Positions 1-64,000 of a DNA stretch of 64,000 nucleotides are shown piece after piece; position 1 is the first letter of the stretch, and every line of letters starts with the position of its first letter. The DNA comes from Desulfocarbo indianensis (GTDB lineage Bacteria > Desulfobacterota > Desulfarculia > Desulfarculales > Desulfarculaceae): contig LBMP01000007.1 of the NCBI GenBank assembly GCA_001184205.1, positions 124,001 to 188,000 of the forward strand, read 5' to 3'. The notes beneath the pieces are model-generated. The model ran no database searches and was not told where the DNA came from. It was given only the letters and a program-made list of their open reading frames with translations. Position numbers and translations under genes: made by a program.

Positions 1-894
1 GAACTTGTCTTTGTCCCATATCTCGATGTTGGAGTGATGGCAATTGACGCCCGCGTCCTTGAGGTATTTGCAATCTTCCTTGGTCAGCGCGGTGGTTTGC
101 AGGTGAATGGCCCAGCGGCTGCCTATCTTCTCCCTGACCGCGCGGATATATTCCGCGTAGAATTCGATGTTGCCCTTGCCCTGCAATTGCTGGGCTTCCC
201 GATAGATGGCGCCGCCGGTGAACAGGATGCTGTGATTGATGGGCTCGCGTTCCTTGTTGAAAATGGTGTCCAGCACGGTGACGACTTCGTCTATCTTTTT
301 ATGGATCAAAAAGGGGCGCCCGGTTTTGGCTTGCTTGCGGGCGTTTTTATTGATGTCGCAGAAAACGCATTCCTCCTTGGCGCCCCAGTATTGGCAGCTC
401 CGGAGGATGGTGCAAAAGGTCAGGTATCCCCAGAAAACCGAGGCGGCCACGTCAGAATAGGGCGTGCCGTCGGGCAGGGTGTGCCGGTAATAGGGCGGCT
501 TGCTGCGTAGCTCCACATCGGCCAGGTAGTTGTTTTCCCAAAAGAGCTGGAGCTTGCCGTCGACGAAGTCGACCTTGTAGGGGGTTTTATCCGAGCTTTC
601 CAGGCAGGTCTTGTTGTTGGTGGATTTGAGGTCGTAGGGACCGCTGCTGAACTTGAAGCATTCGGGAGCCTTGATGAACTCCTTCTTCTTCATGTCGTCG
701 ACGTCCATGGCGTCATAGGAGAAAAGATAATATGATTTAGTGGCGAACTTGGAAGATTCCTCCAGAGCGGCATCGGTGAAACAGACTCCGAGTCTAAGCA
801 GATCTTCCTTTATTATCACCTCTTTATATACATCCGAATATTTTTCGAAATAATGATCTAAATCGTATTTAGTGTATGGCAGCTTGCCTTTCAT
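1..894 (-). CDS. Radical SAM enzyme (3' part outside window)
   Basis: The first 298 residues of a minus-strand gene that runs off the left edge of the window. The start is the ATG at 894, eight bases after a GGAGG. Residues 167-179 carry a CX8CX2C cysteine cluster (C167, C176, C179), followed by a GGE-like FTGG at 225-228 and an LKDAGVN segment near 278-284, an arrangement typical of the radical SAM TIM barrel that binds a 4Fe-4S cluster and S-adenosylmethionine. The cluster spacing is not the usual CX3CX2C, so I cannot name the family or substrate. The first 160 residues, before the barrel, resemble nothing I know. A near-consensus sigma-54 promoter lies 70-85 bases upstream, and a sigma-54 activator is encoded 3.4 kb away on the other strand. 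Base composition is AT-richer than in most of the window. Radical SAM assignment is fairly sure; function unknown. Confidence 0.8.
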   Translation of the reverse strand, partial: MKGKLPYTKYDLDHYFEKYSDVYKEVIIKEDLLRLGVCFTDAALEESSKFATKSYYLFSYDAMDVDDMKKKEFIKAPECFKFSSGPYDLKSTNNKTCLESSDKTPYKVDFVDGKLQLFWENNYLADVELRSKPPYYRHTLPDGTPYSDVAASVFWGYLTFCTILRSCQYWGAKEECVFCDINKNARKQAKTGRPFLIHKKIDEVVTVLDTIFNKEREPINHSILFTGGAIYREAQQLQGKGNIEFYAEYIRAVREKIGSRWAIHLQTTALTKEDCKYLKDAGVNCHHSNIEIWDKDKF

Positions 895-963
895 GAAGTA
901 GGCCTCCGTTCCCCTAAGAAGAGTTAATAGCGTCTTAAGCATTACGCTGCGGACAGCAGACTA

Positions 964-979
964 AGCAATTCCCTTGCCA
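964..979 (-). promoter_or_regulatory. Sigma-54 (-24/-12) promoter for the radical SAM gene
   Basis: Read on the minus strand the site is TGGCAAGGGAATTGCT. It matches TGGCACG-N4-TTGCW at every position except the sixth (A for C), with the invariant GG and GC at correct spacing. It points at the radical SAM start 70 bases downstream. The NtrC-type regulator at 4297-5637 is the natural candidate activator; that link is inference. Confidence 0.8.
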
Positions 980-1077
980 ACCTACTTCAATGCTAATATC
1001 TTATTGTTATTGCGCACTGTTTCAGAATTAGCCGCTGTTTGAGGCCGCTTCGAATAAGCTTTAAATTTGTGCCACCT

Positions 1078-1091
1078 TGCCAAATTTGGCA
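1078..1091. promoter_or_regulatory. Palindromic upstream activator site candidate
   Basis: TGCCAAATTTGGCA is a perfect 14-bp palindrome about 100 bp upstream of the sigma-54 promoter at 964-979, the usual distance for an enhancer bound by an NtrC-type activator. A related, imperfect copy lies at 1123-1135. Confidence 0.5.
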
Positions 1092-1122
1092 TGGTTTCCG
1101 TGCACAATATGTGATTAAAGTC

Positions 1123-1135
1123 TGCCAATTTGTCA
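1123..1135. promoter_or_regulatory. Second, imperfect activator site candidate
   Basis: TGCCAATTTGTCA repeats the TGCCAA half-site of the palindrome at 1078-1091 with an imperfect second half, 45 bp further upstream. Paired sites are common for sigma-54 activators. The rest of 1136-2056 is AT-rich DNA in which I see no gene or convincing promoter. Confidence 0.35.
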
Positions 1136-2056
1136 AAAAGGCTTTACACTAAGGCAAGTGAATAGAATAACAATCGCGATTGTGCCAATGTTTTATTAAT
1201 GTTGCTACGAAATATCAATCTGGCATGTTATTTGTAAAGTTATATTGAATTGAAAGCGCGCAAAAACACGACCGCTATGCAGGTCTAACCCAGCGGTTTT
1301 AAATCCCATTATGCTGAAAAGATTAGTCTGGCTGAAATTGCAAGGCACTTATTAGGTCAAGAGGTGTCTTTTGTCAAAAGCAGGCAGCGTTAAGGGCGCT
1401 GAAACGAGGCTTTACCTGTGATCATCTGAAAAGCCAGGCGCGCAGCCAGGCAAAGGCAAATCAGAATCGAAGAGGTGAAAAACCGTAGGTCTTTGGTAGG
1501 CGATGGGGTGGCGGGTCTTCGCGTGAGAGCTTACCTCCTTGCCGGCGGCGGGCGCTCTGCTTATTAAGCTAGCCACGTGATTACTCGACGCTTTTTGTTA
1601 TGTGACTCCGCAAACTCCGCAGCTTATAAATAGCTATTGCCAATGGTAGTTGCTTGCTACTATATTATTTGGGTCAATTAAATATAGCGCTTACGCTTTA
1701 CAGCCAGGATTAAGCCTGATTTTGACATTCGCCGCATCTTCATCCCAAAGCTTGCCCGGGCAGTCTTTTGTCGTGGTAGTGAGCACTGAATAGATTACTT
1801 GTTTGAAGAAGTTTTATAATTATCACGGGAATTTTTCAGTGCGATAGACGCCCATGCGGTCAAGGCATATCAAGTGTGCTTTATGCCTTCCTGGCTTGGA
1901 TAAATTATGCTGCTTACGGTTTGAAGCGCGCTTGAGTATGCTGCTTTTCATGCCACCTATTAAATATTATCAAGACATTATTTACTCGGCTGTAAATAGT
2001 TAAGGCAGCAGTTATATTATTACGGCATGAATTCATTGATGCATGGAGAAAAGGTT

Positions 2057-4294
2057 ATGGTGCCTTTGCCACCGGCCAATAGCGCGTCGCAGTATTCACC
2101 CTTTAGCCAAGACCGCAAGGACATAGCTATTTTCGTGGAAGGGCTGCCCGGCATGGCCCTGGGGTGCCTCATGGTTGATCAGAACAGAAAGATGCTATGG
2201 CATAAGCCTTTTGTTAAAGGCTGGCCATTTCTAAACAAAAAACCGCAGCATTGTTACAATTTACTGGGCAGCAACACCCCTTGCGAGACCTGCGCCGCAA
2301 TCGATGTCCTGCGTACGGGACGCCCCTCCAGTTGTGAGCGCGAGACTATTCAGCCTGATGGCGGCACGATTTATTATCATCTGGTGGCATCTCCCGTAAA
2401 AGACGAGAGCCAAAACATCATAGGCGTGGTGGAAGTGATCCAAGATATATCCAGTCAGAGCACCTACAAGGATAACTACAAAGATATAATAAATTTTAAC
2501 TATAACATAATCTATAACGCGCCGGTTGCCATCTTTACCCTGAACCGCCAAGGCATAATAACCAGCACAAACCCCGCCCATTGCCAAATTGCAGGCAATC
2601 CGCCCTTGGCTGGCATTTTGGGAATGGATTGGCTAAATTCCCGCTCGGTTCTCGATTCTGGTTTGGATTATTATCTGAAAAAAGGTCTCTCCGGCGAAAG
2701 TTTTGAAGTGGTCGATGTTCATTATCGCACCAATATTACGGGCATAGACCGATTCATCACCCTGCGGGGCGTGCCGCTCAGGACGAACGATGGCAGCATT
2801 GAAGGGCTTCTTTGCATATTGGAGGACACCACAGAAAAAACCAATAACTTAATGAGGGTCGAAAAGCTTAAGCGATACAATGAGAACATAATTCAATCCA
2901 TCAGCAATGGCATAATGGTGCTGGATAATAATTTTTCCATAAAAATTTGGAATAACTTTATGGAAAACATATTTGGCATCCAAGCTAAATATGTTCTGGG
3001 ACGCTCGGCGATCAACTTCCTGCCGTCTTTGGGGCTGGATATCGACATAAAAAGCATTTTCGACGCCACCCAGGAAGGAAACGTCCTATATTTCAAAAAC
3101 GTTGACATTAATTGTAAAAACAAGGGATTCATTTCGGTTAATTACAAAGTAATGCCCCTCATAAACGATGAAAATGCCCAATCTGGCATTATCGTATTCT
3201 TTGAGGACATCACCCAAAGTAAAAAGACCGAGATTCAATACAATACCTTATTCCAGAATGCCAATGACGGTATCGTGGTTACCGACTCGCAAGGGCGATT
3301 TTTGTCGGCAAATGCCAAATTTCTGAACTTGATAAATTTAACTTGGTTGGAGTTGCAGGCCATAGGCATCGAAGACCTGATTTTCGCTGAGGATGTTCAT
3401 GTTTTCCAAAATTACTTACTGAACACCGAAAAAGACGGCGATGTTCTGCCGCTTGAAATAAGACTTAGCTCTAAAAACCATGATCCCATACCGGTAGAGA
3501 TAAATTTATCCAGGGTTATCGTTCAAAATGAAAATGTCGCCTTTCAATTGATCGTCCGCGATATAAGAGAAAGGCTGAAGCTTGAAAAGCAGCTTTTCCG
3601 CGCGAGCAAGCTGTCGGCCTTGGGAGAGCTGGCCGCCGGAGTGGCTCATGAGATTAACAATCCTTTAGCCACCATAGCGGGTTACTCGGAAGAGCTTTTA
3701 GATCTGTTAAGCACCTGGCAGACAGACGTAATCAAACCGCATCTGGACGAACTTAAAGAAATTATCAACATGATTAAAACCCAATCGTACAGGTGCAAAA
3801 GCATAACCAATAATCTACTGGATTTCGCCAGAATCAATGCGCCGACCTATTCAGATGTGGATATCAATGAAATTATATATTCCGTGTTGAGCCTGTCAGC
3901 CTATATAACCTATGAAAACAAAAATCAGGTGAAGCTCGATCTGATGGAGGATATACCACTTCTCAAGATCGACTATTCCCACGCGCAACAAGTTATGCTC
4001 AATATCTTGAACAACGCCTTCGACGCCATAGAAGACGGCGGCGATATCACTATTTCATCAAAGGAGCATAATAATTGTATCTTAGTGATATTCAAAGATA
4101 CTGGCATGGGCATTGATAAAAAGAATATGGAGCGAATTTTCGATCCATTTTTCACCACCAAGTCACCTGACAAGGGAACCGGACTGGGGTTATCGATTTC
4201 CTACCGTATCATGGAGCGATTGGGGGGGAGTATAGACGTAAAAAGTAAAAAAGGCGCTGGATCCACCTTTGAACTACGCTTCCCTAAGGAATAA
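2057..4294 (+). CDS. Multi-PAS sensor histidine kinase
   Basis: A sensor kinase of about 745 residues with no obvious membrane segment, so probably cytoplasmic. The N-terminal PAS-like domain holds a CX9CX2C cluster (C66, C76, C79) that could bind a metal, Fe-S cluster or haem. Three more PAS domains follow, then a HisKA domain whose phospho-accepting His lies in HEINNPL at about residue 531, then an HATPase domain with an N box (NILNNAFDAI) and G boxes (DTGMGI, GTGLGLSI). I prefer the ATG at 2057, eight bases after GGAG, over the in-frame ATG at 2027, which lacks a ribosome binding site. The stop lies two bases before the sigma-54 regulator start, so the two form an operon and probably a cognate pair. 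Base composition is AT-rich relative to the region after 5.64 kb. Confidence 0.9.
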   Translation: MVPLPPANSASQYSPFSQDRKDIAIFVEGLPGMALGCLMVDQNRKMLWHKPFVKGWPFLNKKPQHCYNLLGSNTPCETCAAIDVLRTGRPSSCERETIQPDGGTIYYHLVASPVKDESQNIIGVVEVIQDISSQSTYKDNYKDIINFNYNIIYNAPVAIFTLNRQGIITSTNPAHCQIAGNPPLAGILGMDWLNSRSVLDSGLDYYLKKGLSGESFEVVDVHYRTNITGIDRFITLRGVPLRTNDGSIEGLLCILEDTTEKTNNLMRVEKLKRYNENIIQSISNGIMVLDNNFSIKIWNNFMENIFGIQAKYVLGRSAINFLPSLGLDIDIKSIFDATQEGNVLYFKNVDINCKNKGFISVNYKVMPLINDENAQSGIIVFFEDITQSKKTEIQYNTLFQNANDGIVVTDSQGRFLSANAKFLNLINLTWLELQAIGIEDLIFAEDVHVFQNYLLNTEKDGDVLPLEIRLSSKNHDPIPVEINLSRVIVQNENVAFQLIVRDIRERLKLEKQLFRASKLSALGELAAGVAHEINNPLATIAGYSEELLDLLSTWQTDVIKPHLDELKEIINMIKTQSYRCKSITNNLLDFARINAPTYSDVDINEIIYSVLSLSAYITYENKNQVKLDLMEDIPLLKIDYSHAQQVMLNILNNAFDAIEDGGDITISSKEHNNCILVIFKDTGMGIDKKNMERIFDPFFTTKSPDKGTGLGLSISYRIMERLGGSIDVKSKKGAGSTFELRFPKE

Positions 4295-4296
4295 CG

Positions 4297-5637
4297 ATGA
4301 CTATTGATCAGAGAGAAAAGCGGGTACTGATTCTGGAAGACGAAACGCCTCTACGGGAGCTGTATAAAAGGCGGCTCAAGAGGCTGGGCTATTTCGTCGA
4401 CGCCACCTCCAACGCGGATGACGCCATTAAACTGCTCGGCAATAATTACCATGCGGCGCTGGTCGATGTCCGCATGCCGGGGATGACCGGCATAGCGTTT
4501 TTGCAGAAGGTAAAAGAGCAAGACAGCTGCATGGAAATTATTATTATAACCGCTTACGGCAGCATAGAATCCGCGGTGAAAGCCATGAAGGCCGGCGCCT
4601 ATGATTATCTGACAAAGCCTTGCCACTTGCCGGAACTTGAGATGCTGGTGGCCAAGGCGTGCGAGAAAAGCGAACTGCGCACTGAAAATACCATTTTAAA
4701 AGAGACGCTGCACAACAAAGAAACCCGCATCAAGATGGTGTATCGCAGCCCGAAAATGGTTAAGATAATAAATGACGTCAAGAAGGTGGCCATCACCGAC
4801 AGCCCCGTGATAATCGAAGGCGAAAGCGGCACCGGCAAAGAGATTGTCGCCGGTTATATTCACAGCTTGAGCAATAGAAACAGCGGTTCGTTTATCGCCA
4901 TAAACTGTGCGAACTTGCATGATAATCTGGTTGAGAACGAGCTTTTTGGCCATGAACGCGGATCATACACCGGCGCGGATCAAAAACGCCGCGGTTTGAT
5001 GGAATTGGCCGATAAAGGCACCCTTTTTATCGACGAGATCGGCGAGATGCCGCCTTTGGCCCAGGCCAAACTATTGCGGGTTATGGAAACCAAGACTTTC
5101 CGCCGCATAGGCGGCAGCCGTGAGATCCATTCCGACGCCAGAATAATTGCCGCCACCAACAGGAATTTATCGGAAGAAGTCAAGAAAGGTAATTTCAGGG
5201 CTGATTTGTTTTACCGCTTGAACGTGGTCAGGCTGCAAATACCGCCATTGCGCGACCGGCCCGAGGATATTCCGGAACTTGTCGATCATTTTTTGGAGTT
5301 AAAGTGTAAAACCCTTAATACCTTTAAAACCATCAAGCCGGAAGCCAAACAGCTTTTCCTGGAATATAGGTGGCCGGGCAATGTAAGGGAATTGGCCAAT
5401 ATCGTAGAGCGGGCGATCATACTGTCTTCCGGAACAGCCATTTCCATTGAAGACCTTCCCTTTGGAAACAATAACCAGGTTCAACCCGACCTCGTATCCC
5501 TGGTGGAGATGGAGCGTAATTACATAGAGCAAGTGCTGCAACGGACCAATGGCAACAAAACCAAGGCCGCCAAGATATTAGGCGTCAGCGTCAGAAACCT
5601 GTATCGAAAAATCAACCAAATGCAAAATATGGGTTGA
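4297..5637 (+). CDS. NtrC-family sigma-54-dependent response regulator
   Basis: 446 residues in the standard order. An N-terminal receiver carries the phospho-acceptor D57 in LVDVRMPG and a conserved Lys in LTKPCH. A central AAA+ domain has Walker A GESGTGKE, a sigma-54 contact loop GSYTGA at 222-227 (a variant of GAFTGA) and Walker B TLFIDEIGE. A Fis-type helix-turn-helix (NKTKAAKILGVSVRNLYRKI) closes the protein. It activates transcription from -24/-12 promoters after phosphorylation, presumably by the kinase encoded just upstream. The AAGGA just before the kinase stop serves as its ribosome binding site. The only strong sigma-54 promoter I found in the window is at 964-979, in front of the radical SAM gene. 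Confidence 0.93.
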   Translation: MTIDQREKRVLILEDETPLRELYKRRLKRLGYFVDATSNADDAIKLLGNNYHAALVDVRMPGMTGIAFLQKVKEQDSCMEIIIITAYGSIESAVKAMKAGAYDYLTKPCHLPELEMLVAKACEKSELRTENTILKETLHNKETRIKMVYRSPKMVKIINDVKKVAITDSPVIIEGESGTGKEIVAGYIHSLSNRNSGSFIAINCANLHDNLVENELFGHERGSYTGADQKRRGLMELADKGTLFIDEIGEMPPLAQAKLLRVMETKTFRRIGGSREIHSDARIIAATNRNLSEEVKKGNFRADLFYRLNVVRLQIPPLRDRPEDIPELVDHFLELKCKTLNTFKTIKPEAKQLFLEYRWPGNVRELANIVERAIILSSGTAISIEDLPFGNNNQVQPDLVSLVEMERNYIEQVLQRTNGNKTKAAKILGVSVRNLYRKINQMQNMG

Positions 5638-5644
5638 TAAATGG

Positions 5645-6271
5645 CTAAATCGTGAGCGCCGCGCCGGCGTTTTGACCGCGCGCCAGGCCGGCCAAGCTCT
5701 CGTAAGGCTGCGCGCCCACCAGGCTGCGGCCTTCCAGGCTGAAGGTGGGAACCGCCCGGATTCCCCGCTCGCGGGAATAGCTCCAGTCGGCGTCCACGGC
5801 CTGGACGTAGGCTCCGCTCCTCAAGGCCGCCAAGGCCTTATCCGGCTGCAAGTCCGCCTGCCGGGAGACTTCCCGCAACACGTCTTCATCATATAAATTC
5901 AGGCCTTGGGCAAAGTAGGCGCGGAAAGCGGCCAGGTGGAATTCTTCGCCGCGGCCCTGCTCTTCGGCCCATTTGCCCAATTCCTGGGCCTTACGCGAAT
6001 TATAGGTCATGGTCCTTACCCCGAAGGCAAGGCCCAGTTCTTCAGCCACCTTGGCCAAATGAGCCATGGCGGCCTCGATGTTGAAATCCTGGCCCGCGAA
6101 AAGTTCTTCCAGGCGCATGCCCTCGGGCGGGACCTCGGGATGCAGGGGAAAGGCGATCCAACGGATGGCCAGGGAAAATTCGCTGCTGAGCTTGGCTACA
6201 CGGCCCGTGCTGAAATAACACCAGGGTCACATGTAATCCGAAAAAACCTCCAGCGCTCTCTTCGAATCCAC
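5645..6271 (-). CDS. DsbA/FrnE-like thiol oxidoreductase, selenoprotein (UGA = Sec15)
   Basis: A thioredoxin-fold DsbA-family (FrnE/HCCA-isomerase-like) protein of 208 residues if the in-frame TGA at 6229-6227 is read as selenocysteine. The GTG start at 6271 has AGGAG eight bases upstream. Codons 11-18 read SDYM-U-PWC, so Sec replaces the first Cys of the family's SD-x-x-CPWC motif. The remaining sequence continues the family in the same frame: WIAFPLHPEVPPEG, TYNSRKAQELGKW, and RGIRAVPTFSLEGRSLVGAQ with its cis-Pro. About 21 nt after the UGA is a small hairpin (CACG-GGC-CGTG) with G at the loop start, as in bacterial SECIS elements. Without readthrough only the part from Met52 could be made, without the active site. 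It is convergent with the sigma-54 regulator gene, 7 bases away. selA/B/C/D are not in the window. Confidence 0.82.
6196..6229 (-). promoter_or_regulatory. UGA codon and candidate SECIS hairpin
   Basis: The in-frame UGA (6229-6227) is followed on the minus strand by a hairpin with a 4-bp core stem (6209-6206 with 6202-6199), a GGC apical loop at 6205-6203 and an outer G-U pair. The loop lies about 21 nt from the UGA, within the window SelB requires. The stem is short, so the call rests mainly on the protein context. Confidence 0.5.
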
Positions 6272-6460
6272 GGCTGTTTCTCCTCTTGGCTTAAGCATTT
6301 TGCCACGGTCTTTTCCGGCAAGGCTAGAGGCGGAGCAGGGTCTTGTCAAATCGGCCGGGTGGTAACTCCCGCGCGCTTATGGCTTTGCCAGGGCAAGCGT
6401 AGGATTTATAATAAAAATATACCATACTAAACAATGGGGCAATAACGAAGGGAGAGCGCC

Positions 6461-6712
6461 ATGATTCAGCCCTTACCGCGCAGCGTCAATGATCCTGTCT
6501 GCGGAATGAGGCTCGAAAAAGGCGGGCAATATCTCCACCTGGATTTCAAGGGCCACCGTTTGTTTTTTTGCTGCGAGCCTTGCTTGGAAAAATTCATGGC
6601 CGACCCTAATTATTTTTTGAAACCCAAAGGCTGGTGGCGGCGCTATGTGGAGCGGCTGATTTCGAGCAACGCCAAGCAGTTCGGCGGAAAGAAACCTTCT
6701 TGCCATAAATAA
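6461..6712 (+). CDS. YHS-domain protein
   Basis: 83 residues. It carries the YHS/TRASH-type metal-binding signature: NDPVCGM at about 10-16, then FFCCEPCLEKF near 36-46, followed by a basic C-terminal tail ending in CHK. Such domains bind heavy metals and are found alone or fused to metal ATPases and oxygenases. A GGGAG stands before the ATG. It is divergent from the selenoprotein gene, and the spacer presumably holds both promoters. The specific metal and partner are unknown. Confidence 0.8.
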   Translation: MIQPLPRSVNDPVCGMRLEKGGQYLHLDFKGHRLFFCCEPCLEKFMADPNYFLKPKGWWRRYVERLISSNAKQFGGKKPSCHK

Positions 6713-6820
6713 TTGCCCCATGCCGGCGGGCCGTATTTGAAGTTTTTGTAAAGCCGGAATCCGCTTATCAGCGTAAAATAAAAGCCAAGACAACAGGCAA
6801 GCAATGAGCGGAGGCCGGCC

Positions 6821-7309
6821 ATGACGCGGACCACCCGTGACCGGACGCCAGCAAGGGCGTCATCCCCCATAATGATCTTGATGGCTTTTGCCGCGTTCCT
6901 GCTGGCCGGTTGCGCCGGCGGTTATGTGGACCCCGGTCCCCAACCGGCCAAGGTGCGCGTGGCTCTGCAGGCCAAATCCGAGCAGACTCCCATTTCCTGG
7001 CGCTTTGGCGGACCATTACCGGTGTTATGGGATTGGGGTCTGTATCTGGTGCGGCAAGACGGCTCCCTGGCGCAACTGCGGCCCGCCGATGGCCAGCGGT
7101 TGAAGGTGATCCGGGAGAACCCGTTGCGGCGCGACACGGTGTTCCTGGCCCCGCCGGGCCAGCGCCGTTTGAGGCTCATAATAGAATCCTATTATCAGCA
7201 GCCTCACGCCGAGGGGCATATACCCATTTCCTTGGGGGGGACCATAGAGGATTTCCGGGTCGATCTGAAGGAGGGCGCCGAGACCGTGCTGGAATTCCGC
7301 TATCCTTAG
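6821..7309 (+). CDS. Predicted lipoprotein of unknown function
   Basis: 162 residues. A basic N-terminus and a hydrophobic stretch end in the lipobox LLAGC (Cys31), so the mature protein should be lipid-anchored in the envelope. The mature part resembles a beta-rich domain with no motif I recognise (WDWGLYLV, HIPISLGGTIEDFRVDL). GGAGG precedes the ATG. No operon partner is obvious; the next gene starts 127 bases downstream. Confidence 0.7.
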   Translation: MTRTTRDRTPARASSPIMILMAFAAFLLAGCAGGYVDPGPQPAKVRVALQAKSEQTPISWRFGGPLPVLWDWGLYLVRQDGSLAQLRPADGQRLKVIRENPLRRDTVFLAPPGQRRLRLIIESYYQQPHAEGHIPISLGGTIEDFRVDLKEGAETVLEFRYP

Positions 7310-7436
7310 GCTTTGAGATGGCGTTGGGGGGCGCTCGTTATTTGGCGGATGCCATGTTTTAAGTTGACAGACAGGCCCCCGTCCCGTTAGGTTGCCGCGG
7401 TTGCTACTTCCAAGTTTGTGGGTTTCGGGAGTTGAA

Positions 7437-7691
7437 ATGGGCAAGGTGGTTATAGTCTACAAAGGTTTGACCGGAGAGGCCGAGCGGTCTCCTGATGATA
7501 ATCAGTATTACGGCATGATAGTCAACATCCCTCACGAGGTGAGTTTCGGAGGTTCCACTATTTCCGAGTTGCAGCTTTCCTTTACCAGGGCCGTGGATTC
7601 CTATCTTGGCGATCCCGGGCCGGAGGCTTTCAGCGTGAAAGCCAATGGCGTGGGGGACTGTGGCGTTGAGACGCCTCCCGCCATGGCTTAG
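7437..7691 (+). CDS. HicB-like protein without a HicA partner
   Basis: 84 residues from the ATG at 7437, which has GGGAG five bases upstream. The pattern YKG...YYGMIVNIPHEVSFGGSTISELQLSFTRAVDSYLGDPG follows the HicB antitoxin N-terminal RNase-H-like fold (glycine after the second strand, TxxEL helix, A/VDxYL). The C-terminus is short and has no clear DNA-binding domain. No HicA-sized toxin gene is adjacent: upstream is a lipoprotein, downstream is non-coding. It may be an orphan or retired antitoxin, or a HicB-fold protein of another function. Confidence 0.6.
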   Translation: MGKVVIVYKGLTGEAERSPDDNQYYGMIVNIPHEVSFGGSTISELQLSFTRAVDSYLGDPGPEAFSVKANGVGDCGVETPPAMA

Positions 7692-8190
7692 GCGGCCGGG
7701 CCGCTTAAGGGATCGCTGGCGGGGCGCGTTGGGGGGTGTTCCTGGCCGATCACGCTGATGGTGAGCCAGGGCCGCTTAAGGCTCATTGGCGGGGGCGCGT
7801 TGGGGGCGCGTTGGGGGTGCGTTGGGGGTGCGCGGGCTTTAGGATGGGGCTTGTTGAGAGACTCCTTGGGCCGCGCTTTTTCGGGCGCCTCCGGAAACGG
7901 CCCCGCCGCGGGGGAGCCGCCTGGCGCTGTCCCCTTTCCAGGCGAATGTTTTTCGCCCGTTGCCAGGCCGAATTTCCGCGAGCGCCGTGGTTGGAGGTAT
8001 GCTGAAATAAAACGGCCCGTGGGTTGGGCAGCGCCGCTCCCATGGGATTCCTGGCCGGGCCGGCGCTGGTTTTTGCTATCATCCGGGAGAAAAGCGCCCA
8101 AGCAAAAGCAGCCTGGAGCTGGCGTTTCGGCAAGCGCGCAAGCATAATCATGAGGAGAGGCCTCTTGGGGAGCGCCATATCGTCAGGGAG
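7692..8190. repeat. GC-rich non-coding stretch with a G-rich minisatellite
   Basis: About 500 bases without a credible gene. GGGCCGCTTAAGG occurs twice (near 7697 and 7770). At about 7793-7834 an 11-12 bp unit close to GCGCGTTGGGG is repeated about four times in tandem, giving regularly spaced G-runs. The long frames here are compositional artefacts. Confidence 0.6.
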
Positions 8191-8196
8191 GGTCTT

Positions 8197-8358
8197 ATGA
8201 ATTTTATAAAAGTCTGCTGGATCATAGCGGCGTTGCTGGTGGGGGCCGTCATGGCCGGAGCGCTGGGCGGTTGCGCCGCCACGGGGGGCAACACCTACAG
8301 CGACCGCGACGCCAAGGCCGTGCAAGAAATGGAATGGAACCTGGACCCCTGGAGGTAA
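8197..8358 (+). CDS. 53-residue lipoprotein
   Basis: A small gene with a strong GGAGG seven bases before its ATG, closed by a terminator at 8400-8427. The product has a short basic start, a hydrophobic segment and a lipobox (ALGGC, Cys26), leaving a mature polar peptide of about 28 residues (CAATGG...NLDPWR). It looks like a small, entericidin-like envelope lipoprotein in layout, but I see no sequence signature that would name it. Confidence 0.65.
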   Translation: MNFIKVCWIIAALLVGAVMAGALGGCAATGGNTYSDRDAKAVQEMEWNLDPWR

Positions 8359-8399
8359 GCCAGGATCCCCGAGCCACGGCCTTTTAAGCAGAGCCCTTG

Positions 8400-8427
8400 G
8401 GCAGCCTCGTTGCGGGGCTGCCTTTTT
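8400..8427 (+). terminator. Rho-independent terminator after the small lipoprotein gene
   Basis: GGCAGCC at 8400-8406 pairs with GGCTGCC at 8416-8422 and is followed by five T. From here to 8675 I see no gene; TATAAT at about 8559 is a possible -10 without a good -35. Confidence 0.85.
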
Positions 8428-8675
8428 CATGGCCTCGCCGCCCGCCCTATTGCCCGCCGGGCAACGGGCGAATTACGGTATCTCGGTCGTCATAAACTGC
8501 AAGTTTCGGCCCCAGGCCAGCACCCTTCAGGCAACTAGCCGATAAAACAAAACAATTATAATCGAGTCGCGGGCATGCGCCTTGCAAACTCCTTTGGGCG
8601 GGCCTTGCGCGTGATCGGGCATTACGCCAGCGAGCCGGCCCGACATTTTAACAACCGCCAAAGGAGACTCGGCTC

Positions 8676-9485
8676 ATGCCGCCAGCGCCAGAAGCGACCA
8701 AGGTTCTCATAATCTCCGAGCTGGGCGAGCAAATCAAAAAAAAGCTGCAAAAGCGCCGGCCCCAGGGGGCGGTCCTGGCCGCCGCCACGGCTGAGCAAGG
8801 CGTGAAGCTGCTCGCCGGCGGCGGGTCGGAGATCGTCCTCCTGCACTTGGGTTCGGATTGGGAGCCGGATTTGGAATCGCTCCGCCGGGTGCGCGCCTTT
8901 TTCCCCGGCCTGCCCGTGGTGGTGCTGGCCGAGTGCTCCACCGTGGCCGGGGCCGAGGCCTGCGCCAGGCTCTCCACCCAGGGCTATCTGCGCTTGCCGG
9001 CCGGCTCGGGCGAAATCTGGCGGGCCCTAGACGCCGCCCTGGAGACCAGGCAAGGCGGAGCTTCCTTTCCGGCGCTGCACGGCGTCAGCCACCAGGAAGT
9101 GCTGCAAGCAGCGGCAGTGATCCACGCCGGGCACCGACAGGGGCTCACGCCGGCCGCGGTGGCCCGCGAGGTGCATTTGTCGCGCAATCATCTGGCCAGC
9201 CTTTTCAAGGCCGCCACCGGCCACACCCTGAGCGGCTATATCAACCTGTGCCGGGTGGCCTCGGCCATGCGTCTCATAGGCCGGGAACCCGGCCTGGGCT
9301 TCAGCCGGGTGGCCGAACGCTCGGGCTTCAGTTCGGAAAGCTACCTCTCCAAGGTTTTCAAGCGCTGGGCCGGCTCGACCCCCAAGGAATTCCGCCAGGC
9401 CATGGCGGACAAGGGGCCCGCCGCGGCTGACTGGCTGGAGACGATCATCCGGGCCATGTTCGAGCGTCCGGAGGAAACCACATGA
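8676..9485 (+). CDS. Receiver-like domain plus AraC helix-turn-helix regulator
   Basis: 269 residues. The first 120 look like a response-regulator fold (KVLIISELGEQIKKKL, then EIVLLHLGSDWEPDLESLRRVRAFFPGLPVVVLAE), but the expected phospho-Asp at the end of strand 3 is His (LLHLG) and no clear switch Lys is seen, so it may be a phosphorylation-independent pseudo-receiver. Residues 150-245 form an AraC-type DNA-binding domain with two helix-turn-helices (LTPAAVAREVHLSRNHLASLFK and the conserved FSRVAERSGFSSESYLSKVFKRW...GSTPKEFRQ). AAGGAG lies upstream of the ATG. Its stop overlaps the start of the next gene (ATGA), so the two are translationally coupled. Target unknown. Confidence 0.85.
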   Translation: MPPAPEATKVLIISELGEQIKKKLQKRRPQGAVLAAATAEQGVKLLAGGGSEIVLLHLGSDWEPDLESLRRVRAFFPGLPVVVLAECSTVAGAEACARLSTQGYLRLPAGSGEIWRALDAALETRQGGASFPALHGVSHQEVLQAAAVIHAGHRQGLTPAAVAREVHLSRNHLASLFKAATGHTLSGYINLCRVASAMRLIGREPGLGFSRVAERSGFSSESYLSKVFKRWAGSTPKEFRQAMADKGPAAADWLETIIRAMFERPEETT

Positions 9486-10540
9486 TTTTCACCCATCAGT
9501 ACAAAACAAACCACGCATCCCGGCTGGCCGCCCGCGCGGGCGGCGGCTTAACCTACGGGCGCGTCCGCCCGGGTTGCCGCCACGACGCCCAAGCTCAAGC
9601 TCTTGCCGGGAGACGACATGAAGCGCAATCCACCGCCGCGGCCAGGCTGCCATCCGCCGCAGAAAGCCCTGTTCCGCTCCCTGATCAGGCGAGCCGCCAG
9701 GTCATGCTGAAACCCGCCGGCGGCATACTGGGCGGCTGCTGGCTGGGCGAAGCCTCGCTTTGGGGTCCGGCGGGCCGGGAGGCCATGGAGCGTTGGGAGC
9801 GGGCCGTGGCTACCCCGGAAGACAAGCCGCCCGGCGGCCTGGGCCCGCTGATATTGCGCGGCCTCATGGCATCCGGGGCGGTGAGCGAAGCGGCCCGGCG
9901 GTTCCAGGCGGTTCAGCCGGCCGACTTGTCCCCGCCGCGCCAGGATGAGGCCGCCCCGCGCCTGGGCCCGGCCGAGAACCGCATCCTGCAGGCAAGCGGC
10001 GCGGTGGGCGGCCTGGAGCTGATGGCCATGGCCCAGGCCGCCCCCGGCCTGGTGGAGGCCGTCTGCCTGGCGGCGGTCCAGCCCGGGGAGGCGGGGCCCC
10101 ACGGCGGGACGGTTGCTTATCCGGGCGTTGCGGCCGCCCTGGGCTTGGCCTTGAGCCCGCAGGCGGCCGGCAACCGCCTGGGCCAGGTCCGTTTGGCCAC
10201 CTATGCCAACCTGCCCGACAGCGGGGCCCAGGCGGATTTTTTGGAGGAGTTGGGGCGCTTGGCCAGGGGAGGCGAGCGCGAACCCCTCACGGCGGTGGTC
10301 ATGAACCAGCCCAGGGATCTTAAATGGCGCGCATCTTTGGACGCGGCTGCCCGGCGGGTGGCCCCCCGGGCCCGGCGCTATGGTCTGCCGGTGGAGTCCG
10401 CCCGCGCGGCGGGCGGCTTGATATTGGTTATGGCCGCGGCGTCGCTGCCCGCCCCCCGCCAGTCCAGCCACAGGCTGGTTTTGGCGGTGGATGACGACGG
10501 CCGGGCCGCGGCGCTGAGAGTCTCGTTCCACCCCAAATGA
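9482..10540 (+). CDS. Hypothetical protein coupled to the AraC-type regulator
   Basis: 352 residues. The ATG overlaps the regulator stop as ATGA and has GGAGG at the right distance, and third codon positions are strongly GC as in neighbouring genes, so I take it as real. The first 65 residues are low-complexity and Arg/Ala-rich. From Met75 the chain is Ala/Gly-rich with short conserved-looking stretches (LKPAGGILGGCWLGEASLWG, PLTAVVMNQPRDLKWRASLDAA). I recognise no family. The Ala/Gly character and paired glycines loosely recall a thiolase or ketosynthase fold, but no catalytic Cys-His-His pattern can be assigned. The coupling suggests a job linked to the regulator. Confidence 0.55.
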   Translation: MIFTHQYKTNHASRLAARAGGGLTYGRVRPGCRHDAQAQALAGRRHEAQSTAAARLPSAAESPVPLPDQASRQVMLKPAGGILGGCWLGEASLWGPAGREAMERWERAVATPEDKPPGGLGPLILRGLMASGAVSEAARRFQAVQPADLSPPRQDEAAPRLGPAENRILQASGAVGGLELMAMAQAAPGLVEAVCLAAVQPGEAGPHGGTVAYPGVAAALGLALSPQAAGNRLGQVRLATYANLPDSGAQADFLEELGRLARGGEREPLTAVVMNQPRDLKWRASLDAAARRVAPRARRYGLPVESARAAGGLILVMAAASLPAPRQSSHRLVLAVDDDGRAAALRVSFHPK

Positions 10541-10594
10541 GCCCGCCGCCTGGCCGGTGGGACATGGCGACGGCTAGGGATGTGGCGGCCGGCC

Positions 10595-11314
10595 CTACGT
10601 TTGGGGGGGAAGCGGCAGCAACTCCCAGACCATCTCCGCCCTGGCCCGGTTTTCCTCTGCCACGGCGGCCACGTCGCTTTGCCAGGGCAGGGCCGCGGCG
10701 GCCAGAACCCGGCCGGCAGGGTCCAGGATTTCGATGCGCAGGTTATCGCCCCGCAGCCTGCGCCGCTTGCCCGCGACTCCGGGAGCCCGCAGGCGTTGCA
10801 GCGCGCGCAGGCCCAGGAAATCCGGCGCGGGCAGGCGGGACATGCGGGAAAGGAGCGGGTCCCACGGCTCCAGGGAGAGGCCCAGCTTGGCCGCCAGGGC
10901 GCGGACTTCTTGGGGCGGGGCGGCGGCGTAGGGCCGGCCGGCATTGAGCGCCCTCGCTTCCGCCGCCAAAAAGTCACCCATCTCGACTGCTAATTCCGTA
11001 ATTAGGGCCGGGGGGACTTTCTCCCCCAGCTTGGCAAGGAATCCCTCCAGGCGCGCCAGGTTGGCCAGCGCCCGCTCCAGACCCCGGTAATGGGGCGCTC
11101 CGACGTGCTCGGCTTTCAAATCCCGGCGCATGTTGGCTATATAGCCCCTGGCGCAGGCGGCGCGCAGGCAGGCCAGGTCCCCGGGAGGCAGTTCGCCCAG
11201 GTGTTGCAGGGATTCGGCCAGGGCCACTTCCGGCATCTCGCCGGAGCGCTCGATGAGGAGAGCTTCGTCCTCCAGCCAGGCCGGGCAGGGATAATCCAAG
11301 GATAAACGGTCCAT
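10595..11314 (-). CDS. Hypothetical protein, mostly helical
   Basis: 239 residues, convergent with the preceding gene. The composition is that of a soluble alpha-helical protein (ALAESLQHLGELPPGDLACL, RALANLARLEGFLAKLGEK), and the hydrophobic pattern is natural, unlike the opposite strand. The C-terminal 60 residues have alternating beta-like segments (LRGDNLRIEILDPAGRVLAAAAL). The ribosome binding site before the ATG at 11314 is weak. No recognised family. Confidence 0.55.
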   Translation of the reverse strand: MDRLSLDYPCPAWLEDEALLIERSGEMPEVALAESLQHLGELPPGDLACLRAACARGYIANMRRDLKAEHVGAPHYRGLERALANLARLEGFLAKLGEKVPPALITELAVEMGDFLAAEARALNAGRPYAAAPPQEVRALAAKLGLSLEPWDPLLSRMSRLPAPDFLGLRALQRLRAPGVAGKRRRLRGDNLRIEILDPAGRVLAAAALPWQSDVAAVAEENRARAEMVWELLPLPPQT

Positions 11315-11531
11315 TTTTTAACTTGCGCGTGCAACTTGTGATTGCGCGGAAGCCGGTTGGGTGATAATAAAGCTTGGTGACCGCGAAATGGGCGGGCCCA
11401 ACGGTCAACGTTGATAAAGGTCGGAAGATTCTATAACAAAACCAAGCGCCCGCCAACTCGGACCCGGCCTGCAATTTGCGATCCCGGGCTCGCCAACCAG
11501 AGGCGGCCCCTCATTAAGGAAGGATGACGCC

Positions 11532-11951
11532 ATGGGCGGCGGATTTAATACCAACTACCGCGAGGAGAATCTGATCTCCCGATTGGAGAGTTCCCGGCAG
11601 TCGGCTTGGGGACGGCAGCTTTCCCAGCTGGGCGATTGTGCGGATCAACTCGCCCAAAAGCTGGCCATGAAGCTGATCGAGACCAAGCTGATCGAGACCA
11701 CCAACCAGCGCGACGTGGAAGAGCAATTGGCCACCAACCTTGGCGAGTTGATGCACGCCGAGGACTTCGACATCCAGTACGCCATCAGCCCTTTGCGCAA
11801 CCTGGTTCCCCGTCCCAACCGCATCAGCCTGTACGTGACCGCTTTCATCATCGAAAAGCTGATTCATCATCGTTCGGTGGTGGATGTTTACGGCACGGAC
11901 GAGGAAATCTACAACGTGGTGAACAACGAGGTGACCCACATGATCCGCTGA
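11532..11951 (+). CDS. Conserved-looking hypothetical protein
   Basis: 139 residues, well spaced from an AGGAAGGA ribosome binding site. The protein is acidic and helical. Its repeated KLIETKLIETTNQRDVEEQL segment near residues 47-66 suggests a short coiled coil, and there is a hydrophobic SLYVTAFIIEKLIHH segment near 100. No signal peptide and no membrane span. Balanced composition and clean third-position GC mark it as a genuine gene; function unknown. Confidence 0.65.
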   Translation: MGGGFNTNYREENLISRLESSRQSAWGRQLSQLGDCADQLAQKLAMKLIETKLIETTNQRDVEEQLATNLGELMHAEDFDIQYAISPLRNLVPRPNRISLYVTAFIIEKLIHHRSVVDVYGTDEEIYNVVNNEVTHMIR

Positions 11952-12143
11952 GCGGCCGCGCGCCAGCTCTGAAAATCCAACGCGCGGCGCGTCCTTGGCG
12001 CCGCCCTTTGCAGCCCTACTGATCTCCTACTATTTCCCTCCGCCGCCTTTCTTCTAGCTCACCCCTTTAACGATGAGTTCTGCTATATTAAGGGCCAGGT
12101 GGATTCACTGGCCTAAGCTAGCCATATTGAGGAGGGGCTATTC

Positions 12144-12764
12144 ATGAGTGTGCTTTGCATTTCTCGGCAATTCGGCGCTGGCGGAAAAACCTTGGGGCAA
12201 AGGCTGGCCAAACGGCTGGGCTGGACGTTTGTCTATAACGATATTCTTAACCTGGTGGCCAACGAGGCCAAGGTCTCGCTGGACTGGGTGGAGGCGGTTG
12301 ACAAGGAAGCCGGTGACCGTCTGATGCGCTTCGTATCCGGTCTGGTGCCTTCCGATTTCATCGAGCGCCACCTGGGCGAGAACCTGCATGATTTCGACGA
12401 AAGGCGCTATCGCCGCTTTCTGAGCATGGTGATCAAGCGCATCGCCGACCATGGCGACGCCGTTATGGTTGGCCGAGGCTGCCAGTTCATCCTCAGCGAC
12501 CGCCCCGACGCCTTCAGGGTGCTGCTGGTGGCCTCACACCGGGACCGCGTGAATTTCATGATGGAAAATTACAAGCTCAGCCAAGCCAAGGCCGAAAGCC
12601 TGGTGGACAGGGAGCAGCGCCGGCGCAATCGCTTCATCCTGAGCCTGGGTGTGGAAAAGCCCGACGATCCCAGTCATTATCACATGGCGCTCAACACCAG
12701 CCTGCTGGGCTTGGGACAGGCTGAAGACTTGATATTCAACATGGTTTCCGCCGCCAAAAAATAA
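12144..12764 (+). CDS. Cytidylate kinase-like family protein
   Basis: 206 residues. An N-terminal P-loop-like segment SRQFGAGGKTLGQRLAKRLG, the D-x-L helix YNDILNLVANEA and the later VGRGCQFIL and FRVLLVASHRDRV...RRRNRF segments match the cytidylate-kinase-like family (Cmk relatives found beside signalling genes), which is distinct from housekeeping Cmk. It is likely an ATP-dependent nucleotide or small-molecule kinase with unknown substrate. The GAGGAGGGG before the ATG is strong. A receiver-TPR gene follows after 111 bases and an intervening hairpin. Confidence 0.8.
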   Translation: MSVLCISRQFGAGGKTLGQRLAKRLGWTFVYNDILNLVANEAKVSLDWVEAVDKEAGDRLMRFVSGLVPSDFIERHLGENLHDFDERRYRRFLSMVIKRIADHGDAVMVGRGCQFILSDRPDAFRVLLVASHRDRVNFMMENYKLSQAKAESLVDREQRRRNRFILSLGVEKPDDPSHYHMALNTSLLGLGQAEDLIFNMVSAAKK

Positions 12765-12772
12765 TTGCCGCG

Positions 12773-12805
12773 GAGCGGGGCAGGAGCCAGCGCTTCGCCC
12801 CGCTC
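12773..12805 (+). terminator. Hairpin, probable weak terminator
   Basis: GAGCGGGGC (12773-12781) pairs perfectly with GCCCCGCTC (12797-12805). A run of five T starts only six bases later, so termination may be partial. Confidence 0.4.
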
Positions 12806-12875
12806 GTGAAGTTTTTGTCCGCTCTAGGCGGGCTGCCCCCCCTCTCACATCAACACGGCCGGTTGGAGAGGGTAT

Positions 12876-14036
12876 ATGGCCGAACTGACGTTGGATATTT
12901 CGATTCTGATCGTCGATGACTCCCGCTATGCCCGGGCGACCCTGAAGAAGGAGTTGCAGAATTTCGGGTTCTGGCGGATCATCGAAGCGAACGACGCGGG
13001 CGATGCCCTGAAGGTCATGCAGAGTGAGCATGTGGGCCTGGTCTTTTGCGACCAGCAAATGCCGGGCATGTCCGGCACCGAGCTGCTGCACAAGGTCAGG
13101 CGCAGTCAGGCCTTTCAGAAGACCCCTTTCGTTTTGATCACCGGTCACGTCGACAAGCAGGTGGTGGCCGAATGCGCTGATTACGGCGGCGACGCGGTAA
13201 TCGTGAAGCCCTTTTCGCCGGCGGTGTTGGAAGCCAAGATCAACGCCGCCTTCAAGGAAAGGCTGCACGCCCTGCACCTAGATAATGCCAACGCTTGCGT
13301 TTTTTCCCAGCTCAACGTGAGCAAGCCGGGCGAACCGGCCTCCCTGACCAAGGCGGCCTCGTCCCTGGCCAGGGAAAGCCCCAAGGGCCTCTACAAGGAG
13401 GGGCTGGCCCTGGAGGGGCAAGGCGACCTGCAAGCCGCCCGGCAAAGGCAGCTGGCCGCCCTGCGCATGGAGCCGCATTTCATCAAGGCGCACGACGCCC
13501 TGGCGCGGATCAATGAAAAAAGCGGGGAGCTGGAAAAAGCCCTGGAGCACACCTTGAAGGCGGTGGAGCTCAGTCCGGGCAATTACCAGCGGCGTTACTC
13601 TCTGGCCAACCTACTTATCGAGCTTGGCCAGCGGGAAGAGGCGGTGAAGGTGCTCAAGCAGATGATGGCCGACGGACTCGGCTATCCCGAGTTGCTGGGC
13701 AGGGTGGCCAAGGCCTTTTTGAACTGCGGATTGCCGGAAGAGGCCGAATCCGCCTGCCTGGTGGCCGTTTCGCTGAGCCCGGCCAATTCTGATTTGCACA
13801 AGATGCTGATCGCCGCCTACCGCAGCCTTGACGCCCAGGAAAAGGCCCTGGCCGCGGCCGAAAAGGCCATAAAGGAAGTCGCCGGCAGCGCCGATCTGCA
13901 TTGCCTGTACGCCGAGTTGTTGCTGGCCGACGGCAAAGCGCAGCAGGCCAAGGAGCAGGCGGAAAAGGCGCTGGCCCTGGACCCGGCGCACGCCGAGGCG
14001 CGGAAACTGCTTGGCCTGGGCGATCAGGAGGGCTGA
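12876..14036 (+). CDS. Response regulator receiver with C-terminal TPR repeats
   Basis: 386 residues. Residues 1-125 are a receiver domain: DDS near 13-15, phospho-acceptor Asp in LVFCDQQMPGMSG, Thr in FVLITGH, and the switch Lys in VIVKPFSP. A linker leads to about six tetratricopeptide repeats from residue 165 onward (AARQRQLAALRMEPHFIKAH, KALEHTLKAVELSPGNYQRR, QAKEQAEKALALDPAHAEAR), which would give a phosphorylation-controlled protein-binding scaffold rather than a DNA-binding regulator. GGAGAGGG precedes the ATG. No cognate kinase is adjacent. Confidence 0.9.
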   Translation: MAELTLDISILIVDDSRYARATLKKELQNFGFWRIIEANDAGDALKVMQSEHVGLVFCDQQMPGMSGTELLHKVRRSQAFQKTPFVLITGHVDKQVVAECADYGGDAVIVKPFSPAVLEAKINAAFKERLHALHLDNANACVFSQLNVSKPGEPASLTKAASSLARESPKGLYKEGLALEGQGDLQAARQRQLAALRMEPHFIKAHDALARINEKSGELEKALEHTLKAVELSPGNYQRRYSLANLLIELGQREEAVKVLKQMMADGLGYPELLGRVAKAFLNCGLPEEAESACLVAVSLSPANSDLHKMLIAAYRSLDAQEKALAAAEKAIKEVAGSADLHCLYAELLLADGKAQQAKEQAEKALALDPAHAEARKLLGLGDQEG

Positions 14037-14066
14037 GGCCAGCCCGACGCGCCCGGGCCGGGCGGT

Positions 14067-14470
14067 TCAATCCCGAGGGCCCTGCTTGATCTGGTAAAGC
14101 GCCTCGGAGCAGTCGGGGCAGAGATGCAATGGGAAAGGCGGGCGCTGCCGTGCTTGTCCAGGTAGGCGTCCAGGGCCACCGTTTGCCGTTGCCGTTGCCG
14201 TCGCGGATGCGCTTGCAGCCGGCGCAAACCGGCAAAAGCCCCCTCAGCGGGGGCACTTCCTTTAGCAGCTACTCTTTTTCCGCCAGCGCCACGCCGAGTT
14301 TCCTGATCAGGTCCTCCCGTTGGGCCTCGGCGGTTTTGCGCCCGGTTATGTCCTTGCTGACCCCGGCCAGCTTGAGGCGCCCGCTTGCGTCGCGGAACCG
14401 CTTGGCGGTTATCTCCAGCCAAGAGACGCGGCCTTCCGTTTAAGGGGCGGGCCTTGCCTGACATGAGAGT
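14067..14470 (-). pseudogene. Decayed C-terminus of a PAS-domain sensor
   Basis: Read on the minus strand, pieces of one known protein type appear in order but in different frames. First comes a PAS end (RVSWLEITAKRFRDASG, then AGVSKDITGRKTAEAQR), then an in-frame TAG near 14274-14276. After the stop come LLKEVPPLRGLLPVCAGCKRI and RDGNGNG, then after a frameshift AYLDKHGSARLSH, and after another LCPDCSEALYQIKQGPRD and a stop at 14067. This is the VCAxCKxIRD...SHGLCPDC tail that often follows PAS domains in deltaproteobacterial sensors. At least three frameshifts plus the stop make it non-functional. No N-terminal part is visible upstream. Confidence 0.75.
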
Positions 14471-14544
14471 CTGATTAGCAGGGGGCTTTGCACGGCCGGT
14501 CAACGGGGGCCGGGGATTGCGCAAAGGCCGGGCTGGCGCGGGTA

Positions 14545-16461
14545 TTATTCCTTGCGCCTGAAGACCAGGAGGGTCAGGTCGTCGAATTGCTCCAGGTCGC
14601 CGGTGAAGGCGCGTTGTTCTTGCACCAGGCGGTCGATCATCACGGGCGCGTCGGTGACCTCGGTGGAGGCCAGCCAACTCTTGGCGCGAGCCTGGCCGTA
14701 TTGCTGGTTCGCGGCGTTGACCGCCTCGTCCAGGCCGTCGGTGAAGACCAAAAGCGTCTCGTCGGGCTGCATGACGATCTCCCCCCGGGTGAGGCCCATT
14801 TTGTCGAACACGCCGATGGCCATGCCGCCGGTGGTGGGTATCTGCTCCACCTGGCCGTCGGCGCGGCGCAGCAGGGGCGAGGGATGGCCGGCGCTGGCAT
14901 AGAAGAGCCGCCCCGTGCCCGGTTCATAAAGGCCGTAGAACACGGTGACGAACATGCACATCTCGTTTTCCGGCAGGATTTGGGCGTTCACCTCCTCCAG
15001 GGCCTCCACGGGATCGGGATGATGGGCCGCGGCGTTCTTGATCAGGGTGCGGGACACCGTCATGAACAGGGCCGCCGGCACTCCCTTGCCGGAAACGTCG
15101 CCCACCACGAATACCAGGCGGTCGCCCTCCACGAAGAAGAAGTCGTAAAAATCGCCGCCCACTTCCCGCGCCGGATGGGTCTTGGCGAAGAGATCGAAGC
15201 CCTCATGCTCGGGAAAGGCGGGATAGGTGCGGGGCAGGATGGACATTTGGATCTGACGGGCCAGGTCCAGCTCGCTTTCGATGCGCTCCTTGGCGGCGGT
15301 GGTGGCGGTCAGCTCGTGGACGTAGGAGTTGAGATCGTCGACCATGGTGTTGAAGGATTGGGCCAGGTCGCCCACCTCGTCGCCGGGCCTCACGTCCTCC
15401 ACCTTGGCGCTGAGATCGCCCGAGGCCAGGCGCTTGGCCGCCCCGGCCACCCGCTGCAGCGGCCTGGTGAGCCCCATGACCAGGAGCCATATCACCAGGC
15501 CCAGGCCCAGGAGGCCGGCCGCCGCGGCGATGGCCTGGCGCTGGGCCAATGCATAGGCCGGGGCCAGGACCTCGCGTTCCGGCACCAGGACGCCCAGGCT
15601 CCAGCCCACCTCGTGCACCGGCGCGAAGGCCAGCCAGACGTACTCCTTCATGTGCCAATCCTTGACGCGCTCCACCCCCGCGCCGCCGCGGATCATGCGC
15701 TGGCCCAAGAGGCGCAGGTCCGGCCGCTGCATCTCCTCGGCCAGGGAGAATATGGTTTCGCGCATCACCAGCTTGGGATTGGGCGCGGCCAGAAAAGACC
15801 CCTGGCGGCTGATCAGGAAGGCGTAGCCGAACCGGCCCACCGAGAGATTGTCCACGTCCCGGCCCAGTTCCTGGAGGGAAATGTCGGAGACCACCGCGCC
15901 CTTGATCTTGCCGTCCTGTATCAGGGGGGTGCAATAGGTGGCCATCACGATGCCGCCGCCGGTGCCGAAATAAGGCTCGGTCCACAGCGACTTGCCCAAA
16001 AGGGTGGGCAGCAGGAACCAATCGTGGCGGGGATAGTTGTAATCTTCGCTGTCCACGCAGGAGGCCACGATCCCCTTGGGGGAGCGGTGGAAATATGGCG
16101 AGAACAGCTTGCGGTCGGTCTCATAGGCATGGGGCGCGTAGGCCACCGCGATGCCGTAGATGCGCCGGGTGGAGCTGATGTAGCGCTTGATGAGCTGGTC
16201 GAGGTTCTCCGGGGTGGGGGTGGGCAGCACCTCCAGGGAGTTGGCCAGCGCCTCGGTGGCCTGGGAGACGCGGATCAAGCGCCGGCCCAATTCGGCGGCC
16301 TCGCCCTGGGCCAGCTCGAAAAGCTGCTCCTGGCGCGACTCGATAAGGGCCTCCTGGCTTTCAAAAAAAGTCAGGGCCGCCATGGCCAGGGAAACCAGGC
16401 CGACGCCGGCCAATACGAAGATGACGAACCGCGCGCGGAGTTTTAAAACATGGGGTCTCAT
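14545..16461 (-). CDS. Cache-HAMP-PP2C (RsbU/SpoIIE-type) phosphatase
   Basis: 638 residues. A membrane segment near 10-30 precedes a large periplasmic dCache-type sensor (about 35-290, with YGIAVAYAPHAYE, DYNYPRHDWF and WTEPYFGTGGG). A second membrane segment lies at about 305-330, then a HAMP domain with a coiled coil, and a SpoIIE/PP2C serine phosphatase domain from about 410. Metal-binding motifs are REVGGDFYDFF, VGDVSGKGVPAAL, VFTDGLDEAVN and FDDLTLLVFR. Such proteins dephosphorylate STAS-domain anti-anti-sigma factors. A lone STAS gene lies at 37149-37457 but is not linked. The start overlaps the upstream binding-protein gene (ATGA), so the binding protein probably delivers the signal. 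Confidence 0.92.
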   Translation of the reverse strand: MRPHVLKLRARFVIFVLAGVGLVSLAMAALTFFESQEALIESRQEQLFELAQGEAAELGRRLIRVSQATEALANSLEVLPTPTPENLDQLIKRYISSTRRIYGIAVAYAPHAYETDRKLFSPYFHRSPKGIVASCVDSEDYNYPRHDWFLLPTLLGKSLWTEPYFGTGGGIVMATYCTPLIQDGKIKGAVVSDISLQELGRDVDNLSVGRFGYAFLISRQGSFLAAPNPKLVMRETIFSLAEEMQRPDLRLLGQRMIRGGAGVERVKDWHMKEYVWLAFAPVHEVGWSLGVLVPEREVLAPAYALAQRQAIAAAAGLLGLGLVIWLLVMGLTRPLQRVAGAAKRLASGDLSAKVEDVRPGDEVGDLAQSFNTMVDDLNSYVHELTATTAAKERIESELDLARQIQMSILPRTYPAFPEHEGFDLFAKTHPAREVGGDFYDFFFVEGDRLVFVVGDVSGKGVPAALFMTVSRTLIKNAAAHHPDPVEALEEVNAQILPENEMCMFVTVFYGLYEPGTGRLFYASAGHPSPLLRRADGQVEQIPTTGGMAIGVFDKMGLTRGEIVMQPDETLLVFTDGLDEAVNAANQQYGQARAKSWLASTEVTDAPVMIDRLVQEQRAFTGDLEQFDDLTLLVFRRKE

Positions 16462-17465
16462 GGCCTTTTCTCCGGCGGCGGCTGATAGAACGAGGCAAGC
16501 GCCACGGGCTTTCTAAGGAGGCCCTGGTCCACCAGCACCCGGTTGACCAGGCTGAAGTCCCGCGGCGATAACTGGCCCAGGCCCTGCCGGCCCACCCGAT
16601 GGGTTATCAGCTCCTGCGTGGCGTTGAGCATCCAGCGCTGGTGTCCCGCGTTGCTGGCCAACTGCGCGGCGTCCACCCTTTTCATCACCGCCTCCAGCGC
16701 CCTGTCGGGCTGCTCAAAGGTCAGACGCCAGCCCGCCAGGCTAGCCGCGATGAATCTCCCGCACAAATCGGGATTCTGGCGGCGCAGGGACTCCAGGCCG
16801 TAGATGCCGTCCTCGGGAAAATTCAATCCCAACTTGCTGAATTCGAAAACCCGGAGTTCATCGTAGTCCACGCCGGCCTGGTAAAGCTGATGATATTCAT
16901 TGTAGTACATGCCGGAGGCGGCCGACACCGCCTGCTCCAAGAGGGGCGCCATGGAAACGTTCTGGGGGATTTCCTTCACCGCGATGCCGGCGCCCTTGAA
17001 CAGCGCCCGCGGCTGAATGTTGAAATGGCCGCCCCACAGCCCCACCCTCTGGCCGTCCAGTTCCTTTATGGAATCGATGTCGTGGTCCTTGAAGGTGATC
17101 AAGAGAAGGGCCGAGCGCTGGATCAGTTGGGCCATGAGGACCAGGGGGAATCCCTGATCCCGGTATTCCATGGCTCCCGAAAGCCAGCCGGTGGCGAAAT
17201 GGCATTTGCCCTGGGCCAGGTTTTGCAGGGAATCGATGCCCGGCCCGCCCGGCACTATGTCCACTTCCAGGCCGGCCTCCCGATAGATGCCGGCGTCCTG
17301 GGCCAGGTAGAAGCCGGCGAATTGGGCCTGGTGCACCCAATGCAACTGCAGCCGGACCTTGTCCTGGGCCTGGGCCGGCATGGCCAGAGCCAGGCAGAAA
17401 AAGGCGGCCAACAGGGCCAGCCTCATGCTTCGGTATGACATCGGCTGATGATCACGCAACGGCAA
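16458..17465 (-). CDS. NMT1/THI5-like periplasmic substrate-binding protein
   Basis: A Sec signal peptide (MRLALLAAFFCLALAMPAQA) is followed by an ABC-transporter-type binding domain of the NMT1/THI5 family (LQLHWVHQAQFAGFYLAQDA, GIYREAGLEVDIVPGGPG). These bind thiamine-pyrimidine precursors, nitrate, taurine or similar small molecules. No permease or ATPase gene adjoins. The stop overlaps the start of the Cache-HAMP phosphatase, which suggests a sensory rather than a transport role. Several starts are possible: I favour TTG at 17465, six bases after GGAGGT; an ATG at 17504 lacks a ribosome binding site, and the ATG at 17441 would also keep the signal peptide. Confidence 0.85.
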   Translation of the reverse strand: MPLRDHQPMSYRSMRLALLAAFFCLALAMPAQAQDKVRLQLHWVHQAQFAGFYLAQDAGIYREAGLEVDIVPGGPGIDSLQNLAQGKCHFATGWLSGAMEYRDQGFPLVLMAQLIQRSALLLITFKDHDIDSIKELDGQRVGLWGGHFNIQPRALFKGAGIAVKEIPQNVSMAPLLEQAVSAASGMYYNEYHQLYQAGVDYDELRVFEFSKLGLNFPEDGIYGLESLRRQNPDLCGRFIAASLAGWRLTFEQPDRALEAVMKRVDAAQLASNAGHQRWMLNATQELITHRVGRQGLGQLSPRDFSLVNRVLVDQGLLRKPVALASFYQPPPEKRP

Positions 17466-17669
17466 ACATGCACCTCCGAGGCCCATGGTATCCCCTAAGG
17501 GCATGATTTACAAGAGTATTGCTTGGGCGGCCTCATTTAGGACGCCCAAGGGGGCATAAACGGCGCAAAAAACGCCGCCGCCGGATTATTACCAGGGGAA
17601 AATAGCCACGCTGCTTGTGATTAACGGGAATGGTAATGGTTCATAAATTTATAATAACGAGACAAAGGC

Positions 17670-17979
17670 GGTGGAAAACCGGTGGAAAAACCCAAAAAAG
17701 AAACGCCCTATTTGGTTAATGATCGGTGGATAACTTGTGAGCAGGTTTGTCTGGCCAGCTCAATCCTGGCGCATAAACGGCTGAGGAAAAGCCCCGCATG
17801 GACCCTGGCGGTGGAAAGTTGGCCAAAGAAAAAGGACGTATTGTTGAAACCTTGACTCAAAAGTGGCGTTTGCGGTGGGAAACCGGGGGAAAAGCTCGGC
17901 AAGGACGGTGGATGGTCTGGAGGTAAGTCAGCGGAATCGGTGGATTATCCTTTGTCAACGGGGCAGGCCTGGTGGAAAA
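17670..17979 (+). repeat. Helically phased GGTGGA iterons
   Basis: Copies start at 17670, 17681, 17725, 17810, 17874, 17907, 17939 and 17971, with a one-mismatch copy (GGGGGAAAA) at 17885. All have the same orientation; most read GGTGGAAAA, GGTGGATAA or close variants, one or two changes from the DnaA-box complement TGTGGATAA. Successive intervals are 11, 44, 85, 64, 11, 22, 32 and 32 bases, each close to a whole number of 10.7-bp turns, so all copies face one side of the helix. Confidence 0.75.
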
Positions 17980-18319
17980 AAGCTGGAGGTCAGCCTCGGC
18001 GTTTGCGAATATATTTAAATAAATCAGCATATTATGATTGCGTCCCTCCGGCGGGCAGTTCGATCCCTGGCAACCAGTCGGGCTGGAGCCATCGGTTGTT
18101 TGGGAATGCTGGTCATCACAGGTGGGCCAAGTGGAGACAACCCCTTGCTTAAGAAGGTAGCTCGATGCCCCCCAAGGCGGGGCGCGGACCATGGCGACTT
18201 GGCCGTAACGGCCGCCGCAAAGGGGTATTAATGCTTTTTTATAATTGGAGTGGCTAGCAGGGGAGGGGCGTGCTAAACTCGGAGCATCAAGTATAACTGC
18301 TTATATTTATTGTCCTTGA

Positions 18320-18352
18320 CGGCGGGGTCTTTTGGCGGCCGCCGCTTTTTTT
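18320..18352 (+). terminator. Possible terminator inside the origin region
   Basis: CGGCGG (18320-18325) can pair with CCGCCG (18339-18344) and is followed by seven T at 18346-18352. With no clear gene ahead of it, it may instead end a short transcript within the origin region or act only as a structure. Confidence 0.4.
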
Positions 18353-18440
18353 GCGAGATTTAGCCCTAGTTACAAGTTTCTCATGCCAGTAACATGGCGA
18401 TAATTTCTTATTTATTCAAAGCTTAGCCTGTTTGGGCCCC

Positions 18441-18492
18441 AAAAAGATGAAAAAAGCCGAAAAATGCAGAAAAAGGTAGAAATCTGGTGAAA
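18441..18492. other. Phased A-tracts (predicted bent DNA)
   Basis: A-runs of three to six bases begin at 18441, 18450, 18460, 18470, 18480 and 18490, each preceded by GA from the second on, giving a strict 10-bp period over six turns. Such phasing causes intrinsic curvature. It lies 27 bases before the consensus DnaA box. Confidence 0.75.
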
Positions 18493-18518
18493 GAGCGACT
18501 TTGGTTTTGTTGCCAAAC

Positions 18519-18527
18519 TTATACACA
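18519..18527 (+). promoter_or_regulatory. DnaA box
   Basis: TTATACACA matches the TTATNCACA consensus exactly and lies about 300 bp upstream of dnaA. Confidence 0.7.
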
Positions 18528-18824
18528 GATGTGACTAATTGAGGAAGGCCATAAGCTAGAGCTAGTTAGCCCATGGCCCCTGAAACAACGCTATGAAGCT
18601 GTGGAATCGATCTATCATGTTTTTTGCTATTAATATCGTGACATTATGGCTGTGACCAGATTGAAAGTTGGTTGGGCCGGCATCCGGCGCGGTTTGGATT
18701 GACCGCCAGTCAGGCAAGGTTCTATACAAGAGCTTATCCTGATTCATGCTGCACCAGGCGTTCAATTCATAGATTTTTGACCTTAACGGAGACGGTGAGC
18801 CTAATTTACTGGGGAGGAGAATTG

Positions 18825-20150
18825 TTGTCCGCGACCATCTGGCCCGCAGTTCTGGAAAAATTGCAGCGCAGCTTGGACCCAGAAGAATTCCAGGTTTGGA
18901 TCAGCCCCCTGCGGCTGGCTCCAAAAAACGGGCCCGAGCTGGTCTTGGTCTGCCCCAACTCCTTTCATCAGAAATGGGTGCGGGAGCATTACCTTCAATT
19001 ATTCCGGCGGATATTAGCTGAAATGGAGACGCCAGTGGAAGTAAGCTTGGAAGCAGAGGCTTCTTCGGCTGAAAATGAGATCAGAGTGCCCCGCCAAATT
19101 CCTTTGCCACAAGTTGGTGATTTTAAGCCCGTTTTTAATCGACGTTTTGTTTTCGATAGCTTCGTCATGGGAGTGTGCAACGAATTCGCCGCCGCCGCCG
19201 CCAAGGCCCTGGCCCGGGGGCAGCAGATGTTCACCAATACCCTGTTTTTGTTTTCCAGCACCGGCCTGGGCAAGAGCCATCTCACCCAGGCGGTGGGGCA
19301 GCACGTGATTAACAGCGAACCCGGCAGAAAGGTGGCCTACCTCACCGCCGAGGATTTCGCCAACCAAATGATTTCAGCGCTGCGTAAGAAACGCATTCAC
19401 GAGTTCAAGGAGCGCTTCCGCCGCAGTTGCGACGTGCTCCTCTTGGAAGAGGTCCAGTTCCTGGCCGGCAAGGACAAGACCCAGGACGAACTGGGCTACA
19501 CCCTGGACGCGCTTCTTGACTCGGGCAAGCGCATCATTTTCACCGGCTCCTGCCTGCCCACCCGCATCAAGGGTCTCAAGAGCGGGCTGGCCAGCCGCCT
19601 GGCCTCCGGGGTGACCGCGCCCATCGATCCCCCTGATCAGCGCACCCGCCTGGGCATCCTGCAGCGCATGGCTCAGGACGAGCAGGTCCAGGTGGACATG
19701 GAGGTGCTGGAGTTCCTGGCCCAGGAAGTCAGCGGCGACATAAGGCAGCTGCAATCGGCCCTGGTGGGGCTCATCGCCAAGGCCAGCTTCACCGGCCGGA
19801 AGATGGACTTGCGCCTGGCCGGCGAGATGCTGGGCCATCTGGCCTCCCGGCCCAGCCATATAACCCCGGAACAGGTCCTGGAGATGGTGGCCAAGGTGTA
19901 CGGCATCGAAAAGGCCATCCTGATCGGTAAAAGCCGGGCCAAGACCATAACCCGGCCCCGCAATTTGGGCATGTTCCTTTGCCGGCGGCATACCGACGCG
20001 TCTTACGCCTCCATCGGCAAATTTTTCAACCGCGACCATTCCACCGTGATGTACGGGGTAAACCAGGTGGCCCAGGGTTTGTTGCAGGACGGCAAGCTGA
20101 ATCAGGAAGTGGCCTTTTTGGAGCAGCGCCTGGGGGTGCAGGAGGCGTAA
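18825..20150 (+). CDS. dnaA: Chromosomal replication initiator DnaA
   Basis: 441 residues from the TTG at 18825, seven bases after GGAGG; this length is usual for DnaA. Domain I (IWPAVLEKLQRSLDPEEFQVWISPLRL) is followed by a short linker, the AAA+ domain (Walker A FSSTGLGKSHLTQAV, Walker B VLLLEEVQFLAGK, and the ASRLASG arginine-finger region) and the C-terminal DNA-binding domain with ASIGKFFNRDHSTVMYGV. It unwinds the origin and recruits helicase. Walker B has EE where most DnaA proteins have DD, and sensor 1 reads FTGS instead of TSD. I take this as a lineage variant, not decay, since the rest is intact. The region upstream carries the putative oriC. Confidence 0.95.
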   Translation: MSATIWPAVLEKLQRSLDPEEFQVWISPLRLAPKNGPELVLVCPNSFHQKWVREHYLQLFRRILAEMETPVEVSLEAEASSAENEIRVPRQIPLPQVGDFKPVFNRRFVFDSFVMGVCNEFAAAAAKALARGQQMFTNTLFLFSSTGLGKSHLTQAVGQHVINSEPGRKVAYLTAEDFANQMISALRKKRIHEFKERFRRSCDVLLLEEVQFLAGKDKTQDELGYTLDALLDSGKRIIFTGSCLPTRIKGLKSGLASRLASGVTAPIDPPDQRTRLGILQRMAQDEQVQVDMEVLEFLAQEVSGDIRQLQSALVGLIAKASFTGRKMDLRLAGEMLGHLASRPSHITPEQVLEMVAKVYGIEKAILIGKSRAKTITRPRNLGMFLCRRHTDASYASIGKFFNRDHSTVMYGVNQVAQGLLQDGKLNQEVAFLEQRLGVQEA

Positions 20151-20400
20151 ACACCACCCGGAGCAAGGGCGCGTGGGCCTCTGGTGGAGCGAGAGTCTTA
20201 ACACCACCCGGAGCAAGGGCGCGTGGGCATCTGGTGGAGCGAGAGTCTTAATGCCACCCGGAGCAAGGGCGCGTGGCGCGCTGGGGCGCGTCGGCGTTTG
20301 CAGGGGGGCACAACAATACCCTGACCGAGGGCGCAGGGCGGCGCTGGGGCGCGTCGGCGTCTGGTAGGCCGGGATTAATCAATACCACCCGGAGCAAGGG
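20151..20400. repeat. 50-bp tandem repeats and degenerate copies after dnaA
   Basis: A 50-bp unit starting ACACCACCCGGAGCAAGGGC begins at 20151, 20201 and, as ATGCCACCC..., 20251; a partial copy (ATACCACCCGGAGCAAGGGC) is at about 20381. Between them GGCGCTGGGGCGCGTCGGCG occurs near 20277 and 20341. The array begins at the dnaA stop and is not coding. Confidence 0.85.
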
Positions 20401-20428
20401 CTGACCTGGCTCTGGGCGATGCGGCAGG

Positions 20429-20456
20429 GCGCGGCCTTGGGCCGCGCTCGCTTTTT
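20429..20456 (+). terminator. Rho-independent terminator downstream of dnaA
   Basis: GCGCGGCC (20429-20436) and GGCCGCGC (20440-20447) form an 8-bp GC stem with a three-base loop, followed by TCGC and five T. It would end transcripts from dnaA and the repeat array before the convergent membrane-protein gene. Confidence 0.75.
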
Positions 20457-20468
20457 ACGGCGCGGCGT

Positions 20469-22247
20469 CTATTTATAATAGATAAAAGGCGTGAGCGCCT
20501 TGCCCTTATTCTCCATGGGCTCCCGGCTGGCATGGCGCAAGAGCACGCAGGGGCCATCCACCAGATACTTACGGTAGCCTTGCGCTTCCAATTGACTCAC
20601 CAGCGCTTGGTTTTCTGCCGGGGTGAAGGGCCAGGGGTTGGGCTGGTCGCAAACGATCACCCAGGGAGTGCGCTGGGGGAACCCGCATATGTCATAGAGG
20701 CCCCAGCGTAGCGCCAGGTGGGAGACCACGCTCTTGGCCGCGGCCACCGGCTCCTCCGCCGGCAGGGCTTGCAGCACGCGGTCGATGGCCTGGGGTTGGC
20801 GCTGGGCCCAGGTCCAGACCAGGCCCAGGGGAGAGGCGTCCAGGATCAAGAGCACCGCCAGCCCCGCGCCGGCGATCAAGGGGCCCGGGGAGAGTTTATT
20901 CATGGCGCGCCAGCCCAGCAGACGGGCCAGGCCCAGCACCGCCGCGGCATACATGCCGGGCAGGATGCAGGCGGTGTAATGCTGGTGCAGGGACCATTGC
21001 GGGGGGTAGGAGGAAACCAGCACCGCGGCCAGCACCGGCAGGAACCAAAGCAAAGACCAGGGCCGCAGGAGCGGCAGGAACAGGGTGCAGGCCAGGAGTA
21101 TGAGGGTGAATTGACCCTTGCCCGGCATGCTGAGCACCTGCCAGACCAGGGCCGGGTCGCTGATGAGATTGATGGCGATGGTGGCCAATCCGCCGCCCTG
21201 GTCGCCGATCTCGCCGTGGCCGGCAAAGCCGCCGCCCAGGGCGGCGAAGCGTTCGGTGTAGTAGTACGATCCCACGTGCAGGTTGAAGTGGGGCACGATC
21301 ACCTGCACCACCAAAAGGAAACCCGCCGCGGCGGCCGCGAAAAGGGCCAGGCCGCTCCCCAGGCGGCGCTCGTCCAGGGCCGCGTAAAGGCCGTACCCGG
21401 CCAAGACCACCCAGGATTCCTCGCCGCAGCCCAGCGCCAGGACGGCGCACAGCCAGGCCAGGCGCGGCCTGGTTTCGCGGAGCGCGAAAAACCAGAGCCA
21501 CAGGCCGCCGGCCAGGGCGATGGGGTGGAAATCGAAGGTGACCATGCCCCAAAGGCCGGGATTGCCCAGATACAAAAACACCAGGATCAGGCCGAAGGCC
21601 TGGCGGTCCGGGGGCAGCTTTCGGCGGGCCAGGTACATTATGGCCGGTCCGCCGGCGGCGGCGGCCAGGGATTGGGCCAATAGCAAGACCCCCGGCCCCG
21701 GCGCCAGGGCGTAGAAGGGCAGCAGCAAGAGCATGGTGGGGTTGAAGTGCTCGCCCCAATGGGACATCTGGCGTAAGGAAGTGTAGTATATCTCGCCGCG
21801 CAGGGTGGCCCACAGGCCTTGCAGGTGCACGGCCAAATCCTCGGTGGAGCCGAAGGTGTAATGCCGGGCCAGGGCGTGGAGCCACATGACCAGGGCCCAG
21901 GCCAGGGAGACGCCCAGGGTGAGCGCCAGGGGCCGCGCCCTGAGCCAGGCCAGGGCCCGCTGCCAGGCGGCGGCCTCCAGGGGGCGCGCGCGGCGCAGGG
22001 CGAACCTGGCGGCCAGGGTGACGGCCAGGCCCAAGACCGGGAAATCCAGGCCGCTGACCGAGGGCAGATCCAGGCGGCCCATTAAGAGGTACAGGGCGAG
22101 AACGGCCAGCCAGGCCCAAATCAAGCCGTCCAGGGCGCGGGCCGCCAAAAGGCCCAGGCTGAAATGATCGCGGGTCAGGTTGTCCTCTCCCCAGGCCCCC
22201 CGGCGAGGCGCCTTAAAAAAGGGCCTTGGCGAACTCGGCCGGATCAA
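20469..22247 (-). CDS. DUF2079-like polytopic membrane protein
   Basis: 592 residues with about twelve hydrophobic segments. The pattern TSLRQMSHWGEHFNPTMLLLLPFYAL with FDFHPIALAGGLWLWFF and GCGEESWVV matches the DUF2079 family, distant relatives of GT-C glycosyltransferases, whose enzymatic role is not established. The C-terminal 100 residues are soluble (VVSHLALRWGLYDICGFPQRTPWVI). The ATG at 22247 overlaps the end of ftsY by 35 bases; a start further downstream is possible, but no good ATG or GTG with a ribosome binding site is evident. It probably shares a transcript with ftsY. Confidence 0.8.
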   Translation of the reverse strand: MIRPSSPRPFFKAPRRGAWGEDNLTRDHFSLGLLAARALDGLIWAWLAVLALYLLMGRLDLPSVSGLDFPVLGLAVTLAARFALRRARPLEAAAWQRALAWLRARPLALTLGVSLAWALVMWLHALARHYTFGSTEDLAVHLQGLWATLRGEIYYTSLRQMSHWGEHFNPTMLLLLPFYALAPGPGVLLLAQSLAAAAGGPAIMYLARRKLPPDRQAFGLILVFLYLGNPGLWGMVTFDFHPIALAGGLWLWFFALRETRPRLAWLCAVLALGCGEESWVVLAGYGLYAALDERRLGSGLALFAAAAAGFLLVVQVIVPHFNLHVGSYYYTERFAALGGGFAGHGEIGDQGGGLATIAINLISDPALVWQVLSMPGKGQFTLILLACTLFLPLLRPWSLLWFLPVLAAVLVSSYPPQWSLHQHYTACILPGMYAAAVLGLARLLGWRAMNKLSPGPLIAGAGLAVLLILDASPLGLVWTWAQRQPQAIDRVLQALPAEEPVAAAKSVVSHLALRWGLYDICGFPQRTPWVIVCDQPNPWPFTPAENQALVSQLEAQGYRKYLVDGPCVLLRHASREPMENKGKALTPFIYYK

Positions 22248-23388
22248 AGGGCCGCAGGTCTTCGATGCCCTCGCCCAGGCCCACGTAGCAGATGGGCAGC
22301 TTCAGCTCCTTGGCGATGGCCACCACCACCCCGCCCTTGGCCGTGCCGTCCAGCTTGGTGAGGATGAGCCCGTTCAGGGGCACCGCCTGGTGGAACAGCT
22401 TGGCCTGGCTCACCGCGTTCTGGCCGGTGGTGGCGTCCAGCACCAAGAGCACCTCGTGGGGCGCGCCGGGCAGCCGCTTGGCCACCACCCGCTGCACTTT
22501 TTTCAGCTCCTCCATGAGGTTGACCTTGGTGTGCAAGCGGCCGGCGGTGTCGATGATCACCAAATCCTTGCCGCGGTTCTGGGCGGCGTCCACCGCGTCC
22601 CAGGCCACGGCGGAGGGGTCGGCCCCGTGCTTCTGCCGCACGATGTCGCAGCCGGCCCGCTGGGCCCAGACCTCCAACTGCTCGCCGGCTGCGGCGCGGA
22701 AGGTGTCGCCGGCGGCCAAAAGCACCTGGCGCTTTTCGGTTTGCTGAAAGCGGTGGGCCAGCTTGCCGATGCTGGTGGTCTTGCCCACGCCGTTCACCCC
22801 CACCACCATTATCACGTGGGGGTCGTTATCACGGGAAGGCGGGGGGGCGGTGTTTTCCAGCACCGTTTGGATGCCCTGGGCCAAGGCCTTTTTGAGGGCC
22901 TCGGCGTCGTCTAACTCCTTGCGGGCCACCTTGCCGCGCAGGCCCTCGATAAGCTCCAGGGTGGTGGGCACCCCCAGGTCGGCGGTGACCAGCACCTCCT
23001 CCAACTCGTCCAGCACCTCGTCGTCGATCTTCTTGCCCAGGGTGATGCGGTCTATGGAGCCGGAGATCTTCTCCCGGGTCTTGAGCAGCCGGTCCGCCAT
23101 GCGGCCGAAAAAGCCGCGCTTCTTTTCCGAGGCTTCCTCCTCGCCGGCCGGCTCGGGCCGGGTTTGCTCCTCCGCGGCCGGCTGCTGTGCCGGCTCCCCT
23201 GTCGGCTCCGGCGTGTCCGGCTCGGCTGCCGCCGGAGCTTCCGGCGCTGGCGCGGCGTCCACGGCCTGGGCGGGGTCCGGCTCCGGGGGGGCTGCTTCCT
23301 CCCGGCCGGAGTCCTCCTCAGCCTGCTGGGCCGCGGCCTCCCGCTGGTCCTCGGCTTCCTGCTTTTTCTTTTTCTTTCGCCAGAACAT
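22213..23388 (-). CDS. ftsY: Signal recognition particle receptor FtsY
   Basis: About 391 residues. The N-terminal 100 residues are acidic and low-complexity (Glu, Ala, Pro), as in proteobacterial FtsY A domains that contact membrane and translocon. The NG domain follows, with GTPase motifs GVNGVGKTTSIGKLAH (G1), DTFRAAAGEQL, DTAGRLHTKVNLMEEL (G3), TKLDGTAKGG (G4) and a closing VGLGEGIEDLRPFDPAEFA. It docks SRP-ribosome complexes at the inner membrane. I chose the ATG at 23388 (MFWRKKKKK), where the basic start seen in many FtsY proteins begins, over the ATG at 23424. Confidence 0.95.
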   Translation of the reverse strand: MFWRKKKKKQEAEDQREAAAQQAEEDSGREEAAPPEPDPAQAVDAAPAPEAPAAAEPDTPEPTGEPAQQPAAEEQTRPEPAGEEEASEKKRGFFGRMADRLLKTREKISGSIDRITLGKKIDDEVLDELEEVLVTADLGVPTTLELIEGLRGKVARKELDDAEALKKALAQGIQTVLENTAPPPSRDNDPHVIMVVGVNGVGKTTSIGKLAHRFQQTEKRQVLLAAGDTFRAAAGEQLEVWAQRAGCDIVRQKHGADPSAVAWDAVDAAQNRGKDLVIIDTAGRLHTKVNLMEELKKVQRVVAKRLPGAPHEVLLVLDATTGQNAVSQAKLFHQAVPLNGLILTKLDGTAKGGVVVAIAKELKLPICYVGLGEGIEDLRPFDPAEFAKALF

Positions 23389-23424
23389 GTCTTCGCCCGG
23401 AAATGGTGTTTGGTGTCGCCACAA

Positions 23425-23890
23425 GGAAAAGGCGGGTAGAGCCGCGGGCCCTCCCGCCCCGTAATCTATCCACCCCGCCGGGGGGCGTCAAGGCTGTGGT
23501 ACAGACTGGTCTTGCCGGCAAGGCCGCCAGGCTCAAAACGTCGGGCCGGGCGCCCCAGAGGACCGGCGCCCGCCGCCTGTTGACAAGCTTCTCGGCAAAG
23601 GGGGGAACCAGCCGCAACGACCGCCGGGCCAAAACCCCGATGTCAGGCTGGGACGCCTGGCGGCGGCTGATTTGATCAGGCACGGCCGTCAGCGCCGGCA
23701 AGGCCGGGATGGTTGTCTGGCTGGGCAATCTCTAGCGGCGACCCTGATGCGCGGCCGTCAAACCTGGCAAGGGAACGGGCCCTCCTCCGGTCCTTCGCTC
23801 CCCCCACTTGCCCGGCTTGGGGTCCAGCCAGGAAACTGTCGCTGACTTATAGACCCTCCGGTCCTTCGCTCCCCCACTCGCCCGGCTTGA
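23425..23890. repeat. Intergenic region with a direct repeat
   Basis: About 470 bases between smc and ftsY. A segment of about 35 bases beginning CCTCCGGTCCTTCGCTCCCC and running to GCCCGGCTTG occurs twice, at about 23784-23819 and 23854-23889, the second copy abutting the smc stop. I see no gene, terminator or clear promoter in the rest. Confidence 0.6.
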
Positions 23891-26800
23891 CTAGGCGGCC
23901 AGGGACTCGCCCTGGGCCAGGTCCACGCTCAATATCTTGGACACGCCTTTTTCCTCCATGGTCACCCCATAGAGGGTGTCCATGATCTCCATGGTGCGGC
24001 GGTGGTGGGTGATCATCATGATCTGGGAACGCTTGGACAGCTCCCGCAGCAGATCGTGGAAACGGCCCACGTTGGCCTCGTCCAAGGGCGCGTCCACCTC
24101 GTCCAGCACGCAGAAGGGGGCGGGCCGGATAAGGAACAGGGCGAACAGCACCGCCGCCACGCTCATGGCTTTTTCGCCGCCGGAGAGGGCCTCGATGTTT
24201 TTCAGCTTTTTGCCCGGCGGCTCCACCATGAGATGCAGTCCGGCGTCCAGGGGGTCCACGCCCTCGTCCAGGATCAGCTTGGCCTGCCCGCCGCCGAACA
24301 GCACGGGGAACACGTCGTCCAGGCGCTGGTTCACCAGGTCCAGGGTTTCGGTGAAGCGGGTGCGCGAGGTCTTGTTGATCTTGCGGATGGCCTGGCGCAG
24401 GTCTTCCAGGGAGGATTCCAGGTCGGTTTTCTGCTCGCTGAGGAAGGTGTGGCGCTCGGCCAGGGCCTCGTGCTCGGTGATGGCCTCCATGTTCACCGGG
24501 CCCAGCTTATTGAGCCGGTTGCGCAGCTTAAGCAGGCGCTGGCGGGAGGTTTCCGGGTCAAAGGAGCCCTGGGGCAGGTGGGCCTGATAATTGTAGGTGA
24601 GGTCCACCCGGCAGCGTTCCAGGACCTGCTCGCAGACGTTATCGCGGGAAAGCAGGATTTCCTTGCGCCTGAGGCTCAGCTCGCCGCTTTGGGTCTCCAC
24701 CTCCCGCTGCTCGGCGCGGCTGCGCTTGAGGGATGATTCCAGGTCAGCGTGGCGCATCTGGGCCTGATTCAAGACCTCGCGGGCTTGCCGGTGGGCCTCT
24801 TCCTGGCGGTCCAGCTCGGCGTAGAGCGAGCCCAGGTCCATCTGCTGCTTTTCCCGCCGCTGGAGCAGGGATTCCACGGTCTGGGCCGCGGTGGAGGTTT
24901 CCTGGTCCAGGGCCTGGATGCGCTGGGCCGCGGCCGCGGTTTCCTGGGCCAGGCGGCGGGCTTCGCGGCCGGCGTGCTCGGCTTCGCTGGCCAGGTTGGC
25001 CTCGGCCAGGCGCGCCTCGCTTTCCTTGGCGCGCGCCTCTTCCAGGTCCTCGCGGGCAAAGGCCAAATCCTCCTGGGCCCGGCTCAGGTCCTCTTCCAGA
25101 CCGGCGCGCGCCGCCTGATGCGCTTCCAGGGAGGCCCGCAGGCCGGCTTCCTCGCCCTCGCTGCGCTCCAGTTCGGTTGCGATCTCGTCGGCGTCGTAAT
25201 CCAGGCTTTCCAGTTGGCGTCTTTTCAGGGAGGCCTCTTCCCGCAGGCTGAACACCTCCTGCTCGCAGGCCCGCAGCTCGCGTTCGCGCTGGGCCCTGCC
25301 GTTGGACAGGGCCGCGTGCTCATCCTCCAGGTCGGCCAGGTCGGCCTCGGCCCTTTCGCGGTCCAGCACGGCCTGGCGCAGAGTTTCCCGGGCCGCCTCC
25401 AGGGCGTCGCGCTGGGCGCTCAGCTCGTTCTGGCGGGCCAGCATGGCCGAGGCGTCTTCCGCGGCCCGGCCCACCAGGGCCGCGCCGGGGCGGTCCAGGC
25501 GCTGGCCGCCGGCGGTGACCAGGCTCTGGCCGGCGGCGAGATCCAAGCCCGCCCGCCAGGCCGCGCCCAGGTCCGGATAGTGGCCCACGCCGGAAAGGAG
25601 CGCGGCCAAGGGTTCGAAGCCGGGCAGGGGCCGGGCCAACTGGCTCAAGGGCTGGGCCGCGGCCGGGGCCCCAGCCAGGGACTTGAGTTCCTCCAGGGCC
25701 ACCACCCGCAGGCGGCCCAGGCCTTGGCTTTCCACCCAAAGGGCCAAGTCTTGAGCCTCCTGGCCGCTGCGGACGATGAGCGCCTGCAAATCCGCTCCCA
25801 GGGCCGCCTCCACCAGGGGCTCGCCGCCGGGGGATACGCTCAGGCTCTCGGCCACCAGGCCCAGGACCTTTACGCCCAGCCGCCCGTCCTGGGAGGCGGC
25901 CAAGACCTCGCGCACGCCGGCGCCGGCCCAATCGTGGGAGGAAAGGGAGGCGGCCAGGGCCTCGGTTTTGGCGGCCAGCTGCTGCTCGGCGCGCAGGGAT
26001 TCCTGCTCGGCCTTGCCCAGGTCGTTCAGGCGCTGGCGGCGTTCCTGGCGGGATTGCTCCAGCTCGGCCAAACGGGCTTCCAATTGGGCCAGCTCGGCCT
26101 TGAGCGCGGCCAAGCCGCCGCCTTTTTCCTGGGCGCGGTCCTCGGCCTGGGCCAGTTCCTGCTCCAGGGCGGCCTGGCGGGCGGCCACCTGTTCGCGGCG
26201 GCGGAAAAGCTCGGCGCGGGCGCGCTCCAGGTCGGCCAGGCGGTTGTTGGCCCGGCTGGCCTGGGAAAGCTGCTCCACCAGGGCTTCCTTGCAGGCGTCC
26301 ACCTGGGCCTCGCGCACGGCCAGGGCTTCCTTCTGCTGCCTGACCTGGGCTTCGGCGCTTTCCACCGCGGCGCGGCTCTGGGCCAGCTTGGCGTCGCCCT
26401 GCTCGGAGAGGCGCCTGGCCTTGGCCAGGTCGCGTTCCTGGGCCTCCAGGCGCAGCTTCAATTCCTCGCGCTCGGAGGCGTAGCGGTCCTTCAGGCGGCG
26501 GGTGTTCTCCGCCTCCCGGCCCAGAAGGCTCAGCTCGTTCTCGGCCTTCTGGATGGCGCCCTGGGTTTCCAGGCGCTTGGCCCCGGCCTGGCTGATCTCC
26601 TGCTCGGCGCTGACCAGTTGCACCTTCATGGTTTCCAGGTCGGTCTCCAGGCCGGTGACCCGCTGATTGGCCAGTAAAAGCTGGGCGCCCACCGCCTCGG
26701 CTTCCGCGTCCAGGTCTTCCAGTTCCCTGGAGAGGCGGTCGTATTCGTGGCTGGCGATATTCAGGTCCAGTTCGCGGATCTGGTTTCTCAGCTCCTTGTG

Positions 26801-27451
26801 GAGCTGGGCCTTTTTGGCCTGGCGCTGGAGCCGGTTCATCTGGGTCTCCACCTCGTGCAATATGTCGCTGAGGCGATCCAGATTGTCCTTGGCGCTCTGC
26901 ATCTTGCGCAGGGAGACTTTTTTCTGGTTTTTATAGCGGGTGATGCCGGCGGCTTCCTCCACCCAAAGGCGGCGCTCCTCGGGCCTGGCCTCGATGAAGG
27001 CCGCCACCCGGCCCTGCTCGATGATGGCGTAGGCCCGGTTGCCCAGGCCGGTGTCCATGAGCAATTGCTGGATGTCTTTTAAGCGGCAGGGCATTTTGTT
27101 GATGAGGTAATCGGAATCGCCGGAGCGGAAGAGCCGGCGGGTGATCATGATCTCCGGCAGGTCGGCGAACTGGGGATGGCTGATGGAGCCGTTGTTTTCG
27201 AAAACCAGGCTGACCTCGGCCACGCCGGTGTTCTTGCGGCCCTCGGAGCCGGCGAAGATCACGTCTTCCATGGCGTGTCCGCGCAATTGCTTGGCCGATT
27301 GCTCGCCCAGCACCCAGCGGATGGCGTCCACCACGTTGGATTTGCCGCAGCCGTTGGGACCCACCACGGCGCACATGGCGTCGGGAAAATCCAGAACGGT
27401 GCGGTCGGCGAAGGACTTGAAACCGTTGATTTCCAGGCGTCGAACCCGCAT
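23891..27451 (-). CDS. smc: Chromosome segregation protein SMC
   Basis: 1186 residues from the ATG at 27451, which directly gives the family start MRVRRLEINGFKSFADRT; an ATG 18 codons upstream is less likely. Walker A is VGPNGCGKSNVVDAIRWVLG. Two long coiled coils flank a hinge at about residues 500-650 (VKVLGLVAESLSVSPGGEPL and later). The C-terminal head has the signature ALSGGEKAMSVAAVLFA and Walker B PFCVLDEVDAPLDEANV. It forms the ATP-driven condensin ring that compacts and segregates chromosomes. ScpA and ScpB are not in the window. Its location 3.7 kb from dnaA and the putative origin is fitting. Confidence 0.97.
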   Translation of the reverse strand: MRVRRLEINGFKSFADRTVLDFPDAMCAVVGPNGCGKSNVVDAIRWVLGEQSAKQLRGHAMEDVIFAGSEGRKNTGVAEVSLVFENNGSISHPQFADLPEIMITRRLFRSGDSDYLINKMPCRLKDIQQLLMDTGLGNRAYAIIEQGRVAAFIEARPEERRLWVEEAAGITRYKNQKKVSLRKMQSAKDNLDRLSDILHEVETQMNRLQRQAKKAQLHKELRNQIRELDLNIASHEYDRLSRELEDLDAEAEAVGAQLLLANQRVTGLETDLETMKVQLVSAEQEISQAGAKRLETQGAIQKAENELSLLGREAENTRRLKDRYASEREELKLRLEAQERDLAKARRLSEQGDAKLAQSRAAVESAEAQVRQQKEALAVREAQVDACKEALVEQLSQASRANNRLADLERARAELFRRREQVAARQAALEQELAQAEDRAQEKGGGLAALKAELAQLEARLAELEQSRQERRQRLNDLGKAEQESLRAEQQLAAKTEALAASLSSHDWAGAGVREVLAASQDGRLGVKVLGLVAESLSVSPGGEPLVEAALGADLQALIVRSGQEAQDLALWVESQGLGRLRVVALEELKSLAGAPAAAQPLSQLARPLPGFEPLAALLSGVGHYPDLGAAWRAGLDLAAGQSLVTAGGQRLDRPGAALVGRAAEDASAMLARQNELSAQRDALEAARETLRQAVLDRERAEADLADLEDEHAALSNGRAQRERELRACEQEVFSLREEASLKRRQLESLDYDADEIATELERSEGEEAGLRASLEAHQAARAGLEEDLSRAQEDLAFAREDLEEARAKESEARLAEANLASEAEHAGREARRLAQETAAAAQRIQALDQETSTAAQTVESLLQRREKQQMDLGSLYAELDRQEEAHRQAREVLNQAQMRHADLESSLKRSRAEQREVETQSGELSLRRKEILLSRDNVCEQVLERCRVDLTYNYQAHLPQGSFDPETSRQRLLKLRNRLNKLGPVNMEAITEHEALAERHTFLSEQKTDLESSLEDLRQAIRKINKTSRTRFTETLDLVNQRLDDVFPVLFGGGQAKLILDEGVDPLDAGLHLMVEPPGKKLKNIEALSGGEKAMSVAAVLFALFLIRPAPFCVLDEVDAPLDEANVGRFHDLLRELSKRSQIMMITHHRRTMEIMDTLYGVTMEEKGVSKILSVDLAQGESLAA

Positions 27452-27743
27452 GGCCTCCCCGCTTTTGAGTTCACTCTTTGTAGCAGAAGCACGTGCCGGA
27501 GTCAAGCCGACAGCACCATATTAGGTGGTGAACCCCCTAAAAGCAACTATATATTGTGTTACAGAAAAATCAGTAATTTGGCCCCAGTGCACCCCCGGCC
27601 GGGGCCGGACGGTTTCAGGCGGGGCGCGGACGCCGGTGGCGGCGGGCGGCAATAGGCCCTAACCGGCCAAGGGGTTTTCTGATATTATGTGGCAAACTTT
27701 GAACCTGGGCCGCCCCACCCAGAGGGAGCGGAGGAGGGCGGCG

Positions 27744-28865
27744 GTGTTTAAATATTTCCCGGAAAACGATCATCTGCAACGCTTGCGCCTGCAGCGGGTT
27801 TTCCTGATGCAGGCCGGCGGCGCCATCCACACGCTCCTGTGCCTCATCGCCTTGTTATTGGGATATTTCCGGGGCGGCTGGCCGGTTTTCCTCATCATTT
27901 TCTCTCTGGCCTGGAGCGTGCACCTGACGTTCGCGGTTTTGGTGCGCGCCGGCTGGAACAAGAGCTTCAAGGACCCCAGCCTGACCTTGGCCCAGATAAC
28001 CTGGGCCACCCTGGTGGTGATGGCCACGGTCTATTGCCTGAGCGAACTGCGCATGGTGGTGCTGATGTACTACCTGTTGGTGATCTTTTTCGCGGCGTTC
28101 AGTTTATCCAAGCTGGGTTTCGCCTACATAACCATCCTGGCCGTCACCTGCTATGGCGGGGTGATCGGGCTCTTGGCGCTCTATTATCCCGACAGCGTGA
28201 ATTTCACGGTGGAGGTGGTCCGCTGGGTGGGTTTTGCCGTTTCCATGACCGCTTTTTCCTTTGTGGGGGCCGATCTTTCCGAGCTGCGCCGCCGGGTGAG
28301 CCGCCAAAACCACGACCTGCGCGAGGCCCTGGCCACCATCCGGGGCCTGGCCATAACCGACGAGCTGACCGGGCTCTGCAACCGCCGGCACATCATGGGG
28401 GTGCTGCAATATCAAAAGAGCCTGGCCGACCGCGGCAGGCATTCCTTCGTGCTGGCGTTCGCTGATCTGGATCATTTCAAAAAGGTGAACGACCTGCACG
28501 GGCATCAGGCCGGAGACGAGGTGTTGAAAAGGTTCGCCCAGATAGCCAAGGGATCCATACGCGAAGTGGACTACGCCGCGCGTTACGGCGGCGAGGAGTT
28601 CGTGATGGTGCTGGTGCAGACCGGGCTGCCCGAAGCGGTGAAGATCGCCGAACGCATCCGGACCCAGGTGGAGGAAGAGACCTTCTTAAAAAAAGAGGGC
28701 GTGGAGATAAAGATAACCGTATCCCTGGGCCTGACTCAATACCGGCCCAAGGAAAGCGTGGAAGAGGCCTTGGCCAGGGCCGACGACGCCCTTTACGCCG
28801 CCAAGCAGGAGGGGCGCAACCGGGTGGTGGTGCGCCCGCCGGCCGAAGGCGGCCCGCCGGCCTAG
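27744..28865 (+). CDS. Membrane diguanylate cyclase (GGDEF)
   Basis: About 373 residues. Six hydrophobic segments span about 25-190 and suggest a small membrane sensor. The GGDEF domain follows: ITDELTGLCNRRH, FADLDHFKKVNDLHGHQAGDEVL, active-site loop YGGEEF (catalytically competent GGEEF), and an inhibitory site RxxD (REVD) exactly five residues before it. It should make c-di-GMP with product inhibition. I favour GTG 27744, six bases after GGAGGAGGG, over the ATG at 27687, which has no ribosome binding site. A PilZ protein, a possible effector, is encoded at 57112-57576. Confidence 0.92.
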   Translation: MFKYFPENDHLQRLRLQRVFLMQAGGAIHTLLCLIALLLGYFRGGWPVFLIIFSLAWSVHLTFAVLVRAGWNKSFKDPSLTLAQITWATLVVMATVYCLSELRMVVLMYYLLVIFFAAFSLSKLGFAYITILAVTCYGGVIGLLALYYPDSVNFTVEVVRWVGFAVSMTAFSFVGADLSELRRRVSRQNHDLREALATIRGLAITDELTGLCNRRHIMGVLQYQKSLADRGRHSFVLAFADLDHFKKVNDLHGHQAGDEVLKRFAQIAKGSIREVDYAARYGGEEFVMVLVQTGLPEAVKIAERIRTQVEEETFLKKEGVEIKITVSLGLTQYRPKESVEEALARADDALYAAKQEGRNRVVVRPPAEGGPPA

Positions 28866-28889
28866 GCCCATAGGGAGGGAAAACCGAAC

Positions 28890-29480
28890 ATGTCTATCTT
28901 GGCCATATATGCCAGCCCCCGCCGCAAGGGCAACACCGCGCGCCTCTTGGCCCAGGCCGTGGAAGGAGCCCGCCAGGCGGGCGCCCGAGTGGAGGAAGTG
29001 GTTTTACGCGATCTGAAGATATCCCCCTGCCTGGAAATATACGGGTGCAAGCAAAAGGGGCGTTGCGTGATCCAGGACGATTTCCAGGCCCTCTACGACA
29101 AGCTGGTTTCCTGTGAGGGCTTGATGCTGGCCTCGCCCATTTTCTTCTATTCGGTCAGCGCCCACGCCAAGATCATGATGGACCGCTGCCAGTCCCTGTG
29201 GGTGAAAAAATACTGGATAGATAAGCGACCCTTCGGCGAGCTGGACCCCGCCAAGAAGGCCCTTTTCATCTGCCTGGGCGCCACCAAGGGCAAGAAGCTG
29301 TTCGAGGGCGCCTTGCTGACCATGAGATACTTCCTGGATACCCTGGACATGGGGCTCTGGCAGAGCCTGCTTTACCGGGGGCTGGATCACGAGGGCGAGG
29401 TGGAGGATCACCCGGACTACCTGGCCGAGGCGCGCCGGGCCGGCGGCGACCTGGCCCTGGAATTGGCCGGCCGGCCCTAA
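28890..29480 (+). CDS. NADPH-dependent FMN reductase / flavodoxin-fold protein
   Basis: 196 residues. The phosphate-binding loop SPRRKGNTARLL follows the first strand, and ASPIFFYSVSAHAKIMMDR is the hallmark second FMN-contact segment of the NADPH-dependent FMN reductase and iron-sulfur flavoprotein group. Cysteines at CLEIYGCKQKGRC are spaced like those that hold a cluster in iron-sulfur flavoproteins, but the match is loose. It is 24 bases downstream of the GGDEF gene with its own GGGAGG, so co-transcription is likely. Probable cytoplasmic electron-transfer or quinone/flavin reductase. Confidence 0.85.
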   Translation: MSILAIYASPRRKGNTARLLAQAVEGARQAGARVEEVVLRDLKISPCLEIYGCKQKGRCVIQDDFQALYDKLVSCEGLMLASPIFFYSVSAHAKIMMDRCQSLWVKKYWIDKRPFGELDPAKKALFICLGATKGKKLFEGALLTMRYFLDTLDMGLWQSLLYRGLDHEGEVEDHPDYLAEARRAGGDLALELAGRP

Positions 29481-29539
29481 GCCCGCGCTTGGAATAATAT
29501 ATAAACTATAGTACATTTGGGCCTTATCGCGCCCGCCCA

Positions 29540-29573
29540 GCGGCCCACGTCCTGGACGTGGGTCCGCTTTTTT
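29540..29573 (+). terminator. Strong rho-independent terminator
   Basis: GCGGCCCACGTC (29540-29551) pairs with GACGTGGG and CCGC (29555-29567, one bulged T), followed by six T. It separates the FMN reductase from the next gene. Confidence 0.9.
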
Positions 29574-29622
29574 GTCTTGGCGGGCCATTTTCACGCAGAA
29601 GCTGACTAAAAGGAGGCCGCTA

Positions 29623-29988
29623 ATGGAGAAAGTGCTCATCATCGGCTGTAAGCGGATCATGGACGACGTGTGCATCGGCTGTTCACGCTGCCTGGTCGGG
29701 TTCAACCGGAGAGAAGGTTATTTCGAGCTGTACAAGGATGAGGAGGCTGAGGTAATGGGCCTACTGTCCTGCGGCGATTGTCCCGGAGCCGGCATCGTGA
29801 CGCGCCTGGCCCAGGTCAAGCTGTGGAACGCGCCCTTGAACGAAAAGCCCACCAAAATCCATCTGGGCCCCTGCCTGGCGGAGCACTGTCCGCACAAGAA
29901 CGAGATCATCAAAAAGATCAAGGCCAAGGCCGGAGTGCAGGTGATCGAGGGCACCCATCCCTACATGCCGGAGAACATTTTCGCCTGA
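29623..29988 (+). CDS. CGGC-domain metal-binding protein
   Basis: 121 residues from the ATG at 29623, which has AGGAGG nine bases upstream. Cysteine clusters CxxCxxC (CIGCSRC at about 18-24), CGDCPGAG near 49-56 and CLAEHC near 86-91 match the CGGC domain family of small, putative metal-binding proteins found in anaerobes. Function in the cell is not established. It lies between two terminators and so forms its own unit. Confidence 0.85.
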   Translation: MEKVLIIGCKRIMDDVCIGCSRCLVGFNRREGYFELYKDEEAEVMGLLSCGDCPGAGIVTRLAQVKLWNAPLNEKPTKIHLGPCLAEHCPHKNEIIKKIKAKAGVQVIEGTHPYMPENIFA

Positions 29989-30054
29989 TTTTCATTTGAT
30001 TTTGCCAAGGGGGCCCGGCGGGGGCCAAGCGCCTGCCTTCGGCTCATTGTAAAC

Positions 30055-30086
30055 AAAACCCGCCCCGCCTTTATCGGCGGGGCGGG
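30055..30086 (-). terminator. Terminator for the RRM gene
   Basis: An 11-bp perfect GC stem (30059-30069 with 30076-30086) around a six-base loop is followed, on the minus strand, by TTTTG. It serves the minus-strand RNA-binding protein gene and may also block read-through from the CGGC gene. Confidence 0.85.
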
Positions 30087-30114
30087 CGATATTCTAAATT
30101 TTCGGCGCGGTCCG

Positions 30115-30393
30115 TTACCAGGAGCGGCGTTGCTGGGGTTTGCGTTCCCGGCGTTCCATGGCCTCGTTGACCCGCAAGGGGCGGCCGTCCATCTCGTAAC
30201 CGGCCAAGGCGCTGATGGCCGCGTCGGCTTCTTCGGTAGGCATCTCCACGAAACCGAAACCGCGGGAACGGCCCGTTTCGCGGTCGGTGATAACCTTGGC
30301 GGACTGGACCTCGCCATATTGTTCGAACAGGGCGCGGACGTCGTCGGTCGTGGCGCTAAAGGGAAGATTGCCCACAAAAATATTCTTCAGCAT
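30115..30393 (-). CDS. Small RRM RNA-binding protein
   Basis: 92 residues. A single RNA recognition motif with RNP2 (NIFVGNLPF) and RNP1 (SRGFGFVEM), intervening TTDDVRALFEQYGEV and an Arg/Gln-rich C-terminal tail (ERRERKPQQRRSW). This is the classic small bacterial RRM protein related to cyanobacterial Rbp proteins, probably an RNA chaperone or cold-response protein. The ATG at 30393 fits the family start MLKNIFVG. About 250 bases of non-coding DNA lie upstream, long enough for a regulated 5' leader. Confidence 0.9.
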   Translation of the reverse strand: MLKNIFVGNLPFSATTDDVRALFEQYGEVQSAKVITDRETGRSRGFGFVEMPTEEADAAISALAGYEMDGRPLRVNEAMERRERKPQQRRSW

Positions 30394-30734
30394 CTCTTTC
30401 CATTCTCCCGGGAAGCAAGAACCCCAAACCCGGCCAGTGTGCCCTGGCCAGCCCAAAAGACTAAAAAAACCGACCAACGAACCTCACCGGCGAAACTACC
30501 TAACGCCGGGATCAGCACGTCGTCGGGTCCTTCAGCCAAGCCATACCCTACAATAGGTAGGCCCTTGTGGCTTGTCAATAAAAAACGCTAAAAAACCACC
30601 TAATTACTAGGAATGGCCTTGCCCGCGCCGCCGAGCCTTTATTGATTAAGGGACAGTACTAGATTAGCCAATGCGCTAATCTATAAAAATAAAGCTAACC
30701 AATTGTAAATTAAAGAAAAATACTCAGATCGGGC

Positions 30735-31205
30735 CGCCTGAATATTACGTGCTGGAAGTTACCGCTGGCGCTTCAGGCCAGTGAAGTTTTTGATGGTTGT
30801 ATTGAACTTGCTGAGAGCTGTTTGGGCGGTGTGCGCAAAGGTAAAAGAGGAAGCGGTGCGGCTGGTAAAGTAGCGGTATTTGGTATCTTAAAGCGAGGCG
30901 GCAAAGTTTATACCGTCGTTGTTGAAGACACTAAAAGCTCAACGCTTATGCCTGCGATTACTCGCAAGATAGCGCCCGGCAGCATGGTCTATACAGATAA
31001 ACATAAGAGTTACAATGCGTTGGATGTCGGTAGCTTTAACCATCAGCGGATTAATCACTCAACCCGCTTTGCCAAGGTTGAGAATCATATCAATGGAATC
31101 CACACGGATTATTTCCCACTGTTTTTGAAAGAGTGTGAGTTCAGGTTTAATTATGGAACACCAAAGCAACAACTCGGAAGGTTGCGGCTGCGGCGTGATA
31201 TTTAA
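30735..31205 (+). pseudogene. IS1595-family transposase remnant
   Basis: The readable frame gives CWKLPLALQASEVFDG, ELAESCLGGVRKGKRG (degenerate form of the DExYFGG catalytic region), AGKVAVFGILKRGGKVYTVV, MVYTDKHKSYNALDV, HQRINHSTRF and ENHINGI, then jumps to FPLFLKECEFRFNYG. This is the ISXO2-like DDE transposase of IS1595-type elements. About 20 residues are missing between NHINGI and FPLFLKECEFRFN, the N-terminus is absent, and Tyr-Phe of the YFGG motif is Cys-Leu, so it is inactive. Confidence 0.8.
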
Positions 31206-31275
31206 ACCATTATCTACCACAGTTTCTAATGGTATATTCCAGTTATTACGCAACTTAGTAAAAGGAGTTTGTGCG

Positions 31276-32022
31276 TTGGACATCCCGCGTATCTTCAACA
31301 TTACCGAAAGCGCTCACCGCATCCATAACCCCTTCACACCGGAAAAGCTCGCCACTCTCGGCGCAGCCTTGCGCCTGGAATCGGGGGCTCGCGTGCTGGA
31401 CCTCGGCAGCGGTTCGGGCGAGATGCTGTGCACCTGGGCGCGCGATCACGGAATCAGCGGCGTGGGCGTCGACATGAGCCGGTTGTTCACCGAGCAAGCG
31501 AAACTCCGCGCTGAAGAACTCGGAGTCGCCGACCGGGTCCAGTTCATCCACGGCGACGCCGCCGGCTACGTCGCCGATGAAAAGGCCGCTGTGGCAGCCT
31601 GTGTCGGCGCCACCTGGATCGGTGGGGGAGTAGCCGGCACCATCGAGCTTTTGGCCAAGAGTCTCCGCTCCGAGGGAATCATCCTCATCGGCGAGCCCTA
31701 CTGGCTGCGGTTGCCATCGACGGAAGACGTTGCCAAGGGATGCCTTGCCAATTCCATCTCCGACTTTCTCATGCTTCCGGAGCTTCTCGCGTCTTTCGGC
31801 GACCTCGACTACGACGTTGTGGAAATGGTTCTGGCTGGCCAGGAAGGCTGGGACAGGTATGAAGCGGCCAAGTGGCTCACCATGCGCCGATGGCTCAAAG
31901 CGAATCCCGACGACGACCTCGCGAAAGATGTCCGAGCCCAACTGACCTCGGAACCAAAACGCTATGCCGCGTACACGCGTGAATACCTTGGATGGGGTGT
32001 GTTCGCGCTGATGGCGCGGTGA
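31276..32022 (+). CDS. Class I SAM-dependent methyltransferase (transposon cargo)
   Basis: 248 residues from the TTG at 31276, which has AAGGAG eight bases upstream. Motif I VLDLGSGSGEMLCTWAR, the acidic motif II region GVGVDMSR, then VQFIHGDAAGYVADEKAAVAACVG, and GTIELLAKSLRSEGIILIGEPYW mark a Rossmann-fold methyltransferase of the small-molecule (ubiE/CFA-like) type. The substrate is unknown. The C-terminal half (LPELLASFGDLDYDVVEMVL, EGWDRYEAAKWLTMRRWL) forms a cap-like segment. The gene is intact although the transposase around it is ruined. Its codon choice (many CTC Leu and GCC-poor stretches) differs from host genes, so it was probably brought in by the transposon. Confidence 0.85.
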   Translation: MDIPRIFNITESAHRIHNPFTPEKLATLGAALRLESGARVLDLGSGSGEMLCTWARDHGISGVGVDMSRLFTEQAKLRAEELGVADRVQFIHGDAAGYVADEKAAVAACVGATWIGGGVAGTIELLAKSLRSEGIILIGEPYWLRLPSTEDVAKGCLANSISDFLMLPELLASFGDLDYDVVEMVLAGQEGWDRYEAAKWLTMRRWLKANPDDDLAKDVRAQLTSEPKRYAAYTREYLGWGVFALMAR

Positions 32023-32097
32023 TATGAGGCAGCCGGGATAATCGGCGGATCGTCAACGGCAGGGGCGGCTGGCTGCAATCGGCGGCTCGTCGAAGGG

Positions 32098-32165
32098 TGA
32101 GTTCAGGTTTGATTGCGGAACACCCAAGCAACGACTCGAAACGTTGAGGCTGGGGGGGATATATA
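32098..32165 (+). repeat. Second copy of the transposase 3' end
   Basis: TGAGTTCAGGTTTGATTGCG and the following 45 bases repeat 31136-31203 in the same orientation at roughly 80 percent identity and read into the right inverted repeat. The methyltransferase gene lies between the two copies. Confidence 0.8.
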
Positions 32166-32201
32166 AAACTCTGATCCAGTACAGCCCCTTGTTTAAAGGC
32201 T

Positions 32202-32325
32202 GGCAGGGCGTTGAAAAACACCCTGCGCCGCCGGGCCGGGGACGGCCCGCCAAGCCGCGCGGTTTCGAAAAAACAAGCAAGTTGGGATTGAAAAAGACCA
32301 GGAGGGTCTTTTTCAACAACCTGCC
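32202..32325. repeat. Small inverted-repeat element (MITE/REP-like)
   Basis: Terminal 22-bp imperfect inverted repeats (32202-32223 and 32304-32325, 18 of 22 matching, core GTTGAAAAA) enclose about 80 bases. Inside the right half, TTGAAAAAGACC (32288-32299) and GGTCTTTTTCAA (32305-32316) form a perfect 12-bp hairpin. It directly follows the IS1595-like element. No clear target duplication. Confidence 0.6.
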
Positions 32326-32386
32326 AGGGGCGGCCCCTGAAGGGGAAATCTTGGGATACGGCAGGACGCGGAGGGTGCGCCGCGGA

Positions 32387-35161
32387 TCAGACCGGCACCA
32401 CCACCGGCGGCCGCAGAAGCAATTCCACGGCCTCCCGGGCCACGCCGGCCAGCAAGGGGTGGGTTTCCTCCAGGGAAATTATTTGGCGGAGGTTGTCCGC
32501 CGAGCGGTAGATGACCTGGGCCAGGTCGCCCTCGCCGCCGCCGTAGACCGGCACTATATCCGCGAACTCGCCGCCCAGGGCCCAGGCGAAAACCGCCGCG
32601 CCGGCCTGCAAGGGCAGGGGCGGCGTGGCAAAGCCCCATTGCCGCAAGCGGTCCAGCAAGGGGTCCAGGCTCCAGCGCAGGCTGCCCACGCCCTCCTTGA
32701 GGCGTTGGCCCAGGTAAGGGGTTTCTCCCTCGCGCTCGCGGTCGTCCACGAAAAGCGCCACCAATCCGGCCAGCAGCACGGGGTCGTGATCGGGCAGGGA
32801 GCCCCGGCGGATGGCCTCGGCGATGAGGATGGGCTGATCCAGGCGGAGCTTGGAGGCCCATGCGCCGTCGGCGGTGAGGCGGCCCTCGGCGTCCACGAAA
32901 CCCTCGGCCCGCAGAAACTCCAGGTGGCGCACGAAGTCGTACCAGAAGGCGTGGCTCTCCTCCTGCACCTCGGCCAGAACCCGTTCCCCCTGTTCCAGCG
33001 CCTCGAAAAGCTCGCCCTGGGGGGAGAGGCATTGCTCGGCCAGGGGACAGTCGCTGCAGGTCAGCCCGGCCATTTCCTCGTCCACGGTGAGCAGCCTCTC
33101 GCGGGCCAGGTCGATCTCGCGCTGGCCCAGGAGTTCCATATCCGGGGAGGAAAGGGGCGTGGGCTCGGCCGGGATCTGATCCAGCACCGCCTGGGCCAGC
33201 ATGCGGCCTCCGCCGGCGTGGGGCAGGTCCAGCACTTCCTGGAAGACGCCGGCGATCTCGTCCAGCAGCACGAAATCCAGGCGGGGCCGGCCGCGTTGCA
33301 AACGGCGGTCGGGCCGCAGGCTCACCGCCAGCACTCCGGCGTCCTCGCCGTGGCCCTCGCGGCGCATCACCGCCGCCAGCGAGCCGAACATGTCCATGAA
33401 CACCCGGCCGCGAATGAGCGCGCCCCAAAGCCCGCCGCGCTCCTCCACGGAAAGCAGTTCCGCCTCCAGGCGCTGGCGCAGCTTTTCCAACTGCCGCCGG
33501 CGGCGCCGCCGCACCACGGCCTCCTCGGGGCCGGGGCATTTGGAGCCGGCCAGGCTCTTGGTGAGCGATTTGACCACCTGCTGCAAGCCGCCCTTTTTGC
33601 GGGGCCGCCCCTCGGAGCGCTCCAGGCGCTGGAAGGTGGCCAGGCTCTGGCCCAAGAGCTGTTTGACCTCGGCGGGGCGGTGGGAGAGCAACAGGTTGAG
33701 CACCATGGAAAAGTTGATGGAGAGCTGGCTTTGGATGGGCTCCGGTTCGGAGCCCAAGAGGTTGGCCACCAGGGGCACGTTATTGAAAGGCCCCGGTATG
33801 GTGGCGCAGAAGCCTATCTTGTCCATGCCCCGGCGGCCGGCCCGGCCGGTCATTTGCAGAAGATCGGTGGCCGAAAGATCCACGAACTCGCGGCCGTTGA
33901 AGCGGTCGCTCTGGGTTATCACCACGGTGCGCGCCGGGAAATTGACCCCGGCCGCCACGGTGGAGGTGCTGAAGATGGCCTTGAGCAGGCCGCGCTGCAT
34001 GAGCCGCTCCACCAGGAGCTTCCAGTGGGGCAGATGCCCGGCGTGATGGGCGGCCACGTGCAGATACTTTAGGGCGGGCAACTGGGGATGGTTTTTCAGG
34101 AACGGGTAGCGCTGGATAAAATCTTCCACGTGGTTGGCCAAGGCCTGGCGCTGCTCCTGGCCCACCCGCAGCTCGGCCCCCGCCACGCAACTGAGGGCGT
34201 TGTCGCAATCGGCACGGGATTTTAGAAAGAAAATCGCGGGCAGCAGATCGGCTTCATCCAGCACCGTTATAATGCGGTTAAAAGGCGGCACATGCTGCAA
34301 GGGGCCGCGATGGCGCTCCTTGCCCTGCTTTTCCAAAAAGTGGCGCACCTGGGGAAAAAGCCCGCGTCCGGTCAGCAGGGGAGTCAGTTCGCCGTCGGGC
34401 AGCATGAACACCGGGAACAGGGGCACGGGCCGGTTTTCGTCGATCACCGTGGCGCAGGGCTCGTCGCGCACGAACTTGAGCCAGCGGGCTATCTGATCGG
34501 CGTTCTGCACCGTGGCCGAGAGCAACAGCAGGCGCACCCTCACCGGCAGATAGATGATGACCTCCTCCCAGACCACCCCCCGTTCGGGATCGCCCAGGAA
34601 ATGGGCCTCGTCCAAAACCACCAGGCCGGCTTCCAGGTCGCGGCCGTGGTGCATGGCGTCGTAGAGCTGGTTGCGCAAGATTTCGGTGGTGCCCACGATG
34701 AGATCAGCGCCCAGGTTTTCCTTGCGCTCCCCGGTGAGGATGCCCACCCGGCTTTCACCGAAAATTTCCCTGAACTCGGCATACTTGGAATTGGACAGCG
34801 CCTTGAGGGGGCTGGCGTACCAGGCCTTTTGGCCCTGGGCCAGCGCCTTTTCAATGGCCTTTTGGGCGATCCAGGTCTTGCCGCTGCCGGTGGGGGCGCT
34901 CACCACCACGTCCTCGCGCTCCAAACGCTCCACCGCCTCGCTTTGGAAAGGGTCCGGGGCAAAGGGCGCGGCCTCGGGCACGCCGATTTCCTGGAGCACC
35001 GGCAATAGTTTCCGGTTGACCCGCGGACTGAATGATTGATCAGGCTCCGGGCCGCTTCTTTTGCTGCGCGCCTTGTGGCCGGGACGGCGGGGACGCCTCC
35101 CACGCAGCGGGCGGGAGGTTCGGGAGCGGCGGCTGCTCTTGGATGGGGGCGCGTTGCTCAC
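32387..35161 (-). CDS. Ski2/Dob10-type superfamily II helicase
   Basis: 924 residues from a GTG at 35161 with GGAGA upstream. A basic, Arg/Ser-rich N-terminal tail of about 45 residues precedes the helicase core: Q-like FAPDPFQSEAVERL, motif I APTGSGKTWIA, Ia ASPLKALSNSK, motif II VLDEAHFLGD (DEAH), motif III LLLLSATVQN, and motif VI TGRAGRRGMDKIGF. This is the Ski2/Mtr4-like arrangement. The C-terminal 350 residues contain CSDCPLAEQC near 700, a possible metal site, and a winged-helix or ratchet-like region. In bacteria its role is not well established; RNA unwinding and turnover is likely by homology. Confidence 0.9.
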   Translation of the reverse strand: MSNAPPSKSSRRSRTSRPLRGRRPRRPGHKARSKRSGPEPDQSFSPRVNRKLLPVLQEIGVPEAAPFAPDPFQSEAVERLEREDVVVSAPTGSGKTWIAQKAIEKALAQGQKAWYASPLKALSNSKYAEFREIFGESRVGILTGERKENLGADLIVGTTEILRNQLYDAMHHGRDLEAGLVVLDEAHFLGDPERGVVWEEVIIYLPVRVRLLLLSATVQNADQIARWLKFVRDEPCATVIDENRPVPLFPVFMLPDGELTPLLTGRGLFPQVRHFLEKQGKERHRGPLQHVPPFNRIITVLDEADLLPAIFFLKSRADCDNALSCVAGAELRVGQEQRQALANHVEDFIQRYPFLKNHPQLPALKYLHVAAHHAGHLPHWKLLVERLMQRGLLKAIFSTSTVAAGVNFPARTVVITQSDRFNGREFVDLSATDLLQMTGRAGRRGMDKIGFCATIPGPFNNVPLVANLLGSEPEPIQSQLSINFSMVLNLLLSHRPAEVKQLLGQSLATFQRLERSEGRPRKKGGLQQVVKSLTKSLAGSKCPGPEEAVVRRRRRRQLEKLRQRLEAELLSVEERGGLWGALIRGRVFMDMFGSLAAVMRREGHGEDAGVLAVSLRPDRRLQRGRPRLDFVLLDEIAGVFQEVLDLPHAGGGRMLAQAVLDQIPAEPTPLSSPDMELLGQREIDLARERLLTVDEEMAGLTCSDCPLAEQCLSPQGELFEALEQGERVLAEVQEESHAFWYDFVRHLEFLRAEGFVDAEGRLTADGAWASKLRLDQPILIAEAIRRGSLPDHDPVLLAGLVALFVDDREREGETPYLGQRLKEGVGSLRWSLDPLLDRLRQWGFATPPLPLQAGAAVFAWALGGEFADIVPVYGGGEGDLAQVIYRSADNLRQIISLEETHPLLAGVAREAVELLLRPPVVVPV

Positions 35162-35709
35162 AGGCTTCTCCGATCGCCAAAGATGCTACACCCTTGAGGT
35201 TGGCTAGGCAACATTCTAGCAAATCGTGACAAAACCGGAGAGGCCAAAGGGGAGGGACGAGAACAAAAGAAAGGGGTGGTCTCCCCCCGCCTCCGCGCTT
35301 CCAGTTCGGGGCGGGGGGACACCGGGTGTCACCATCCGTGGCGACTTGCAAGGGTCAGACGCTTCCCTGCGTCCGTTGAGCCCAGGAGCCAACAAGGACC
35401 ATGCTGACCGGCTGGGTTTGGTAAAAGTATTAGCAACCGCCATGCCAAAACAGAGGCGGAGAAGGGGCCCGTGCTTATATTAGGCGTAACAACAAATAGT
35501 TAAGCTGAACAAGGCTCCGAGGGGGCCATCGCGGACCAGGGGAGGGCGCAGGACCATGTATTCCGGGGAGGTGATGGCAAATGGGCAACAAATGCCCCCC
35601 CCGGTTCCGTAGGGGGGGTAATACTGGCCGGTCAAGAAGCGGCGCTTGGCGGTCGGGCGTCAGGCAAGGGGCCGGCGCGCTATGCGGCCTCGGCTTGGCT
35701 GTGGGATTT
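35162..35709. other. Non-coding region with two strong hairpins
   Basis: Between the helicase start and the DUF374 stop I see no gene. A 10-bp stem (CCCCCCGC with GCGGGGGG) spans 35282-35319, and C8 at 35595-35602 faces G7 at 35612-35618 across a nine-base loop. Neither is followed by a T run. Confidence 0.5.
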
Positions 35710-36399
35710 CTATTCCAGGCCGGTCTGACCGCACCTGGCGTCCAGCTCCACGCGCAGGCGATTCAACTCGTCCTCCAGTTCCTGGCGCGCGGTTTCCATC
35801 TCCTGGGGCGACATCTCGGCGGGATAGTTGAAAACCCGGCCGGCGGCGACCTTGATCCGGGCGAAGGGTTTGGGGATCATGGTCAAATCCCAGGTCTTGC
35901 GCAGCACCCAGGCCCGGTCGGCCGACCACATCAAGGTGGCCAGGGGCAGGCCGGTGCGCTGGGCCAGGAGAATCATGCCTTTCTTGGCCTGATAGCGCGG
36001 GCCCCTGGGGCCGTCGGCCACGGTGGCGGCGCTGGGGCAGCGTCCGCTGGTGAGCGCCTCGGCCATCTCCTTTAGGGCCTCGCCGCCGCCGTGATGAGAG
36101 GAACCCCTCACCGCGATGCCGCCCATCAATTCCACGAAACGGGCCAGGTATTCGCCGTCCCGCGAACGGCTGATCATGATGGCCGGCTTCACCTTGCGGA
36201 AAAAGTAGAGAAAGAAAATGGCCGTGCGGTGCCAGGTGGCCCCCACCACCCGCAGGCGGCTGGATCGGATTCCTTCCAGCACCTGGGGGTTGATCAGTTC
36301 CAGCCGGCAGGTGGCGAAGATGGCCTTCAGGGCCCAGGTGCCCAGGTGGGAAACCAGCCAAAACCCGATGCGCTGGCCAAGCTTTGCCTGGCGCGCCAT
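35710..36399 (-). CDS. DUF374-family acyltransferase-like protein
   Basis: 229 residues. GATWHRTAIFFLYFF (the WH of the acceptor site), MISRSRDGEYLARFVELMGG, VRGSSHHGGGEALKEMAEAL and VADGPRGPRYQAKKGMILLAQRTG match the DUF374 branch of the lysophospholipid acyltransferase superfamily, in which DGPRGPR is the signature. It is probably a membrane-associated enzyme of lipid A or phospholipid acylation. The ATG immediately follows the stop of the LUD gene, so both are on one transcript. The C-terminal 25 residues are charged and likely helical. Confidence 0.85.
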   Translation of the reverse strand: MARQAKLGQRIGFWLVSHLGTWALKAIFATCRLELINPQVLEGIRSSRLRVVGATWHRTAIFFLYFFRKVKPAIMISRSRDGEYLARFVELMGGIAVRGSSHHGGGEALKEMAEALTSGRCPSAATVADGPRGPRYQAKKGMILLAQRTGLPLATLMWSADRAWVLRKTWDLTMIPKPFARIKVAAGRVFNYPAEMSPQEMETARQELEDELNRLRVELDARCGQTGLE

Positions 36400-37041
36400 T
36401 TACAGGCCCAACTCCTGGCCCACCAGCACCACGTGCAGACGCTGGGCGTCGGCCTGCTTGTGGATCACCACCGTGGCGTTGCAGATGCGGTCCGGGCTGT
36501 CGCAATCGGCGCATTGGCCGGTTTGGGCGCAGGGCGTCTTGCGGCCCAGGCGCTTGGCGTTGGCGGGGGCCACGAAATGGCGGATGCGTTCCTGGGCATA
36601 GGCCAGATTGGGCACGATCTTGTTGCAGCCGGTCACCAGGATGACCTTCCTGGGGCCGAAGAGAATGGGCCCCACCCTGGTACAGGAGGCGTCCACGAAC
36701 ACCAGCTCGCCCTGCTCGGTGACGGCGTTCACCCCGGCCAGGAAAAAGTCGGCCTGCAGGCCCTGCCGCAGGCGGGATAGGCTTTCTTCCGGGCTCAGGT
36801 CCTTGGCGAAGCGGTCGATGAGGTTCAGGGGAGCCTGGCGCAGGCCGTCCATGATGCCGGTCTCCGACAGGGTCAGGGAGCCGCCCAGGGCCACGCTGGC
36901 CCCCTGGGGGATCATGGCTAAAGTTTTGGCGGCCGCCTCGGCCGCGTCCCTGGCAAAGCTGGCCTGTATGCGGTTGCGCCCCAGCGCCTTGATCACCGCC
37001 TGGGCGCGGGTTTCGTAGAACCACCCAATGCTCTGGTCCAT
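36400..37041 (-). CDS. LUD-domain (LutC/DUF162-like) protein
   Basis: 213 residues from the ATG at 37041, which has AGGAG five bases upstream. The motifs ALGGSLTLSETGIMDGLR, DFFLAGVNAVTEQGELVFVD, VGPILFGPRKVILVTGCNKI and the C-terminal PCAQTGQCADCDSPDRICN are those of short LUD-domain proteins, relatives of LutC/YkgG used in lactate utilisation. Four Cys near the C-terminus (CxxxxxCxxC...C) could bind a cluster. lutA and lutB homologues are not nearby, so the role need not be lactate oxidation. Confidence 0.88.
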   Translation of the reverse strand: MDQSIGWFYETRAQAVIKALGRNRIQASFARDAAEAAAKTLAMIPQGASVALGGSLTLSETGIMDGLRQAPLNLIDRFAKDLSPEESLSRLRQGLQADFFLAGVNAVTEQGELVFVDASCTRVGPILFGPRKVILVTGCNKIVPNLAYAQERIRHFVAPANAKRLGRKTPCAQTGQCADCDSPDRICNATVVIHKQADAQRLHVVLVGQELGL

Positions 37042-37148
37042 GTGGGCTCCTTGCGAGAGGTTCGGGCAAACAACGCTTATAAATAACATGGGGGCTCGCC
37101 TGAAACCAGGGGAGGCGGCGGGCGGCGATAAAAAAGGGATGAAGAATG

Positions 37149-37457
37149 TCAAGCCGGGGAGATGGCTATCACCTGATCCAAACTGATCGCGCGGAAGATG
37201 GAGAAAATATGCTGGGGCGCGGCTTCCAGGGCCACCCGCGCCTGGGCCTGTTCCGCCCGCTTATGAAAGTCGAAAAGGAGGCCGATGACGGTGCTGGATA
37301 TGCTGGTGACCCCGCCTAGATTCAGGACGATATTTTTGTGGCGCGACAGGTCCACCGCGGAGAGGGCTTCGCTTAGTTCGGGCAGGGCCTCTGCATCCAA
37401 GCGTCCCCTGAAATACAATCTCTTGACGGCTTCATTGCTGCCTCGCGCTGTAATCAT
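37149..37457 (-). CDS. STAS-domain protein (anti-anti-sigma factor-like)
   Basis: 102 residues forming a single STAS domain. VKRLYFRGRLDAEALPELSEAL, then NIVLNLGGVTSISSTVIGLLFDFHKRAE holds the phosphorylatable Ser region (SISSTVIG), and VALEAAPQHIFSIFRAISLDQVI closes it. Such proteins are switched by HPK-type kinases and PP2C phosphatases; an RsbU-type phosphatase is encoded at 14545-16461, though a link is speculative. It is followed after 107 bases by the LUD gene on the same strand. Confidence 0.85.
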   Translation of the reverse strand: MITARGSNEAVKRLYFRGRLDAEALPELSEALSAVDLSRHKNIVLNLGGVTSISSTVIGLLFDFHKRAEQAQARVALEAAPQHIFSIFRAISLDQVIAISPA

Positions 37458-37627
37458 GCCCCCTCGCCCCAGTTGCCGGTCGATATCAAGATGGCTTGGC
37501 GGGACAAATTATAACAGCCAGCCCGCGCTTGACACTATCTATCGCCGGGGTTATGGCTGGTATGGCCGCGCGGCCCCAGGCGACGGCCGGCTTGAGGCAA
37601 CCCTGGGCGGAACTGGAGTGAAAAGCG

Positions 37628-38020
37628 GTGGAAATGGAAGTGGTGTTTCAAGAAGGGCAACTGGCGGAGGCCCGTTTCGAAGACTTCACGGTGCTGACGG
37701 ACCAGCCCAAATCCGAGGGCGGCCAAGGCCTGGCCCCCTGGCCCTTTGCCCTGTTTCTGGCCTCCCTGGCCACCTGCGCGGCGTTTTACGCCCGCGGCTT
37801 TTGCCAGGCTAGGGACATCAGCCATGGGGACATGAAGCTGATCTTGCGGACCTTCAGCGATGAAGCGGGCAAACGCCTGGAGCGGGTGGAAATGGAGCTG
37901 AAACTGCCGGAAGGCTTTCCGGAAAAATATGAAAAGGCAATCTTGCGGGTGGCCAACCAATGCGCGGTGAAAAAAGCCATTTTCGACCCGCCGGAGATAA
38001 CCTTGAGCGCCAGCCGCTGA
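37628..38020 (+). CDS. OsmC-family protein
   Basis: 130 residues, shorter than typical peroxide-reducing OsmC (about 140). The ordering QGLAPWPFALFLASLATCAAFYARGFCQARDI followed by VEMELKLPEGFPEKYEKAILRVANQCAVKKAIFDPPEI matches the OsmC/YhfA group, with the two redox Cys at LATC and NQC. These reduce organic hydroperoxides or have thiol-related roles. I chose the GTG at 37628, nine bases after GGAG, but the ATG two codons later is also possible. A probable terminator follows. Confidence 0.87.
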   Translation: MEMEVVFQEGQLAEARFEDFTVLTDQPKSEGGQGLAPWPFALFLASLATCAAFYARGFCQARDISHGDMKLILRTFSDEAGKRLERVEMELKLPEGFPEKYEKAILRVANQCAVKKAIFDPPEITLSASR

Positions 38021-38026
38021 CAAACG

Positions 38027-38058
38027 CGCCGCCGGTCCGCGGCGGGGCCGGCCTTTTT
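38027..38058 (+). terminator. Terminator after the OsmC-family gene
   Basis: GCCGG (38031-38035) pairs with CCGGC (38048-38052), followed by C and five T; an alternative 6-bp stem (38027-38032 with 38039-38044) overlaps it. Confidence 0.6.
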
Positions 38059-38226
38059 CTTGGTTAAGCAGTTGGCGGCCGGCTGGAAAAAGTTTGGCGT
38101 GGCTGTCTTTTCATTCCCATCTTTTGCAAGGGCTTGGAGCGGGGAGGGCGATCGTTTACACTGGATAGTAGGTGTCTTTCGCTTGCCCCCCTCACGCCAT
38201 TGGCCATTAATAAGGGAGGTGGGAAA

Positions 38227-38385
38227 ATGGCTGCCACGCACAAGGGCTTTGTTTGGGTCAAAGACCGCAAGGGCAATGAGTTCATCTGCCCGGTGAATGC
38301 CTTGAAGGACCCCAAAAAAGCCAGCCAGGAAGAGCTTAAGGATTGCGTGGACGACGCCAGCATGGGCGTCAACATCGGGGACTAG
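38227..38385 (+). CDS. Small hypothetical protein
   Basis: 52 residues with an excellent GGGAGGTGGGAAA ahead of the ATG. The sequence (MAATHKGFVWVKDRKGNEFI, CPVNALKDPKKAS, EELKDCVDDASMG) is charged and soluble, with two Cys (C21, C41). A strong hairpin follows at once. The compact unit of ribosome binding site, gene and hairpin argues for a real gene. Family and function not recognised. Confidence 0.65.
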   Translation: MAATHKGFVWVKDRKGNEFICPVNALKDPKKASQEELKDCVDDASMGVNIGD

Positions 38386-38392
38386 GCAGCGA

Positions 38393-38419
38393 GGGGAGCC
38401 CCGTTGCGGGGTTCCCCTT
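38393..38419 (+). terminator. Hairpin terminator after the 52-residue gene
   Basis: An 11-bp stem with one G-U pair (38393-38403 with 38407-38417) and a TTG loop; only two T follow. It sits between convergent genes and could act in both directions. Confidence 0.55.
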
Positions 38420-38442
38420 ATGAAATCCAACCCAACGCCAGC

Positions 38443-39393
38443 TTAAGCGACCCCCCATAGCAACGCCACCACGGCCAGGGACAGTAAGCCGGCCAGCCCG
38501 CAGGAGGCGGCCAGCAGCCGGAAAGCCGCCCCCACGTCGATCTGCCGCGCCTGGCGGCCGGACGGGTTCAGCCAGGGCTTTTCCTTGATCTCTCCGCCGT
38601 AGCGGCTGGGCCCGCCCAAGCGCACCCCCAGGGCCCCGGCGCAGGCGGCCTCGGGCCAGCCGGCGTTGGGGCTGGCATGGGCCGCGTGGTCCCGGCGCAG
38701 GCATTGCCAGGCGCCCGCCGCGTCCAGGCCGGTCAAGCAGGCCGCGGCCACCATGAGCAAGGCGCTCAGGCGGGCCGGCAGCCAGCCGGCCAGGTCGTCC
38801 AGGCGGGCCGCGGCCCAGCCCAGTTGGGCGTAGCGCTGGTTTTTATACCCCACCATGGAGTCCAGGGTGTTGACGGCCTTGTAGGCGACTCCGCCCAGCG
38901 GCCCCAGCAGGGTCAGGTAAAACAAGGGCGCGATCACGCCGTCGTTGAGGTTCTCCGCCATGGTTTCGATGAGCGCCCGCCGCACGCCGGCCCCGTCGAG
39001 GCCGGCGGTGTCGCGGCCCACGATCATGCCCAGGCGCTGGCGGGCCAGGGGCAGGTCGTCCCGCGCCAGGGGCAGGGCCACGGCCCGGGCCTCGCGCCAA
39101 AGCTGGCCCGCGGCCAGGCATTGCCAAGTGAGAAGCGCGGCCGAGAGCCAGGCCAGGGGCGGCCACAGGGCTTGCGCCAGGAAAACGAGGACTCCCGCCG
39201 CCAGCGCCGAGCCGCCCACCACGGCCGCAACCAAAACCACGCCTCCCACGCGCAGGGAAAGGCGGGGCAGTGCGCGGATCTTCCGCTCCAGGAAACTCAC
39301 CGCCCGCCCCATGACCCGCACCATGTGGGGCCAGGAAGGCGGATCGCCGATGAATATGTCCATGGCCAAGGCCAATACAAAGGCGCTGAGCAA
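38443..39393 (-). CDS. cbiB: Adenosylcobinamide-phosphate synthase CbiB/CobD
   Basis: 316 residues with several membrane spans. Family motifs: DIFIGDPPSWPHMVRVMGRAV near the N-terminus, LIETMAENLNDGVIAPLFYLTLLGPLGGVAYKAVNTLDSMVGYKN in the middle, PNAGWPEAACAGALGVRLGGP, and YGGEIKEKPWLN. It attaches the aminopropanol arm to adenosylcobyric acid in late cobalamin synthesis, at the inner membrane. No other cobalamin gene adjoins it in this window, and I could not fit the upstream 280 bases to a cobalamin riboswitch. Confidence 0.93.
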   Translation of the reverse strand: MLSAFVLALAMDIFIGDPPSWPHMVRVMGRAVSFLERKIRALPRLSLRVGGVVLVAAVVGGSALAAGVLVFLAQALWPPLAWLSAALLTWQCLAAGQLWREARAVALPLARDDLPLARQRLGMIVGRDTAGLDGAGVRRALIETMAENLNDGVIAPLFYLTLLGPLGGVAYKAVNTLDSMVGYKNQRYAQLGWAAARLDDLAGWLPARLSALLMVAAACLTGLDAAGAWQCLRRDHAAHASPNAGWPEAACAGALGVRLGGPSRYGGEIKEKPWLNPSGRQARQIDVGAAFRLLAASCGLAGLLSLAVVALLWGVA

Positions 39394-39557
39394 GGCAAGC
39401 GTCTCCCGGCTGATGGTTGGGAGATTTTATAACACGCCCGGCTTCAGTCGGCCAACACCCACTGCGCCGGCTGCGGGATGAAAACCCGGGCGGGGAGGTG
39501 GCGGCGCGGGTCTTTGTTCCGTCAGGTTTCGCGGTTGCCCAGCGCCGAGAAAAAGCG

Positions 39558-39655
39558 CCTTGGCAAACCCAAGATTTCATGGCACGGGGGTGGCCGAGCC
39601 GGGAGTTCCTCTCGAAAACGTTGCCAAGGAGGGCTTTGCTTCGGGGACATGCCCT
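39558..39655. ncRNA. Possible structured RNA or attenuator upstream of cbiB
   Basis: CCTTGGCAA (39559-39567) is perfectly complementary to TTGCCAAGG (39621-39629), closing a 53-base interior that can form smaller helices. An adjoining stem pairs AGGGC near 39630 with GCCCT near 39651. On the minus strand, towards cbiB, CTTGG-GTTTG-CCAAG offers an alternative hairpin followed by GCGC and five T, like a terminator that competes with the long helix. The strand and function are unsure, and it matches no riboswitch I know. Confidence 0.3.
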
Positions 39656-39670
39656 GCCGGCTCCAAAGAA

Positions 39671-40153
39671 TTAAATCACCGGTATGTAAACAAAAAAGCG
39701 GCCGTTTTTCGGGTGGGTCGAGACCGGGATTGAAGGCCGCCGCGCTGCGAGCCAATGCCCATTTGCGGCCGCCGCCCGCATGATTATTTGGGCATCACAG
39801 CCTTTGCCGCTGAGGATTAAATCAGGCCAGCCATCCTGATACAAAATTGTAAGAAGCTCTTTGCCATCATCGTCGGCCGATTTTATGCCTTGCAATTGTT
39901 TGCTGGCCGGGTTGAAGGAAAGGCGCGGGGCCTCTTGATGGCGATATTTTAATAAGGCTTTTATTTCCATTTCTTAGGCTTTGCGCGCCGTTATAAATAC
40001 TTCGCCGCGGGTATCGCCCAAGAGCATGGATGAAAAGTCCTTTGTTTGCTTGACGGCGCAGGCGGACCCCAGCGCCAAGAGCGCCGTCAATGGGGGCTGG
40101 ATAACCGACGGCCCTCGCAAACCGGTTTTATTGTTTACCCTGCTAAAATACAT
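39671..40153 (-). pseudogene. Unknown gene split by an in-frame TAA
   Basis: Two short frames lie in the same frame. The first (ATG 40153, GGGGGAA upstream) makes 59 residues, MYFSRVNNKTGLRGPSVIQP and onward to FITARKA, then TAA at 39976-39974. One codon later ATG 39970 opens 99 more (MEIKALLKYRHQEAP to FFVYIPVI). Either one gene of about 160 residues has been cut by a stop, or two coupled small proteins are made. TAA rules out selenocysteine. Composition is less GC-rich than the neighbours. No family recognised. Confidence 0.4.
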
Positions 40154-40399
40154 TTTATTCCCCCAAAGATAAAGATACTGAAATATACCGTTCTTTACGA
40201 ACAAGGAATCGCGGCCATCTGCCAGGTTGGCATGATTGCTAAAGGGAGGCAGGAAAGCCAACTGACCATATAGGTATCTGTTGTTTGCCTAATTACTGTA
40301 TTGGTGAAACGATTTCATTTCGGACAATAGGTAGTGAATATCGTCTCACAATGCGTCGGCGCAAAAATTATAAAAAATGGGTTCTATATTTTTTAGCTC

Positions 40400-40428
40400 T
40401 TGACTATTTTGGGAGACGCCTTTATAAG
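40400..40428 (+). promoter_or_regulatory. Sigma-70 promoter
   Basis: TTGACT at 40400-40405 and TATAAG at 40423-40428, spacer 17, in an AT-rich stretch 46 bases before the start of the 124-residue protein gene. Confidence 0.7.
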
Positions 40429-40473
40429 TTTAGCGCATATTATTGTGGTTAATAAATTAAAAAGGAGATGGTG

Positions 40474-40848
40474 ATGGCCCGAGCTTCACGTTGGAGCAAG
40501 GAGCAGCGCGCAAATCTTTTAGCCATGGTGCGCAACGGCATATCGGAGCAAAGCATTCGCGAGGAATTCGTCACCACGGATGGTAAACGCGGTAAGCGGA
40601 CCATGACCGCCGTCGAGTTCGCTCAGCAGCTCAAGCAGGCCATGGTGGAGGCCGGCGAGATAAAACAAGCCGCTCCCCAGAAAAAGGCCGAGAAAAAAAG
40701 TGAATACGAGGTGACCCCCACGGGAAGGCTGACCATAAACGACTTCGCCGAAATCACCGGTTTCAAGCCTGGTCAGTTCTTTGTGCTGGAAAAGCCCCGC
40801 GGCCGCTCCAACGCCTGGCGGGTGGTGCCCGTCGATCAAGCTTCTTGA
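40474..40848 (+). CDS. Hypothetical protein with helix-turn-helix-like N-terminus
   Basis: 124 residues from the second ATG of the ATG-GTG-ATG run, six bases after AAGGAG; the first ATG abuts the ribosome binding site and is unlikely. Residues 1-60 (RWSKEQRANLLAMVRNGISEQSIREEF, then KRTMTAVEFAQQLKQAMVEAGEI) look like a helical, possibly DNA-binding unit. A Lys-rich linker follows, then a small beta domain (VTPTGRLTINDFAEITGFKPGQFFVLEKP, WRVVPV). It has its own good promoter. The layout suggests a small regulator or nucleoid-type protein, but I recognise no family. Confidence 0.65.
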   Translation: MARASRWSKEQRANLLAMVRNGISEQSIREEFVTTDGKRGKRTMTAVEFAQQLKQAMVEAGEIKQAAPQKKAEKKSEYEVTPTGRLTINDFAEITGFKPGQFFVLEKPRGRSNAWRVVPVDQAS

Positions 40849-41011
40849 CCCGCTTCCCGTAAGAAGTTGTTTCCCACGGCCACGCCGCGCCAGGGTTGGG
40901 GGCGCGATGGGGCACGATCCCGAAGGCGCCAAAGACCGGCACGGTCAACAAGCCAATAAGATGGTTTGGGACGGGCGCCCCGCCAGCGCGGCGGGTGCGC
41001 CCCAGGACCAA

Positions 41012-41196
41012 GGGGGCTATCGTTCGGGCGACTGTGGCGGCGCCAAGGGGGCTATCGTTCGGGCGACTGTGGCGGCGCCAAGGGGGCTATCGTTCGGGCG
41101 ACTGTGGCGGCGTCAAGGGGGCTATCGTTCGGGCGACTGTGGCGGCGTCAAGGGGGCTATCGTTCGGGCGACTGTGGCGGCGTCAAGGGGGCCGCG
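41012..41196. repeat. 35-bp tandem repeat, five full copies
   Basis: A unit beginning GGGGGCTATCGTTCGGGCGA starts at 41012, 41047, 41082, 41117 and 41152, with a truncated sixth at 41187. The only variation is C or T near the unit end (GCGCCAA in the first two, GCGTCAA in the last three). The period is not a multiple of three, so it is not a protein repeat, and with no spacers it is not CRISPR. The remainder of 40849-41320 shows no gene. Confidence 0.9.
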
Positions 41197-41320
41197 ATGA
41201 TCTCCTCGACTAGCTGACCAACCCGGACTAATTAATTGGCGACCGCGGCGGCGCGGATGGGGGCGGGGCCTCATTTCTCGGGAACGGACGGGCAAAGAGA
41301 AGCGCGCAAGGCCAACCCGC

Positions 41321-41767
41321 TCAATCTTCCCTGGCGCGGGCTTTATCCTGGCAGGCCGGGCAGCAGCCCAACACCTCCAAGCGGTGACCGTTCAGGCGAT
41401 AGCCGTGTTCGCCGGCCACTCTCTGGCCCAGGGCTTCCAAAGTATCCTCATGAAATTCTATCACCTCGCCGCAGCTCTGACAGCGCAGGTGGCAATGCTG
41501 CTCGTGGCCATAGGTATGCTCATAGCGGGTCTGGCCTGAATCCTGAAAAACCTCGGAGATGAGCCCCGCCTCGATGAGCAGCGGGATGGTGCGGTAGAGG
41601 GAAGCGCGGCTTATGGGGCGGCTCCGCCGTAGGCTTAAGTAAAGCTCCTCCACCGTAAAGTGGTCGTGGCGCGAGAATATCTCTTTGACGATGGCCTCGC
41701 GTTCCGGCGTGAAGCGGAGGCCATGCCGCCGGATATAGTCGCGCAGCACTTCTATTTCCGAGTTCAC
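41321..41767 (-). CDS. Fur-family transcriptional regulator
   Basis: 148 residues from the GTG at 41767 (GGGAG upstream); a longer frame would overlap the preceding gene. The N-terminal winged helix (RHGLRFTPEREAIVKEIFSRHDHFTVEEL, then RPISRASLYRTIPLLIEAGLI) is followed by the dimerisation and metal domain with HTYGHEQHCHLRCQSCGEVIEF and a second CxxC (CCPAC), the structural zinc site of Fur/PerR/Zur proteins. The Fur, Zur or PerR subtype cannot be decided from sequence alone. It lies last in the envelope gene run, 46 bases after the deacetylase stop. Confidence 0.92.
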   Translation of the reverse strand: MNSEIEVLRDYIRRHGLRFTPEREAIVKEIFSRHDHFTVEELYLSLRRSRPISRASLYRTIPLLIEAGLISEVFQDSGQTRYEHTYGHEQHCHLRCQSCGEVIEFHEDTLEALGQRVAGEHGYRLNGHRLEVLGCCPACQDKARARED

Positions 41768-41813
41768 GGCACCCACTCCCGGCGCTGGGGGAACCTGCAA
41801 TCGCATTCTCAGC

Positions 41814-43745
41814 CTAGGGCTTGGCGGGGGGGCTGTCAAGCTCGTCGCCAATCTCCGGCGAGGAGGGCGGCTTGCCTTGGGCCAGGCTGGGCCCGGATAG
41901 TATCTGCGAAGCGGAGACCATATTGACCTGGCGTTTCAAAAGAGGGGCGAACTCCGCCAGCGCCTTGATGGTCTCGGCGTGAGGGTGGCCTATGGCCACC
42001 ACCTGGGAGCCGCTTTGGGCCAGGGACAGCATGCGCTGGACCTGACGGCGCACCGCGGGCAGGCGGTGATCGTGGTCCAGGAAAATGGTGCGGCGGGCCG
42101 CGTTCATGCCCAGGCTGCGCGCCAGGTAATAGGCCCGCGATTTGGGCGAGGTGACGCTGTCGATGAAAAACAGCCCCCTGTCGGCCAGGACCTGCAGGAC
42201 CGGCCTTAAGGCTTCCTCGTTTTCCGTGAAGGACGACCCCATGTGGTTATTGGCCCCCTTGGCCCACGGCACGCTGGCCAGGTTGCCCTGGGTGACCTTG
42301 ACCAGTTCCTCCGGGCTCATGCCGGTGAGCAAGGCTCCGGGTCCAGGTTTCACCCCGGGGTAGCCCTTGGGCTCCATGGGCAGGTGCAGCAACACCTCCA
42401 GGCCGCGCTTGCGGGCCAGGGCCGCGATCTCGCGGCCATGGGGGGAATGGGGCAGTATCGATAGGGTAAGGGGCAAACCCAGGTTGATCAGTTCCCTGGC
42501 CGCCCCCAGTTGATAGCCGATGTCGTCGATAATCAAGGCCAGGCGACTGCCCTCGGCCGGCGGCGGCAAGGGCGGGCGCGGCGCGGGCGTGGAAGGCACG
42601 GCCGGCGCGGCGGGCTGGGGAGCCGGCGGCAGCGGCTTGGCGACGGCGGCAGACTCCAGGATCACCTGGTGGGTCAGGCGCTTGCCCAGGGTTACCGAAA
42701 GCTCGCGGCCGTTGGCCAGGCCGCGCCAGGAGGTCTTGGCCCTTCCGCCGGCCAATTGGCGGTCCAACTGGGCGGCGGCAAGGGAAGGCGCGACGCTTGC
42801 GGGCAGCTGCACCCGCAGCACGCTTATTTCCCCGTCCGGTCCGTGGGCCAGGGCCAGATGAGTGGCCTGGGGGGGCACCCCGGCCTGGCGCAGGCCGCGG
42901 AAGAGCGCCTCGTCGATTTCGCCCAGGTCGAGATCGGAATGCAGCGCGGCGGGTGGCAGGGGCTCTTCGTAGGGAATGGAAGCGCCGGCTGGAATCTTGC
43001 CGTTCATGAAAGCGGTGGAGGGCTGATAGGTGGAATCCGGCACCCGGCTCCATAGAAAGAGCAGGATCAGAACCGCCAGGGCGGCGGCGCCCCACAAGAG
43101 GAATCCCCAGTGTCTGACCGCCGGCGTCTTCTTGCCGCGGGCGGCGCTCTGGCGGGTTCGCGCTGGTTTGCGGGCCGGCTTCTTGGGGGTTTTCTTGACT
43201 TGCTTCGGCTTGCCCCCTGGGGACCCCATGTTCTTTCCCTGCCCGGCTCCGCCAGGTTGCTCGTCAGCCTTGTGGGCCCGGTCCGCTTGCGGATTAGCCT
43301 CGGCGGCTCCCGTGGTGTCTTGGCCTTGACTCGCCCGGCCGGACGGCGTCGGCCCCTGGCGCTGGCTCGCCCGGCCGGATGGCGTTGGCCCATGACCCTG
43401 GCTCGCCTGGTCGGACGGCGTCGGCCCCTGGCGCTTATCGGGTTGTCCGTCTCCCGCCGGGCCCTGGCCCTGACTCGCCTGGCCGGACGGCGTCGGCCCC
43501 TGGCGCTTATCGGGTTGTCCGTCTCCCGCCGGGCCCTGGCCCTGACTCGCCTGGCCGGCCCCCATCGGTTCCCGGCGCTGGCCGGACTGGCCGGCGGATT
43601 GATCTATGTGGTCGGCCCTGGCCCCGCCCCCATCGCGTTGAGCCTCGCCCCTTGGCGCTGGCCCGGTTCCCTCGGCCTTGCTTTCACGGCGGCCTGCTTC
43701 AATGGCGTCGGGCCCGAAAAGCTCGCCCTGCCTGCCGCGGCCCAC
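41814..43745 (-). CDS. Divergent polysaccharide deacetylase with repeat-rich N-terminus
   Basis: 643 residues. From about residue 385 the divergent polysaccharide deacetylase domain is clear: RLALIIDDIGYQLGAARELI, LTLSILPHSPHGREIA, EVLLHLPMEPKGYP, NNHMGSSFTENEEAL, GLFFIDSVTSPKSRAYYLAR and FLDHD. A single membrane segment lies at about 200-220 (HWGFLLWGAAALAVLILLFL), anchoring it with the enzyme in the periplasm. The first 170 residues are Gln/Gly/Pro-rich 12-residue repeats (SQGQGPTPSGRA). The GTG at 43745 lacks a ribosome binding site but follows the ctpA stop by four bases; ATG 43229 (MGSPGGKPKQVKK) is an alternative that would drop the repeats. Confidence 0.87.
   Translation of the reverse strand: MGRGRQGELFGPDAIEAGRRESKAEGTGPAPRGEAQRDGGGARADHIDQSAGQSGQRREPMGAGQASQGQGPAGDGQPDKRQGPTPSGQASQGQGPAGDGQPDKRQGPTPSDQASQGHGPTPSGRASQRQGPTPSGRASQGQDTTGAAEANPQADRAHKADEQPGGAGQGKNMGSPGGKPKQVKKTPKKPARKPARTRQSAARGKKTPAVRHWGFLLWGAAALAVLILLFLWSRVPDSTYQPSTAFMNGKIPAGASIPYEEPLPPAALHSDLDLGEIDEALFRGLRQAGVPPQATHLALAHGPDGEISVLRVQLPASVAPSLAAAQLDRQLAGGRAKTSWRGLANGRELSVTLGKRLTHQVILESAAVAKPLPPAPQPAAPAVPSTPAPRPPLPPPAEGSRLALIIDDIGYQLGAARELINLGLPLTLSILPHSPHGREIAALARKRGLEVLLHLPMEPKGYPGVKPGPGALLTGMSPEELVKVTQGNLASVPWAKGANNHMGSSFTENEEALRPVLQVLADRGLFFIDSVTSPKSRAYYLARSLGMNAARRTIFLDHDHRLPAVRRQVQRMLSLAQSGSQVVAIGHPHAETIKALAEFAPLLKRQVNMVSASQILSGPSLAQGKPPSSPEIGDELDSPPAKP
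43330..43560. repeat. 36-bp and 72-bp coding repeats in the deacetylase gene
   Basis: A unit beginning CTCGCC(T/C)GG recurs at 43330, 43366 and 43402 (36-bp spacing) and at 43474 and 43546 (72-bp spacing). Both periods are multiples of three and preserve a 12-residue repeat on the minus strand. Confidence 0.85.
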
Positions 43746-43749
43746 GGCG

Positions 43750-45135
43750 CTATTGCGCGGCGGTGCGCTGGGCCTGGATAACGCCGCGGGTTACCACTTT
43801 CTCGAACACTTTCCAGGCTTTTAAAAGGTCAAGCGCCCGGGTGAGCTGGTTGTCCTTTTTCAGCCGGTCCTTTGGCATGTAGAGCTTGTCGGCCTCTTTC
43901 TTGCCATCGCGGGCGGTGTCTTTGTCGGCCTTGGGCTCTTCTTTTTCTTCCTCGGCGGGCATGGCCCCGGTGAGGTCTTTTTCGCGGATGCCTTGGGGCC
44001 GGTCTTGCTTGTCGGCGGCTTCCTGGGGCGGCTCAAAAGGAACCACCACGTCAGGCTCGATGCCCTTGGCCTGAATGGCGCGGCCGCTGGGGGTGTAGTA
44101 GCGGGCCGTGGTGAGCCTCAAGGCTCCCTTGTCTTCCAGGGGGATTATGGTCTGCACCGATCCCTTGCCAAAGGAGGCGGTGCCCAGAATAACCGCCCGG
44201 TTGTGGTCCTGCAGGGCTCCCGCCACGATCTCGCTGGCGCTGGCCGAGCCGTTGTTGATCAGGCAGATCACCGGATAGTTGCCGGCGGTGGCCTTGGGGG
44301 TGGCCTTGAAGACCATGTCCTGGCTGGGCAGCCTGCCCTTGGTGGAGACGATGACCCCGCTGGTGATGAACTGGTCGGCCACGCTGATGGCCTCCTGCAA
44401 GAGGCCGCCGGGGTCGTTGCGCAAATCCAGCACCAGACCCTTCAAGTGGGTCTTCTGGCTTTGCAGGGAATTGAGGGCCTTCACCACGTCCTCGGTGGTG
44501 TCTTCCTGGAAATTGGAAATCCGTAAATAGCCGTAGCCGTCTTCCAGGAGGTAGAAGCGGACGCTGCGCATGGGAATGAGATCGCGGGTTAAGCTGAGGT
44601 CCTTGAGCTGGCCGGCGCCTTCGCGCAATACGGTGAGGGTGACTTTGGAGCCCCTGGGGCCGCGGATGTATTTCACCGCGTCCATGAGGCTCATGCCCTT
44701 GGTAAGCTTTCCGTCGATCTTGATGATGCGGTCGCCGGCGTGGACCCCGGCCTTGTCGGCCGGCGTGCCCTCGATGGGGGAGACCACGGTCAAGACGCCG
44801 TCACGCATGGTTATTTCGATGCCGACCCCGCTGAAGCTGCCCTTGGTCTCCACCTGGAGGTCCTTGTATTCGTCCGGGGTCAGATAGGCGGAATGGGGAT
44901 CGAGGCTGGAGACCATGCCTTTCACCGCTTCGGTGATCAACTGATCGGGAGTTTTTTCCTCAACGTATTTACGTTGAATCTCCGAAAGAACTTCCGTGAA
45001 GATCCGCATGCGGCGGTAGTCTTCATCACTGGCCGCCTTTGCCCCGGGTTGAAGGGTGACCGCCCCGGCGGCGGTCAGCATCAAGGCCAATACGGCCAAG
45101 AACAACAAGGAACTCTTTCGCAAGCCAGTGCGCAT
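43750..45135 (-). CDS. ctpA: Carboxy-terminal processing protease (S41 family)
   Basis: 461 residues from the ATG at 45135, five bases after GGGAGG. A signal peptide (SLLFLAVLALMLTAAGAV) sends it to the periplasm. The PDZ domain spans about 85-175 (GSFSGVGIEITMRDGVLTVVSPIEGTPADKAGVHAGD). The S41 catalytic core has LVLDLRNDPGGLLQEAISVAD, then NNGSASASEIVAGAL with the nucleophilic Ser, and GTASFGKGSVQTI with the general-base Lys. The C-terminal 80 residues are charged, Lys/Glu-rich. Such proteases trim periplasmic substrates, including murein hydrolases, which fits the neighbouring EnvC-like gene. Confidence 0.95.
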   Translation of the reverse strand: MRTGLRKSSLLFLAVLALMLTAAGAVTLQPGAKAASDEDYRRMRIFTEVLSEIQRKYVEEKTPDQLITEAVKGMVSSLDPHSAYLTPDEYKDLQVETKGSFSGVGIEITMRDGVLTVVSPIEGTPADKAGVHAGDRIIKIDGKLTKGMSLMDAVKYIRGPRGSKVTLTVLREGAGQLKDLSLTRDLIPMRSVRFYLLEDGYGYLRISNFQEDTTEDVVKALNSLQSQKTHLKGLVLDLRNDPGGLLQEAISVADQFITSGVIVSTKGRLPSQDMVFKATPKATAGNYPVICLINNGSASASEIVAGALQDHNRAVILGTASFGKGSVQTIIPLEDKGALRLTTARYYTPSGRAIQAKGIEPDVVVPFEPPQEAADKQDRPQGIREKDLTGAMPAEEEKEEPKADKDTARDGKKEADKLYMPKDRLKKDNQLTRALDLLKAWKVFEKVVTRGVIQAQRTAAQ

Positions 45136-45557
45136 CAATGCCTCCCATGGGCTAGATACTGAAAGAACACTAGTCTATCCCTATTAAAGGTGCATTTCAA
45201 GAGAGGTTAAGCCTGTTTTTTATAAAAAAACAAGATGGTTGCTAAGTTTAACCCCTCCCGGCCCGGCGCAGGGCCCAAGCGGCCCGCGGAGCGGCCGCCA
45301 GACCATATGGTCTGATCGATTACGCCGGTTTGCCAGCCCCCGCCGGCTATACCCGCCGCGTTGGATGCTTACCGGCCCTATCGGCCATATCGGACAAAAG
45401 TTTAATTCTCGATTAAACAGACCAGCCTTGCCGTTTTTGCTCCCAAGGCCGATCTTTGACAACGCGCCATCGGGTTTTTACCGAAATCCGATTCAGAGCA
45501 TATAGTTAAATAACTTTATCCACTTTGGGGACAGGTTAACCGCTATCCTATTTACGC
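45136..45557. promoter_or_regulatory. Control region with a 16-bp palindrome upstream of ctpA
   Basis: 420 non-coding bases. CAGACCATATGGTCTG at 45299-45314 is a perfect 16-bp palindrome, the size of a dimeric operator, and GTTTAAT-TCTCG-ATTAAAC at 45400-45418 is a second inverted repeat. Either could regulate ctpA, the deacetylase and the Fur-family gene. No clear -35/-10 pair could be assigned. Confidence 0.45.
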
Positions 45558-46709
45558 TCATGGCGTCAGCCGCAGCCAGCTTAAGGGGTTGACCGGACGG
45601 GCCCCCCGGCGCACCTCCAGATAAAGCCGGCCGGCCCCGTCCACCGCGCCCACCACCTGGCCGGGTTCGCAATGCATGCCTTTTTCCACGCTCAAGGCTC
45701 CCAAATGGGCCAGGACGGTATGCACCCGCTGGCCGTGGTCCAGGACCACCACCTTGCCGTAGCCGGCCAGCGCCGCCGCATAGACCACGGTGCCGGACCA
45801 GGGCGAGCGCACCGGCGCGCCGGGCCGCGCCTCCAACACCACCCCCCGCCGGTCGGGGCCGGCCCGTCCCACCACCCGGCCTTCCACGGGCGGCGAAAGG
45901 GCTCCCTTGGCCTGCACCACTCCCGGCCCGGGCGCGGCGCCGGGGGCGGCGGTTTTTGGGTCGCGGGATTTCGGCGGCAGAGCGCCGGGCAGGGCAAAGG
46001 TGCGGGCCAGCCGGGCCTCGGCCTCGCTCAGCGCGCCGATGGATACGTCCAATTGCTTTTTTTGCGCTTCCAATTCCACGAGCAAGGCTTGGCGCGCCGC
46101 CTGCATCTGGCTGAGGCGCTGGGCCAGCGCCGCCTGCTGGGCCTTCACCTCCGCCAGCTCGTTGCGCCTATAGCCCAACTCGGCCTTCAACTCGGCCAGT
46201 TGGGCCCGGCGCTGGTTGAGGGCGTCCAGGCGGCGGCGGTCGGCGGCCAGCAGCCGGTCAAGGGCCTGGGCCCGGCCCAGGGCGTCGCTGAAATCCTGGG
46301 AAGTGGCCCATAGGGCGGCGCTGGCGTCGGGGCCGAAGAGATAGAGCGCCCGCAGCCGCTGGCCGTATTGTTCCTCCTGCTCCTTGACCAGGCGGGCCAG
46401 TCCCGTAAGCTGCAACTCCACGGCCCGCGTCCGCTGGGACAGTTGGGGCGTTTGGCTTTCCAGGGCCTGCGCCCTTTCCTGGGCCTCCTTGTGCTCCCGG
46501 CCCAGCCGCTCCAGCTCCAGCCGGCTGTTGTTTATATCTTGGATGAGCTGGTCGTGGCGGTCCAGAAGGGTGGTGAGGCGCTGGCGCAGTTCCTGGCGCG
46601 CCCTTTGCGGCGAGTCCGCTCCGTTGAAGGCCCAGGACTCCGCGGGGGCCGGGCCCGCCAGGGCCGCGGCCAGCAACAAGGCCGCGCACATTCCTGGCCG
46701 CAAACCCAT
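45558..46709 (-). CDS. EnvC-like murein hydrolase activator (degenerate LytM)
   Basis: 383 residues from the ATG at 46709, which overlaps the ftsX stop (TGATG). A signal peptide (CAALLLAAALAGPAPA) precedes a long coiled coil at about 35-235 (RQELRQRLTTLLDRHDQLIQ...), then a C-terminal LytM/M23 domain (RSPWSGTVVYAAALAGYGKV, VLDHGQRVHTVLAHLGAL). The HxH motif of active M23 peptidases is replaced by RLYLEVRRG, so the domain is probably catalytically dead. This is the pattern of EnvC, which FtsEX uses to switch on amidases at the septum. The adjacent ftsEX genes support this. Confidence 0.9.
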   Translation of the reverse strand: MGLRPGMCAALLLAAALAGPAPAESWAFNGADSPQRARQELRQRLTTLLDRHDQLIQDINNSRLELERLGREHKEAQERAQALESQTPQLSQRTRAVELQLTGLARLVKEQEEQYGQRLRALYLFGPDASAALWATSQDFSDALGRAQALDRLLAADRRRLDALNQRRAQLAELKAELGYRRNELAEVKAQQAALAQRLSQMQAARQALLVELEAQKKQLDVSIGALSEAEARLARTFALPGALPPKSRDPKTAAPGAAPGPGVVQAKGALSPPVEGRVVGRAGPDRRGVVLEARPGAPVRSPWSGTVVYAAALAGYGKVVVLDHGQRVHTVLAHLGALSVEKGMHCEPGQVVGAVDGAGRLYLEVRRGARPVNPLSWLRLTP

Positions 46710-47611
46710 CACCACACCTTCATGCGCAAGGCGCGGCCCACCCCCAGCCAGGAGCCAACCAGGCCGGCGGCCAGGGCGGCCAGGATGAAGGGTGGGATGA
46801 TAACGGGATTGAAGGCCAGAATCCGGCTGGTTTCCAGGCCCAGGGGCAGGGTGAGCGGCGCTGAGAAATAAGCCAGAAGGCCCCACACCAGGAGCATGGC
46901 CAACATGGCGGCGGCCAGGCATTGCAGGCTGGTTTCCCAGAGAAAGGGCCGGCGCATGTAGCCCAGGGACGCCCCCACCAGGGCCATGATCTCCAGATCG
47001 TCCCGGCGCACGTACACGGCCAGGCGCACGGTGTTGGCCACCACCAGGACCACGCCGATGAAAAGCAGGGCGCCCAGCACGGCGCCCACCTCCAGGGCCG
47101 TGTCCGCGGCCCGCTCCAGTTGGTGGAGCCAGGGCCGGCTGGTCACCACCTCGGCCACGCCGGCCAGCCCCTTCAATTGGTTGCCCAGCACCATGAGCGG
47201 CGCCGCGCCCGGCTTCAACCGCACCTCCACCGCGTCGGGCAGCGGGTTGCGGGCCAGGCCCTCCAACAGGCCGGACCGGGAGCCCAACTGCTGGCGGAAG
47301 CGCTCCAGGGCTTCATCCTTGGGCACGAAGCGGGCCGACAGCACCTCCGGCCAGGCGGCGGCCAGGCGGGCCAACTCGGCTCCCCGTTCAGGGGCCGCGT
47401 CCTCCTCCAGCACCACCATCACCGAGGCTCCGGTGCTTAAGCGCTCCAGGGCGGCGTACACATTGAGCCCGAGGTTCACGTAGGCGAACATGATGGCCAG
47501 GGTCACGGCCAGGCTGGAAACGGCCACGCCCTGCAGCCAGAGGTTCTGGCGCATCTGGCCAAGGGCCCTGGCGAGGGGGCCCCGCCGGACCGCCGGTTGC
47601 TGGCCGGCCAT
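46709..47611 (-). CDS. ftsX: Cell division protein FtsX
   Basis: 300 residues. A cytoplasmic N-terminus, one membrane span ([20 protein letters not shown]), a periplasmic loop domain of about 120 residues ([15 protein letters not shown]..., then [14 protein letters not shown]) and three C-terminal spans ([20 protein letters not shown] and following) form the FtsX/permease layout. With FtsE it makes an ABC complex that passes ATP-driven changes to an EnvC-type activator across the inner membrane. The start overlaps the ftsE stop, and the stop overlaps the EnvC-like start, so the three are tightly coupled. Confidence 0.94.
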
Positions 47612-48273
47612 CAGGATTCCTCCAGGCGGCCGGCTTCCAGCTTGGCCACCCTGGCCCCGTGCACCATGTCCAAAAGCGCGGGATCGTGGGTGGCCAGGAT
47701 CACCGTGGCCCCCCGAGCGTGGGCCGCCACCAGGAGCTTCATGACCTCCAGGGCGTTCCTGGGGTCCAGGTTGCCGGAAGGCTCGTCGGCCAGGATCAGG
47801 GCCGGCTGGTGGGCCAGGGCGCGGGCGATGGCCGCGCGCTGCTGCTCGCCGCCCGAAAGGCTGTCGGCCTGGGCCTCGGCCAGATGATCGAGGCCCACCT
47901 GGCGTAAAGCCCGCTCCACCCGCTCGACCAGGTCCCGGCTTTTCACGCCGGCGACTCTTAGGGCCAGGGCCACGTTTTCAAAAACGCTGAGCCGGGGCAT
48001 CAGCTTGAAGTCCTGGAAAATCACGCCCAGCTTGCGGCGCAGGCGCGGGATTTGGCGGGGCGAAAGCCGGCCCAGATCAGCCCCGCCCACCCGGATGGTG
48101 CCCGCGCTGGGCAGCGCCGCGCCGAAAAGCAGGCGCAGGAAAGTGGTCTTGCCCGCCCCGGAGGGCCCGGTGAGAAAAAGGAATTGGCCCGGAGGCACGT
48201 GCAGGGAGACGTCGTCCAGCGCCGGACGCCTGCGCTGGGGGTAATGCTTGCTGACACCGTGCAATATGACCAT
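47611..48273 (-). CDS. ftsE: Cell division ATP-binding protein FtsE
   Basis: 220 residues. ABC ATPase motifs: Walker [20 protein letters not shown]-loop [20 protein letters not shown], signature [19 protein letters not shown], Walker [14 protein letters not shown]-loop [10 protein letters not shown]. The partner FtsX is next. Only 33 bases separate it from the transketolase C-subunit gene upstream, so it may be read from the same long transcript. Confidence 0.95.
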
Positions 48274-48306
48274 GGGCGCCTTTCGCCCGCCTTTGGGCTG
48301 CCTTGC

Positions 48307-49245
48307 CTATTTACGGCTCATTACCCGCACGGCCGCGGCCGCGATGTCCGCCGGCGTGAGACCGAAATACTCCAGAAGCTCGTCGGGGCGTCCCGAAATG
48401 CCGAAGGTGTCGCGCACGCCTATCCGCTCCAGGGGCACCGGCAGGCGTTCGCCCAGGGCCTCGGCGCAGGCCCCGCCCAGGCCGCCGTTCACCAGATGCT
48501 CTTCGCAGGTTACCACGCAGCCGGTCTTGGCGGCCGATTGGCACAGGAGGTCCTCGTCCAGGGGCTTTATGGTGGAGAGATTCAGCACCTCGGCGGAAAT
48601 CCGCTCCTTGGCCAGCCACTCGGCCGCGGCCAGGGCCTGGTGCACCATGAGTCCGCAGGCGGCCAGGGTGACATCCTTTCCCTGGCGCAGGCAAACGCCC
48701 TTGCCGATGCGGAACTGATAGGTTTCCTCGAAGATCACGGGGGATTTGATGCGGCCGCCGCGCACGTAGCAGGGGCCTTGCACCTGGGCGACGGTCTCCA
48801 CCACCTTTTTCATCTCCACGCCGTCGGCGGGCACGATCACCACCATGTTGGGCAGAACCCGCATGAGGGCCAAATCCTCGATGGCCTGATGGCTGCCTCC
48901 GTCCGGCCCCACGGTAACCCCGCCGTGGGAGGCCACGATCTTCACGTTGGCCGCCGAATAGGCGATGGACTGGCGCACCACCTCCCAGGCGCGGCCCGCG
49001 GCGAAGATGGCGAAGGTGCTGGCGAAGGGCAGCTTGCCCGCGTGGGCCAGCCCCGCGGCCACGGCCATCATGTTTTGTTCGGCCACGCCCATGTTGAAAA
49101 AGCGCTGGGGGAACTCCCGGGCGAAGAGGTCGGTCTTGGTGGAGCCGGAAAGGTCGGCGTCCAGCACCACCACCCGCTGGTCGCGCCGCCCCAACTCCAC
49201 CAGAGCCTCGCCGTAAGCCAGCCGGGTGGCCATCTCGTTAGCCAA
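48307..49245 (-). CDS. Transketolase, C-terminal subunit
   Basis: 312 residues equivalent to the pyrimidine-binding and C-terminal domains of transketolase: VVVLDADLSGSTKTDLFAREFP, NMGVAEQNMMAVAAGLAHAGKLPFASTFAIFA, then SHGGVTVGPDGGSHQAIEDLALMRVLPNM and the C-terminal VVTCEEHLVNGGLGGACAE. It pairs with the N-terminal subunit encoded just upstream, overlapping by eight bases, to transfer two-carbon ketol units in the non-oxidative pentose phosphate pathway. Split transketolases are common in anaerobes and archaea. Confidence 0.93.
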   Translation of the reverse strand: MANEMATRLAYGEALVELGRRDQRVVVLDADLSGSTKTDLFAREFPQRFFNMGVAEQNMMAVAAGLAHAGKLPFASTFAIFAAGRAWEVVRQSIAYSAANVKIVASHGGVTVGPDGGSHQAIEDLALMRVLPNMVVIVPADGVEMKKVVETVAQVQGPCYVRGGRIKSPVIFEETYQFRIGKGVCLRQGKDVTLAACGLMVHQALAAAEWLAKERISAEVLNLSTIKPLDEDLLCQSAAKTGCVVTCEEHLVNGGLGGACAEALGERLPVPLERIGVRDTFGISGRPDELLEYFGLTPADIAAAAVRVMSRK

Positions 49246-50098
49246 GGGGCACCTCCCCCAACTCCCGCAAGGCCACTTTCAGCTCATGGTCGCTGGGAGC
49301 CACCCCGTGGGAGGAAGCGCGGTTCTCGAAAAGCGAGACTCCCTTTCCCTTGACGGTGCGGGCGATTATGATGCTGGGGCCCGCTTCGTGGGCGGCGGCC
49401 GTTTGCAGCGCGGAGACGATGGCCTCCATGTCGTGGCCGTCCACCTCCAGGGCGTTCCAGCCGAAAGCCCGCCATTTGGCGCCCAAAGGCTCCACGTTCA
49501 TCACCTCGGCCACCCGTCCGTCTATTTGCAGGCCGTTGTTGTCGCAGATGGCGGTGAGGTTGGCCGCCCGGTAATGGGCCGCGGCCATGGCCGCCTCCCA
49601 CACCATGCCTTCCTGCATTTCGCCGTCGCCCAAGAGCGCGTACACCCGGCTGGATAATTTATCCAGCCTCATGCCCAGGGCCAGGCCCAGGGCCATGCCC
49701 AGCCCCTGCCCCAGGGAGCCGGTGGAGCATTCCACGCCGGTGCACATCTTGGCGTCGGGGTGGCCCTGCAGGCAGGAATTGACCTGCCGCAGGGTCATCA
49801 GGTCGTCGGGGCGCAGGTAGCCCAGCTTGGCCAGCACCGCGTAGAGGGCGGGGGCGGCGTGGCCCTTGGAAAGCACGAAGCGGTCGCGCATGCGCCAGCA
49901 GGGGTCGTCGGCCTTCAGGCGCATGTGTCCGAAAAACAGGGCGACCAGGATATCCACCGCGGACAAGGAGCCGCCGGTGTGGCCGCTGCCGGCCCGGTTC
50001 AGCATCTTGAGAACGTCGACTCTGGCCTGCCGGGCCAACTCCACCAGTCCGGGCAGCTCTTCGCGAGGATCCAACATCCGGCTCTCCACTTGCGCCAT
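49238..50098 (-). CDS. Transketolase, N-terminal subunit
   Basis: 286 residues carrying the thiamine-diphosphate domain. RAGSGHTGGSLSAVDILVALFF, RDRFVLSKGHAAPALYAVLA, GSLGQGLGMALGLALGMRLD and the ThDP motif LLGDGEMQEGMVWEAAMAAAHYRAANLTAICDNN (GDG to N) are present. The C-terminal subunit follows with an eight-base overlap. The start directly abuts the stop of the TolC-like gene, so the three share a transcript. Confidence 0.93.
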   Translation of the reverse strand: MAQVESRMLDPREELPGLVELARQARVDVLKMLNRAGSGHTGGSLSAVDILVALFFGHMRLKADDPCWRMRDRFVLSKGHAAPALYAVLAKLGYLRPDDLMTLRQVNSCLQGHPDAKMCTGVECSTGSLGQGLGMALGLALGMRLDKLSSRVYALLGDGEMQEGMVWEAAMAAAHYRAANLTAICDNNGLQIDGRVAEVMNVEPLGAKWRAFGWNALEVDGHDMEAIVSALQTAAAHEAGPSIIIARTVKGKGVSLFENRASSHGVAPSDHELKVALRELGEVPLG

Positions 50099-51490
50099 CT
50101 ACCCCGCCTTGGGTTTGGTCTGCTGCGGCAGGGGCCGCTCGCGGCCCATGGCCCGCCAAAGCCTGGCTTCGGCCACGTTGTAGACCGTCAACGCCGTGAA
50201 ATAATTGTTTTGAGCCTGGGTCAACAAGGTCTGGGCGTCAAGGAGTTCGGTGTTGGTGGTGAGCTGCTCCTTGTAGCGCTCCATGGTAATGCGGTAGTTC
50301 TCCTTGGCCTGCTCGATGGAGGTCCTGGCGGTTACGATGTTCTTGGCCGAGTCCACCAGGTAGAGGATGGCCTGCTTGACCTGCAAATCCACCTGGTCTT
50401 CCAGGTCCTGCCGGAGGGCCACCAGCTTGCGCAGGTCGGCCCGGCGCTGATTGACTTGATCGCGGGTGCGGCCCCATTCCCAGAAGGTCCAGCTAAGCTG
50501 CGCGCCCACCAGCCAGCCCGAGTGATCGTAGTAGTATGAATCCTGCATGTCGGGCGAATCGCTGGTGTAGTCATAGCCGGCGCTGACGCCCAGTTCCGGG
50601 TAGTAACCGCTGCGGGCCTGTTGAATGCCGTACTCGGCCTGCTTCAATTGCAGGCCCAGGGCCTTCAGTTCCGGCCTCTGATTGCGCGCCTGGTCCCGGG
50701 CCGGCGCGAATTCGATGGCGATGGGCCGGTAGCGCAGAATGTCTTCCACCTCCAGGCTGGTTTCCACCGGCAACCCCAAAAGAGTGGCCAAACGGCTGCG
50801 GGCCAGTTCGACCGAGTTCTGGGCGGCGACCTCGTTTTGCTGGGCGTTGGCCAGCTCCACCTTGGTTTTCAAGACGTCGTTGATGGGGATGATGCCCACG
50901 TCGTAGAAATCCTGGGAAACCTTCAGGTGGCTTTGCAACTGCACCACCGCCTGCTGAGCCACCTTGAAAGCTTTTTGGGCCCGGAGATACTCCAGATAAG
51001 TTTCCTTGACATTCAACACCAGGTCCAGCCGGGCCAACTCCACGTTGACCTCGGCGATGTCCACCCCCAATTCGGCCAAACGGTATTGGCTGGTGAGGCG
51101 GAAACCGGTGAACACCGGCTGGTTAACGCTGGTGGACCATTGATAGCGCCGGTCCCAGTTGGCCGTCACATCGCCGATGGGCGTGTGGATGACCGTGGGG
51201 TCCTGCGTTTTTTGGAACGCGTAACTGGTTTTGAGGGTGGGCAGAAAATAGGTGAAGGCCTCTTTTTCCTTGGATTTGGCTCCTTCCAGGTCTTCCTTGG
51301 CCGCGGTCAGGTTGGGCGAATAGGCCAGCGCCATCCCGATGCACTGCTCCAGGCTTATGGTGCCCGAGGGAGGCTTAACGTTGCCGGCTTCGGCTGGGCC
51401 GGCCGGAGAGGCCAGAATCAATGCCGCGGCCAAGAGAGCGACCCAGACCCAAAGGGCTTTTGCCGTTGGTTTGGGGGTTCTGCCAAGCAC
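50099..51490 (-). CDS. TolC-family outer membrane efflux protein
   Basis: 463 residues from the GTG at 51490 (AGGAG upstream). A signal peptide (VWVALLAAALILASPAGPAEA) is followed by two tandem outer-membrane-factor halves with LEQCIGMALAYSPNLTAAKEDLEGA at the start, YSWTLNQPVF-like YQWSTSVNQPVFTG, LARLDLVLNVKETYLEYL, and a second half with YGIQQARSGYYPELGVSAGY and DQVDLQVKQAILYLVDSAKNI. It should form a trimeric tunnel for efflux or type I secretion. No membrane fusion protein or inner-membrane pump adjoins it, so its partners are elsewhere. Confidence 0.92.
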   Translation of the reverse strand: MLGRTPKPTAKALWVWVALLAAALILASPAGPAEAGNVKPPSGTISLEQCIGMALAYSPNLTAAKEDLEGAKSKEKEAFTYFLPTLKTSYAFQKTQDPTVIHTPIGDVTANWDRRYQWSTSVNQPVFTGFRLTSQYRLAELGVDIAEVNVELARLDLVLNVKETYLEYLRAQKAFKVAQQAVVQLQSHLKVSQDFYDVGIIPINDVLKTKVELANAQQNEVAAQNSVELARSRLATLLGLPVETSLEVEDILRYRPIAIEFAPARDQARNQRPELKALGLQLKQAEYGIQQARSGYYPELGVSAGYDYTSDSPDMQDSYYYDHSGWLVGAQLSWTFWEWGRTRDQVNQRRADLRKLVALRQDLEDQVDLQVKQAILYLVDSAKNIVTARTSIEQAKENYRITMERYKEQLTTNTELLDAQTLLTQAQNNYFTALTVYNVAEARLWRAMGRERPLPQQTKPKAG

Positions 51491-51626
51491 TATTAGGCTC
51501 CTGGGAAAAAGGGTTGGTTAGACAGGTCCATAGGGTCTCAAATATGGCAGTCCTAGGCATGGTGTCAACCATTGTTTATACATGAAACCAAGCCCGGTTG
51601 GCGACCGTGAAAACCAGGTGGCCGGA

Positions 51627-52622
51627 TCAGGCTCCCGCTTGGCCTCCGATTCTGCGCAAGGCCGCGCCCAGCATGCCCCAAGTCCAGGCCACCGGCCTCA
51701 TTAAGCACAACAAAAGCGCCGAACTCAGCAAATGGGGCTCCCTTTGGCCGACAAAAGCCAAAAAGGCCCGGTTGAGGGGATACAACAACAACAGGCAGAT
51801 GGCGGCCAAGGTCAGGGCCCTGGCCGGGTCCTGGGGCCCCAGGGCCAGGAGCAGGCCCAGGGCCAGCAGGATGAGAGCGGGCTGCAAGTAATCGCCCCAG
51901 GCAAGGCGCCGGCCTTGCTTGAGGGCGTTGTAATTGGCCTTTCCCCGGGCGGCCTGCCATTGCCAGACCTGGGGCCAGGCGCCGGGCAGGGCCCGCCTCA
52001 CCCAAAGCCGCGAATCCTGGCGCAGCTCCTTGCCGAGTCCGCCCAGGCGCGCGCAAAGGTCGCGGTCGGGCCCGGCGGCCTGCCCCAGGGTCTCGTCGCA
52101 CATGCCCGCCGCCTTGAAATCGTCAGCCGGGAAGGCGGCGCAGGCCAGGTCGGGGCAGGGCGCTTCCTCTGTTTGTCCCGGCTGGCTGGCGAAAGCCAGC
52201 TCCAGGGCGCTGAGCACGGCCAGGGGGGCCTGGGGATTGTCCGCGCGCACCTCGCCGCCCACCCCGCCGCATTCCCCATGGCTGAAATGCCCGCGCAGCA
52301 CGGCCGGCATTTCCGGGGCAACCCGGCCCTGGGGCAGGGTGAAAAACAGCGTCTCTCCCTGGGCCCGCGCCGCGGCCAGGTTGCGGGCCGCTCCCGGCCC
52401 CTGGCCCGGCTGGTTCAGCAAAATGAGCGGATAGGGCAATTGACCGGCCAGGGCCCGCGCCTGGGCCAGGGCGGCGCGCCCGGTGCCGCGCTCCGCCAGG
52501 ATCACCTCCATGCCGGGTTCGCGGCAGGCGGCCAGGGCGAGCAGGCAATCGCCCAGGTCCCGTTGATCAGCGTCGCTGACCGGAATTATCACGCTCAGCC
52601 AGAGCCGCGCACCGGGGTTCAC
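51627..52622 (-). CDS. Glycosyltransferase family 2 with C-terminal membrane segments
   Basis: About 331 residues from the GTG at 52622, which overlaps the stop of the preceding gene (GTGA). WLSVIIPVSDADQRDLGDCLLAL, LILLNQPGQGPGAARNLAAARAQGETLFF and GECGGVGGEVRADN follow the GT-A fold of family 2 enzymes, but the DxD position reads LPQG, so the metal motif is lacking or altered. Two hydrophobic segments near 265-310 suggest membrane attachment. Acceptor and sugar are unknown. Coupled to the AlkP-like gene upstream. Confidence 0.75.
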   Translation of the reverse strand: MNPGARLWLSVIIPVSDADQRDLGDCLLALAACREPGMEVILAERGTGRAALAQARALAGQLPYPLILLNQPGQGPGAARNLAAARAQGETLFFTLPQGRVAPEMPAVLRGHFSHGECGGVGGEVRADNPQAPLAVLSALELAFASQPGQTEEAPCPDLACAAFPADDFKAAGMCDETLGQAAGPDRDLCARLGGLGKELRQDSRLWVRRALPGAWPQVWQWQAARGKANYNALKQGRRLAWGDYLQPALILLALGLLLALGPQDPARALTLAAICLLLLYPLNRAFLAFVGQREPHLLSSALLLCLMRPVAWTWGMLGAALRRIGGQAGA

Positions 52623-53413
52623 GGCTGAGCCTCCGGAGCCGGCTCGTCTTCCCATCCCGGCGCCAGCGGCCTGGCCTGGGCCAGGTCCGGGAGAACGGCC
52701 AGAAGTTTATTCCATGGGACCGGTTCCAGGCTTTGCGGCCGCACCAGGCCCGGAGCCATGACGGCCAGAAAGCCGGGCCGGTCCTCCGCGCCCAGGCCGG
52801 CCACCGCCAGGGCCTGGGGGCGGAAGCGATCCCGCAGCCAGGATAGATAGGCGTCCAACTGGGCCAGCATCAGATCGGTGCGCCTGGAGGCAACGCCGAA
52901 AAGCTGGCGGCTGGCGGCCAGGGCGCTCCAGCCCAGGGCCCCCACCTCCACCCGCCATTGGGCGCAAAGCCGCTGGAAATGCTCGTAGCGCAGGCGGGCC
53001 AGGGCCGCGGCCTGGGCAAAGGCGGTGTCCCTCAGGGCGTCCCGCCAGGCGCCGGCGTCGGGCGGCAGGGCCTGGGGCTGCGGATAGTCCCCCAAGTCCC
53101 GGCTCAGTTGGGCCGGGTGGGTCCAGTCCGTTCGCCCGGCGCCCGGCGGGCGGCGGCAGACCATGAAGCCGGGCAGCGCCTGGGGCGGCCACAGGCCGGG
53201 GAGGTTCATCAGGCCCAACTTGAAGCCCTCGGCCGCCAAGCGGGGCCAGAATGGCTCGCCCGCCGCCAGCCAAGCCTCCTCGCCGGGAGGGAAGCCGCTG
53301 AGCGGGCCGGTGGCCGCGTTTTTCAGGCAGTCGGCCAGAAACGGCGGCGGAGCCTCCTCCAGCGGCCAAGTCAATTCTTCGATGCAGGCCAATAAAAGAC
53401 GCATAAACGGCAT
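52619..53413 (-). CDS. Partial AlkP-superfamily-like protein
   Basis: About 264 residues from ATG 53413 (MPFMRLLLACIEELTWPL); the longer frame adds an Arg/Pro-rich stretch that looks non-native. The segment EPFWPRLAAEGFKLGLMNLPGLWPPQALPGFMVCRRPP closely follows predicted AlkP-superfamily phosphohydrolases (FWxxLxxxGxxVxxxNxPxTYPPxxxxGFMV). SRRTDLMLAQLDAYLSWLRDRFRP resembles their later helix. The metal-binding N-terminal DxT/S segment and the C-terminal DHG-type motifs are absent, so it may be a degenerate or repurposed member. It is coupled to a glycosyltransferase gene. Confidence 0.55.
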   Translation of the reverse strand: MPFMRLLLACIEELTWPLEEAPPPFLADCLKNAATGPLSGFPPGEEAWLAAGEPFWPRLAAEGFKLGLMNLPGLWPPQALPGFMVCRRPPGAGRTDWTHPAQLSRDLGDYPQPQALPPDAGAWRDALRDTAFAQAAALARLRYEHFQRLCAQWRVEVGALGWSALAASRQLFGVASRRTDLMLAQLDAYLSWLRDRFRPQALAVAGLGAEDRPGFLAVMAPGLVRPQSLEPVPWNKLLAVLPDLAQARPLAPGWEDEPAPEAQP

Positions 53414-53603
53414 CCCTGGGATGGGCGAGGCCGGGCCGAAGCGGCGGGGCGAACGCCGCCCGCAGAATCTTAGCAGCCGGGGCCCCGGCCCACAAGCCGG
53501 CAGGTTCACGGGGATTTCCCCTTGACAATCCCGCCTGAGAGGATAAACAAGAGAATCCTATGGTTGGCGCCCTGGTTCAATGGCCCAAAAAGGGGAGGAT
53601 TCC

Positions 53604-54326
53604 GTGCTGCTGTCCATTGTGATGCCCTGTTATAACGAGGAGCAGTTTCTGGAGGAGATAGTGCGCCGGGTCCAGGCCGTGGACCTGGGGGACATTGAGC
53701 GCGAACTGATCATCGTTGACGACTGTTCCCGGGACAATACCCCCCAAATCCAGGCCGCCCTGGAGGGGCAGACCAGCGCGCATCCCTCGGCCAAGCCTTT
53801 TGACCGCCCCATCAGGGTCCTGCGTCACGAGGTGAACCAGGGCAAGGGCGCGGCGCTGCGCACCGGCTTCGCCCAGGCGGCCGGCGATCTGGTCATCATC
53901 CAGGACGCTGATCTGGAATATGATCCCGAGGACTATCCCAAACTCTTGAGGCCGGTGCTCAAGGGCAAGGCCGAGGTGGTCTACGGCTCGCGCTTCACCG
54001 GCGAACGGCGCAACATGTTCCTTCACCATTGGATGGGCAACAAGTTCCTGACCCTGCTGACCAACCTGCTTTACAACACCACCCTGTCCGACATGGAGAC
54101 CTGTTACAAGCTTTTCACCCGCCACGCCCTGCAAGGCATCACCATTAAAAGCGACCGCTTCAACTTCGAGCCCGAAATCACCGCCAAGATACTCAAAAAA
54201 GGCATCCGCATCTACGAGGTGCCCATTTCCTACACCGGCCGCGAGTTCGAGGAAGGCAAGAAGATCACCTGGCGCGACGGCTTCGTGGCGCTCTGGTGCC
54301 TGGTCAAATTCCGTTTCGTTGATTAG
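53604..54326 (+). CDS. Glycosyltransferase family 2 (dolichol-phosphate-mannose-synthase-like)
   Basis: 240 residues from the GTG at 53604, five bases after GGGGAGG; an ATG eight codons upstream lacks a ribosome binding site. LSIVMPCYNEEQFLEEIVRRV, LIIVDDCSRDNTPQI, NQGKGAALRTGFAQAAGDLVIIQDADLEYDPEDYP (with the DxD metal motif), VVYGSRF and the C-terminal PISYTGREFEEGKKITWRDG are textbook for the DPMS/GtrB group that charge a polyprenyl phosphate with a sugar. It is 19 bases ahead of a flippase-like membrane protein, a common pairing. Confidence 0.93.
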   Translation: MLLSIVMPCYNEEQFLEEIVRRVQAVDLGDIERELIIVDDCSRDNTPQIQAALEGQTSAHPSAKPFDRPIRVLRHEVNQGKGAALRTGFAQAAGDLVIIQDADLEYDPEDYPKLLRPVLKGKAEVVYGSRFTGERRNMFLHHWMGNKFLTLLTNLLYNTTLSDMETCYKLFTRHALQGITIKSDRFNFEPEITAKILKKGIRIYEVPISYTGREFEEGKKITWRDGFVALWCLVKFRFVD

Positions 54327-54345
54327 GCTTTAGGGCGGCGCTGCC

Positions 54346-55347
54346 ATGTGGAAGCAATACCTGATCGGCATAGTCATCAGCGTGGCCGCGGGCTGGCTGT
54401 TTTTGCGGGCGGTGCCCCTGGATCAAATGGGCCAGGCCCTGAAGGCCATGGAGCCCATTTATCTGCTGCCCAATTTGCTTCTCTATATCCTTTCCTATGT
54501 CATACGGGCCTGGCGCTGGCATTTCCTCATGCGCCCGGTGGCGCGGGTGCGTTTCAAGCCCTTGTTCGCCGCGCTCATGATCGGTTTCTTGGGCAACAAT
54601 CTGCTGCCCGCCCATTTGGGCGAGTTGGTCCGGGCCTATGTGCTGGGGCGCTCGGAAAACGTCTCCAAGAGCGCCACCTTCGCCACCGTGGTGCTGGAGC
54701 GGGTCTACGACGGGCTTACCGTGCTCTTTCTGCTTCTGGTGGTGCTGATCTTCATGGATCTGCCCCAGGGCGCGGTGGAGGGCACCGTGTTGACCGCCGG
54801 CGCCCTGCGCCTGGCGGGCTGGGCCGGCCTGGCGCTTTTCGGCGGGCTGATGTTGTTTTTGCAGCTTTTCCGCTGGCAGCGCGGCTTTGCCATGAAGGTC
54901 TGCCGCTTTTGCCTCAAGCCCCTGCCCGAGGGCCTGGCCGGCAAGGCGCTCGGCATGCTGGACGCTTTCGCCGACGGCCTGGCCCTGGCCCGGCCCCTGG
55001 ACCTCCTGTGGATCGGCCTCACCTCCCTGGGGGTGTGGGTGGCCCTGGGGGCCTGGGCCTGGTGCATGTTCCCGGCCTTCGGCCTGGATTTGGGCCTCAT
55101 GGCCGGCCTGCTCATGGAAGTGGTCATGGCGCTGGCCCTTTTGATCCCCTCCGCGCCGGCCTTCGTGGGCACCTTCCATTTGGCCGCCGCCGCCACCCTG
55201 TCTTTCATGGGGGCCTCGGTGGGAGTGGCCGGATCATACGCCATGGTGCTGTGGGTGGTGCATTTCGTCAGCACCAATATCCTGGGCCTCTACTTCCTCT
55301 GGCGCCAGGGCCTGGGATGGAAAGCCCTCACCGGTCGCGCCGACTGA
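54346..55347 (+). CDS. Lysylphosphatidylglycerol-synthase-type membrane protein (UPF0104)
   Basis: 333 residues with about eight membrane segments. LLPNLLLYILSYVIRAWRWHFLM, FKPLFAALMIGFLGNNLLPAHLGELVRAYVLG and TFATVVLERVYDGLTVLFLL are the diagnostic blocks of the LPG synthase TM / flippase-like family (PF03706 type), in which LLPxRxGE and ERxxDG recur. The lysyltransferase domain of MprF is absent. It probably moves or modifies a lipid-linked product of the glycosyltransferase encoded just upstream. Confidence 0.9.
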   Translation: MWKQYLIGIVISVAAGWLFLRAVPLDQMGQALKAMEPIYLLPNLLLYILSYVIRAWRWHFLMRPVARVRFKPLFAALMIGFLGNNLLPAHLGELVRAYVLGRSENVSKSATFATVVLERVYDGLTVLFLLLVVLIFMDLPQGAVEGTVLTAGALRLAGWAGLALFGGLMLFLQLFRWQRGFAMKVCRFCLKPLPEGLAGKALGMLDAFADGLALARPLDLLWIGLTSLGVWVALGAWAWCMFPAFGLDLGLMAGLLMEVVMALALLIPSAPAFVGTFHLAAAATLSFMGASVGVAGSYAMVLWVVHFVSTNILGLYFLWRQGLGWKALTGRAD

Positions 55348-55459
55348 GTTTCATTTATTCACCTTTTTTTCACCGTTCGCCTCGGTCCGGCTGGTTTGCA
55401 TTGGATCGCCGGGCGGAGTATGCTAGGCCATAATCCCCAAAAGTCTAGGAGCAGCCCTT

Positions 55460-55738
55460 ATGGATAAGAAAGCAGCGGCCGCGCGTTTCTTTGACCAGCT
55501 TGGTCGAGGCTCCAGCGATTTCATCACCAAAATGATCGAGCAGGAGATGGACGCGGAGCTAATCGAGATGTTCAACCAATTGGGCGGCCAACTCCAAATG
55601 GGCGAAATGGACATGGATCGCTTCCAGACCAGCCTCCTCATCATCGGCTACCTGGTGCGGGCCCACGAGGAGGCCATGGCCGATCAGGAAGACGAGGAGA
55701 ACGAAATCGAGGAGCAAAAGGGGTCGGTGGTTCATTGA
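55460..55738 (+). CDS. Small acidic hypothetical protein
   Basis: 92 residues, highly acidic at the C-terminus (QEDEENEIEEQKG) and Met/Gln-rich in the middle (MFNQLGGQLQMGEMDMDRF). The stop overlaps the TTG start of the alpha/beta hydrolase. The preceding GGAGC is a fair ribosome binding site. No transmembrane or catalytic motif. The hydrophobic FQTSLLIIGYLVRAHEEAM segment may be an interaction helix. Family not recognised. Confidence 0.6.
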   Translation: MDKKAAAARFFDQLGRGSSDFITKMIEQEMDAELIEMFNQLGGQLQMGEMDMDRFQTSLLIIGYLVRAHEEAMADQEDEENEIEEQKGSVVH

Positions 55739-56445
55739 GCCAGCCCGCCGCGGAAGATCTCCGGATACCCCACGCCGGGGCTTATCTGGCCGCGCGCCTC
55801 CACCGGCCCCCCCAATCCCCCCTGGCCTGCGCCGTGATAGCCCACGGCCTGTTCTCATCCATGGAGAGCCTCAAGCTCACCCGCCTGGCCCGCTCCCTGG
55901 CCGCCGCCGGCTTCATGGCCCTGCAATTCGATCACGCCGGCTGCGGCCAAAGCCCCGGCGAAATGGAACAGACCAGCCTCACCACCCGCCGCGACGAATA
56001 CCTGGCCGCCGCCGAACACCTGGAGGGCCTGGCCTCCGGCCTGGCCATGGCCTATCTGGGCTCATCCATGGGTGGCAGCGCCGCCATCCTGGCCGCCGAC
56101 CTCAAGGCTCCGGCCTGCCTGGCGGTCTGGTCCGCGCCCAGCGATTTCGAGGAACTCTACCTGCGCCTGCGCTCCCAGCCCGAGCGGCCCCATTTGCCGG
56201 CCCTGGAGCGGGACATACCCCGTCACGACCTGATCAGCATCCTGGCGCGCACCAGCCGGGCGCTTTTCGTGCACGGCGAAAACGACGAGACCGTGCCGGT
56301 GCGGCAGGCCCGCGAGGCTTTCCGCCTGGCCCTGGAACCCAAGGAACTGCTCATTCTGCCCGGCGCCGACCATAGGCTTTCCCGCGACGCGGACCAGGAA
56401 CTGGCCACCGCCCGCACCCTGGCCTGGCTGAAGAGATTCATCTAA
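55735..56445 (+). CDS. Alpha/beta hydrolase
   Basis: 236 residues from a TTG that overlaps the previous stop (TTGA). The fold is clear: AVIAHGLFSSMESLKLTRLA (oxyanion HG), MALQFDHAGCGQSPGE, the nucleophile elbow YLGSSMGGSAAI with Ser in GxSxG, the acid in LFVHGENDETVPV and the His in LPGADHRLS. This is a serine hydrolase of the esterase/peptidase type with substrate unknown. The TTG start and coupling suggest modest expression with the small acidic protein. Confidence 0.88.
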   Translation: MSQPAAEDLRIPHAGAYLAARLHRPPQSPLACAVIAHGLFSSMESLKLTRLARSLAAAGFMALQFDHAGCGQSPGEMEQTSLTTRRDEYLAAAEHLEGLASGLAMAYLGSSMGGSAAILAADLKAPACLAVWSAPSDFEELYLRLRSQPERPHLPALERDIPRHDLISILARTSRALFVHGENDETVPVRQAREAFRLALEPKELLILPGADHRLSRDADQELATARTLAWLKRFI

Positions 56446-56621
56446 CAGAGCTGCTGAGGAACCGCCCGGCTTGAAGCGAGGCGGGCGTTGAAAGCCGCAC
56501 ACGCGGCCTGGCCGCGCCGCACCCTTGCGGTCTCGGCCTGCCTGGTTTCTGGGCAATCAGCCGCCCCCGGCCCTGTCGGCGGCTTGATCCGCACCGCCGG
56601 GGAGCGCCGTCTGGCCAGCGT

Positions 56622-57086
56622 CTATTTCTTGAAAAGTCCGCCGGAGCCCTTGGAGGTCAACTCCCACCAGGGCGCGTCGCTCTCCTCGGGCTTTTCCGGC
56701 TCGGGGGCCGGCGGAGGGCTGGCCGGCTTGGCGGCCGGAGGGCCGGCCGGGGGCCGGGTTTGGGGAGCGCCCGCCGGGGGCCTCTTCTGCGGCGGGGCCG
56801 CCGGGCTCTTGGCCGCGGGCGGCGCGGAGAGCTTGGCGCAGATGCCCGGATAGCGCTGTTGCAGCTGGGGCAGGTGCTGCCAGCCCTTTTGGCTGAAAGC
56901 CGCGGCGGAGAGGCTTTCGTTCAGGCCGGTGGGGTTCAGCTTGTCGTCCAGGAGAAAGCATTCCACCTGGTCGCCGCTGGGGCGCACCAGATAAAAACTG
57001 CGGAAGGTGACCTCGGAAGCGGTGTGGCCGGTGCCCACCCGGCTTTTCTTGGTTTCCAGGTAAATACCCTCGGGGATTTGGCTCAT
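56622..57086 (-). CDS. Hypothetical protein with Pro/Ala-rich C-terminus
   Basis: 154 residues with GGAG eight bases before the ATG. The first 85 residues look like a small folded domain (YLETKKSRVGTGHTASEVTF, RSFYLVRPSGDQVECFLLDD). From residue 88 to 135 the chain is Pro/Ala/Lys-rich and probably disordered, ending in a short APWWELTSKGSGGLFKK motif that may be a docking tail. No family recognised. It lies 25 bases downstream of the PilZ gene on the same strand and is probably co-transcribed with it. Confidence 0.65.
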   Translation of the reverse strand: MSQIPEGIYLETKKSRVGTGHTASEVTFRSFYLVRPSGDQVECFLLDDKLNPTGLNESLSAAAFSQKGWQHLPQLQQRYPGICAKLSAPPAAKSPAAPPQKRPPAGAPQTRPPAGPPAAKPASPPPAPEPEKPEESDAPWWELTSKGSGGLFKK

Positions 57087-57111
57087 GGCTTATGCTCCAT
57101 CAATGCCGTTC

Positions 57112-57576
57112 TTAGCTGCCCGAAGCGTCGGCCAGATTCGCGGCGACCTGATACGGCTGGCTGGCCGGCTTCAACAAAAGGCGTTGCCATTGATTGGGCA
57201 GGGCCACTGGGTCCTCGAAACGGGCGCCGACCCTGAAGCCCGCCTCGCCGGAGGATTGGGCGGGGGTTATCCAGCGCACCGTGGCGTGCAACAGCCAGGT
57301 GCCTCCGCTTAGCGGCTTCAGCTTGAGCCCCAAGAGATAATCCTTGGGAAATTCCCGGCAGGTTTTAAGGTCGAAACCGTCCACCACCAATTCGGGCACC
57401 AAGAGTCCGCAGCCTTCTTCCGATAGATCGTGAATCAGGGCCCGGCGCTCCAGGGTCAAGGGACGGCGGGTAACGGCGTCCACCACCCGGTAGCCCGTCT
57501 CTATCTCCGCCCTTTGGCGTCCCGCCCCCCGTCGTTCTCCGCCCTTTTTGCTCCATGGCCACATAGGCAACCCCAT
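57112..57576 (-). CDS. PilZ-domain protein
   Basis: 154 residues from the ATG at 57576 (MGLPMWPWSKKGGERRGAGR). RRPLTLERRALIHDLSEEGCGLLVPE carries the PilZ core pattern D/NxSxxGxxL, preceded by Arg residues that would contact c-di-GMP, and a later VRWITPAQSSGEAGFRVGARFED is the typical end of the beta barrel. It is thus a likely c-di-GMP effector; the membrane GGDEF protein at 27744-28865 is a possible source of signal. The longer frame upstream overlaps the divergent glgA promoter region and is unlikely. Confidence 0.85.
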   Translation of the reverse strand: MGLPMWPWSKKGGERRGAGRQRAEIETGYRVVDAVTRRPLTLERRALIHDLSEEGCGLLVPELVVDGFDLKTCREFPKDYLLGLKLKPLSGGTWLLHATVRWITPAQSSGEAGFRVGARFEDPVALPNQWQRLLLKPASQPYQVAANLADASGS

Positions 57577-57757
57577 GGCCCGCCCTATCCCCTGGGGCTG
57601 GCGACAATTCCGGCCGGGGATGCGCTGGACTGTGGATGTCCTTTTGGCGACTCGGTTGCCGCACAAAAAATTATAATATACTATTTCTCCAAAGGCAAAG
57701 AAATCAAGCGATATACAAACGCCGATCCCAGTTCCGCGCCACGCAAAGGAGCCGCTC

Positions 57758-59227
57758 TTGGCCACCCCTTCAGCTTCGCTCAAGATACTCATGGCCGCCC
57801 CTGAAATAGCCCCCTTTGCCAAAACCGGCGGTTTGGGCGACGTGGCGGGAAGCCTTCCCCCGGCTCTCAGGCGCTTGGGTCTGGAAGTGCGCCTGGTCAT
57901 GCCCTTCTACCGGGTCAGCCAAGCCGCCGCTCCCCGGGCCAGGGACACCGGCCTGCGCCTGCGCGCCGCCGCCGGGTCGAAAATCCTGGAGGCCGAGGTG
58001 TGGCAAGCTGAACTGGAGGGCTGCCCGGTCTATTTCATCAAGCAGGACGCCTTGTATGACCGGGATGGGCTGTACCAGGATAAATCGGGCGATTTCCCGG
58101 ACAATCCCCAGCGCTTCATCTTTTTCTGCCAGGCGGTGCTGGAACTGGCCCGGGCCTTGGACTACGCCGCGGACATAGTGCATCTGCATGATTGGCAGAC
58201 CGGCCTGGCGGCGGCTTATCTCAAATCCCGCCTCAGCGATCCCGGCCCCCTGGCCGGGGCCAAGAGCCTCTTAACCATTCACAACCTGGCGTTCCAGGGC
58301 GTTTTTGGCCGGGATATATTCCCGCAGACCGGCCTGCCGCCGGAGATGAACAGCATGGGCGGGCTGGAGTTCTGGGGCAATCTGTCTTTCCTCAAGGCGG
58401 GCCTGGTGTTCAGCGACGCCCTGACCACGGTGAGCCCCAATTACGCCAGGGAAATACAGACGCCGGCGGGCGGCATGGGCATGGACGGAATCCTGGCCAG
58501 CCGCGCCGGCGCCCTGACCGGCATTCTCAACGGCGCCGACTATGGCCAATGGTCGCCCCAAAGCGACGCTTTCATACCAAAACATTATTCGCCGGACGAT
58601 CTCGCCGGCAAGCAAGCCTGCCGGCAGGCCCTGCTCAAGGTCTTCGGGCTGGAGGCCCCCGGCCCCGCAACCACGGTGGCGGGCTTCGTGGGCCGCCTGG
58701 CCTGGCAAAAGGGCATGGATATCCTGGCCGAGGCCGCGCCCCGTCTGCTTCTGGACGACGTGCGCCTTTGCATCCTGGGCACCGGCGAGCCCTACCTGGA
58801 GGCGCAGGCCAAGGAACTGGCCAAGGCCCATCCGGGCCGGGTGGGGGTGCGATTGCTTTTCAGCGAGGAACTGGCCCACTTGGTCCAGGCCGGCGCGGAC
58901 CTCATGGTCATGCCCAGCCGCTTCGAGCCCTGCGGGCTCAACCAGATCTACGCCCTCAAATACGGCACCGCGCCGGTGGTGAGCGCCACCGGCGGGCTGA
59001 AGGACACGGTGGAGCCGTTCGATCCCTCAAGCGGGGAGGGCACGGGCTTCTTGCTCGAGAAGCCGGCCCCCGCGGACCTGCTCTGCGCCCTGCGCGAGGC
59101 CATGTGGACCAAGGCCCGGCCCGAGCTGTGGCGGCGTTTGCAGCTAAACGCCATGAGCCGCGATTTTTCCTGGGGACGCAACGCCGAAGAATACGCCGAC
59201 CTCTACCGGAGGCTGGCCGTCCGTTAG
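57758..59227 (+). CDS. glgA: Glycogen synthase GlgA
   Basis: 489 residues from a TTG with AAGGAG seven bases upstream. The ADP-glucose synthase hallmark KTGGLGDVAGSLP lies near residue 22. IVHLHDWQTGLAAAYL, LTIHNLAFQGVFG, TTVSPNYAREI, FVGRLAWQKGMDIL and SRFEPCGLNQIYALKYGTAPVVSATGGLKDTVE follow the GT5 family throughout. It elongates alpha-1,4-glucan from ADP-glucose in the cytoplasm. No glgB, glgC or glgP gene adjoins in this window. Confidence 0.95.
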   Translation: MATPSASLKILMAAPEIAPFAKTGGLGDVAGSLPPALRRLGLEVRLVMPFYRVSQAAAPRARDTGLRLRAAAGSKILEAEVWQAELEGCPVYFIKQDALYDRDGLYQDKSGDFPDNPQRFIFFCQAVLELARALDYAADIVHLHDWQTGLAAAYLKSRLSDPGPLAGAKSLLTIHNLAFQGVFGRDIFPQTGLPPEMNSMGGLEFWGNLSFLKAGLVFSDALTTVSPNYAREIQTPAGGMGMDGILASRAGALTGILNGADYGQWSPQSDAFIPKHYSPDDLAGKQACRQALLKVFGLEAPGPATTVAGFVGRLAWQKGMDILAEAAPRLLLDDVRLCILGTGEPYLEAQAKELAKAHPGRVGVRLLFSEELAHLVQAGADLMVMPSRFEPCGLNQIYALKYGTAPVVSATGGLKDTVEPFDPSSGEGTGFLLEKPAPADLLCALREAMWTKARPELWRRLQLNAMSRDFSWGRNAEEYADLYRRLAVR

Positions 59228-59230
59228 GGG

Positions 59231-61372
59231 TTAGCGCTGGAAGCGCTCCACCTCCACCCCGTCCAGCTTTTGCTTGATTTCCCGGCAAAGGTTGAGCAGG
59301 CTCTCGTCTCCGGCGTGGGCCCGTTCCTTCAACAACTCAGGTTTGGCGGCCAGGGCCAGGGCCAGTTCGCGGGCGGCCTTGGCTTGCATCCCCTGGTTCA
59401 GGGCGGCCATGGTCCGGTCGAAGGCGGGATGCAAGGGACCCGCCGGGGGGGCCTCCGGCGGGGGCGCTTGCTTGCCCCTGGCCAAGAGAATGCCGATCAC
59501 CTTGCCGAAAGTGCGCATCTTGGCTTGCGAGTGGTTCAAGAGCATGGGATGCAGCCGTTTGGCAAAGGCCTGCACCTGGGGGCTGGCATGCTGCGCAAAA
59601 TCCAGGAAGTAGGCCTTCAAGGTGCCGGTGAGCTTGTAGAGCAAATGCAGCGCCTCGCGCTGATTGCCCGCCTTCAGCAGCTCTTCCAGCTTTTGGGTGG
59701 CCTGCCGGCAGGCCAGGGCGGAGGGGTCGTTGCCGGGGGCGGAGGCCGCCGGGGCGGCGGCGGCTGCGGCGATGAAGATGGCCTTGGCCCGGCTGAGCGC
59801 GGATTGGGCCACCCGGTTCTCGTAAAAGTTGGGGTCCTGGGGCAGGTGCGGGTCCACGTACAGCGCTTCCACGCACACGGCCAGGCTTTCCAGGGCGGTC
59901 TGGCCCGCCTGGGGCGAGCCGGCCTTGGTCTGGCTCAGGGCCTTGGCCGCCAGGGCCACGCCCAGGTTGAACAGGGCCACCCCCCGGAAGGGCGGCTTCA
60001 TCTCAAGCAGGGTCCGGTAAAAGCGGACGGCCCCATCGAACTTGTCCCTCCGGCGGAGCTGGGTGCCTATGTAGTTGAGCTTGGTGCAGGCGTCCTGAAA
60101 CGCTTCCGGCGACTTGGCCGCCTTGACCAGGAGACTCTCGGCCTCGTCCAGGTTGCCGTCATAAAAGGCTAAAAGCCCGAACTGCACCAGATGGCGCGGT
60201 TCCGGCTCACCCCGGCCTTTGAGCTTTTCGTTCAGGGTGGCCTGGGCCAGCCTGCCCAAATCGCGCACATAGGGATTGTCCTGGCCCACGTAATCGGCCA
60301 GGTCCTGGGTGAGGATGGCCTCGGCTATCTGGGCCTGGGCGTCGGCGCGCTTGGCCTGCGCCTTGTCCGTGTCCAGCGCCTGAATTTTCTCGGATTTTTT
60401 GAGGGCGTTCTGATAGCTGTCCGCGGCCTCGGCCAGCCAGGCGTTTATCTGGTCCTGGTTCACCGTTTGACCGGCTTGCCGCCGCTGAACCACGTGCTCC
60501 TTGACCTGGGCGATGCGGAGGCTGGCTATCTCCTGACTGGGCGCGGGCAGGTCCTCGGCCACCTGCTCGGCGTCGCGGAACATCTGCATGGCCGGGGGGT
60601 ATTTGCGCTTCTTGACCAGGAGCCGGCCGCCCTCTAAAAAGGCCTCGGGGTCGGTGGGCAGCACCTCGGTGATGCGGCGGCAGAGGGCGATGGCCTTGTC
60701 AAAGTCCTTGGCCTGTTTCAGCTCCTCCACCTCGGCTTTCAGCTTCTCGGCCTCGGCCCGGCGCTGGGCCAGGTCCTCGGCGCTTTTGTATTCCTTTAGT
60801 TCGGCCTGGCGCGTGCCCTTGGATTGAAAATATTCAAGGAGGTACTTGTACAGCTCGTCCTCGCGCTCGGCCTGGGCGTCTTCCTTGCGTTGGCCCAAAG
60901 GCTGCATGGCCAGCATGAAAGCGCCCAGGATGCCGAAGGAAAACAGCTCGCTCACCGCGCGCAGGCGTATGTCGTGGTCCTGGGCGAAAATGAATACCGG
61001 CACGCAACAGCCCAGAAGATCGGCGGTGCTGCGGCGCGAGCTTTTATTCAGGGAGGCCACGCCTTGATAAAACTCGGCCAGGGCCAGGTCCTGATAGCTA
61101 ACGCCGGCCTCATCCTGGGACTTTTTGGGGGGATGATTGACCAGGACCAAGCCCTGAAAGCCGCTCAGCTCTCCGAAGAGCTGGCGCATGGCCTGGAAAA
61201 AGCTGGCCTTCACCGCCACGGCCGACACCTGGCCGAAGCCCAGGTTTTTCAAGGCGGCGGCGGTCTGCTGCATGAGCGCGCGGTCGTGGATGAACAGTTT
61301 GATGGGCGTGGCCAGGTAGGGACCCAATGGCGAGGCGCTATGGTCTGCGGGCTCTGGGGTCATCCGGTTCAT
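59231..61372 (-). CDS. Large TPR protein with receiver-like N-terminus
   Basis: About 713 residues, convergent with glgA and ending three bases after it. The first 140 residues recall a receiver fold (IKLFIHDRALMQQTAAALKNLGFGQV, GFQGLVLVNHPPKK) without the phospho-acceptor Asp. A Glu/Ala-rich coiled coil (170-225) and several TPR-like units follow (AIALCRRITEVLPTDPEAFLEGGRLL, LAFYDGNLDEAESLLVKAA, GAVRFYRTLLEMKPPFRGVALFNLGVAL). An Ala-rich hinge lies near 545. It looks like a signalling scaffold similar in plan to the receiver-TPR protein at 12876-14036. The start is uncertain among ATG 61372, GTG 61375 and TTG 61381. The 309 bases upstream hold a TGCCTGCC/GGCAGGCA hairpin at 61403-61420 and nothing else I can support. 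Confidence 0.7.
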   Translation of the reverse strand: MNRMTPEPADHSASPLGPYLATPIKLFIHDRALMQQTAAALKNLGFGQVSAVAVKASFFQAMRQLFGELSGFQGLVLVNHPPKKSQDEAGVSYQDLALAEFYQGVASLNKSSRRSTADLLGCCVPVFIFAQDHDIRLRAVSELFSFGILGAFMLAMQPLGQRKEDAQAEREDELYKYLLEYFQSKGTRQAELKEYKSAEDLAQRRAEAEKLKAEVEELKQAKDFDKAIALCRRITEVLPTDPEAFLEGGRLLVKKRKYPPAMQMFRDAEQVAEDLPAPSQEIASLRIAQVKEHVVQRRQAGQTVNQDQINAWLAEAADSYQNALKKSEKIQALDTDKAQAKRADAQAQIAEAILTQDLADYVGQDNPYVRDLGRLAQATLNEKLKGRGEPEPRHLVQFGLLAFYDGNLDEAESLLVKAAKSPEAFQDACTKLNYIGTQLRRRDKFDGAVRFYRTLLEMKPPFRGVALFNLGVALAAKALSQTKAGSPQAGQTALESLAVCVEALYVDPHLPQDPNFYENRVAQSALSRAKAIFIAAAAAAPAASAPGNDPSALACRQATQKLEELLKAGNQREALHLLYKLTGTLKAYFLDFAQHASPQVQAFAKRLHPMLLNHSQAKMRTFGKVIGILLARGKQAPPPEAPPAGPLHPAFDRTMAALNQGMQAKAARELALALAAKPELLKERAHAGDESLLNLCREIKQKLDGVEVERFQR

Positions 61373-61690
61373 CACTTGCAAGCGCAGATGGTGGGCGCAT
61401 CGTGCCTGCCGGGGCAGGCAGCTTGTCGGGGCAGCGGCGCTTAAGCCGGCTTAGTATATACCAGATGCCGCGTCCCTGTCCCCTTTGGCGTCGCCATGGC
61501 TCATAACGATTGGGTTGCAGCCGCGGCCATGCCCTTGAAAGGCGCGGAAAGGCCGTGGGGGCAGAAAAGGTCGCGCCGGTCATGATCTGCCGGGTTCGCC
61601 GCTGCTGGCCGGCGGCGTCGGGACGGGCCTAAAGGCCGCCCAAGGGCGCGCTTGGTCACAGGCTTGGGGGCGCGCCTTGACTGCTTAAAT

Positions 61691-62539
61691 TTAGGAGTTG
61701 GCGCCGCCGCTGCGGTATCCGGCCAGGTCCAGGCATACCTGTTCGTAGCCCGCCGCTTTCACCGCCTCCACTATGCGGCCGCGCAAAGGCTCCGCCGCCG
61801 CCCTTGCCAGGAGGCCGGGCAACAGCTCGATGCGGGCCAGGGGAAAATGATCCCGCACCCGCAAAGGGGATTTGGGCAGGATTTCCCGGAGCAGGGCCTC
61901 GGCCTGGCCGACGCGGGTCAGGGTCGCGCTGCTTAAAGGCGCGCCCCAGGGCACCCGCGAGGCCAGACAGGCCGCGGCCGGCGAGTCGGCGGTGGGCAGG
62001 TTCCAGGCCCGGCTCAATTCGCGCACCATGGTCTTGTCCAGGCCGGCCTGGGCCAGGGGGCTCAGAACGCCCAGCTCGGCCACGGCCTTGGCCCCGGGGC
62101 GGTCCTCCTTGGCGTCGTCCAGCTGGCTGCCCTCGGCCACCGCGGTCAGACCCAGCTCCTGGGCCAGGTGGATCAAAAGCATAAGCCGTCTTCGCTTGCA
62201 CCAATAGCAGCGTTGGGGCCCGTTTTCGGCGATGCGGGGGTCGCTCAATTCGGCCGCGTCGATCTCGAGCAATTCAACGCCCAGGGCATGGGCCAGGCCG
62301 CGCGCGGCCTCCACCTCCCAATCCGGGGTGAAAGGCCCCAGGCACAGGGCGGCCTTGACCTGATCGCCCAGGGCGGCCCTGGCCGCCGCCACGAGCAGAC
62401 TGGAATCCACCCCGCCGGAAAAGGCCACCAGCAGGGAGCCCTGAGCGGCCAAAAGGCTGGCGAGCCGCTGCCAGGCCGCGGCCAGGGCGGCCTCGACCCG
62501 GGGCGGGGGCTGCAGGGAGACGCTCAGCCCGGGGCTCAA
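61691..62539 (-). CDS. larE: ATP-dependent sacrificial sulfur transferase LarE
   Basis: 282 residues. The PP-loop SGGVDSSLLVAAA near residue 41 activates substrate with ATP. RCYWCKRR near 110 and SPAAACLASRVPWG near 185, with its sacrificial Cys, match LarE. It donates sulfur to pyridinium biscarboxylate to build the nickel-pincer cofactor of lactate racemase and related enzymes. larB and larC are not in view. The stop codon of the CBS-domain gene overlaps its start by four bases, so the two form an operon. Confidence 0.92.
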   Translation of the reverse strand: MSPGLSVSLQPPPRVEAALAAAWQRLASLLAAQGSLLVAFSGGVDSSLLVAAARAALGDQVKAALCLGPFTPDWEVEAARGLAHALGVELLEIDAAELSDPRIAENGPQRCYWCKRRRLMLLIHLAQELGLTAVAEGSQLDDAKEDRPGAKAVAELGVLSPLAQAGLDKTMVRELSRAWNLPTADSPAAACLASRVPWGAPLSSATLTRVGQAEALLREILPKSPLRVRDHFPLARIELLPGLLARAAAEPLRGRIVEAVKAAGYEQVCLDLAGYRSGGANS

Positions 62540-63192
62540 TCCAGGACCTCGTGCCCGGCTTGCTTGAGCGCCCGCGTGATGGGCTCCAGGTCGGTCTTTT
62601 CCAGGCGGAAGCTGTAGACCCGGCGGGATGGTTCGGAGCTTAGGAGCGCCACCGAGACCACCTCCCCGCCATGGTCCCGGATCAGATGGTGGATGTTTTC
62701 CAGGGAATCGGCGTTGGGCTTTAACGCCACGTCCACCCGGCAGGAATCGGTGAGCAGGCCCAGGAGGCTGACGAACAGGCCCAGGATGTCGGCCAGGGTG
62801 ATGATTCCCGCCAGCTTGCCCGCGGAAAGCACCGCCAGGCCGGTCAGCTTGTGGTTGTACAAGAGCCGGGCCGCCTGGTACACGGTGGATTCCTGGTCGA
62901 TGGTCAGCGGGTTGTCGGTCATGACGTCGCGCACCAGCACCTCTTCCAAAAGGGAGGGGAACCAGGCGGTGCGCAACTGGGTATCGGTGACCAGCCCCAC
63001 CAATTCACCCTGGTCCACCACCGGCAGGTGGCGCACTTCATGGTTGGTCATAATTCCCAGGGCCTCGTCCACCGTGGCGTCGGGGCGCACGGTGTGGGGG
63101 GCGGGGCTCATTCTTTCCTTGACTTTCACGGTACGCTCCAGGGCCTTGGTGATCATTTGAGGTAGGAAATCAAACTCTTGCTCCTTTTCCAT
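62536..63192 (-). CDS. CBS-domain pair protein (AcuB-like)
   Basis: 218 residues. Two CBS motifs (MSPAPHTVRPDATVDEALGIMTNHEVRHLPVVDQGELVGLVTDTQL and VRDVMTDNPLTIDQESTVYQAARLLYNHKLTGLAVLSAGKLAGIITLAD) form a Bateman module that usually binds adenosine nucleotides. The C-terminal 70 residues (SCRVDVALKPNADSLENIHHLI, VVSVALLSSEPSRRVYSFRLEK) look like an ACT domain, the AcuB arrangement. It probably senses energy or amino-acid state. It overlaps larE and is divergent from pyrG. Confidence 0.88.
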   Translation of the reverse strand: MEKEQEFDFLPQMITKALERTVKVKERMSPAPHTVRPDATVDEALGIMTNHEVRHLPVVDQGELVGLVTDTQLRTAWFPSLLEEVLVRDVMTDNPLTIDQESTVYQAARLLYNHKLTGLAVLSAGKLAGIITLADILGLFVSLLGLLTDSCRVDVALKPNADSLENIHHLIRDHGGEVVSVALLSSEPSRRVYSFRLEKTDLEPITRALKQAGHEVLD

Positions 63193-63358
63193 TCATACGA
63201 CATGGCGGCTTTTAAACACAAGGAGGATTTGTCCGCATTGACAATCCACTAAATTGACCAGCCGGTCATTAAAAAAAAGATAAAGGCCTTAGTGCCTGAA
63301 ATCGTTTGTCAGTGCACTTTTTGTTTCTTGGTTGACACAAAATTGCGCGCCGCCAGTC

Positions 63359-63388
63359 TTGACAATCGCCTGAAAAAGTCCCTATATT
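63359..63388 (+). promoter_or_regulatory. Sigma-70 promoter for pyrG
   Basis: TTGACA at 63359-63364 and TATATT at 63383-63388 with an 18-base spacer. The predicted leader of about 130 bases runs to the pyrG start; I see no clear attenuator in it. Confidence 0.8.
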
Positions 63389-63453
63389 AAGCCTGGTAGG
63401 ACAAGCGGCCGGTGGTGATTACCTGGGGGGTGACAGCGGCTGCGTGCACCTGA

Positions 63454-64000
<547 letters not shown>

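Follow-up and report, generated by a model that had tools for sequence, protein, structure and literature searches.

A predicted FrnE-type selenoprotein with a UPWC active site and a covarying SECIS-like hairpin in Desulfocarbo indianensis

Gene layout and family assignment

On the minus strand of the window (the whole stretch of 64,000 nucleotides of Desulfocarbo indianensis DNA analysed here), direct reading of the sequence gives a coding sequence of 208 residues when one in-frame TGA is read as selenocysteine (Sec) (Table 1). The protein around this codon reads VDSKRALEVFSDYM-U-PWCYF, with SDYM-U-PWC at the active site, and the TGA is the sole in-frame stop inside the gene, in which neither a frameshift nor a second stop is found. 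Upstream of the GTG the frame stays open back to a TAA at 6379-6377 and includes two other starts, ATG 6298 and TTG 6349; GTG 6271 is the presumed start codon, ATG 6298 being equally in frame. An earlier note on this DNA had claimed the GTG start with its ribosome binding site, and had also claimed that standard gene calling would truncate the protein and drop its active site. Both claims were borne out, the Shine-Dalgarno-like sequence being in place and the 157-residue open reading frame, which begins too late to include the active site or the first strand, being the only product callable under the standard code.

Table 1. Features of the selenoprotein gene, in window coordinates
Feature	Position	Strand	Remarks
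Selenoprotein coding sequence	5645..6271	-	GTG start, 208 aa, TAG stop; PF01323 E=3.3e-31, D. radiodurans FrnE E=3.8e-22
GTG start codon	6271-6269	-	
Shine-Dalgarno-like AGAGGAG	6280..6286	-	8 nt spacing to GTG, read directly
In-frame TGA, predicted Sec15	6227..6229	-	First catalytic residue of UPWC
Active-site motif U-P-W-C	6218..6229	-	Sec15-Pro-Trp-Cys18
SECIS-like hairpin GCACG-GGC-CGUGU	6198..6210	-	Family eight-pair register spans 6214-6194
Val174-Pro175, thioredoxin-fold cis-Pro loop	5747..5752	-	Pro175 invariant in family alignment; cis conformation presumed from fold
TAG stop codon	5647-5645	-	
Truncated 157-aa open reading frame, standard code	5645..6118	-	ATG at 6118

The predicted protein matches the DSBA domain (PF01323) with 109 bits against a curated cut-off of 25.6, and its UPWC site is the Sec version of the FrnE-type CP(W/F)C motif. 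Its likeness to the FrnE of Deinococcus radiodurans (DrFrnE) extends from the sequence to the active site, where the TGA lies opposite the first Cys of CPWC, and to the fold: an AlphaFold2 model in which Cys replaces Sec (pLDDT 93.6) found its best PDB matches in the DrFrnE structures 5cnw, 5co3 and 5cp1 (TM 0.87). DrFrnE belongs to a predicted cytoplasmic FrnE subfamily with CP(W/F)C and has a further C-terminal CxxxxC thought to regenerate it (PMC8945050). The selenoprotein, in contrast, has Sec instead of Cys at the first catalytic position and no C-terminal CxxxxC, U15 and C18 being accompanied by no other Cys in the 208 residues. The CxxxxC occurs in many but not all FrnE proteins and is not obligatory, FrnE of S. 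roseofulvus being one without it (PMC8945050). None of the NCBIfam models reached its own cut-off on the selenoprotein. Membership of the Rcas_1661 family of thioredoxin-like (seleno)lipoproteins (NF041057, DsbG-like), which also have UxxC and are weakly similar in the C-terminal part, was rejected at 40.2 bits against a cut-off of 190, with a match confined to residues 122-195; it is a different family.

Conservation of the TGA column and of the downstream hairpin

A search of 60 related genomes located the gene in 17, the source genome included, and all 17 (16 besides the source genome) carry it in a TGA-bearing form, each with one or two in-frame TGA codons of which one falls at the motif. 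When 97 homologous loci from the related genomes and a genome collection, some of them near-copies, were read codon by codon, the column of Sec15 held TGA in 82 and TGC or TGT in 15, and no other codon. The named sources of these loci include Thermodesulfobacteriota, Nitrospirota, Planctomycetota, SAR324 and Pseudomonadota. Across 198 surveyed genomes of the phylum, 48 had a match, and the TGA lay within it in 40 (one of these matches being split in two pieces), while the 8 best matches without a stop all have Cys at the Sec column.

Conservation as protein spans several phyla on both sides of the TGA in the alignment. Invariant family residues include D12, U/C15, P16, C18 and P175, and columns 15, 16 and 18 are invariant in alignment A1, which shows Sec as Cys. 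Between close pairs, most differences 3' of the TGA sit at third codon positions, and the downstream part is therefore under protein-level selection; the 14-15 codons 5' of the TGA are not enough for firm conclusions on selection. The earlier note had placed the TGA at the first catalytic Cys of the family, with both flanks continuing the family sequence, and had proposed an alignment with Cys homologues. This alignment, in which the 15 Cys loci share the column of the TGA, agrees with both claims.

A hairpin with a G-starting loop about 21 nt 3' of the TGA had likewise been claimed, and it is present as GCACG-GGC-CGUGU, with a 3-nt loop beginning with G and 21 nt from the UGA to the loop. The published bSECIS geometry asks for a loop of 3-9 nt, a stem of at least 4 pairs, a G at the first or second loop position and a distance of 16-37 nt from the UGA (PMC13188914). 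The hairpin agrees with it in loop, stem and G position, and its spacing of 20-21 nt lies within the range. The energy rule of the same model (MFE at or below -7.5 kcal/mol) is another matter, the minimal hairpin alone reaching -4.3 kcal/mol and so falling short; longer stretches of the window give -5.8 to -10.6 kcal/mol, but as a fold other than the hairpin. Folded together by RNAalifold, the TGA set yielded an unstructured consensus, single-sequence z-scores were unremarkable, and an Rfam gathering scan of the window returned no match, hence no library SECIS model stands behind the hairpin.

The family register, which is ungapped from the TGA, pairs positions 16-23 with 29-36. Paired cells amounted to 87% over 76 distinct TGA sequences versus 55% in the Cys forms; within the TGA sequences, redealt 3' letters paired at 78 ± 0.7%, and a partner strand slid by 1-3 bases at 25-53%. 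Double-sided changes were counted in 50 cells against 14 ± 2.8 in shuffles, with 0 of 1000 shuffles as high, counts which are not to be read as probabilities since the shuffles ignore relatedness. The covarying pairs include 19-33 (A-T, T-A, G-C) and 21-31 (T-A, C-G), and in the Cys forms pairs 18-34 and 23-29 are never made. Overall, the in-register hairpin is formed by 80 of 82 TGA loci and by none of the 15 Cys loci. Its loop is CGGGC in 40 sequences and CGTGC in 16, which fits the G[G/U] rule of the bSECIS model. It is because of the covariation and the contrast with the Cys forms that the hairpin gains support as a SECIS: unconvincing if taken alone, it becomes with the family evidence a convincing candidate for a SECIS-like element. 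The SECIS prediction suggested in the earlier note thus ends with a hairpin that fits the rules of position, stem and loop and covaries across the TGA forms.

These results bear on two other explanations of the TGA. The codon could be a real stop, the gene being either a decayed pseudogene or the source of a functional 157-residue protein begun at ATG 6118. An open reading frame with an ATG start does exist there, but the shortened form would have neither active site nor first strand, the protein is conserved on both sides of the TGA over several phyla, the gene holds no further stop or frameshift, and the SECIS-like hairpin is conserved, so that this explanation appears very improbable. Even less credit can be given to a sequencing or assembly error for TGC or TGT in an ordinary Cys-containing FrnE protein. 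The source genome is a draft of 333 contigs and Cys homologues do exist, but the TGA recurs across several phyla, in dozens of genomes sequenced independently of one another, always in one catalytic column, and is accompanied by a covarying hairpin that is missing from the Cys forms. For the family as a whole, an error is already refuted.

Selenocysteine machinery and proposed decoding

The source genome (98.65% complete) was found to hold tRNA-Sec (75.4 bits; anticodon tca by ARAGORN), selB (393 bits), selA (606 bits) and selD (376 bits). With the products of selA, selB, selC and selD, which the earlier note had named as the genes to look for, all encoded, the Sec machinery is present. Of the 17 genomes with the TGA, 15 yielded selA (partial in one of them), and the other two are 70-71% complete. 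A reading of the TGA as a residue other than Sec, for example Trp, through a code change or suppression would in principle yield a full-length protein, as would any UGA readthrough, but this can practically be dismissed, the aligned residue of near homologues being Cys and never Trp, and the genome having a complete Sec system with a tRNA-Sec of anticodon tca.

The selD gene (L115, 1393-2439 on the minus strand; G000:C1:157070-157993) has an in-frame TGA of its own at the UxxK site (...KARAAGUAAKIG...) and represents an independent selenoprotein. A TGA in a molybdopterin oxidoreductase reading frame (L119) was not accepted as a further one, given contig gaps and an unclear frame.

Taken together, the TGA/Cys column, the hairpin, the machinery and the fold leave a sequence error, a pseudogene and a plain stop refuted or very unlikely. 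The gene product is almost certainly a FrnE-type protein of the DsbA/thioredoxin-fold superfamily, predicted to be cytoplasmic and to have Sec as its first catalytic residue, a reading made from sequence, namely from the open frame, the conservation of TGA or Cys in one column, the covariation of the hairpin, the genes for Sec insertion and the fold. The cytoplasmic location is predicted from a short N-terminus in which no signal peptide is seen. In the proposed decoding, the hairpin about 20 nt 3' of UGA 6229 would recruit SelB with Sec-tRNA(Sec), leading to the insertion of Sec at residue 15, and some ribosomes would probably terminate at this UGA. The most likely mechanism of the UPWC site is thiol/selenol-disulfide exchange, in which the selenolate of Sec15 would attack a substrate disulfide (or take up electrons), Cys18 would resolve the selenenyl-sulfide, and the enzyme would be regenerated by a cellular thiol reductant. 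Such an outside reductant is implied because there is no C-terminal CxxxxC like that of Deinococcus FrnE. A reductase rather than an oxidase direction is presumed, and the substrates and partner are presumptive as well.

Relation to described selenoproteins and Sec/Cys history

COG2761 is presumably the FrnE group. It was under this heading that the 2005 Sargasso Sea survey (PMC1088965) filed DsbA-like UxxC selenoproteins, then a new family; DsbA-like Sec proteins appear again in surveys of 2006 and 2008, and the family is listed in the catalogues of 2022 and 2026 (for the latter, PMC13188914). Consequently, the selenoprotein reading of the earlier note is correct, but the family position which it had singled out as the interesting part belongs to a kind already described in 2005. 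The Sargasso Sea protein (COG2761 / PF01323, UxxC; PMC1088965) corresponds to 'DsbA-like protein form 1' of the 2026 catalogue (PMC13188914) and resembles the present one in its domain family, in having Sec at the head of the UxxC motif, in a hairpin 3' of the UGA and in widespread Cys homologues; going by published descriptions, the two do not differ in kind. The list of known selenoprotein families is unchanged by the finding. Modestly new are the clear hairpin covariation seen within this subfamily and the picture of a Sec-dominant group with repeated Sec/Cys changes. Under standard annotation, what remains of this gene and of its relatives is a fragment lacking the active site, so that a redox selenoprotein common among Desulfobacterota-type and other bacteria is easily overlooked; the hairpin and the TGA/Cys alignment would be enough for a correct annotation.

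Sec predominates in the subfamily, as far as the sample of 198 genomes from the phylum goes (40 of the 48 genomes holding the gene), and at least 7 Sec/Cys changes were counted on a quick, rough tree rooted at the midpoint. Among the 15 Cys loci (in L087-L113, for example L087:3001-3573) there is a Rhodospirillales clade with CPWC, an altered following sequence GDNRVK and no hairpin, which the quick tree nests among Sec forms; it possibly represents a replacement of Sec by Cys. That Sec is old and Cys secondary throughout the subfamily, contrary to the usual view that Sec has recently replaced Cys in thiol redox families, is a tentative and rather doubtful proposal. A second Sec group with UPFC instead of UPWC, and with CPFC relatives, occurs in the same phylum (L031, L125-L127, L129, L131, L134 and L135).

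Comparison of the gene neighbourhoods within 3 kb revealed no widely recurring gene family, only small clade-specific neighbours, and the context therefore points to no particular partner. In the window, a divergent small reading frame with a YHS domain (DPVCGM...; 6461-6712, plus strand) adjoins the selenoprotein gene and has no TGA in frame; YHS proteins feature in selenoprotein lists. On the other side, a PAS-domain histidine kinase and a sigma-54 response regulator form a pair at 2027-5637 on the plus strand, stopping 7 bases away from where the selenoprotein gene ends on the opposite strand.
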